Shown here in pieces: positions 1 to 35,062 of a DNA stretch of 35,062 nt. The position numbers and the translations under genes are program-made. The stretch is from an uncultured Actinomycetes bacterium (GTDB taxonomy: Bacteria; Actinomycetota; Actinomycetes; Nanopelagicales; Nanopelagicaceae). The stretch spans positions 1 through 35,062 of the forward strand of contig CAIUHB010000046.1 in the NCBI GenBank assembly GCA_903898855.1, written 5' to 3'. Position 1 is the first letter of the stretch, and every line of letters begins with the position of its first letter. The notes beneath the pieces are model-generated. The model saw only the letters and a list, made by a program, of their open reading frames with translations. It searched no databases and had not been told where the DNA came from.

Positions 1-2167
1 CAGCCTCTGATAGTTGATGGAAGACGATGATGTCATCGATACGGTTGAGGAACTCTGGACGGAAGTGAGTCTTGAGTTCATCGCTGACTTTGCCCTTCAT
101 GCGCTCGTAATTTCCAAGAACGTCATCGGCATTGTGGAAACCAAGTCCGAGCGTCTTTGAAATATCACGAGTACCGAGGTTGGTGGTCATGATGATGATG
201 GTGTTCTTGAAATCGACGACGCGACCTTGGGAATCAGTCAGGCGTCCATCTTCAAGCACTTGGAGAAGTGAGTTAAAGATATCTGGGTGAGCCTTTTCGA
301 CCTCATCAAAGAGAACAACTGAGAATGGCTTGCGCCGCACCTTCTCGGTGAGCTGTCCACCCTCGTCGTAGCCAACGAAGCCTGGAGGAGCTCCGAAGAG
401 ACGGGAAGCTGTGTGCTTCTCGGAGTACTCCGACATATCCAATTGGATAAGTGCATCGGAATCACCAAAGAGGAATTGAGCGAGTGTGCGAGAGAGCTCG
501 GTCTTACCAACACCGGAAGGACCAGCGAAGATAAATGATCCGCCTGGACGACGTGGATCTTTCAGACCCGCGCGAGTACGACGAATTGCTTGAGAGAGCG
601 CCTTGATCGCTTGATCTTGTCCGATCACGCGGCGATGAAGTTCATCCTCCATGCGAAGCAGACGAGCGGTCTCTTGCTCGGTGAGCTTGAAGACTGGAAT
701 ACCTGTTGCGGTAGATAGAACTTCCGCGATGAGTTCTTCGTTAACTTCAGCAACGACATCGAGATCGCCAGCTTTCCAGGCCTTCTCTTTCTCGGCCTTT
801 TCGGCGATTAAGTTCTTCTCGTTATCGCGAAGCGCAGCAGCGCGCTCGAAATCTTGGGAATCAATTGCTGACTCCTTCTCTTTACGAGCGGCGGCAATCT
901 TGTCATCGTAGGCACGAAGCTCTGGTGGAGCAGTCATGCGACGAATGCGAAGTCGTGATCCTGCTTCATCAATAAGGTCAATTGCCTTATCTGGAAGGAA
1001 GCGATCGGAGATATAGCGATCTGCCAGAGTTGCAGCTGCAACGAGTGCATCATCGGAGATCGAAACCTTGTGGTGAGTTTCGTAGCGATCGCGAAGTCCC
1101 TTAAGAATTTCAATGGTGTGAGCAACAGTTGGCTCAGCAACTTGAATTGGTTGGAAGCGGCGCTCAAGCGCGGCATCCTTCTCCAGGTGCTTGCGATACT
1201 CATCAAGTGTTGTGGCGCCAATTGTCTGGAGTTCGCCGCGGGCCAACATTGGCTTCAAGATGCTTGCTGCATCAATCGCACCTTCTGCTGCGCCAGCACC
1301 GACGAGGGTATGAATCTCATCAATAAAGAGAACGATGTCACCACGAGTGCGAATCTCTTTCAGAACCTTCTTCAAACGCTCTTCGAAATCTCCGCGGTAA
1401 CGGGAACCGGCAACGAGCGCGCCGAGATCAAGTGCGTAGACCTGCTTATCTTTCAAAGTCTCAGGGACATCGCCCTTAACAATTGATTGCGCAAGGCCTT
1501 CAACGATTGCAGTCTTACCGACACCTGGCTCACCTATAAGAACTGGGTTGTTCTTGGTACGTCGAGAGAGAACCTGCATAACGCGTTCGATTTCCTTATC
1601 GCGACCGATAACCGGATCGAGCTTTCCTTCGCGCGCAGCTTGGGTGAGGTTGCGACCAAATTGATCGAGTACCAAAGAGGTAGATGGAGTTCCTTCAGCA
1701 GGGCCACCGGAAGTTGCGGCCTCCTTGCCTTGGTAACCAGAGAGAAGTTGAATAACTTGATTACGAACGCGTGGCAGATCTGCGCCGAGCTTTACAAGTA
1801 CTTGTGCAGCAACGCCTTCACCTTCGCGAATTAATCCAAGAAGAATGTGCTCGGTACCGATGTAGTTGTGGCCGAGTTGAAGTGCCTCGCGAAGTGAGAG
1901 TTCGAGAACTTTCTTAGCGCGGGGCGTAAAAGGAATATGTCCGGATGGAGCTTGTTGGCCTTGGCCGATGATCTCTTCGACCTGCGAGCGCACAGCCTCG
2001 AGTGAGATGTTGAGTGCCTCGAGCGCCTTTGCAGCGACGCCTTCGCCTTCATGAATTAGGCCAAGGAGAATGTGCTCGGTGCCGATGTAGTTGTGATTGA
2101 GCATCCGTGCCTCTTCTTGGGCAAGGACCACTACGCGGCGGGCTCGATCGGTAAAGCGCTCGAACAT
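1..2167 (-). CDS. clpC: ATP-dependent Clp protease ATP-binding subunit ClpC (C-terminus cut by window edge)
   Basis: Class I HSP100 unfoldase that feeds substrates to the ClpP peptidase in the cytoplasm. About 722 codons are visible. Two Clp_N repeats lie at about residues 20-60 and 95-135, each with an [13 protein letters not shown] core followed by an EGEGVAA stretch; they are visible as a DNA repeat at 1806-1870 and 2031-2095, offset by 75 codons. Then come Walker A of the first AAA+ domain (GEPGVGKT, residues 212-219), a UVR-like coiled middle segment and the second AAA+ domain with Walker A GPSGVGKT and Walker [12 protein letters not shown]. The reading frame is open at base 1, so the end of the second AAA+ domain and the C-terminal domain are missing only because the window ends. 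The ATG at 2167 has a strong GGAGGT ribosome site 6 bases upstream. The last visible gene of the long minus-strand run, it has its own 112-base leader region. Confidence 0.97.
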
Positions 2168-2201
2168 CTAGCTACCTCCAGGTGGGTTGAATACGTGCTT
2201 A

Positions 2202-2218
2202 GCCTATTGCTTATAGGC
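2202..2218. promoter_or_regulatory. Inverted repeat in the clpC leader region
   Basis: A perfect 6-base inverted repeat (GCCTAT, 5-base spacer, ATAGGC) lies 35 to 51 bases upstream of the clpC start, in the only sizeable gap before this gene. Its placement fits an operator or a promoter-proximal hairpin for a stress-regulated gene. It does not clearly match a known ClgR, CtsR or HspR box, so function is only inferred. Confidence 0.3.
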
Positions 2219-2279
2219 CGGTGCCCGCTTCTTGAGATTACGTTCAGTAAACCCTGCCCAGGGGCTTTTTATGCCCGAA

Positions 2280-2780
2280 TTAGGCGAGAATTTTGAGCAT
2301 TCGGGTATTGCCCAGGGTATTGGGTTTAACGCTCTCTAGATCCAAGAATTCAGCGACGCCTTGGTCATAGGAGCGAAGGAGTTCGGCATAGACCTCGTGG
2401 CTGACCGGAGTTCCCTCGATAACTTCAAAGCCATGTGCGCCAAAGAATTCGGTCTCAAAGGTGAGGCAAAAGATTCGCTTTACGCCAACGTTCTTTGCAC
2501 GTTCAACAACTGCATCCAAAATTTTGTGGCCAATTCCCTGACGTTGGTGATCTGGTGAAACCGCAACTGTGCGAACTTCTGCCAAATCTTCCCAGAGCAC
2601 GTGGAGCGCGCCGCAACCAACAACTTTCTCGCCTGCTACGGCAACGGTAAATTCTTGAACGCTCTCATAAAGAGTCACGGTCTCTTTTTCTAGCATGCGA
2701 CCAGGAACTGCATAGATATCTATGAGTTCACGAATTTGTTTTACATCACTGGTGCGAGCAGGACGAATCTGAATTGTCAT
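2280..2780 (-). CDS. argA: Amino-acid N-acetyltransferase, short GNAT-type ArgA
   Basis: Probable N-acetylglutamate synthase that acetylates glutamate with acetyl-CoA as the first step of arginine biosynthesis in the cytoplasm. It is a 166-residue single GNAT domain resembling the short actinobacterial enzyme exemplified by M. tuberculosis Rv2747. Matching features are an early LYESVQEF segment, the GCGALHVLWEDLAEVRTVAV strand pair, the acetyl-CoA loop QRQGIGH, the LTFETEFF strand and a C-terminal GVAEFLDLESVKPNTLGN block. It lacks the kinase-like domain of E. coli ArgA. The ATG at 2780 is 8 bases after the lysS stop, with a GAGGA ribosome-site-like stretch overlapping the end of lysS, so it is probably co-transcribed with lysS. 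No other arg gene is nearby. Confidence 0.85.
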   Translation of the reverse strand: MTIQIRPARTSDVKQIRELIDIYAVPGRMLEKETVTLYESVQEFTVAVAGEKVVGCGALHVLWEDLAEVRTVAVSPDHQRQGIGHKILDAVVERAKNVGVKRIFCLTFETEFFGAHGFEVIEGTPVSHEVYAELLRSYDQGVAEFLDLESVKPNTLGNTRMLKILA

Positions 2781-2788
2781 TAAACGAT

Positions 2789-4300
2789 TTATTCCTCGGG
2801 CTTAACCAGTGGGAAGAGAATCGTCTCGCGGATACCAAGACCAGTTAGCGCCATTAACAAGCGATCAACGCCCATGCCCATTCCGCCCATCGGTGGCATG
2901 GCATATTCCATGGCGCGCAAGAAATCTTCATCGAGTTGCATCGCTTCTAGGTCGCCCTTGGCGGCCAGAAGTGATTGCTCGGTCAAGCGTTCACGCTGAA
3001 TTACTGGATCGATAAGTTCGGAGTATCCGGTTGCAAGTTCAAAGCCTTCAACATAGAGATCCCATTTCTCCACGATGCCCGGGATGGTGCGGTGTTCGCG
3101 GACAAGTGGTGAGGTATCCACTGGATATCCCTTAACAAAGATAGGGCCGCTGAGTTGATCGGCTGAAGTATGTTCAAAGATTTCTTCAGCGAGCTTGCCA
3201 GTAATCCACTTCGGATCGACTTTCATGCCGAGCTTGATTGCCATGGCTTTTAGTTCGTCGTAGGAAGTTTGGGGAGTGACTTCAACGCCAACGCCCTCGG
3301 AAATTAAGTCGTACAAGTTTGCTTCGCGCCACTGACCACCGAGATCGAGTTGGCGACCATCGTGATGAGTTACGACATGGCTTCCGGCAACAGCCGTCGC
3401 CGCGTTTTGAACCAATGTGCGGGTGAGTTCGGCAATTGAATTCCAATCGCCATACGCTTCGTAGCTCTCAATCATCGCAAACTCTGGTGAGTGGCTGGAG
3501 TCAGCGCCTTCATTACGGAAGTTGCGGTTAATTTCAAAGACCCGCTCTAGCCCGCCGACAACGCAACGCTTGAGAAATAGTTCTGGAGCGATGCGAAGGA
3601 ATAGCTCCATGTCATAGGCGTTACTTAAAGTCTTAAATGGGCGTGCTGTCGCACCACCATGCATGACCTGCAACATTGGGGTTTCGACCTCAATGAAATC
3701 TCGGCCGTTAAAAGTTTCGCGAAGTGAACGCATTACCGCTGGACGAAGACGAGCAGTAGTACGCGCCTCGGGGCGAACGATGAGATCGACATATCTCATG
3801 CGAACGCGAGTCTCTTCCGAGAGCGGCTTGTGCTCGACTGGAAGTGGGCGAAGTGACTTCGCAGCGATTGCATATGAATTAGCAAGAATAGAAAGTTCGC
3901 CGCGCTTGGAGGTAATTACTTCGCCGGTGACGCTGACTAGGTCGCCTAAATCAATCTCGCTCTTCCAGGAATCGAGCGCTTCTTGGCCAACCTTGTCGAG
4001 TGAGAGCATTGCTTGAAGTTCGGTGCCATCGCCTTCGCGAAGTGTGGCGAAACAGAGTTTGCCAGTATCGCGTTTAAAAATAACTCGACCAGCAACGCTT
4101 TCGATGATGCCAGTAGCAGTGTCAGTTTCCAGGCCTGCATGCGCTTCGCGAATCGCTTTTAGCGATGCAGTGCGAGGAACTGCAACTGGGTATGGCTCTT
4201 GGCCTTTGGCGATAATTGCAGCGCGCTTTTCGCGGCGAATCCGAAGTTGTTCGGGTAGATCATCTTCGGCCGGTAGCTGTGCTGAATTATTCTCGCTCAT
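2789..4300 (-). CDS. lysS: Lysyl-tRNA synthetase, class II
   Basis: Charges tRNA-Lys with lysine in the cytoplasm. The 503 residues match the family's length. An N-terminal OB-fold anticodon-binding domain (about 55-160, with [17 protein letters not shown]) is followed by the class II catalytic core: motif 1 around [16 protein letters not shown], motif 2 with [18 protein letters not shown] and motif 3 [15 protein letters not shown] near the C-terminus. The sequence follows the actinobacterial housekeeping LysS type (like Rv3598c) rather than the LysRS domain fused in LysX. The ATG at 4300 has no convincing ribosome site; the gap to coaX is 20 bases. Its product also supplies Lys-tRNA, the expected substrate of the LysX/MprF-like protein encoded at 23619-25292. 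Confidence 0.96.
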
Positions 4301-4320
4301 AAGAGTGGGAAGTCTACCGT

Positions 4321-5097
4321 TTAGTGATTGCGCTCATGAACTAGGCGTAGTCCAATAAGCGTTAAATCTGGCTCATGAAAATCAATATTTTCTGCAATTC
4401 CCATTACCAACGGCGCTAAACCACCAGTTGCAATCACTGTGACTGGACCAGATTCTGGATACTGAATCTCAAGCTCATCGGTGATTCGCTCAACTAATCC
4501 ATCGACTTGGCCGGCAAATCCGTAAATAGTTCCGGATTGAAGCGCTTCGACTGTGTTCTTGCCGATGATGTTCTTGGGAACTACGAGCTCGACTTTACGA
4601 AGTTGTGCTGCCCTTGCAGCTAAGGCCTCGACCGAAATCTCAATTCCGGGAGCAAGCGCGCCGCCTAAGAATTCGCCCTTTGGTGAGACGACATCGAGAT
4701 TTGTGGAAGTTCCGAAATCTACGACGATGCATGGGCCATCTTCACCATACAAAGTATGGGCGGCCAAAGTATTAACAATTCGATCAGCGCCAATCTCTTT
4801 GGGATTATCTACCAGTAAAGGCACTCCAGTCTTTATACCTGGTTCGACCAAAGTTGTGGGTACATCGGTGAAATAATTAGTAATCATGGTGCGTACTTCA
4901 CGTAGCGTGGCCGGGACTGTTGAACAGACCGCCAAACCTGAAACGTTAAATCCTTCAATAAGTGAGCGGTACCGAAGCCATAACTCATCTGAGGTATCGC
5001 GTGGGTCGGTCTTAACGCGCCAGGATTTGATGAGTGTTGCGCCATCAAAGATGCCAAGGACGGTGTTGGTATTTCCGATATCAATTGTTAATAACAT
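4321..5097 (-). CDS. coaX: Type III pantothenate kinase
   Basis: Phosphorylates pantothenate to 4'-phosphopantothenate, the first step from pantothenate to CoA. The 258-residue ASKHA-fold protein begins with the phosphate-binding loop [16 protein letters not shown] and has the family's [11 protein letters not shown] segment at about residues 100-110, the [13 protein letters not shown] motif with its catalytic aspartate, and a downstream [10 protein letters not shown] adenosine loop. Its ATG directly abuts the nadC stop codon (TAA then ATG), so it is translationally coupled to the nadB-nadC pair. In many Actinobacteria coaX also sits beside nad and pan genes, which supports the call. Confidence 0.95.
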
Positions 5098-5976
5098 TTA
5101 TGCCATCCTCAGATCTAGCCCGATATCTAGTACAACTGCTGAATGAGTAAGTGCTCCTACCGCCAAATAATCCACGCCAGTTGCGGCATAGGCCTTTGCA
5201 TTTTCAAGAGTTAAGCCGCCGGATGCTTCTAACTTAGTTTTGCCTTTCACAATCTCCACGGCTGCTCGACACTGTTCGATATTCATATTGTCGAGCAGAA
5301 CTAGATCTGCTCCTGCTGCTACGACCTCGCGAAGCTGTTCGAGCAAATCCACTTCAACTTCGACTTCAATCTCTGGAAATTTTGCGCGTACTGCATTGAA
5401 GGCCTCGGCAACGCCACCAGCGGCAACAATGTGATTATCTTTAATGAGCGCTGCATCTGAGAGCGACATTCGATGGTTTACTCCCCCACCGGCGCGGACC
5501 GCAAACTTCTCTAGTTCGCGAAGCAGTGGCGTGGTTTTGCGAGTATCGCGAATCGCAACTGGGTAAGCGCTGACTTCATCAACCCAACGCCGAGTTAACG
5601 ATGCAATTCCGCTGAGGCGTCCGAGAAAATTAAGCGCGCTTCGTTCGCTCAGAAGCAGGTCACGGGTCTTACCTTTTGCAACCAGTATTAATTGCCCTGC
5701 TTCGACATGGGCGCCTTCAGCTACCTTGATTTCATAATCGGCAATTCCGCACTCTTCCAGAACTGCGGCAGCAACATGTAGCCCCGCGACAATTCCGGAT
5801 TTACGAGCACGGTAATCGGCAATCGAAAGTTGGTCTGCCGGAATGGTGGCGACCGAGGTGACATCTTGGCCACCATCTAAATCTTCTTTAATCGTGGCAT
5901 TTGCTACCCACTGAACATAATCAGGATTGAGCTGAAGCTCTGCCAATTTAGCTTTTAGATTTTCGCTCAGTGCCAT
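5098..5976 (-). CDS. nadC: Nicotinate-nucleotide pyrophosphorylase (quinolinate phosphoribosyltransferase)
   Basis: Converts quinolinate and PRPP to nicotinate mononucleotide in de novo NAD synthesis. The 292 residues match family length. An N-terminal open-faced sandwich domain with EDLDGGQDVTS is followed by an alpha/beta barrel carrying RDTRKTTPLLRELEKFAV, then GGGVNHRMSLSDAALIKDNH, whose arginine, histidine and lysine residues bind quinolinate and PRPP, and EVEVDLLEQL, LLDNM and EASGGLT further on. The start ATG overlaps the nadB stop by one base (TAATG), giving tight translational coupling. Confidence 0.96.
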   Translation of the reverse strand: MALSENLKAKLAELQLNPDYVQWVANATIKEDLDGGQDVTSVATIPADQLSIADYRARKSGIVAGLHVAAAVLEECGIADYEIKVAEGAHVEAGQLILVAKGKTRDLLLSERSALNFLGRLSGIASLTRRWVDEVSAYPVAIRDTRKTTPLLRELEKFAVRAGGGVNHRMSLSDAALIKDNHIVAAGGVAEAFNAVRAKFPEIEVEVEVDLLEQLREVVAAGADLVLLDNMNIEQCRAAVEIVKGKTKLEASGGLTLENAKAYAATGVDYLAVGALTHSAVVLDIGLDLRMA

Positions 5977-7580
5977 TACTTCACCTCTTCATAACGTAGC
6001 TTCCAGCCACCGTCGATATCTAACTTCTGCACAATTCGCTTGTGCCACGATTCGCTGGTCTCTGGAAAATCACTTCGCCAATGTGAGCCGCGAGATTCGG
6101 TTCGCTCCATTGCACCTCGAACAATTGCAATCGCCAATAGATAGAGATTGGTCGCCTCCCAAGCCTCAATACATGGCTCAGTGCTCTTACGGGTAGCAAG
6201 TTGTTCCAAGATACCCAACGTCTCCTTGAGTGAGGCAGCAGATCGCATAACTCCAGCGCCTTGGCTCATCGCAAGTTGCAAAGGAAGTTGGATTGCAGGG
6301 CTGAGCAAGAATTCAGATTTAATTTCGACAGCTTCTGCGCGTTGTAAGCGATGTGTTGAGATATGTGCCGCAATTCGCGCGCCAAATACCAGACCTTCAA
6401 GAAGTGAGTTAGAGGCAAGGCGATTAGCGCCATGTGCTCCGGTGCACGCGGTCTCACCACACGCATATAGTCCGGCAACCGTGGTTTCACCGTTGAGATC
6501 TACTCGAACTCCGCCCGAGGCATAGTGCGATGCCGGTGCCACTGGAATTGCTTGAGTTTTAGGATCGATTCCATTAGCTAAACATGAGGCATAAATAGTT
6601 GGGAATCTCTTTTCAAAATCTGGAATCGAAGTTGCATCTAGCCAAACGTGCGGCGAATTCGCCTCTTTCATTTGAATAAAGATTTCTTTGGCAACAATAT
6701 CGCGCGGTGCTAGTTCTGCTAGCGGGTGCTTATCCACCATAAAACGCTCGCCCTTATCGTTGAGCAGAATTGCTCCCTCGCCGCGAACTGCTTCGCTGAT
6801 AAGTGGTTGTTGTCCACCTACTGAACTCTCGCGCCATAAAACTGTTGGGTGGAATTGAATGAATTCGACATCGGCAACTTCAGCTCCCGCACGAAGCGCC
6901 AGCGCTACTCCATCACCGGTAGAAACTGGAGGATTTGTAGTTTGTGAATACACCTGTCCGAGTCCGCCAGTTGCGATAACTACTGCGCCAGCAAGTGCTC
7001 GTCCAACGCCATCTCGGCTACCTGCATTTATAACGTGCAGCGTCACCCCACAGACTTGTCCTGATGCACTTTGCAGAACATCAATGGCTAGCGCGTTTTC
7101 AATTACTTCGATTCCGGCATCATCATTTACTGCTGCAAGTAGAGCACGCGAAACCTCTGCGCCGGTTGCATCGCCACCTGCGTGCAAGATGCGATTGCGA
7201 AGATGACCACCTTCGCGTGTAAGAGCTATCTCACCGGTCTCGGATTTATCAAATACTGCACCGTGCGCGATCAGTTTACGAACTGCTTCTGGCCCTTCGG
7301 TTACTAGGACATCCACTGCGGCGGTATCGCATAAACCCGCGCCAGCAATCAAAGTATCTTTCTTATGCTGATCTGGAGTATCTCCCGGACCGAGTGCGGC
7401 TGCGATTCCGCCTTGCGCCCATTTAGTAGAACCCTCATCAATCTTTGCTTTTGTGACGAGCAAGACCGAAAGATTGGAAGCGCGCAGATTTAGCGCAGTT
7501 GTTAAACCAGCAACGCCAGAACCAATGACGATGACATCAGCTTCAACTGTCCATCCAGGCTTTCCGGTCAACAACTTCAT
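5976..7580 (-). CDS. nadB: L-aspartate oxidase
   Basis: FAD-dependent oxidation of L-aspartate to iminoaspartate, the first step of de novo NAD synthesis. The 534-residue protein has an N-terminal dinucleotide-binding motif (VIVIGSGVAGLTTALNL), the covariant GSTKWAQGGIAAA segment that contacts FAD, the EFIQFHPTVL active-site strand, and the conserved C-terminal-half motif GETACTGAHGANRLASNSLLEGLVFG, written here as two joined pieces of the same block. It overlaps panC upstream by 4 bases and nadC downstream by 1. The partner quinolinate synthase NadA is not in the window, so the pathway must be completed elsewhere. Confidence 0.96.
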   Translation of the reverse strand: MKLLTGKPGWTVEADVIVIGSGVAGLTTALNLRASNLSVLLVTKAKIDEGSTKWAQGGIAAALGPGDTPDQHKKDTLIAGAGLCDTAAVDVLVTEGPEAVRKLIAHGAVFDKSETGEIALTREGGHLRNRILHAGGDATGAEVSRALLAAVNDDAGIEVIENALAIDVLQSASGQVCGVTLHVINAGSRDGVGRALAGAVVIATGGLGQVYSQTTNPPVSTGDGVALALRAGAEVADVEFIQFHPTVLWRESSVGGQQPLISEAVRGEGAILLNDKGERFMVDKHPLAELAPRDIVAKEIFIQMKEANSPHVWLDATSIPDFEKRFPTIYASCLANGIDPKTQAIPVAPASHYASGGVRVDLNGETTVAGLYACGETACTGAHGANRLASNSLLEGLVFGARIAAHISTHRLQRAEAVEIKSEFLLSPAIQLPLQLAMSQGAGVMRSAASLKETLGILEQLATRKSTEPCIEAWEATNLYLLAIAIVRGAMERTESRGSHWRSDFPETSESWHKRIVQKLDIDGGWKLRYEEVK

Positions 7581-8371
7581 GCCGTCTCACCAAAGTTCAT
7601 CTTCATATTATCTATCAATCGAACGCCATCAACCCATCCGGCGACGAGAGCGCGCGGTGATTTAGTACTTTCACTTGCAACTTCGAAATCAGCTTCATTA
7701 ATGATTTCGGCATAATCCAGCGTGAAGCCTGCATCTTCGGAAAGTACCTGCCGAAGTGTTTTTTGGGCCGCAGTAAGGCTCTGCTCTGCTGCCGCAGCCA
7801 TAAGTGCTTTAGAAATTATCAACGCGCTCTTGCGACCTGTTGGTGAGAGGCGAACGTTACGGGAGGACATTGCCAGTCCATCGCTCTCACGAACGAGTGG
7901 GCCAGTGACGATCTCTATCGGTAGTTGGAAATCCTTCACCATTTTCTTTATCAAAAAGAGTTGTTGGAAATCCTTCTCCCCAAAGATTGCAATCTGCGGA
8001 TTTGTTACTTCAAATAGCCTTTTCACAACGGTTAAAACGCCATCGAAATGGCCGAAGCGATGAACGCCTTCGAATTTATTTCCGAGATCGCCAGCAGAGA
8101 TAATCGTTGGCGCCGCTGGGTAAATCTCATCAACGGTAGGCGCCCAGACGAATGTAGCGCCAGCGCTCTCCGCCTTAATTATGTCGCCCTCAAGATCGCG
8201 CGGATATTTTTCTAAATCTGTTGGGTTCTCAAACTGCAGTGGATTTACAAAGATGCTCACTAAGACATTCGGTGCCAAACTCTTTGCCTGCGAAATTAGC
8301 GACTGGTGGCCAGCATGAAGCGCGCCCATAGTCGGCACGAATGCCAGTGGGTGCTTTAGCTCTAGATCCAT
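7577..8371 (-). CDS. panC: Pantothenate synthetase, short N-terminus
   Basis: Joins pantoate and beta-alanine using ATP to make pantothenate. The 264-residue enzyme shows the nucleotidyltransferase motif VPTMGALHAGHQSL at residues 12-25, SIFVNPLQF, the FGEKDFQQLFLI strand, and GLAMSSRNVRLS. The start is fixed: an in-frame TAG lies 14 codons upstream and no ATG, GTG or TTG intervenes, and a GGAG ribosome-site element lies just before the ATG. As a result about 20 residues normally found before VPTMGALH (the first strand and helix region) are missing compared with M. tuberculosis PanC. A 47-base gap separates it from folK, long for this cluster. panB and panD are absent here. Confidence 0.93.
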   Translation of the reverse strand: MDLELKHPLAFVPTMGALHAGHQSLISQAKSLAPNVLVSIFVNPLQFENPTDLEKYPRDLEGDIIKAESAGATFVWAPTVDEIYPAAPTIISAGDLGNKFEGVHRFGHFDGVLTVVKRLFEVTNPQIAIFGEKDFQQLFLIKKMVKDFQLPIEIVTGPLVRESDGLAMSSRNVRLSPTGRKSALIISKALMAAAAEQSLTAAQKTLRQVLSEDAGFTLDYAEIINEADFEVASESTKSPRALVAGWVDGVRLIDNMKMNFGETA

Positions 8372-8418
8372 GCTCCAGTCCTTTCCGGGTACCGGGCTCG
8401 TGAGAAAAGGCTACTCCT

Positions 8419-8865
8419 TTATTCGAATACTCCCAAAAGGTCAGCGATTGCTCCTTTACCTGGAAGTACTGCCAGCGGATCAATTTCAACCCACGGTTGT
8501 AAAACAAATGCTCGCTCGTGCGCGCGTGGATGCGGCAACTCCAGCTCTGGGCTCGACATCAGAACGCCTTCATAATCAATGAGATCAAGGTCCAAGGTAC
8601 GAGCGCCCCATCTGACCTCTCGGGTGCGACCAAATTTATTCTCGATATTTTGTAGTTGGTGAAGTAGCTCCAATGGCGCAAGTTCAGTTTCGGCAATCAA
8701 TACCGCATTGATGTAGTTCGGTTGTTCTGGCCCACCTACTGGTTCAGTCTCAATGAATGTTGAGAGATGAGTAACCGTAACTATCTGCGAGATATCTTCA
8801 ACTGCTGCTTCCAACGTTTGATAGCTCTCACCTAAGTTAGAGCCGAGCGCTATAACTACCTTCAT
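8419..8865 (-). CDS. folK: 2-amino-4-hydroxy-6-hydroxymethyldihydropteridine diphosphokinase (HPPK)
   Basis: Transfers pyrophosphate from ATP to 6-hydroxymethyl-dihydropterin in folate synthesis. At 148 residues it is close to the usual 150-160. It opens with the pterin-pocket strand VVIALGSNLGES, carries TEPVGGPEQPNYINAVL in the middle and the signature RWGARTLDLDLIDYEG, whose two aspartates bind magnesium. It overlaps folB by 4 bases and follows folP-folB in the same transcription unit. Confidence 0.96.
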   Translation of the reverse strand: MKVVIALGSNLGESYQTLEAAVEDISQIVTVTHLSTFIETEPVGGPEQPNYINAVLIAETELAPLELLHQLQNIENKFGRTREVRWGARTLDLDLIDYEGVLMSSPELELPHPRAHERAFVLQPWVEIDPLAVLPGKGAIADLLGVFE

Positions 8866-9224
8866 CTAAAACGTTCGATGCTTACTGAGATATCGGTAGT
8901 CGTGATGCCTACCGGTGCATCGGGTTTATGAACTGTCACAAGAATTGAATCTATTAGTGGAAACTTTTCGAGAACTGAATCGGAGATTCTGGTCGCTAAC
9001 TTTTCAATGAGATTAACTGGCTCACCTGTAATTTCAGCAGCAACGAGGGCAGCGACAGCCGAGTAATCCACGGTGGTGGTGACATCATCACTTGCACCTG
9101 GAATTACCAGGTCGAGTCGAAGTTCGAGGTCAACCGAGAAGATTTGACCATCGCGACGTTCCTCTGGGAATACGCCGTGATATCCGCTAGCGCTAATTCC
9201 CTTTATCGAAATCACATCGCTCAT
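8862..9224 (-). CDS. folB: Dihydroneopterin aldolase
   Basis: Cleaves dihydroneopterin to 6-hydroxymethyl-dihydropterin and glycolaldehyde. This 120-residue tunnel-fold protein has the typical opening IKGISASGYHGVFPEERRDG, the pterin-anchoring glutamate in the NLIEKLATRI helix and a C-terminal VTVHKPDAPVG strand. It overlaps folP by 4 bases upstream and folK by 4 bases downstream, so the three are coupled. Confidence 0.95.
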   Translation of the reverse strand: MSDVISIKGISASGYHGVFPEERRDGQIFSVDLELRLDLVIPGASDDVTTTVDYSAVAALVAAEITGEPVNLIEKLATRISDSVLEKFPLIDSILVTVHKPDAPVGITTTDISVSIERFR

Positions 9225-10024
9225 TTCGCCAACTCCGTCACAACTTTAATTGCATCAACGTGATCTCTTACTCCGTGCGTGCGCACTGCCCACACTCCTT
9301 GCCGAGCTACCTCGGTAGTGATGGCAACTGATGCTGCTTCTCTTCGGTCAGGATTTGGCTCCTCTAAAAGTGCGCCAAGAAAACTCTTTCTCGATGCACC
9401 GATTAACAATGGAAAACCAAGTAAGGAGAGTCGATCTAAATTGCGAAGCAGCTCCCAATTATGTTCAGCGGTCTTTGCAAAACCTAGCCCCGGATCAAGA
9501 ATTATTTGTTCGGCGCTAACGCCGGCTTTAATCAGCGTTTCCACCCGATCTTCTAACTCATCCTTTACTTCGCTAACAACGTTCTTGTAGTGCGCCTTGC
9601 TCTGCATATCTTCGGAGTGGCCACGCCAATGCATGGCAATGTATTGAATATCAGGGTGGGTGGAAATTAATTTCGCCATCTTCTCATCAGCTAGTCCGCC
9701 GCTGACATCGTTGACATAACTCACTCCAGCAGAGATAGCTGCTTGTGCTGTCGTTGCACGCATGGTGTCGATGCTTGTTGGAATTCCCAACTCTTTAAGT
9801 TCAGTAATTATTGGAATGGTGCGTTCAATCTCTTCGTCGGGCGAGGTGCGAGCTGCACCAGGTCGAGTGGATTCGCCACCAACATCAATAATGTCAACGC
9901 CTTCAGCGATCATTTCCTTCGCTCTTTCCAGCGCAGTTTCGAAGTTGTTGTGGCGACCACCGTCGGCGAACGAATCGGGAGTTATGTTGAGAATTCCCAT
10001 CACCAACGTGCGCTCTTGGTTCAC
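9221..10024 (-). CDS. folP: Dihydropteroate synthase
   Basis: Condenses 6-hydroxymethyl-dihydropterin pyrophosphate with p-aminobenzoate to dihydropteroate, the target of sulfonamides. The 267-residue TIM barrel shows MGILNITPDSFADGG at the N-terminus, GVDIIDVGGESTRPGA on the second strand, SIDTMRA, YVNDVSGG, the IILDPGLGFAKT loop and PLLIGASRKSFLG, all family hallmarks. A 12-base gap separates it from folE upstream; it overlaps folB downstream. Confidence 0.97.
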   Translation of the reverse strand: MNQERTLVMGILNITPDSFADGGRHNNFETALERAKEMIAEGVDIIDVGGESTRPGAARTSPDEEIERTIPIITELKELGIPTSIDTMRATTAQAAISAGVSYVNDVSGGLADEKMAKLISTHPDIQYIAMHWRGHSEDMQSKAHYKNVVSEVKDELEDRVETLIKAGVSAEQIILDPGLGFAKTAEHNWELLRNLDRLSLLGFPLLIGASRKSFLGALLEEPNPDRREAASVAITTEVARQGVWAVRTHGVRDHVDAIKVVTELAK

Positions 10025-10036
10025 GATTTTGTTCGC

Positions 10037-10660
10037 TTAATTATGAGGCGCAGTAATTAGGCTCATCGCCTCTGCCCGAGTTGCCGGATTGCGCAGTTGG
10101 CCGCGCACCGCACTGGTTAATGTGCGTGCTTGCGACTTTCGTACTCCGCGCATAGACATGCAGAGATGTTCGCAATCGATAACCACGATTACTCCTGCTG
10201 CATCTAAGCCTTCAACTATCGCATCAGCAATCTGAGTAGTTAAGCGCTCCTGGACTTGTGGCCGCTTGGCATATAGATCAACGATGCGGGCCAGCTTTGA
10301 AAGTCCTGTTATTTGACCGGACTCACCAGGGATATATCCGATATGGGCGAAGCCATGAAATGGAGTTAGGTGATGCTCGCAATGAGAGAAGACTTCGATA
10401 TCGCGGACTATGACTAGCTCGCTATGCCCGATATCAAATGTGGTTGCAAGAACATCTTCTGGCTTTTGAAAGAGTCCAGCAAAGTTCTCGCGCATTGCCC
10501 GGGCAACTCGTGCTGGCGTTTCAAGGAGACCTTCGCGAGTTGGATCTTCGCCAATTGCAATGAGAAGTTCGCGTACTGCTCGCTCAACTCGATCGTGATC
10601 AAATTGGCCGATAGCTGCGCCCTCATTCGGCCCCATGGAGACCGAGTTAATTTCACTCAC
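10037..10660 (-). CDS. folE: GTP cyclohydrolase I
   Basis: Converts GTP to dihydroneopterin triphosphate, the committing step of folate synthesis. Motifs include [20 protein letters not shown], the zinc-binding [38 protein letters not shown], a [14 protein letters not shown] block supplying a further zinc cysteine and TLTSAVRG at the end. I chose the GTG at 10660, giving 207 residues and an 8-base overlap with the end of ftsH. The frame stays open to 10744, but that extension is basic, non-conserved and lies inside ftsH. An internal ATG at 10636 is a further option. No start has a strong ribosome site, so translation probably depends on coupling to ftsH. Confidence 0.95.
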
Positions 10661-12719
10661 TGCTTGAGGCCGACTTTTTCTTTGCCGGAGCGCGCTTAGC
10701 AACTTTTTTAGCTGCTGGTTCGACAGCTTCGGGAACCTCAGCAAAGGTGCTCTTGCGAGCAGGTGAATTAGGAACCGGCGGAATTAGGCTTGGGATTCGA
10801 GTTGCTGAGCCAGTCCATGCTGGACGAGGGCTGGCGACTCTTACCTTTGAGAAAATCTTCTCAATCTCTTCCTTGAGCAGCGTCTCTTTCTCTAACAACT
10901 CAATTACAAGCGCATCCAAAATATCTCGGTTTGCTACCAAAATATCAAATGCCTCTTGATGAGCGTTTTCAATAAGCGCGCGGATTTCTTCATCCACGAT
11001 TGCTGCCATCTCCTCTGAATAGTCACGAGTGTGGCCGTAATTTCTACCGAGGAATGGATCGCCTTCGCTAACGCCAAGTTTGATTGCGCCAACTCTTTCC
11101 GTCATTCCGAATTCAGTAACCATAGAGCGAGCCAGGTTTGTTGCCTTCTCAATATCGTTCGATGCACCAGTAGTTGGGTCATGGAAAATCAACTCTTCGG
11201 CAGCACGACCACCGAGTGAATAGGCAAGCTGGTCGAGAAGTTGATTGCGAGTGGTCGCGTATCGATCCTCTTCCGGCAAAATCATGGTGTAACCCAGCGC
11301 CCGACCACGCGGCATGATGGTGATCTTGTGAACGGGATCTGTGTGTGTAAGTGCGCGCGCAACTAGTGCGTGGCCACCTTCGTGATAAGCAGTAATTCGA
11401 CGCTCATCTTCAGTCATTAAATGTGTTGTGCGCTGTGGTCCAGCCATGACGCGATCAATTGCCTCATCCAACGCTTCCACGGTAATTACCTTTGCATTGT
11501 GGCGCGCAGTAAGAAGAGCTGCTTCGTTAAGCACATTTGCTAAGTCAGCACCAGTAAATCCAGGTGTGCGCTTTGCAAATTCGGTGAGGTCAACTGCTTT
11601 GGCAAGTGGCTTACCTTTTGCATGCACTTCTAGAATTGCTGAACGACCTTTTAGATCCGGGCGATCGACAGGAATTTGACGATCAAATCGACCAGGGCGA
11701 AGTAGCGCTGGATCGAGAACATCTGGACGGTTAGTTGCAGCAATCAGAATTACTTGTCCATTTGCTTCAAAGCCATCCATTTCGACGAGAAGTTGGTTGA
11801 GCGTTTGTTCGCGTTCATCATTTCCACCACCGAGTCCAGCACCGCGTTGACGACCAACTGCATCGATCTCATCTAAGAAGATGATTGCTGGCGCTGCAGC
11901 CTTTGCTTGCGCAAAGAGATCGCGCACGCGTGATGCACCAACTCCGACAAACATTTCAACAAAGTCAGAGCCAGAGATTGAGAAGAATGGGCAGTTTGCT
12001 TCACCGGCAACTGCGCGGGCAAGCAAAGTCTTTCCAGTTCCGGGAGGGCCATAAAGAAGCACGCCCTTCGGAATCTTTGCGCCCATATCCTGATAACGCT
12101 TTGGATCGGCAAGGAAATCTTTAATTTCGCGTAACTCAGCTACCGCTTCATCGGCGCCAGCTACATCGGCAAAAGTATTTTTGGGTAGTTCCTTATTTTG
12201 AACTTTCGCTCTGGAACGACCGAAGCTAAATATCTTCTTTCCACCTTGAGCGTTACCCATAAAGAGCATGAAGAGAAAACCAATTGCCAATAGCGGCAAG
12301 AAGCTCATTGCTAAATTAGCCAGGAATGAGGTTGTGGGAACTTTGATATCCCAAGCCTTTGCTGGTGGGTTACTTGTTAAGAGCGCGACGATGGATGGCT
12401 CTTCGCCTGTTACATAAGAGGCAAAGACCTGGTTAGAGCCATTGATGTAATCGCCCTTTTTCAAAACGACTTCAATGCGTTGGTCTTTATCAATTACTCG
12501 AGCCGACTCAACTTTATTCTCAGAGATTGCGGTCAAGACCTTAGAGGTATCGACCTTTACAAACTTAGCGCCGCTTCCGGAGATATTTCCAAAGAAGGAG
12601 ATGGCGATTAGGGCAACTAGAATCCAAAATAGTGGTCCGCGCATAATCTTGCGCATATTTGGTTTCTTTACGGCTACCTTCTTCGAGGTAGCTTTCTTAA
12701 CCTTTTTCTTCTCCGCCAT
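10653..12719 (-). CDS. ftsH: ATP-dependent zinc metalloprotease FtsH
   Basis: Membrane-anchored AAA+ protease that degrades misfolded membrane proteins and selected regulators. The 688 residues contain a lysine-rich N-terminus, a first membrane segment at about 30-48, an extracytoplasmic region, a second membrane segment at about 130-150, Walker A GPPGTGKT, Walker [10 protein letters not shown], the second-region-of-homology RPGRFDRQI, the zinc motif HEGGH and the third-ligand region [10 protein letters not shown]. The C-terminal tail is lysine- and alanine-rich, as in other Actinobacteria. Its ATG overlaps the hpt stop by one base (TAATG), and folE starts inside its 3' end, the classic actinobacterial tilS-hpt-ftsH-folE order. 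Confidence 0.97.
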
Positions 12720-13270
12720 TATGAATACATATGTTTCGCTAGAACGCCAATGAAATCAAGGTTGCGATACTTTTCATCGAAATCTAATCCGTAACCGACT
12801 ACGAACTCGATCGGAATTTCGAACCCTACATACTTAACATCAACAGCAACTTTTGCGGCATCTGGTTTGCGAAGCATGGTAAGAATTTCTACGCTCTTTG
12901 CGCCGCGTGATTCTAGGTTTGACTTCAACCAGCCGAGTGTTAAACCGGTATCGACGATATCTTCAATAATCAAAACTTCACGACCGGTGATGTCGCGATC
13001 TAAATCTTTAAGAATGCGAACTACGCCGCTGGACTTGGTGCCAGAACCATATGAAGAGACCGCCATCCAATCCATCTCAACATGGCGTTGGAGTTCGCGC
13101 GCAAAATCTGCCAGCGTCATGACTGCGCCTTTTAGTACACCAATAAGTAAAAGGTCGCGGCCTTCGTAATCACGCTCTACTTGTCGCGCCAACTCTTTGA
13201 GGCGAGCGATGATTTGATCATGAGTAGCGATAACTTTTTCAATATCGCTGCCTGATGTAGCTAGGTCCAC
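12719..13270 (-). CDS. hpt: Hypoxanthine phosphoribosyltransferase
   Basis: Salvages hypoxanthine and guanine to IMP and GMP using PRPP. At 183 residues it is the usual size. It has the LLIGVLKGAVMTLADFAREL segment, the flexible-loop region MDWMAVSSYGSGTKSSG, the PRPP-binding motif VLIIEDIVDTGLTL and a C-terminal VGYGLDFDEKYRNL active-site strand. The start is a GTG at 13270 with AAGGAG close upstream. It follows tilS by 8 bases and overlaps ftsH by one base. Confidence 0.95.
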   Translation of the reverse strand: MDLATSGSDIEKVIATHDQIIARLKELARQVERDYEGRDLLLIGVLKGAVMTLADFARELQRHVEMDWMAVSSYGSGTKSSGVVRILKDLDRDITGREVLIIEDIVDTGLTLGWLKSNLESRGAKSVEILTMLRKPDAAKVAVDVKYVGFEIPIEFVVGYGLDFDEKYRNLDFIGVLAKHMYS

Positions 13271-13278
13271 GGTGCTCC

Positions 13279-14232
13279 TTAAAGACGGGTCGAGAGCGAA
13301 AGTCTGCCCGAAATTCGGCTGACCTTCACACCGCCAGGGAGGCTGATCTCGCCTTGGCCGTGCCAGTCGGAGATAAGAGCCTCCACAGGCTCAATATGTT
13401 CGGCGGAGAGGCTCCCGGCTGGGGCGCCGGCGGCATAAATCGCCCGACGCAGGACGCGGGTGCGGACCGCTCTCGGCAAATCTTGGAGCGTTGCCAGCTC
13501 CAAGTCCACGATGGAGTCAGCCCAGCTATCCAAGGCGGCGTCATCTTCTCGGAGCAATTTGGCGCTGCGAGCTAAGGCTTCGGTAATTCCAGGTCCTAGC
13601 TCTGACTCCATCAACGGCAAAATATTTTTTCGCACCCGTACTCGAGTGAACTCTTCATTGGAATTATGCGGATCGCTCCAATATTCAACACCAATCTCTT
13701 GGCAAGCACGTTCGGTTGTGGTGCGCGGGGTCGCAAGCAGCGGTCTGATGTACACGCCATTGATATCTGCCATTGCCGAAAGAGATTTTGCACCAGAGCC
13801 GCGAGCTAGTCCAAGCAAAACTGTTTCGGCCTGATCATTGAGAGTGTGCGCGAGAAAAAATTTTCGACTTGGGAAAGTTTCGAGTGCTTGTGCAAAAATT
13901 TGATAGCGAGCTCGCCGTGCGGATGCTTCAATTCCATCGGTGAGATTTACTTGGGCTCGAGCCAAAAAGATTTGCTCAATTCCCCATGAACGCAAGATTT
14001 GCTTTGTGTGCTCTGCAATATCGGCAGATCCAGATTGCAAACCATGATCAACAATTACTGGAATTAAATTAAATGTGTGAGTTAAGGATTCTTTATACAG
14101 TGCGTAAGTCAGTGCTAAAGAATCTGCTCCGCCAGAACAACCAACCAAAATATTTTCACTGGGAGTGATATCTGAAAGATATTTTTTGAGCGAGTGACGA
14201 ATGGCGAGTAGTGCCGGTGTCGAGACGCTCAT
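13279..14232 (-). CDS. tilS: tRNA(Ile)-lysidine synthetase
   Basis: Adds lysine to C34 of the tRNA-Ile CAU anticodon so it reads AUA. The 317-residue protein has the PP-loop motif GCSGGADSLALTYAL at about residues 32-46, HGLQSGSADIAEH in the substrate region, and the signature HTLNDQAETVLLGLARGSG. It is short like other actinobacterial TilS, with only part of the C-terminal domains of E. coli TilS. It lies 12 bases after the NlpC/P60 gene and 8 bases before hpt. Confidence 0.95.
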   Translation of the reverse strand: MSVSTPALLAIRHSLKKYLSDITPSENILVGCSGGADSLALTYALYKESLTHTFNLIPVIVDHGLQSGSADIAEHTKQILRSWGIEQIFLARAQVNLTDGIEASARRARYQIFAQALETFPSRKFFLAHTLNDQAETVLLGLARGSGAKSLSAMADINGVYIRPLLATPRTTTERACQEIGVEYWSDPHNSNEEFTRVRVRKNILPLMESELGPGITEALARSAKLLREDDAALDSWADSIVDLELATLQDLPRAVRTRVLRRAIYAAGAPAGSLSAEHIEPVEALISDWHGQGEISLPGGVKVSRISGRLSLSTRL

Positions 14233-14244
14233 AGCCGCACTCTA

Positions 14245-15462
14245 TTAGACGCGGCCACCTGAAGGCATTAGCCCCTTAATGCTGTAAATATTTGAATAGA
14301 GCAGACCTAAGCGCTTGGAGTTTGCCTCCCACATCATGCCATTTCCAGCGTAGATGGTGATGTGATGGATATTTTGAACAGAACCATCGTAGGAATAAAA
14401 GAGTAGGTCGCCCGGAATTAGTGAGTTCAGCGGAACTCTTTGGGTATCGACGAAATACAAGGCCGCATTTAACCGACCCCAGATTGGATAGCCCAAACCA
14501 GCTGATTTATAAGCGGCATAGACCAAGCCAGAGCAATCGAAGGACTTAGGACCTTGTGCACCCCATACATATGGCCAGCGAGCAAGTACTTGCGCTTTGG
14601 CAAATGCGACAGCTTTCGCGCGGATCGCATCAGTGGAGCGAATTGAATTGCGACCAGTGAAATTACGATTTGGCCAGATGCTCTTCTGTCCCGGGGTTTG
14701 GGATGCGATTGTTGCGTTGGCCTCTTCGAGCAGAGCAAGCTGTCGTTGTTGTACCAAAGTGACGGTGAAGTTGTGGGCCTTAGCAAGCTCAGATGCGAGT
14801 GCATTTTGAATTCCGCGAAGTCGATCTACCTCTTTTTGTTGTGCAGCCTTTGCATCATCAGCAATTTTTTTAGTTGAGGCAACTTTAGCAGTGGCATCTG
14901 CTTGGGCTGCCTTGGTGCGATCGGCCTCTAACTTTGCAGCTTTGGCTGCTGCTTCCGCAGCTTGAAAACGTTGAAGCGTAATTGCATCTCCGGCGCCAAT
15001 CTTATTTAGCGTAGATAAGCGATCAACCATATCTTGCGGGCCATTGGCGTTGAGCACTGAGTTGAGATTGCTAAATCCACTTCCCATTTTGTAGGCGCTG
15101 CTCGCCATACGTCCGATATTTTGATTTGCCGCTGCTACTGCTGCTTGGGCTGCGGCAGAGTGCTTAGCTGCTGCATTGGCATTAGCGGTGGCGATTGCTA
15201 GATTTTTCTGAGCAACTCGATATGCGGCGGCTGCTTTTTCGGCAACTGCGATGAGTTGATTTAAAGTTTGGGTGGCAGAGTTTAATTTTGCTTGCGCTGC
15301 GGCAGCCGCAGCTTGTTTAACTTTTTCGGCCGCCTTCGCGGCATCAATTTGGGCTTGAGTTGGAGCCGGCGTCTTTGCATAAGAGTTAGTGGTGATGGGA
15401 ACCAAGAGCGCGCAGGCAGCCAAAGCCACGACTGCAACTTTGGAGGTAAATTTCTTATTCAT
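14245..15462 (-). CDS. Secreted NlpC/P60-family peptidoglycan peptidase with coiled-coil region
   Basis: Probable cell-wall D,L-endopeptidase acting outside the membrane. The 405 residues begin with a signal peptide (about 1-29, ending near NSYA), then a long alanine/lysine-rich predicted coiled coil to about residue 250, a linker and a C-terminal NlpC/P60 domain. The catalytic cysteine is C310 in DCSGLVYAAY, the histidine is within IHHITIYAG (about 366-367), and PGDLLFYSY is the conserved preceding strand. The position of the usual third polar residue carries MWEANS, so its identity is uncertain. The architecture resembles the RipC/RipA group. It is separated from the upstream ABC permease gene by a hairpin terminator. 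Confidence 0.87.
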   Translation of the reverse strand: MNKKFTSKVAVVALAACALLVPITTNSYAKTPAPTQAQIDAAKAAEKVKQAAAAAAQAKLNSATQTLNQLIAVAEKAAAAYRVAQKNLAIATANANAAAKHSAAAQAAVAAANQNIGRMASSAYKMGSGFSNLNSVLNANGPQDMVDRLSTLNKIGAGDAITLQRFQAAEAAAKAAKLEADRTKAAQADATAKVASTKKIADDAKAAQQKEVDRLRGIQNALASELAKAHNFTVTLVQQRQLALLEEANATIASQTPGQKSIWPNRNFTGRNSIRSTDAIRAKAVAFAKAQVLARWPYVWGAQGPKSFDCSGLVYAAYKSAGLGYPIWGRLNAALYFVDTQRVPLNSLIPGDLLFYSYDGSVQNIHHITIYAGNGMMWEANSKRLGLLYSNIYSIKGLMPSGGRV

Positions 15463-15510
15463 CTGCGCTCATCCTTATGTAGTGCATTAAGAATAAAGCA
15501 GTGTGCTGTG

Positions 15511-15534
15511 AAAGCCCTTTATTTAAAGGGCTTT
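15511..15534 (-). terminator. Hairpin terminator after the ABC permease gene
   Basis: An 11-base perfect inverted repeat (AAAGCCCTTTA, then TAAAGGGCTTT, 2-base centre) lies 8 bases downstream of the permease stop and 48 bases before the NlpC/P60 start. The 3' U run is short (three), so it may be a weak terminator or an mRNA-end stabiliser. It separates the two transcription units. Confidence 0.7.
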
Positions 15535-15542
15535 GCCAATTA

Positions 15543-16337
15543 TTAGTTCGCTACATCTCTTCTCTTAAAGAGGAAGCTAACTATCGCTAAGCCAACTCCC
15601 AGATATAAGGCCGACATTCCCATTGAGTGAATGTAAGAGACCCCTTGAGTCCCTCCGCCCTCAGCAATATTGGCGATGTTCTGACCTGGAAGCCAAGGTT
15701 GTGTACTTGAAAGCGCGGCACCAAGAATTGTCTCCAAAATCAGCAGCCAGAGAACGCCAACTGCGATCGAAGTAATGGGTGATCGAAAGAGCAGTCCGAG
15801 GATCATTCCTAACGCGCCGAAGCCAATTGTGGCCAACAGAATATTTAGAGTCGTCTGACCAAGGAATTGAATTCCAGCCGAACTTGCCCAGAGATGTGTA
15901 TTGACCTTTCCTTTGCCGGAAAGTGCGAAGGAGAGCGCGATACTGACCGCGCCTGTCCAGATGACAAGAATTACCGCGAAGGCGTTCATTGCTAAAAACT
16001 TGCCCAATAAAATTTTCAATCTCGATGGTTGGCGAACTAATAAATTGCGCAACGTGCCATGTGAATACTCCTGTGCCGTTTGAGAGGCAAAGACGCAGAG
16101 CGCAGTAATTCCGAGGAAGAAAGAGACCAACTTAAATCCATAAACCATTCCATGTGCGTTGCTGAGCTCCGCGGCCGTGATGATCTCACCGCGCTTGGTA
16201 TTTGGCTGACCCGAATTCAGGCGCAGATAAACAATGGAGGTAAAGAGCGCCGCAAATCCGCTTACTGCTAACAAGGTAGAGATGGAGAGAGTTGGGCGCC
16301 GTAATTTACGAGCCTCTGCCAGAAATACGCGAAACAT
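15543..16337 (-). CDS. ABC-2 type transporter permease
   Basis: Integral membrane half of an exporter of unknown substrate. The 264 residues show about six hydrophobic segments, starting with RRPTLSISTLLAVSGFAALF near residue 13, and a cytoplasmic GTLRNLLVRQPSRLKILLGKF stretch, given here across a charged loop, typical of ABC-2 permeases of the YhaP/NatB-like type. It follows the ATPase gene with a 2-base gap, and a hairpin terminator follows it. The substrate cannot be deduced from sequence. Confidence 0.85.
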   Translation of the reverse strand: MFRVFLAEARKLRRPTLSISTLLAVSGFAALFTSIVYLRLNSGQPNTKRGEIITAAELSNAHGMVYGFKLVSFFLGITALCVFASQTAQEYSHGTLRNLLVRQPSRLKILLGKFLAMNAFAVILVIWTGAVSIALSFALSGKGKVNTHLWASSAGIQFLGQTTLNILLATIGFGALGMILGLLFRSPITSIAVGVLWLLILETILGAALSSTQPWLPGQNIANIAEGGGTQGVSYIHSMGMSALYLGVGLAIVSFLFKRRDVAN

Positions 16338-16339
16338 AT

Positions 16340-17251
16340 TTATGCCTCCACATCTGATGTCATATCAAAGAAAGTTTCTTCGAGTGATGGGCGAATTGGA
16401 TTTATAGAGGCCAAGGTAATTCCCGCTTCAAAAGCCGCGCGATTGAGCGTTGCTCCCCAATCTGGCGGGCTCACAATATGTGCCGTACCATCGACGATCG
16501 TGGCAGTAAGTCCTGCGCTCTCTGCAATTGCCGCAATCCGAGGAAGATCTACTTCATATTCGGCAGTAACCACAAGCATCGGCTTCTGGGCCGAGAGAAG
16601 TTCATCGGTATGGCCTGCGAATATCACTTTGCCGGCGCGCAACATAACGAGAGATTCAGCAACCATCTCTAGCTCACCAAGTAAATGCGAGGAGACAAAT
16701 ACCGTGGTTCCGCGATCTGCAAGTGAGCGCATTAACTCTCGAACTTCTTGAATTCCGGATGGATCTAGACCGTTTGTTGGTTCATCCAAAATTAATAGAT
16801 CCGGATTAGGTAGCAGAGCTGCTGCAATTCCTAAACGTTGCTTCATACCCAGTGAGTACGTTTTATATTTCGAGCCACCGCGATCTGCAAGTCCAACTTG
16901 ATCGAGCAATTCATTTACGCGCGAGTGGGGAAAGCCACCAAGATCTGCCAGCACGCGAAGATTTTCGCTGCCAGAGAGCGCGGGATAGAAAGCTGGTCCT
17001 TCAATCATTGCGCCAACGCGTGGCAGATATTTCTCGGGCTCATTGATGCTCGCCCCAAGGACGGTGCCGGTGCCGCTGGTCGGCGAAATTAGCCCCAACA
17101 ACATTCGAATGGTCGTGGTCTTACCAGAGCCGTTAGGTCCAACAAATCCACAAATCGTTCCGAGTGGAACATCAAATGTGGCATGTGAGAGGGCAGAACG
17201 CTCGCCATAAACCTTAGTGAGATCTCGTACAGATATCGCAACATCTTTCAT
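16340..17251 (-). CDS. ABC transporter ATP-binding protein
   Basis: Cytoplasmic ATPase partner of the downstream permease. The 303-residue protein has Walker A GPNGSGKTTT (about residues 38-47), the Q-loop region, signature YSLGMKQRLGIAAALL, Walker B LLILDEPTNGLDPSG, and the H-loop in FVSSHLLGELE. A C-terminal accessory domain of about 90 residues is common in the CcmA/NatA-like drug or lipid exporters. The ATG at 17251 is 27 bases after ctaB. The nearby haem O synthase is a metabolic neighbour only; a haem-related role would be speculative. Confidence 0.9.
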   Translation of the reverse strand: MKDVAISVRDLTKVYGERSALSHATFDVPLGTICGFVGPNGSGKTTTIRMLLGLISPTSGTGTVLGASINEPEKYLPRVGAMIEGPAFYPALSGSENLRVLADLGGFPHSRVNELLDQVGLADRGGSKYKTYSLGMKQRLGIAAALLPNPDLLILDEPTNGLDPSGIQEVRELMRSLADRGTTVFVSSHLLGELEMVAESLVMLRAGKVIFAGHTDELLSAQKPMLVVTAEYEVDLPRIAAIAESAGLTATIVDGTAHIVSPPDWGATLNRAAFEAGITLASINPIRPSLEETFFDMTSDVEA

Positions 17252-17278
17252 CCCGGCACTTTAGCGGGAGAAAGTTAA

Positions 17279-18142
17279 TTATTTAACGAGTACGGCGATA
17301 ACGAGAATAAGAGAGAAAGCTGAGAGGTAGGTGATAGACCACTGGAAGAGTTTTGCCGCCGCCTTCGCTCCATCGCCCTTATTAATCCGAACTAACTGAG
17401 TGATAAAGCCGCCACCTAGCAGCGCGGTAATTACCCAACACCACCAAGGTAGATGCGCGGTGTAGTTCACGCCAAGTGAGGTCACAATCATTCCGATGGT
17501 GTGCCACCACATCTGCTTCTCAACTGACTTCATCGTCGCAACCACTGGCAACATTGGAATTCCGGCAGCTGCGTAATCATCTTTATATTTAATCGCCAAG
17601 GCCCAGAAATGTGGTGGGGTCCAGAAGAAGATAACTAAGAAGAAGAGCCAAGCGGTCAAGGAGAGGCTGTCCCGGATTGCTGCCCAACCAATGAGAACTG
17701 GCATGCATCCGGCAATGCCGCCCCAGACAATATTTTGAGAGGTGCGGCGCTTAAGTCCGATGGTGTAACCCAAGACATAGAAAACAATTGCCGCAGCGGT
17801 GAGAAAAGTTGCGTAAGTATTTGTAAATATTTTGAAGATTGCTAACGAAATAATCGTGATTGCTGATGCAAAGATAAATGCAGCTTGTTCGCTGACTTGG
17901 CCAGTTACGAGTGGACGCTTTGACGTGCGATTCATTAAACGATCTGAATCAACTTCGATGATCATGTTAAATGCATTAGATGCGCCAGCGGCGAGTGTTC
18001 CACCGATTAAAGTTGCAACTGTAATTTTTAGCGAAGGAATTCCACCATGTGCCAAGAAGAGCGCCGGCAAAGTTGTGACCAACAGCAACTCCACAACGCG
18101 CAATTTCATCAGCGCGATATAAGGCGAGATACGTTCTCTCAT
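17279..18142 (-). CDS. ctaB: Protohaem IX farnesyltransferase (haem O synthase)
   Basis: Membrane prenyltransferase that attaches a farnesyl group to haem B to give haem O, the precursor of haem A for cytochrome oxidases. The 287-residue UbiA-family protein has about nine hydrophobic segments, the first aspartate-rich motif in NMIIEVDSDRLMNRTSKRPL (about 60-79) and a second conserved loop around FFWTPPHFWALAIKYKDDY. It starts 2 bases after the upstream carboxypeptidase stop. It probably serves the oxidase encoded at 28632-31890; a haem A synthase (ctaA) is not in the window, so whether haem O or haem A is used cannot be read here. Confidence 0.95.
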   Translation of the reverse strand: MRERISPYIALMKLRVVELLLVTTLPALFLAHGGIPSLKITVATLIGGTLAAGASNAFNMIIEVDSDRLMNRTSKRPLVTGQVSEQAAFIFASAITIISLAIFKIFTNTYATFLTAAAIVFYVLGYTIGLKRRTSQNIVWGGIAGCMPVLIGWAAIRDSLSLTAWLFFLVIFFWTPPHFWALAIKYKDDYAAAGIPMLPVVATMKSVEKQMWWHTIGMIVTSLGVNYTAHLPWWCWVITALLGGGFITQLVRINKGDGAKAAAKLFQWSITYLSAFSLILVIAVLVK

Positions 18143-18144
18143 CT

Positions 18145-19263
18145 TTAAGCCTTTGGCTTAGCTATTGTGGCGAGCATCTTGTCTATAGTCTCACGCGCCA
18201 GCTTGCGCCTAGGCTCAGTTGGCTTAATTTTGTCGGCAATAATCGCAAAGACGTACTGGTCTGAGCCCACATCCACGTAGCCAGCCAGGCTCACGGTGCC
18301 GTTGATCCAACCGGTCTTGGCTTTAATCAAACCAATTCCCTTGGGCGCATCTTTCACAAAGCGATCCTTCAGTGTTCCAGTCTTTCCGGCAAGAGGTAAT
18401 CCGGCGTAGACCGCAGCTAGCTCTGGTGTGATGCGAATTTTGAGCAATAAATCGGCAACCGTTCTGGCCGAGACTTTGTTCTCCTTCGATAAACCATTGC
18501 CGTCGTAAACATGAAGCCCCTTGATATCTACGCCAAGGCCGGTAAGAAATTTTTCAAATCCACTTTGAATACCAGTCGCATCAGAAGTAAATCCATCTTT
18601 GCTGGCTGCCAGCCGCGCCAAGCGGTCCGCCAAATTGTTATCACTCCACAGCAGAGTAAATCCGACAATATCTTTGAGCGGCGGCGAAGTGATCTCGGTG
18701 AGCGGCTTGGCGACCTCACTTTGGGCGACAGTCAGTGAAGCAATTCGATGAAAGTTTAAAGTTAGAGCACCTGCATAATATTTCTTGATCAGCGCAACAT
18801 CTGCATCATGTAGACCAAAGTAATCAATCTCTAAAGTCTTAACATTTGTATCTTTGAGGTATGCCTCGTTGATTAGCGATGGCAAAAAAGCTCGATGATA
18901 CTTATTAGCTTCAAATTCACTTGTCGTAAGCCATGGATCGAGTTGACCGATTAATACATACTTATTTGGATCTACGGTTTCGTTGATGGAGGTATGGAAA
19001 GTTTTATCCGCACCAAGAGTTGAAGTTGCATAACTTGTCGAAAGTAATTTAAGGACTGAGGCCGGTGCCCGAAGCGCGTCAGGTGCGGATGAGAAAATAG
19101 TCTCTTGGGTATTTGGATCAATCAAAATAATTCCAGGATGCGCCAAGAGTGGCGATTGGGCCAATCTAATAAAGCTTGGTGGAACGGAAAGCGCTTGCGC
19201 AGGTGTAAATGTCGATGCCACTAAAGAGAGTGATACTCCAAGGATTGATAAGTAGCGGCGCAC
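18145..19263 (-). CDS. dacB: D-alanyl-D-alanine carboxypeptidase, PBP4 (S13) family
   Basis: Periplasmic or cell-wall penicillin-binding protein that trims peptidoglycan stem peptides. Starting at the GTG at 19263 gives 372 residues with a clean signal peptide (RRYLSILGVSLSLVASTF, cleavage near AQA). The longer ATG at 19326 lies inside the upstream exporter gene and buries that signal behind a basic leader. Motifs: SxxK in ASVLKLLS, SxN in WSDNNLADRLA, and KTG in LAGKTGTLKDRF. At this length the insertion domains of E. coli DacB are reduced. It sits between the DMT exporter and ctaB with gaps of 7 and 2 bases. Confidence 0.88.
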   Translation of the reverse strand: MRRYLSILGVSLSLVASTFTPAQALSVPPSFIRLAQSPLLAHPGIILIDPNTQETIFSSAPDALRAPASVLKLLSTSYATSTLGADKTFHTSINETVDPNKYVLIGQLDPWLTTSEFEANKYHRAFLPSLINEAYLKDTNVKTLEIDYFGLHDADVALIKKYYAGALTLNFHRIASLTVAQSEVAKPLTEITSPPLKDIVGFTLLWSDNNLADRLARLAASKDGFTSDATGIQSGFEKFLTGLGVDIKGLHVYDGNGLSKENKVSARTVADLLLKIRITPELAAVYAGLPLAGKTGTLKDRFVKDAPKGIGLIKAKTGWINGTVSLAGYVDVGSDQYVFAIIADKIKPTEPRRKLARETIDKMLATIAKPKA

Positions 19264-19270
19264 CTGCGAA

Positions 19271-20161
19271 TTATGCCTTGCTCGCCTGAGTAAATCGCCC
19301 CTGCGAAGTGGCTGCGCCAAGTACAACTAGCGCGCCACCAATCGGCTGATTCCAGGTGATGTGCTCACCTAGGAAGAGCCAGCCCACAAAGACTGCGACA
19401 ACTGGCGTCAGGTAAGTCACTGAACTCGCAATTGAACTTCCGGCTGCTCCCAAAATTTGGAAATTCCAGATATATGCATATCCAGTACCAAGGACGCCAA
19501 GTGCGAGCATTCCCAGAACGGGTGCCACGCGATAGTGATCGTGCGAGATGCCGTGATAAAGAAAGAGCGGCAACAAGGTGAGCGCTCCACTTGTTATTTG
19601 AGTGGTCGCCATTACATCGCTGCGAAGGCCAAGGGGCAATACATACTTACGAGAAAATGGAAAAGAGAAGCCGTAGCAAGTTACGGCCAGCAATAGTGCC
19701 GCTATTCCAACTAGTGAATTGTGACCAATACCTTTCCAGATTCCTAAAACGGTGAGAACTCCTAATGCACCTATAGCCAGCCCGAGAAGTTGATGGCGCT
19801 TGATTTTCTCTTCTCGAAATAAGGTCAACATGACTATTAGCGTTGTGAGCGGAGTTGTTGCATTAATAATTCCCGCTAGTACCGAAGTTACTCGTACTTC
19901 GGCATAGGCAAAAAGAATTCCGGGGAAAACATTGAGAAGTAATGAAACCACCCATAATTTCAACCAGGTAGAGCGATTGCGAGGAAGGGCTTGCCTTCGA
20001 AATTTGATAATTATGAGAAGTGAGAGTGCGCCGAGCGCGCATCGCACAAAGGCAACGCCAAATGGAGTGAGAAATTCCAGACCTTGTTTAATAAAGATGA
20101 ATGAGCAGCCCCAGACCGTTCCCAGCGCAATATAGGCAGGGAGCCAAGATTTTTGCTTCAT
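19271..20161 (-). CDS. EamA/DMT-superfamily transporter
   Basis: Probable metabolite exporter in the cytoplasmic membrane, substrate unknown. With the ATG at 20161 the protein is 296 residues, the normal size for ten-helix DMT carriers, and begins KQKSWLPAYIALGTVWGCSF with the first EamA repeat. The second repeat starts near LLGLAIGALGVLTVLG, and the PVVAVFVGWLFLGEHI motif is typical of the last EamA helices. The frame extends upstream to 20287, but that would overlap the divergent methyltransferase gene and adds a hydrophilic non-family leader. AGGGG lies about 10 bases before the chosen ATG. Confidence 0.85.
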   Translation of the reverse strand: MKQKSWLPAYIALGTVWGCSFIFIKQGLEFLTPFGVAFVRCALGALSLLIIIKFRRQALPRNRSTWLKLWVVSLLLNVFPGILFAYAEVRVTSVLAGIINATTPLTTLIVMLTLFREEKIKRHQLLGLAIGALGVLTVLGIWKGIGHNSLVGIAALLLAVTCYGFSFPFSRKYVLPLGLRSDVMATTQITSGALTLLPLFLYHGISHDHYRVAPVLGMLALGVLGTGYAYIWNFQILGAAGSSIASSVTYLTPVVAVFVGWLFLGEHITWNQPIGGALVVLGAATSQGRFTQASKA

Positions 20162-20173
20162 GCGCTCTGCCCC

Positions 20174-20185
20174 TAAAGTTGAGAT
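20174..20185 (+). promoter_or_regulatory. -10 box and leaderless start of the TrmH-family gene
   Basis: TAAAGT (20174-20179) matches the TANNNT -10 pattern and is followed by exactly 6 bases before the ATG at 20186, so transcription is expected to begin at the start codon itself. There is no ribosome-binding sequence. A TTGCTT stretch at 20153-20158 could act as a weak -35. Confidence 0.5.
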
Positions 20186-20851
20186 ATGGATACGACTAAA
20201 TCGACGCCAGGTGAAATCGGCCCAGGTGAATTCTATCCAGTCGTAGGTGTTGGCCCGCACCCATTGCCATGGCCCACTGAATCCCACTTTGATCCTGAGC
20301 TTCTTGCTAATGGTGATCGCCGAAATGTCTTAGATCATTATCGCTACTGGAGCGTGGAAGCGATTGTTGCCGACTTGGATACCAAGCGCCACAAACTTCA
20401 GATCGCCATCGAAAATTGGCAACATGATTTAAATATTGGTTCGGTAGTGCGAACTGCAAATGCTTTTAACGTCTCCTTTGTTCACATCGTAGGAAAGCGC
20501 GATTGGAATAAGCGCGGCGCCATGGTCACCGATAAATATCTGCACGTTCTCCATCATCCAACTGTGCAAGATTTTGCCCAGTGGTGCGCTGATAATGACG
20601 TTCCAATTATTGGAATTGATAACTTGCCGATCTCCAAAGAACTCGAGCGCACTAATCTGCCAGAGAAATGCGTTCTCTTCTTTGGGCAAGAAGGCGCGGG
20701 TATGTCAGATGAAGCGGTAGCCGTTTGTGAAACTGTTTTGGCGATTAATCAGTACGGTTCGACTCGTTCGATGAACGCTTCTGCTGCTGGTGCAATTGCC
20801 ATGTATGCCTGGGCAATGCAGCACCTTAATCCTCCATTACCTCCGAGATAG
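20186..20851 (+). CDS. TrmH/SpoU-family RNA 2'-O-methyltransferase
   Basis: SAM-dependent trefoil-knot methyltransferase acting on tRNA or rRNA; the exact site is not deducible. The 221 residues contain motif 1 NIGSVVRTANAFNV (about 92-105), motif 2 VLFFGQEGAGMSDEA with the family's G-E-G loop, and motif 3 INQYGSTRSMNASAAGAIAMY that closes the knot. The N-terminal 60 residues are proline-rich and without a recognisable RNA-binding domain. Its start is divergent from the exporter with 24 bases between them, and its 3' end overlaps the convergent TPR gene by 26 bases. Confidence 0.9.
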   Translation: MDTTKSTPGEIGPGEFYPVVGVGPHPLPWPTESHFDPELLANGDRRNVLDHYRYWSVEAIVADLDTKRHKLQIAIENWQHDLNIGSVVRTANAFNVSFVHIVGKRDWNKRGAMVTDKYLHVLHHPTVQDFAQWCADNDVPIIGIDNLPISKELERTNLPEKCVLFFGQEGAGMSDEAVAVCETVLAINQYGSTRSMNASAAGAIAMYAWAMQHLNPPLPPR

Positions 20852-21758
20852 AGGTTAGTCGGCGCGTAATCTCTTCCGCCTCTTCAATTCGACCAAGCTT
20901 GGTCAGCACGCCAGCAATCCGGCGTTCGATCTCGAGAATAAATTCGAAATCTTTACTATCGCTCTCAGTTGCCACATCGAGTACTCGCTCCAGTGAGATC
21001 AGACCCTTCTCGTCCTGGCCGGTCAAGATTTGTGCTTTACCAAGTTCTAGCAGTGAATAGGTTTCGCGGTGGTGATCGTGCGCTGTAACAAAGACATCGA
21101 GTGATTTCTGAGCAGCTGCGAGCGCGCCTTCACCATCACCAAGTTCGGTCAAGCAGTAAGCAATTTTCTGATCGCACCTGGCGACATTGACCACTTCTTT
21201 TAACTTCTTGAAAATTACTCGTGCTTCGCCAAATGCTTCGAGCGCTTTATCAAATTCACGAAGCTCGCGATATGAACAACCAATTAAATGGAGATCGTTT
21301 GCTGCTCCATTTTCATTGCCATCAACGAGATGCTCCTGGACGCATTCATCCATGCATTCAATTGTTTTTAAATATTCCTTTGAGGAGTACCACCACTCGC
21401 CGAGTGTGCAGGCAAGTTCAATAGCCATCGGTGATTTAGTCTCTCGTAAAATTTCAACTGCTTTACTCATGGCATCGGCAGCTTCACTCATGCGCTTTAG
21501 TTGATTGAGGTTGTAACCAATAGCTGAGTAGGCCTGTGCCAAGCCATCATGAGAGTTTGCTGAGCCAAGTTCGGCATAGATATCGCGAGCAGTTTCAGCC
21601 AAGGCCAAAGCCTCGTCATATTGGCCGCGGGCATAGATGCGAGCGCTCAATTCGTAATAAGTATTGGCGCGATCAATTCCTTCTACTTCTGGAATTCGCT
21701 CCCAGAGCATCTCTTCAGTGATGATTTCATCAGACTGGCCATCATCGTCTTCACTCAT
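20826..21758 (-). CDS. Tetratricopeptide-repeat protein
   Basis: Soluble protein of 310 residues made almost entirely of helical TPR units, for instance ANTYYELSARIYARGQYDEA, GLAQAYSAIGYNLNQLKRMS and DLHLIGCSYRELREFDKALE, each with the alternating small and aromatic residues of TPR helices. There is no signal peptide or membrane segment; the N-terminus is acidic. It probably mediates protein-protein contacts, but no partner can be read from the sequence. GGGAGG lies shortly before the ATG at 21758. It is divergent from the envelope operon with only 37 bases between starts and overlaps the convergent TrmH-family gene by 26 bases. Confidence 0.8.
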   Translation of the reverse strand: MSEDDDGQSDEIITEEMLWERIPEVEGIDRANTYYELSARIYARGQYDEALALAETARDIYAELGSANSHDGLAQAYSAIGYNLNQLKRMSEAADAMSKAVEILRETKSPMAIELACTLGEWWYSSKEYLKTIECMDECVQEHLVDGNENGAANDLHLIGCSYRELREFDKALEAFGEARVIFKKLKEVVNVARCDQKIAYCLTELGDGEGALAAAQKSLDVFVTAHDHHRETYSLLELGKAQILTGQDEKGLISLERVLDVATESDSKDFEFILEIERRIAGVLTKLGRIEEAEEITRRLTSISEVMED

Positions 21759-21760
21759 AA

Positions 21761-21795
21761 CTGACCTCCCTACCTACCGCGAGTACCCTTACCCT
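21761..21795 (+). promoter_or_regulatory. Promoter with leaderless start for the envelope operon
   Basis: CTGACC (21761-21766, four matches to TTGACA), a 17-base spacer and TACCCT (21784-21789) form a plausible sigma-70-type promoter. Six bases separate the -10 from the ATG at 21796, so the mRNA would start at the A of the start codon. No ribosome-binding sequence precedes this ATG. Confidence 0.55.
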
Positions 21796-22509
21796 ATGCC
21801 TATTCGCCCTTTCAATCGCCGTGAACTCCTCAAAGCAGGCTTAGGCGGTGCAGTGGCGCTGGGGGCATCGGGCTTGGGTGCATTAACTAATCTTGCCAAC
21901 GCCGCCTCCCCTGATATCTCGCATGGGCCGCGCGATAAAGCTCAAGTCGCCCTAACCTTTCATGGCAATGGCGATATTGCGATGGCGCATAAGTTGCTGG
22001 CAATTCTCAGCGATCGCAAAGTTCCAGTTACCGTCTTCGCAGTGGGAACTTGGTTGAAAGCCAACCCAACAATTGCCAAGACCATACTTGCGACCGGACA
22101 TGACATCGGAAACCACACCTATTCACATACCCAGATGAAGACCATCTCGGCTACCAAGGTGAACTCAGAAATTTCATTATGCGCCAAGGAACTCACTGCG
22201 CAAATCGGAAATCATGGCTCATTCTTTAGACCCTCTGGTACCCAAAATTCCACCGCCTTAATTCGCAATACTGCGCTGAAGTACGGCTATAAGAAATGTA
22301 TCTCGTATGACGTGGACTCACTCGATTACAAAGATCCAGGTAAAGCGACCGTGCTTAAGGCAGTTATGAACAATGTACAAAACGGCTCCATCATCAGCCT
22401 CCACTTTGGACATCAAGACACTATTGATGCGATGCCAACTCTGCTCGATCAACTTCAAGCAAAGGGATTAACTCCGGTAACTCTCACCACAATGTTGGGA
22501 AAGATTTAA
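21796..22509 (+). CDS. Tat-exported polysaccharide deacetylase-like (CE4) protein with altered motif 1
   Basis: Predicted envelope carbohydrate deacetylase of 237 residues. A twin-arginine signal (NRRELLKAG, residues 7-15, then a hydrophobic stretch ending at NANAA-like ANAAS) targets it out of the cytoplasm in folded form. The NodB domain follows: motif 2 HTYSH (H107, H111) for metal binding, motif 3 FRPSG (R145), motif 4 YDVDSLDY (172-178) and motif 5 SLHFG (H203). Motif 1, normally TFDDG, reads TFHGNGD (54-60), so the usual catalytic and metal aspartates are not in place; D60 could substitute. An upstream ATG at 21664 would run through the divergent TPR gene and is rejected. The next gene begins immediately after its stop. 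Confidence 0.82.
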   Translation: MPIRPFNRRELLKAGLGGAVALGASGLGALTNLANAASPDISHGPRDKAQVALTFHGNGDIAMAHKLLAILSDRKVPVTVFAVGTWLKANPTIAKTILATGHDIGNHTYSHTQMKTISATKVNSEISLCAKELTAQIGNHGSFFRPSGTQNSTALIRNTALKYGYKKCISYDVDSLDYKDPGKATVLKAVMNNVQNGSIISLHFGHQDTIDAMPTLLDQLQAKGLTPVTLTTMLGKI

Positions 22510-23619
22510 ATGTATAAAAAAGTAATTGCAGTTGCACTTGCTCTACTAACACTCACCACAGTTACTGCCTCCGCTTTAACTCCACTTTCGGGTATGCCAC
22601 CGGTGCTTGATCAAAATGATATTTACGCCGCAGACCGCCCCAATCAACTCAGCGATGTTGTTAAAAATATGCCAGAGCGGGTATACGTTCCAAACCATGG
22701 TGGGGCTAGCGTCAGTGTGATTGACCCAAAAACTTTTAAAGTAATCAAGACCTTTAAAACTCCCAAGGGTCCACAACATGTGGTTCCATCATGGGATCTA
22801 AAGACGCTCTGGGTAAATGACAATGAAGGTAATTACCTCACTCCAATTGACCCGCTTACAGTTACTGCGGGCAAATCGGTTTATGTCCACGATCCTTACA
22901 ATCTCTATTTCACGCCCAATGGCCAATATGCAGTTGTGATGTCTGAGGCCGATAAGAAGATTGTTTTTCGCGATCCCCACACCATGGCAATTAAGAAGGT
23001 ACTCAACGTCCCATGCCAAGGCGTAAACCATGCGGATTGGACCAAGGATGGAAACTTCTTCCTAGTCTCATGCGAATTCTCGGCCATGGTTCTCTGGGTT
23101 GATACGACCAAGATGGAGGTTGTAAAGACTGCCAAGATTCCGATGACTGGAAAGTCGATGGCGATGCCACAAGATGTGAAAATTTCACCAGATGGCAGCA
23201 CTTTCTATATCGCCGACATGATTTCAAATGGCGTATGGGCGATGCCAGCCGATAACTTCGGAAAGTTCACTCTGATCAAGACTGGTAAAGAAGCCCATGG
23301 CATTTATGTCACTCGCGACTCCAAGACTGCGCTGATTACCAATCGCGGTGAGGGTAGTGTTTCAGTTCTGCGCTTTAGCGATAATAAAGTTATTGCGAAG
23401 TGGAAAATTCCTGGTGGTGGCAGTCCTGATATGGGCGGAATCTCGGCCGATGGCACGCAGTTCTGGGTATCTGGTCGATATAACGACGTCGTCTACGTAT
23501 TCGACATTACTCACGGAAAATTCTTAACTAAAATTAAAGTCGGCCGCGAACCACATGGTTTAGCTATCTACCCACAACCTGGTCGCTACTCACTCGGACA
23601 TACAGGAGTATTTAGATAA
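22510..23619 (+). CDS. Secreted YVTN-type beta-propeller protein
   Basis: Exported protein of 369 residues. An N-terminal signal peptide (YKKVIAVALALLTLTTVTA, cleavage near residue 22) precedes repeated beta-propeller blades such as VYVPNHGGASVSVIDPKTFK, ISPDGSTFYIADMISNGVWA and LITNRGEGSVSVLRFSDNKV, which follow the YVTN/Lactonase-like pattern of a surface strand, S-V-x-V-I-D and a turn. No catalytic residues are recognisable, so it may be a binding or scaffolding protein. The ATG directly abuts the deacetylase stop and its stop overlaps the next ATG (TAATG), so the three genes are translationally coupled. Confidence 0.8.
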   Translation: MYKKVIAVALALLTLTTVTASALTPLSGMPPVLDQNDIYAADRPNQLSDVVKNMPERVYVPNHGGASVSVIDPKTFKVIKTFKTPKGPQHVVPSWDLKTLWVNDNEGNYLTPIDPLTVTAGKSVYVHDPYNLYFTPNGQYAVVMSEADKKIVFRDPHTMAIKKVLNVPCQGVNHADWTKDGNFFLVSCEFSAMVLWVDTTKMEVVKTAKIPMTGKSMAMPQDVKISPDGSTFYIADMISNGVWAMPADNFGKFTLIKTGKEAHGIYVTRDSKTALITNRGEGSVSVLRFSDNKVIAKWKIPGGGSPDMGGISADGTQFWVSGRYNDVVYVFDITHGKFLTKIKVGREPHGLAIYPQPGRYSLGHTGVFR

Positions 23620-25292
23620 TGAATTTACGGAAATATATTCCGGCGCTCATTGGACGAGCTGCTTACATCGTTGGCCTAATCGATATTCTCGCCAACGTTC
23701 TACATCCCTTTAAAGCTTCAGCAAAGAAGATTCAGTCCTACCTCCCGATCTTCACACACTCCACCGCCTTTGCAACGGCGGTATTTACTGGCGTTGTACT
23801 CATCATTCTTGCGCGCGGACTTATTCGCCGAAAGAAGCGAGCTTGGGCAATTGCAATTGTGATTCTGCTAATTAACTTAGCCACTGACCTTTTCCGCAAT
23901 CACACTCACACTCTACAAATTTCAGTTGTTGGGGCGCTCTTAATATCGCTCGTTATCTTTCGCAAAGAGTTCTACGCGGTCTCTGATCCCACCACAAAGC
24001 TCCAACCAATCCGCGCCTTTATATTTAGCGTTATTGGCGTCATCGTTATCGGCCTCTTTCTGGTCTACTTCCGCCATGACCACCAAGTAACTGGCAACCC
24101 ATCTTTTGCCATCATTTTGCTGGCGATTGTGAAGGGAATGATCGGCGTTACCGGAACTCTGCACTTTAAAGGTGAAGGTGTCGGGGATACCTTCGATACA
24201 ACAATGCTCTCACTCGGAGTGCTCACACTTATTATTCCGCTCTGGCTCTTCTTCCGCCGCGTTAAGCCAATTCCTAAAATGACCCAGGAGGAGTTAGAGC
24301 TAGTGAAGAAATTAATTAAGCATGATCAAGAACAAGATTCGCTTGGCTATTTTGCAACTCGTCGCGATAAGAGTGTGGTCTGGTCCAATAATAAGAAGGC
24401 CGGAATCGCCTATCGAGTTGAAGGTGGCGTAATGCTTGCCAGTGGAGATCCATTTGGTGAATTCAGCCTCTGGCCCGAAGCGATAAATAATTTTCTAGAA
24501 GTAGCGCGTGAACATGCTTGGACTCCTGCAGTTATGGGAGCTGGAGATCGCGGTGGCGAAGTTTGGGTCGAAAAGGCTGGAATGCAGGCGCTGGAAATTG
24601 GCGATGAAGCAATTATCAACGTCGCAGATTTCACGCTGGAAGGCCGGCCAATGGCAAATGTTCGCCAGATGGTTAATCGCATTAAGCGAAAGGGCTACTC
24701 CTGTTACACAACTAAATTTGTCGCACTTCCCATTGCCGACCAGCGCGAACTAGTTCGGCTGGCGAAGGAGTGGCGCTATGGAGTTCCAGAGCGTGGTTTC
24801 TCAATGGGGCTAGATCGCTTCGGCGAAGCTTTTGATGATGAGTGCATCATCACGATTGCCGAATTAGATGGCGTAAAAACTGGTTTTCTCCACTTTGTTC
24901 CATGGGATGAAAGTTCGATCTCACTCGATCGCATGCAACGCGAACGAGGTAGCGATCCCGGAGTTACTGAATTGATGATTGTTGCCACAACCGAATGGGC
25001 ACAGCAAAATAATATTAAATATATTTCGCTGAACTTTGCCGCCTTTAGATCGCTCTTTGAACGCGCAGATAAAATTAGCGCTGGATTTGTTACCCGCTCG
25101 CTGCGAAACATCATTCGCTTCTTCTCTAACTGGTTTCCAGTTGAGTCGCTCTACCGCTTCAACGCTAAGTTCCAGCCGGAATGGCGCACGCGCTATGTGC
25201 TCTACCCCAGCGCTAAGGACCTGCCTAAAGTTGGTATGGCGGCGATTCGTGCGGAGAAATTCATTCAGAGCTTCCGCTCGCACTCTGCCTAG
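23619..25292 (+). CDS. Stand-alone LysX N-terminal-type phosphatidylglycerol lysyltransferase
   Basis: Predicted membrane enzyme that transfers lysine from Lys-tRNA to phosphatidylglycerol, making the envelope less negative. The 557 residues begin with seven predicted membrane segments (about 7-29, 48-69, 75-92, 98-115, 132-151, 163-182, 193-212), followed by a cytoplasmic DUF2156/MprF catalytic domain with DSLGYFATRRDKSVVW (240-255), VMLASGDPFGE, ERGFSMGLDRFG, LHFVPWD and ISLNFAAFRSLFE. These blocks closely match the N-terminal half of mycobacterial LysX from memory. The lysyl-tRNA synthetase domain fused in LysX is absent. It is the third gene of the envelope operon. Confidence 0.82.
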   Translation: MNLRKYIPALIGRAAYIVGLIDILANVLHPFKASAKKIQSYLPIFTHSTAFATAVFTGVVLIILARGLIRRKKRAWAIAIVILLINLATDLFRNHTHTLQISVVGALLISLVIFRKEFYAVSDPTTKLQPIRAFIFSVIGVIVIGLFLVYFRHDHQVTGNPSFAIILLAIVKGMIGVTGTLHFKGEGVGDTFDTTMLSLGVLTLIIPLWLFFRRVKPIPKMTQEELELVKKLIKHDQEQDSLGYFATRRDKSVVWSNNKKAGIAYRVEGGVMLASGDPFGEFSLWPEAINNFLEVAREHAWTPAVMGAGDRGGEVWVEKAGMQALEIGDEAIINVADFTLEGRPMANVRQMVNRIKRKGYSCYTTKFVALPIADQRELVRLAKEWRYGVPERGFSMGLDRFGEAFDDECIITIAELDGVKTGFLHFVPWDESSISLDRMQRERGSDPGVTELMIVATTEWAQQNNIKYISLNFAAFRSLFERADKISAGFVTRSLRNIIRFFSNWFPVESLYRFNAKFQPEWRTRYVLYPSAKDLPKVGMAAIRAEKFIQSFRSHSA

Positions 25293-25308
25293 CCACTTCT
25301 ATCGGGGG

Positions 25309-26753
<1,445 letters not shown>

Positions 26754-26756
26754 TAG

Positions 26757-26990
26757 TTATTCTTCTAATTGACGGCGTGGATCATCCACGTCGTCATACT
26801 CTTCTTGCGGCTGCGATAGCTTCCAATACATGTAATAGATAAATACACCAAAGAAGGGCCACTCAAAAACATATAACCAACTGCGATGGTTGCCGGAGAG
26901 TGCGCGATCTAGTTCAAGAAATCCCATAACAATGCAGAGTGGAATTCCAAGTAAGAGCCACTTTCGTTTTGGATCTGGCTCGTTAATCAT
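26757..26990 (-). CDS. Small membrane protein coupled to ctaG
   Basis: Protein of 77 residues with two predicted membrane segments (about 11-24 and 40-57), a charged N-terminus (NEPDPKRKW) and an acidic C-terminal tail (EEYDDVDD). The aromatic hairpin FEWPFFGVFIYYMYWKL is typical of small actinobacterial membrane proteins of unknown function. It overlaps ctaG by 8 bases and is translated from the same message, which suggests a role in oxidase assembly or stability, but this is inference. Confidence 0.65.
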   Translation of the reverse strand: MINEPDPKRKWLLLGIPLCIVMGFLELDRALSGNHRSWLYVFEWPFFGVFIYYMYWKLSQPQEEYDDVDDPRRQLEE

Positions 26991-27768
26991 TATCTAACCT
27001 CTCGGAAAGTTCGCGTTCATTATTAAACCAATCGCGGGCTGCCAACACAATCCAGATTGAATCAATCAGCATTCCCATCGCCCACATAATTGCGCCACCG
27101 CGGTGTTGGTCGCTCATGCCGGACATATTCGATTGATTGCTTGGAATATCATGCAGCAACTTATTTCCGGAGTAGAGAAAGAAACCAGTCATCGTCTCTG
27201 GCAACATCATCGCAAAGAGTGATCCAACTCGAAATGAGTAAGGCACAAAGTATGGGTTGGGATTGCCTTCAAGTACAGGTATGTAATAAACAGTGCCGGC
27301 GAAGAGGAAGAGAATTAATTCCAGGCAATGAATATTGGGACTGGTCATGCCCGCATTTGCTAGTGGAGAGAAGTGCGTCAAAATTAAAGTGGCGAGAAAG
27401 AGTGCGAATCCAACCTGCGGGCGAAAGAGCTGGCGAATTAAAAAATTTCGAGAGAGCGCACGGATTGGCGAGCGCAGCCGGGGAAACCTGGAGTTAAGTG
27501 CCAATTTGATCGGCGAACCCAAGACGATCAGGGGGGAGATCAGCATCATCAGTCCGACATGTTGAATCATGTGGACCCAGAATGCATGGATGGCGATATG
27601 CGGGATTGGCCCAACCAGCAGAACAATTGCCAGGACCATTCCTAAGGTGAAGAGGAATTGGCGGGCATTACTGATTCCTACCCGCGCTGGGCGCTCAGCG
27701 AAGTACCAGATGAGCTTTCCGAGTAGGGCGGCGGCGAAGGCGATATCCCAGATTGGGCTAAGTCCCAT
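26983..27768 (-). CDS. ctaG: CtaG-type cytochrome c oxidase assembly protein
   Basis: Membrane protein of the CtaG_caa3 family, implicated in building the copper centre of haem-copper oxidases. The 261 residues have about seven predicted membrane segments and the family's histidine-rich features: AFWVHMIQHVGLMMLISPL (about 62-80), THFSPLANAG, LELILFLFAGTVYYIPVLEG and ETMTGFFLYSG. A C-terminal SNQSNMSGMSDQHRGGA loop is rich in methionine and histidine and could bind copper. AAAGGA precedes the ATG at 27768. It is divergent from the oxidase operon, sharing its 129-base intergenic region. Confidence 0.88.
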   Translation of the reverse strand: MGLSPIWDIAFAAALLGKLIWYFAERPARVGISNARQFLFTLGMVLAIVLLVGPIPHIAIHAFWVHMIQHVGLMMLISPLIVLGSPIKLALNSRFPRLRSPIRALSRNFLIRQLFRPQVGFALFLATLILTHFSPLANAGMTSPNIHCLELILFLFAGTVYYIPVLEGNPNPYFVPYSFRVGSLFAMMLPETMTGFFLYSGNKLLHDIPSNQSNMSGMSDQHRGGAIMWAMGMLIDSIWIVLAARDWFNNERELSERLDND

Positions 27769-27819
27769 TTGTCCTTTATGCCCCTATTCACTCACCGGAA
27801 ATCGTTATCTGCAAAGCAT

Positions 27820-27847
27820 TTGCTAAGCATCCTCACAGGCGTACCCT
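27820..27847 (+). promoter_or_regulatory. Candidate promoter of the oxidase operon
   Basis: TTGCTA (27820-27825), a 16-base spacer and TACCCT (27842-27847) lie in the divergent region between ctaG and the cupredoxin gene and would give a leader of about 44 bases. TACCCT is also the -10 used before the deacetylase gene. Other TANNNT matches exist nearby, so the exact start is uncertain. Confidence 0.4.
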
Positions 27848-27897
27848 AGCTACCGTAGTTACCTGTTTCACAAACTAGCCGGATGAAAGGTTACACA

Positions 27898-28635
27898 ATG
27901 TCGGGAACATCTACCACGATGACCGCTGGAAAGAGGACGGCCAGCGCAATTGTTGGCGTACTCCTCAGCGTTGCAATCGTTGGCGCCGTTGGGTTCACGC
28001 TGCATAGCGCAAGCGCTGATCCACAGAAGAAATTGTATGCAACTAAAGATTCAGCGACGATCACTGTTGATGGCAAGAGCTATCCAAAAGCAGCGGTCAC
28101 GCTCGGGGTATATCCGGATAAAGCGACAGCCAATGCGCATGGCAGTTTTGCTAATAAGAAGGATTGGGTTCAATACGGACCTTCTACACATATCGTCCTT
28201 CCAGCGCATACATATGTAACCATGACAATTCACGTCTATGACTCAGGTGAAAATCTCAACAATCCATACTTCGGCAAAGTTGTCGGCACTGTAGGTGGCA
28301 CCATGAATGTTGATGGTCAGGATGTTTCATCTATTCCTGCCGATCAAGTTCAGCACACTTTTACCCTTCACGGATTGCCAACAACTTCACAAGATCCGCT
28401 CTACGTCAACGTTCCGCTCCTACGCGTAGCAACCGATGACAAAGATAACTTCCTTCCAACAACTGACCCAGGTACAAAGAACCAGGGCCACACAGTTACC
28501 TTCTCCTTTATCACCGGCGGTAAGGGCGAGTATGTGTGGAACTGCGAGTATCCATGCGGTGATGGCACCTACCAGAAGTTCGGCGCAGTAATGGGCGCTT
28601 ACGGCTATATGTCAGGAAAGGTGAGCGTCGCATGA
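27898..28635 (+). CDS. Membrane-anchored cupredoxin-like protein with CuA-style cysteine pair
   Basis: Predicted extracytoplasmic protein of 245 residues, first gene of the oxidase operon. One N-terminal membrane segment (about 18-38, SAIVGVLLSVAIVGAVGFTL) anchors a beta-rich domain whose C-terminal end, VWNCEYPCGDG, resembles the copper loop of oxidase subunit II: C216 and C220 have the CuA spacing. The histidine and methionine that complete CuA are not at the expected places, so it may bind a single copper, form a disulfide or be a degenerate paralogue. The start ATG at 27898 has GAAAGG 7 bases upstream; the in-frame ATG at 27883 has none. It overlaps subunit II by 4 bases. Confidence 0.72.
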   Translation: MSGTSTTMTAGKRTASAIVGVLLSVAIVGAVGFTLHSASADPQKKLYATKDSATITVDGKSYPKAAVTLGVYPDKATANAHGSFANKKDWVQYGPSTHIVLPAHTYVTMTIHVYDSGENLNNPYFGKVVGTVGGTMNVDGQDVSSIPADQVQHTFTLHGLPTTSQDPLYVNVPLLRVATDDKDNFLPTTDPGTKNQGHTVTFSFITGGKGEYVWNCEYPCGDGTYQKFGAVMGAYGYMSGKVSVA

Positions 28636-29423
28636 GTAATCACGAAGACGAGGTAATGCCTCCCACACCGGGAGAGCGCCTTACCCATTTCTTCGGTCGT
28701 AAAGATGTGCGTATCGCAACTCTCTACACCGTTCTCGTTGGAGCTTTAACAGTAATAATCGGCGGCTTCTTCTATACCAAGTGGATGCCAAATGCCATGA
28801 GTACAGATATGAAATCCATTGAGCGCTTGATGGTGATCTTTACTTGGATCTCTGCTCCAGTCTGTGGCGTCGTTGTAGCAATCACGCTTTACACGCTGCA
28901 GAATCGTCATAAAGGCGACACCCCACCTGAAGATGGACCTGCGATTCGTACTCGCGGACCCATCGTCATTGTTTGGTCAATAGTTTCCAGCTTGCTCTGC
29001 CTTGTTGCAGTTGTTTACGGATTAATTGAACTCAACTCAGCGGACGGAAAAGCGCAAGCAAATGCGCCACACGCGCTAATCGTTGAAGTCACCGGAAACC
29101 AATGGGTCTGGAACTTCCACTATCCAGCACAAGATGTCACCACAGATAAGTTGATGCTTCCCATCAACCAACCAGTTGAATTTCGAATTACATCAGTCGA
29201 TGTCAACCACTCATTCTGGCCAGTACAACTTGGCGTAAAGGCTGATGCCAACCGCGTTCAAGTGACATTGGCAGATACCACTCCAAACAAACTTGGAAAT
29301 ATCGATGTGAAATGTGCCGAACTTTGCGGCCTCTATCACGCTTATATGGAGACCACTGGCGCCGTCATGACAAGAGCTGACTTCAATAACTGGGTCACTG
29401 CACAAGGAGGTCACACAGCATGA
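28632..29423 (+). CDS. ctaC: Cytochrome c oxidase subunit II with complete CuA site
   Basis: Receives electrons at the binuclear CuA centre and passes them to subunit I. The 263 residues contain three predicted membrane segments (about 29-52, 66-85 and 114-134), one more than the usual two, and then the cupredoxin domain. The CuA ligands are all present: H193 in VDVNHSFWP, then C228, E230, C232, H236 and M239 in CAELCGLYHAYM. The aromatic NQWVWNFHYP region that carries electrons in is intact. No fused cytochrome c domain is present, so an external donor is needed. The gene overlaps its neighbours by 4 bases on each side. Confidence 0.93.
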   Translation: MSNHEDEVMPPTPGERLTHFFGRKDVRIATLYTVLVGALTVIIGGFFYTKWMPNAMSTDMKSIERLMVIFTWISAPVCGVVVAITLYTLQNRHKGDTPPEDGPAIRTRGPIVIVWSIVSSLLCLVAVVYGLIELNSADGKAQANAPHALIVEVTGNQWVWNFHYPAQDVTTDKLMLPINQPVEFRITSVDVNHSFWPVQLGVKADANRVQVTLADTTPNKLGNIDVKCAELCGLYHAYMETTGAVMTRADFNNWVTAQGGHTA

Positions 29424-31282
29424 CAACTCTCGATCACCAAGCAACTACCCGACCAATTCCAAATCCAAAGCGGAGCTTGATCACCAAGCTCAACATGGGT
29501 ACTGGAGTAATTGTTGGAGTTATCTTCGCTCTTGCTACTTACTACTTAATCAACCCACACGTTGATCATTCAATAGCTCAGGAATACAACCGCCAACTTC
29601 TCGCAACCATGTTTATGTGGAGCCTTGGCTTCATGATTGGAATTGGCGCCTTCATTGGACCATTCCGCTGGTTGATTGGTAAAGATCTCACCGATGAAGA
29701 GCAGCTCTACCTTGCCGGCGACGGCCAAGGTATCAAGCGCTACTTCAAATATTGCACCGACCACAAAGTGGTAGGAATTCAATATCTCGTCGGTGTAATT
29801 ACTCTGCTTGGCGTAGGTGGAACTCTCGCCATGATGATTCGTACCAACTTGATTCAACCCGGTTCCAAGTTCATCAACCCAGTTATCTATAACTCATTGG
29901 TTGGACTTCACGGAATCACCATGATTATCGCGATGATTATCGTTGCCACCGGACCTTTCGGTAACTACATCATGCCAATCATGATTGGTGCTGCCGATAT
30001 GGCATTCCCTCGCTTAAACGCACTCTCTTGGTGGGTTCTCTTCACCGCGATTCCAGTGCTCTGCAGCGCTTGGTTCTTGGGTGGAATTCCTACCGGCTGG
30101 ACTGCATACGCACCGCTTAGCGTCCAAGCTGGACCAGGTATGAATGCATTTATCGCGACCATCATTATCTTCGCTGTTTCAACCGCGGTTGCTGGTGCCA
30201 ACATCACCGCAACAGTTGTTGCGATGCGCGCAAAGGGCATGAGCTGGAACCGCGTTCCGATCTTCGTAGTCGGCGCAACCATCTCGGTCGCACTTGCTAT
30301 CCCAGCTTTCCCAACCTTCATGGTCTCGATGATCATGACCGGTTTGGATCGCACCTTTGCGACTACCTTCTTCGATGCCAACTTCGGTGGCAGCGGTTGG
30401 TTGTACGCACACCTCTTCTGGATTATGGGACACCCTGAGGTCTACGTAATCTTGATTCCTGGCGTTGCTGCGCTGATGGAAATCGCACCGGTATTCGTCC
30501 GCAAGCCTCTCTTCTCCTACAACGCCGCAATCATGGGCTTTGCTGGAATTGCCGGCCTTTCCGTACTTGTTTGGGCCCACCACATGTACATGTCTGGCTG
30601 GATGCCAATGCTTAATGGACCGTTCATGGTGACGACCGAGATGATCTCGGTACCAACCGGACTTATCTTCTTGGTAATCCTCGGCACGCTCTGGCGAGGC
30701 AGGCCATGGATGAAGCTTCCGATGCTCGGTGTCTATGCATTCCTCTGGAACATGCTCGTCGGTGGAATCACTGGTCTCTATCTCTCAGATGTACCAGCAG
30801 ATAACTATCTCCACGGCTCCATGTACGTAACCGCGCACTTCCACTACACCTTGATGGGTGCAGCACTAACTGGCGCACTTGCCGGCCTTGCCTTCTGGTT
30901 CCCAAAGATGACAGGTCGCATGCTCAATGAGCGCGCTGGCTACATCTCCTTCTGGTTAGTACAGGTTGGATTCCAGGTTCTCTTCCTCGGCATGTTCATC
31001 GCTGGTGCAGAAGGTCAACCACGTCGTGTCTCTGACTATGCACATCAGTTCGCAACCTCTAACTTGATTAGCACCATCGGTGCTTACTCAATTGGAATTG
31101 GAATGATTGTCCTCCTCTGGGCAGTCGTTCACTCATGGCGCTTTGGAAAGATTGCGCCAATGAATCCATGGGGCTCTAAGACACTTGAGTGGACTGTTCC
31201 TTATCCAGTCCCACTAGTGAACTTTGATACTCCACCAGTTGTTACGAGTGATCCTTATGGCTATGGAAAGGCAGAAAAGTAA
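29420..31282 (+). CDS. ctaD: Haem-copper oxidase subunit I, variant lacking the K-channel lysine
   Basis: Catalytic subunit of a terminal oxidase, 620 residues. Conserved ligands are in place: H164 (LHGITM) and H475 for the low-spin haem, H338 (GHPEVY) with H387 and H388 (WAHHMY) for CuB, H473 for the high-spin haem, plus E340 and the cross-linking tyrosine Y342. The K-channel position is changed: SVPTGLIFL has I416 where the family has lysine (PTGVKF or PTGIKV). In the D-channel, D193 and N200 are present but the second asparagine of the usual RLNN is A201. Residues 1-115 precede the normal TDHK start and add two predicted membrane segments. It overlaps ctaC by 4 bases and ctaE by 1. Confidence 0.92.
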   Translation: MTTLDHQATTRPIPNPKRSLITKLNMGTGVIVGVIFALATYYLINPHVDHSIAQEYNRQLLATMFMWSLGFMIGIGAFIGPFRWLIGKDLTDEEQLYLAGDGQGIKRYFKYCTDHKVVGIQYLVGVITLLGVGGTLAMMIRTNLIQPGSKFINPVIYNSLVGLHGITMIIAMIIVATGPFGNYIMPIMIGAADMAFPRLNALSWWVLFTAIPVLCSAWFLGGIPTGWTAYAPLSVQAGPGMNAFIATIIIFAVSTAVAGANITATVVAMRAKGMSWNRVPIFVVGATISVALAIPAFPTFMVSMIMTGLDRTFATTFFDANFGGSGWLYAHLFWIMGHPEVYVILIPGVAALMEIAPVFVRKPLFSYNAAIMGFAGIAGLSVLVWAHHMYMSGWMPMLNGPFMVTTEMISVPTGLIFLVILGTLWRGRPWMKLPMLGVYAFLWNMLVGGITGLYLSDVPADNYLHGSMYVTAHFHYTLMGAALTGALAGLAFWFPKMTGRMLNERAGYISFWLVQVGFQVLFLGMFIAGAEGQPRRVSDYAHQFATSNLISTIGAYSIGIGMIVLLWAVVHSWRFGKIAPMNPWGSKTLEWTVPYPVPLVNFDTPPVVTSDPYGYGKAEK

Positions 31283-31890
31283 TGAGTTCAGATACTAAAT
31301 TCCATGTCCATCACGATTCACCAGAGAAGATAGGCCGTCGTGAGCGCTTAGGCGTTCGCCTGCTCATCGTTGCTGACGGCGCCTTTGTCTTCGGCATGAT
31401 CTTCTCGTACTTCTACCTTCGTAACCTCAATGCAAACAATGGTTGGATTCCAAAGGGTGGTCACCACCTTTCAGTCTCTTCCGGTTGGATTGTGGTGATT
31501 CCACTTCTCGTTGCTGCAATTGCACATAAACTCGGAACGCATAATCTGAAGGCTTTCAAGAATATCTCCATCATCACCTTGATCGCTTTGGTGGTTGGTT
31601 TGTATCTCCAATGGAAGCAATTGGCTCATATGCCATTCCGAGTTGATGGAGATTCCGGCAAGGTATTTGGCTTTGAAGGTTCCTACTCATCTTCTTGGGC
31701 GCTGATAGCTGGTGCAAATATGTTCCACTACATTCTCGGAACATTTATCTCACTTGGTTTAGTTATTCGCGCACGTCGCGCTGATGTAGATCCAATCCTT
31801 GAAAAGTGGCGCCTACGTACTGCAGGCTCTTGGTTTACTTGGATTGCAATTTCGGGAATTGCTTGCGCAATCACCACATCAATTATCTAA
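31282..31890 (+). CDS. ctaE: Cytochrome c oxidase subunit III-like protein
   Basis: Membrane subunit of the same oxidase, 202 residues with five predicted membrane segments (about 25-47, 67-85, 94-110, 135-160, 181-202), the usual size for short bacterial subunit III. The first helix reads LLIVADGAFVFGMIFSYFYL; in canonical subunit III this place carries the conserved S-E pair, so the glutamate is replaced by aspartate here. The HYILGTFISLGLVIRARR helix matches the family's fourth helix with its histidine. The ATG overlaps the ctaD stop by one base, and a strong terminator follows the gene. Confidence 0.85.
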   Translation: MSSDTKFHVHHDSPEKIGRRERLGVRLLIVADGAFVFGMIFSYFYLRNLNANNGWIPKGGHHLSVSSGWIVVIPLLVAAIAHKLGTHNLKAFKNISIITLIALVVGLYLQWKQLAHMPFRVDGDSGKVFGFEGSYSSSWALIAGANMFHYILGTFISLGLVIRARRADVDPILEKWRLRTAGSWFTWIAISGIACAITTSII

Positions 31891-31900
31891 GCTAAAAATT

Positions 31901-31928
31901 AAAGCCCCCACGTAATTGTGGGGGCTTT
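31901..31928. terminator. Bidirectional rho-independent terminator between oxidase and rhodopsin islands
   Basis: An 11-base perfect stem (AAAGCCCCCAC, 6-base loop, GTGGGGGCTTT) is followed by TTT on the plus strand and by an A/T-rich tract that reads as a U run on the minus strand. It starts 10 bases after the ctaE stop and lies just 3' of the minus-strand small membrane gene, so it can end both convergent units. Confidence 0.92.
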
Positions 31929-31941
31929 TTTATTTCTCAAA

Positions 31942-32178
31942 TTAATTGAGGAAACCATAAATCAGCGCCAGTGCGCCGATCAATAACCAAGTGAGCTTTC
32001 CCGCCTTAGAAGCAAGGAAGTTCTTGGCGCCTTTGACATAGGTCAGAGCTAATAGAACTGCGCCAGGCAAGACGATAGCCAAACTATGAATTGCGATGTT
32101 GTGGTGCGCGCGCTGGTAATCCCAGTTCAGTAATCCGATAGCAATCATCGAATAGGCCCACATGCGATAGTTATTCAT
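31942..32178 (-). CDS. Small three-helix membrane protein downstream of actinorhodopsin
   Basis: Protein of 78 residues with three predicted membrane segments (about 5-20, 28-47 and 62-77) and a polar HH-containing loop (NWDYQRAHHNIA). I do not recognise a family. The ATG at 32178 has AGAGG at good spacing; an in-frame start at 32244 would place the N-terminus in the hairpin after the rhodopsin gene and adds no family sequence. It is on the same strand as blh and actR, with 75 bases after the rhodopsin stop, and may be co-transcribed by read-through of that hairpin. A role in rhodopsin membrane assembly is possible but unproven. Confidence 0.65.
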   Translation of the reverse strand: MNNYRMWAYSMIAIGLLNWDYQRAHHNIAIHSLAIVLPGAVLLALTYVKGAKNFLASKAGKLTWLLIGALALIYGFLN

Positions 32179-32214
32179 CAAAACCTCTATTTCATTCTGG
32201 AGTAGAAATAGCAA

Positions 32215-32240
32215 TGGCGGGAAGGAGAACCTTCCCGCCA
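32215..32240 (-). terminator. GC-rich hairpin 13 bases after the actinorhodopsin stop
   Basis: An 11-base perfect inverted repeat (TGGCGGGAAGG, 4-base loop, CCTTCCCGCCA) begins 13 bases after the rhodopsin stop. On the minus strand it is followed by a mixed sequence with only short U runs, so it is more likely a partial terminator or a 3'-end stabiliser of an abundant message than a complete stop before the small downstream gene. Confidence 0.65.
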
Positions 32241-32253
32241 CCACTTTTAGTGC

Positions 32254-33027
32254 TTAGTGTGAGTCTGCCATTCCTTCTGCAGCTGACTTCATACGTGCAA
32301 TACGGAAGATGGTGATACCGAATACGCACTTTGCAAGAACGTCTGCAATTGTGTAACCAATCTGGCGATCTGTGAAGAGGTACGCCATTTGATTCGCGCT
32401 TGGGTTCTTAACCAAGATTGGAATCAAGTATGAGATTGGGTAGACACCCCATGTTGCGATAAGCAACAAGCGAAGGCGACCGATTGATGCGGCTACGCCC
32501 TCTGGCTGACGATCAAGTGACTTGCCAAGCTCTACGAACAATACGTAAAGGATGTACAAGAATGGAATTGTTGAAAGAATACCGAATAGAACCTTGGTTC
32601 CATTGTGGCTTGAGATTTCGCCAGGATATCCGAGGATGATCATCGCAGCTGATGCTGGGACCAAGCGTGAGATAAGTGACTTTGAAGCTTCCTTAGCGAT
32701 AGCTAGAACTGCAATTACTTCTACGAGCAATAGCGGTACAGTCAAAATCCAGTCAACATAGCGATATGCCTCGTTAAATGCACCTTGCTGGGTTCCAATT
32801 GTTACAGCGTTCTTCATTGATGCATCGTTAAATGAGTTGAAGATGCGGAAGTAGTGATATCCAGCAATGAAGGTAACCATTGAAGACATGACTAGTGCGC
32901 TGCGGTACTTAGCTAGCACGCGGCTCTGTCCCACGAGTGTGAAGACGGTGCATGCGAGCATCGAGATCAGACCAAAGGAGAAGATGTTATATAACGAACT
33001 CCATTGTCCATTTGATAGTTGAAGCAT
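32254..33027 (-). CDS. actR: Actinorhodopsin, light-driven proton pump
   Basis: Seven-helix retinal protein of 257 residues that pumps protons outward in light. Helix C reads RYVDWILTVPLLLVEV: D92 (acceptor), T96 and E103 (donor), the DTE pattern of proteorhodopsin-like pumps; L100 at the tuning position predicts green absorption. H58 matches the histidine that pairs with the acceptor in proteorhodopsin. K233 in VLAKCVFG is the retinal Schiff-base lysine. Helix E has G149 in VLFGILSTIPFLYILYVL, placed like the fenestration glycine of antenna-binding rhodopsins by my alignment. AGGAGGA lies 8 bases before the ATG. blh is directly upstream. Confidence 0.96.
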   Translation of the reverse strand: MLQLSNGQWSSLYNIFSFGLISMLACTVFTLVGQSRVLAKYRSALVMSSMVTFIAGYHYFRIFNSFNDASMKNAVTIGTQQGAFNEAYRYVDWILTVPLLLVEVIAVLAIAKEASKSLISRLVPASAAMIILGYPGEISSHNGTKVLFGILSTIPFLYILYVLFVELGKSLDRQPEGVAASIGRLRLLLIATWGVYPISYLIPILVKNPSANQMAYLFTDRQIGYTIADVLAKCVFGITIFRIARMKSAAEGMADSH

Positions 33028-33050
33028 TCGGATATTCCTCCTGTAAATGG

Positions 33051-33086
33051 GTCGCTATATGGGCCCGAGATTGCTCGGATAGCGAC
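33051..33086 (-). promoter_or_regulatory. Stem-loop in the actinorhodopsin 5' leader
   Basis: In the actR leader an 8-base outer stem (GTCGCTAT with ATAGCGAC) encloses a 5-base inner stem (CCGAG with CTCGG) around a 4-base loop, with a 6-base bulge on one side. It ends 9 bases before the AGGAGGA ribosome site. A second AAAGGAG sits at its upstream edge with no start codon after it. It may stabilise the mRNA or control translation; no known riboswitch class is recognised. Confidence 0.55.
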
Positions 33087-33180
33087 TCCTTTATGCAAAG
33101 TGTTCGCTAAAACTGCGTATTTATCCAGCAATCGCTCAACAAAATCCCAATAATCTTTGGGTTTAGGCCTATTTCGGGCG

Positions 33181-34137
33181 CTATCTGAGCGCGTTTCGGT
33201 CAAAACGGGCGGTAGCCATCATGTGTGGGACGGTCAGCGCCCAGACCACGACCAAGCTCGCCCAGAGCATCCCCGAGCCAAATTGGCCTGGACGATTCAA
33301 CATTAAAATCAGGGCAACTAAGAGCGTTCCGGCAATTGCGTATAGGCCGGGCAGAACCGCCCGCGAAATAGCCAAACCAGTTTTGCCCTGCTCTGCCGCC
33401 ATAAGCGCCTTGGGAAGTTTGGGAACTAACCGAGCGGTGTGACGCAAGGCGTGCCAGAGCCCGAAATACACAGCAAAGGTGATGAGTGGTGGTGCCAGCA
33501 AAGAGAGCGCAGCGAGCAGGATCAAATCACTCGCGGATTGAATATTTCGAAGTATTAGTTGAACAAGTACGGCCAGTGCCGCCAAGGCAATTACTACATT
33601 GCGAATTAAGTGCGTATTGGATCCCGCCCAGTGCGCAATCGAAGGATGGATGCGTACAAGAGCTTTGAATGAGCGATGATCTGTAAGCGGCAGGAAGACA
33701 GGCAGGGATCCCGAGGCGAGCCCGTACAAATAACTAGAAGTGCGAGTAAATCTAGGTTGGTTTTGGAAATCACGCCATTCGTTTTTATAGGCAGCATCAC
33801 CAAAGCCAAAGTGGAGAGCGCTCATCACTAATACACATTGGAAACCGACGACGCTCCACTGTGCGATAGCCAAACCAGCCAAAATTGCAATCGCAACATA
33901 GACCAGAATGAAGGCGCCAAATTTCAATCTTGGCTTGCTCGGAATAGAAATTAAATGGTCGATTGCGCCATGTGGAATTCCGAGCGAGAGTGAGATGGTT
34001 GCAATAGTTATCTGTAAGGTTTGAGAAATCTCGACCTTTGTAAAGTGAAGTGCTAAGAACGCAACGGCTGTCACTAAGGCAGCTAATCTTGAGAGTCGGA
34101 AGGCGAGCTTGTAGATTTCAGAAAGTCCCGATTCCAT
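33181..34137 (-). CDS. blh: Brp/Blh-type beta-carotene 15,15'-dioxygenase
   Basis: Membrane iron enzyme that cleaves beta-carotene into two retinal molecules, supplying the chromophore of the downstream rhodopsin. The 318-residue protein has about eight predicted membrane segments and the conserved histidines of the family: H56 and H61 (GIPHGAIDH), H109 (SALHFGFGD), H229 and H233 (GLWHALRH) and H305 (TVPHMM). It lies 153 bases upstream of actR on the same strand and diverges from crtYc, whose product helps make its substrate. Confidence 0.94.
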   Translation of the reverse strand: MESGLSEIYKLAFRLSRLAALVTAVAFLALHFTKVEISQTLQITIATISLSLGIPHGAIDHLISIPSKPRLKFGAFILVYVAIAILAGLAIAQWSVVGFQCVLVMSALHFGFGDAAYKNEWRDFQNQPRFTRTSSYLYGLASGSLPVFLPLTDHRSFKALVRIHPSIAHWAGSNTHLIRNVVIALAALAVLVQLILRNIQSASDLILLAALSLLAPPLITFAVYFGLWHALRHTARLVPKLPKALMAAEQGKTGLAISRAVLPGLYAIAGTLLVALILMLNRPGQFGSGMLWASLVVVWALTVPHMMATARFDRNALR

Positions 34138-34149
34138 GCCCTCAGAGTA
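34138..34149 (-). promoter_or_regulatory. -10 box just before blh
   Basis: On the minus strand TACTCT (34149 to 34144) is followed by GAGGGC and then the blh ATG, the same 6-base spacing seen before other leaderless starts in this window. GAGG could alternatively serve as a ribosome site of a longer transcript. No good -35 is visible. Confidence 0.4.
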
Positions 34150-34184
34150 TGTGAAATATTAGGAATTTGGGAGATGATTGGCGA

Positions 34185-34505
34185 GTGCTTCACCTCAATT
34201 ATCTCTGGGTACTGATTTTTATTGCCCTATGTGCAATTGGGGTCAATCTCGGATTTAAACTGAAAATTTCACAGCACTGGCGCACTTTTTTTAAGGTTGA
34301 TCTCTGCATCCTGGTTATCTATCTCGCCTGGGATATCTGGGCCGTCCACAAAAAGAGTTGGAGCTTTGATTCAAAACAAATTTTAGGGTTGAAGATTCTG
34401 GGCGGCTTACCCATTGAAGAGATCCTCTTCTTTGTAGTTGTCCCGCTTATGGCGATTCTGAGTTATCGCGCACTTACTCAAATAGTGGCGAGGTTTCGAC
34501 GATGA
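34185..34505 (+). CDS. crtYc: Lycopene cyclase subunit CrtYc
   Basis: First half of the heterodimeric lycopene cyclase that closes the rings of lycopene to give beta-carotene. The 106 residues (from GTG at 34185) have three predicted membrane segments and the conserved GLPIEEILFFVVVP motif (about 80-93), whose acidic pair is typical of the CrtYc/CrtYd/CarRA cyclase family, with DLCILVIYLAWDIWAV earlier. An in-frame TTG at 34167 would add six hydrophilic residues; neither start has an ideal ribosome site. It overlaps crtYd by 4 bases and diverges from blh. Confidence 0.86.
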   Translation: MLHLNYLWVLIFIALCAIGVNLGFKLKISQHWRTFFKVDLCILVIYLAWDIWAVHKKSWSFDSKQILGLKILGGLPIEEILFFVVVPLMAILSYRALTQIVARFRR

Positions 34506-34804
34506 TCTATTCTGATATTGCGTTAGATGCGATCCTGGTCGCAGTCCTTCTCGATCTCTTTGTACTTCGTACTCAAATGCTCACTCGTGGGATTTATTGG
34601 CTCACCTACGCTCTGATTCTGCCCTTTCAACTACTCACAAATTGGTGGCTCACCTCAAAGGACATTGTGATTTATTCGCAAAGCGAGATTATTGGGCGTA
34701 GGTTGGCTGGCGCGCCGATTGAGGATTTACTCTTTGGATTCTCGTTGATCTTATTGACGCTATCGCTCTGGGAATTCTTTTTAAAGCAGAGTACTAAAGA
34801 TTAA
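34502..34804 (+). CDS. crtYd: Lycopene cyclase subunit CrtYd
   Basis: Second half of the heterodimeric lycopene cyclase. The 100 residues contain three predicted membrane segments, the YWLTYALILPFQLLTNWWLT stretch in the middle and the matching GAPIEDLLFGFSLILL motif (about 70-85). It overlaps crtYc by 4 bases (ATGA), giving translational coupling of the two subunits, and its 3' end overlaps the convergent permease gene by 11 bases. Confidence 0.87.
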   Translation: MIYSDIALDAILVAVLLDLFVLRTQMLTRGIYWLTYALILPFQLLTNWWLTSKDIVIYSQSEIIGRRLAGAPIEDLLFGFSLILLTLSLWEFFLKQSTKD

Positions 34805-35062
34805 TTGCCTCTTGTTTTTTAATCTTCCTAAATCCGAAAATTAGGTGGCCAAAGAAGCCAATTAATAACGCAAAGAGAATTCCAATATTGGAATAGGCCC
34901 AAGCTCCGCTCTTTCCGCCAAGTACTCCCAGAAAATATCCTTGCCAAGTTAGCCAGGAAGCTAATTGGTTGGTAACAAAACCAAAGCCAACGATGGATCC
35001 CACTATCAAAATCAGGGTAGAAGAAAGATTCCAACTGCCATAGCGACCTTGCGAATCAAATA
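34794..35062 (-). CDS. NCS1-like nucleobase permease, C-terminal fragment at window edge
   Basis: Only the last 88 residues are visible; the frame is open through base 35062, so the gene begins beyond the window and the TTG at 35009 is not its start. The segment FDSQGRYG followed by two membrane helices, with FGFVTNQLASWLTWQGYFLG and GAWAYSNIGILFALLIGF between, and a basic C-terminal tail, resembles the end of NCS1-family cytosine/purine/allantoin permeases. This is recognition from memory, not a search. It overlaps the crtYd end by 11 bases. Confidence 0.65.
   Translation of the reverse strand, partial: FDSQGRYGSWNLSSTLILIVGSIVGFGFVTNQLASWLTWQGYFLGVLGGKSGAWAYSNIGILFALLIGFFGHLIFGFRKIKKQEAINL

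Follow-up and report, generated by a model that had tools for sequence, protein, structure and literature searches.

A-family haem-copper oxidases with two extra N-terminal helices, and with variants of the K proton channel, are already in print. In the parts of the work of Degli Esposti et al. (2021; PMC8239418) on which we draw, the former appear as the "2TM" type of COX1 found in iron-oxidising bacteria; they are linked with caa3_CtaG, and membrane-bound cupredoxins figure in the accompanying scheme. The K-channel variants are gathered in Supplementary Figure 7 of the same paper, and one of its two hypotheses involves seven independent losses. A second point of reference is the B family (ba3), which the relevant sections of PMC3084760 describe as having an alternative K channel of Thr, Ser and Tyr and no D channel, and a third is the actinobacterial aa3 oxidase of the bcc:aa3 supercomplex (PDB 6adq, 7rh6 and 7qho). 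The locus that we analysed lies in a stretch of 35,062 nucleotides (the window) and encodes a subunit I protein, CoxA (29420..31282, plus strand), that resembles each of these systems in part. Like the 2TM proteins, CoxA has two extra helices predicted ahead of its core (residues 26-47 and 53-75), and a caa3_CtaG gene stands in its cluster. It shares the A-family fold, the metal ligands, the motif RLNA and about 38-40% identity with the aa3 subunit of the supercomplex, which differs in having the K-channel lysine and in lacking E407, S410 and the 111-residue N-terminal extension of CoxA. With the B family it has in common the absence of the lysine and a polar residue at T413, but CoxA carries I416 and M353 and has the residues of a D channel. 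A B-family identity is rejected by the fold and by I416 and M353, which do not fit the alternative K channel of that family.

The assignment of CoxA to the A family draws on several lines of evidence. The reading frame at 29420-31282 (plus strand) runs uninterrupted over 620 amino acids and matches PF00115 with 393.6 bits, and its closest sequence matches in the PDB come from actinobacterial aa3 enzymes. An AlphaFold model built with a 36-sequence alignment as input (pLDDT 86.7, pTM 0.90) had its best Foldseek matches in the A family, to which all 50 of the matches listed belong. The six histidine ligands (H164, H338, H387, H388, H473 and H475) and the helix-VI tyrosine, Y342, are invariant in alignment A1, whose 36 sequences include two relatives with the lysine, and the D-channel residues D193, N182, N200 and E340 are all present, so that the His ligands, the Tyr and the Asp, Asn and Glu of the D channel expected of an A-family oxygen reductase are in place. 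Of the Lys, Thr, Ser and Tyr that PMC3084760 gives for the K channel, only T413 and Y342 are kept, I416 and M353 replacing the lysine and the serine. CoxA is accordingly best described as A-family by sequence and predicted fold, and not by its K-channel feature. The sequence-only reading of this DNA had placed SVPTGLIFL at residues 410-418, and the alignment bears this out, with I416 (codon 30665..30667, plus strand) falling on the lysine of VPTGIK in the mycobacterial aa3 structures and on the same position in relatives. The alignment likewise upholds its statement that the haem and CuB ligands, E340 and Y342 are retained, and its view that the enzyme looks catalytically able is supported. 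The same reading had pointed to A201 in place of the second asparagine of the usual RLNN. The residue was correctly read, but the special meaning attached to it is rejected, since the aligned mycobacterial aa3 chains have the identical residue and also read RLNA.

Loss of the lysine extends well beyond the window. Among 121 proteins, consisting of CoxA itself (P0001) and the best 120 of its 7227 relatives, the lysine is absent from every one (66 have leucine at this position and 55 isoleucine) and the K-channel serine position, 353, is methionine throughout, while Y342, T413, E407, S410, D193 and N200 are kept in all 121 and E340 in 120. With 121 of 121 proteins lacking the lysine, chance or sequencing error as the cause of I416 is rejected. 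Misalignment is rejected as well, because the VPTG motif fixes the position and because a residue in another protein tracks the lysine independently. The latter belongs to subunit II, CoxB, encoded immediately upstream (28632..29423, plus strand; TIGR02866 at 125.8 bits, below the cut-off of 147.7, and PF00116 at 46.6 bits), in which alignments show that the CuA ligand motif is retained. A glutamate before the second helix of subunit II is what we take to be the entry of the K channel, and CoxB has V112 in its place. We counted this residue in 92 distinct subunit II sequences from the same actinomycetotal loci, leaving out fragments with short upstream sequence, and found the glutamate in 22 of 22 partners of a subunit I with the lysine (K-type), in none of 66 partners of the lysine-free type that has E407 (E-type), and in none of four partners of a type with glutamine at the lysine position (Q-type). 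Since the lysine, the serine at position 353 and the entry glutamate of subunit II have all been lost, the K channel is gone, and in actinomycetotal loci it has been dismantled as a unit, in both subunits.

What accompanies this loss in subunit I is a change at two other positions of helix VIII. We compared 65 different subunit I sequences, namely P0001, 14 from earlier loci and 50 from a genome search, the latter being the first 50 of 65 places listed in a search of 296 Actinomycetota genomes at E <= 1e-110. The lysine is present in 37 of them and absent from 28. All 28 lysine-free sequences have both E407 (codon 30638..30640, plus strand) and S410 (codon 30647..30649, plus strand), whereas E407 occurs in none of the 37 lysine sequences, which have F, M, I, L, A, V or Y there and, at position 410, alanine (33) or glycine (4). 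When residues 112-611 were scanned for positions separating the two groups, under thresholds of 85% for the one set and 15% for the other, just three positions stood out (407, 410 and 416), plus 433 with a less clear separation. A wider set added three long protein lists (the best 120 each), 30 further loci and six plasmid proteins; its 461 rows, after removal of 94 duplicates and one short row, left 366 that are non-redundant. Residue 416 is I, V, L, F or T (threonine once) in 314 of these, every one of which has E407 and S410; as the three long lists were seeded with E-type queries and hold the best 120 of thousands, they test the invariance of the pair and not the contrast between types. 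The 48 rows with K416 include none with E407 and one with S410 (L153), and E407 is likewise absent from the four rows with Q416. The contrast itself can be read from the locus-derived rows only, later canonical copies included: E407 is found in 31 of 31 rows with a hydrophobic residue or threonine at 416, in none of 70 with lysine and in none of four with glutamine. The pairing of E407 with S410 also recurs in proteins named Chloroflexota and Elusimicrobia, for which subunit I alone was seen. The sequence-only reading had proposed a rewired or reduced proton supply in one odd protein. The loss of the K channel stands, but the single odd case has given way to a conserved oxidase type. It had also held that a lysine or glutamate elsewhere in an equivalent channel would overturn its proposal, and the presence of E407 and S410 on helix VIII comes close to doing so. 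On the residue patterns, proton supply looks to have been re-routed in a conserved way rather than broken or merely reduced.

We looked for earlier descriptions of a helix-VIII glutamate replacing the lysine and found none in the parts of PMC3084760, PMC10640624, PMC12808453, PMC10715153 and PMC9145763 that were searched, nor in the searched portions of the open-licence K-channel literature, a result that is no proof of novelty. The word "glutamate" is absent from the main text of PMC8239418, and the variant may already be catalogued in Supplementary Figure 7 of that paper. The other lysine-free A-family oxidases that we encountered are those with glutamine, found on rhizobial plasmids (L137, L139 and L142) and in L159. 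They resemble the CoxA system in having lost both the lysine and the subunit II glutamate, but differ from CoxA in having glutamine at 416 and neither E407 nor S410. The three rhizobial proteins also have alanine at the place of T413 and asparagine at that of D193, and two of their loci (L137 and L142) adjoin genes for an FdhF/YdeP oxidoreductase and c-type cytochromes. Because the Q-type enzymes lost the lysine and the entry glutamate without gaining E407, an enzyme without the lysine need not have E407.

To follow the history of the exchange we built a tree of the 65 subunit I sequences with residues 402-418 removed and rooted it at the midpoint. At least two changes between the K and E types are required on this tree. 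Six E-type proteins (L113, L114, L116, L121, L125 and L133) form one group (support 100/100) inside the K-type A1 part, the branch uniting them with eight K-type rows has support of 97/94, and a single clade of all lysine-free rows is rejected (p-AU 0.00177). CoxA itself belongs to a group of 19 rows (100/97) in this midpoint-rooted tree, which does not contain the sequences of PMC8239418, a work whose 2TM class is characterised by branching basal to A1 and A2 in a rooted tree. As the root is not fixed, either type may be the older. Two lineages of relatives bear on whether E407 could be a mere side effect of relaxed selection. All 120 listed relatives of L093 have alanine in place of E340; the names that some of them carry include Chloroflexota, Anaerolineae, Dehalococcoidales, Elusimicrobia and Actinomycetota. 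In all 120 listed relatives of L097, whose names include Ferrimicrobium, Acidithrix ferrooxidans and other Acidimicrobiia, iron-oxidiser genera among them, D193 is replaced by R, K or Q and N200 by E. E407, S410, T413 and Y342 are nonetheless present in 120 of 120 proteins in each list. Such a side effect is unlikely on these sequences, because E407 stays where E340 or D193 and N200 have been lost.

The genes around CoxA form a conserved cluster. Upstream of CoxB lies Cup (27883..28635, plus strand), a cupredoxin-like protein by model and alignment with one predicted N-terminal membrane helix, and divergent from it a gene for a caa3_CtaG-type assembly factor (26983..27768, minus strand; PF09678 at 157 bits), a family whose proposed role would be CuB insertion. 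Downstream follows CoxC (31282..31890, plus strand), a short subunit III-like membrane protein by sequence and place only, for which profile searches gave no family match. The order CtaG (on the opposite strand), Cup, CoxB, CoxA, CoxC recurs as far as contigs reach and extends down to 56% identity (L053). Cup is present in every locus extending far enough upstream, a CoxC homologue follows CoxA in all loci whose contigs continue far enough, and wherever a locus extends to CtaG, this gene stands upstream in the opposite orientation, with three oddities: in L051 some 2.9 kb intervene, in L041 the gene is broken into two frames, and in L053 it is represented by a weak same-strand match. Searches with Cup returned no Pfam family and no significant match among PDB sequences. 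Its model (pLDDT 78, pTM 0.73) gave first Foldseek matches to rusticyanin (best, E 5.9e-5) and auracyanin, extending to E 7.9e-5, with low TM-scores of 0.30-0.54. All 18 aligned sequences share H158, C221-x3-C225, M237 and M243; Cup has the C-x3-C pair and two invariant methionines, but a single invariant histidine. By these residues its metal site, if any, would fit neither the standard blue copper type nor the standard CuA type. Directly downstream of the cluster (32254-34804) are a rhodopsin gene, a gene for a Brp/Blh beta-carotene dioxygenase and two half-genes of lycopene cyclase. We reject the rhodopsin as a component of the oxidase system, a match being found in only one of 63 related loci (L010), many of them short-flanked. 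Elsewhere in the window two genes (2789-4300 and 23619-25292) encode apart what the fused LysX protein combines, namely a lysyl-tRNA synthetase and a membrane protein of LysX/MprF-like type, and a beta-propeller protein at 22510-23619 weakly matches the lactonase-type nitrous-oxide reductase L-NosZ (76.6 bits against a cut-off of 700).

Among actinobacteria, the host is a relative of the freshwater acI/Nanopelagicales lineage. The locus nearest to CoxA (L001) is 96% identical, and related loci come from actinobacterial metagenome-assembled genomes, from two single-cell genomes and from strain IMCC26103, whose genome is complete and which PMC5301498 assigns to acI-A4; from isolate names and "freshwater metagenome" labels we infer a freshwater origin. 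A close relative of CoxA (60-91% identity) occurs in 39 of 101 genomes of the family of IMCC26103, in one case (G021) by a 163-residue match only. All but one of these 39 genomes (the exception is G071) also contain a second homologue, at 37-44% identity. All 23 canonical copies that were read, from same-family genomes (G083 and G095 included) and from the genome of L001 (G401), have K416, F407 and G410. In G401 some 1.8 kb separates the canonical copy from a cytochrome b domain on the same contig, and the two are also close together in G001 and G005. The second canonical ctaD that the sequence-only reading advised looking for has been found in the genomes of close relatives, and CoxA is a subunit of a second, accessory oxidase, encoded together with a cupredoxin-like protein and a CtaG of its own. 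Five of 12 genomes tested, IMCC26103 included, also have cytochrome bd; for this strain the consulted part of PMC5301498 reports a cytochrome c oxidase and bd and does not mention a second oxidase type. A different arrangement is seen in G308, a genome whose completeness is not established, where two PF00115 genes were found (L088 and L117), both of the E-type, and no bd match. The indications that the E-type works as an oxidase are indirect and come from G308 and from the E-type proteins of iron-oxidising genera. For Ferrimicrobium acidiphilum, PMC8350767 reports two a-type terminal oxidases and respiration via an aa3 enzyme (cytochrome 605) whose turnover number is 35 per second and which may or may not be of the E-type.

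Helix VIII carries both the lost and the gained residues. In ideal-helix geometry, with T406 set at 0 degrees, the angles are -20 degrees for T413, +40 for S410, +100 for E407 and -80 for position 416, all of them rough given P412. By this geometry E407 does not occupy the former place of the lysine, because it is 13.5 A from position 416 along the axis and on another flank, one residue from T406. We take T406 and T413 to face the binuclear centre, and that end of helix VIII to point to the outer face. With this orientation, the helix geometry would place E407 and S410 at about the height of CuB, flanking the active-site face on the side that is turned from the lost lysine. The reading that we prefer, with a probability of roughly 0.58, is that CoxA belongs to an accessory oxidase whose K channel has been dismantled and in which E407 and S410, together with T413 and Y342, most likely form a protonatable relay replacing it. 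Electrons would enter at the CuA site of CoxB, perhaps from Cup, and then pass by way of haem a to haem a3 and CuB. The D channel is intact in the window enzyme, and the relay of E407 and S410 with T413 and Y342 would supply or hold the proton that the K channel gives in textbook enzymes. Such a relay, with E407 presumably carrying protons, would do at the centre for Y342 and CuB what the K channel did. Against this reading speak the Q-type oxidases, which dispense with the lysine and have no E407, the distance of E407 from position 416 on the ideal helix, and the one lysine protein with S410 (L153).

A possible alternative, though one to which we give clearly less credence, is that all chemical and pumped protons travel via the D channel and that E407 and S410 represent a structural or electrostatic change enabling an active site without the lysine, for example by holding a CuB ligand, Y342 or a haem side chain. 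The intact D193, N182, N200 and E340 of the window protein fit this idea, as do the adjacency of E407 to T406, which we take to face CuB, and the existence of Q-type enzymes with neither the lysine nor E407. However, E407 is invariant even where D193 and N200 or E340 have been lost, so an intact D channel is not the general answer. We regard as unlikely a bolder version of the re-routing, in which protons would reach the binuclear centre from a new side, by a route marked by E407 and S410 on another flank of helix VIII and perhaps starting at the outer face, and the K and E routes have been exchanged at least twice. Proton delivery in NO reductases is from the outer face. If such a route were real, this oxidase type would conserve energy with a stoichiometry unlike that of textbook cytochrome oxidases.

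Two further explanations fare worse than the relay and its neighbours. A helix-VIII glutamate near the metal site is reminiscent of the NO reductases, and the enzyme might on that ground have turned from oxygen to NO reduction or another role. We consider this improbable, since Y342, all His ligands and the CuA motif are kept, the E-type includes proteins named Ferrimicrobium and Acidithrix, which are aerobic iron-oxidiser genera, and G308, its completeness not established, has two E-type PF00115 genes and no bd match; identity as an NO reductase is itself rejected by the A-family fold and by Y342, a cross-linking tyrosine that NO reductases lack, in all 121 proteins (P0001 and the best 120 of 7227). 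That CoxA is a decaying paralogue whose channel residue was lost by drift is very hard to credit and is rejected, for although in relatives it accompanies a canonical oxidase as an accessory copy, the operon is conserved across related loci and those same 121 proteins retain Y342, T413, E407, S410, D193 and N200 without exception, and E340 in all but one.

The need of A-family oxidases for two proton channels is a long-standing puzzle that has been studied mainly with crippled mutants of K-channel enzymes. To judge from its conservation, the protein described here represents an intact and widespread oxidase type in which loss of the lysine goes with a glutamate and a serine at other positions of helix VIII. 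In actinomycetotal loci, nature has removed the K channel in both subunits and has paired its removal with a fixed two-residue change in subunit I. Exchange of the three residues at 416, 407 and 410, together with the natural enzymes, may therefore offer a way to ask what the K channel is for.
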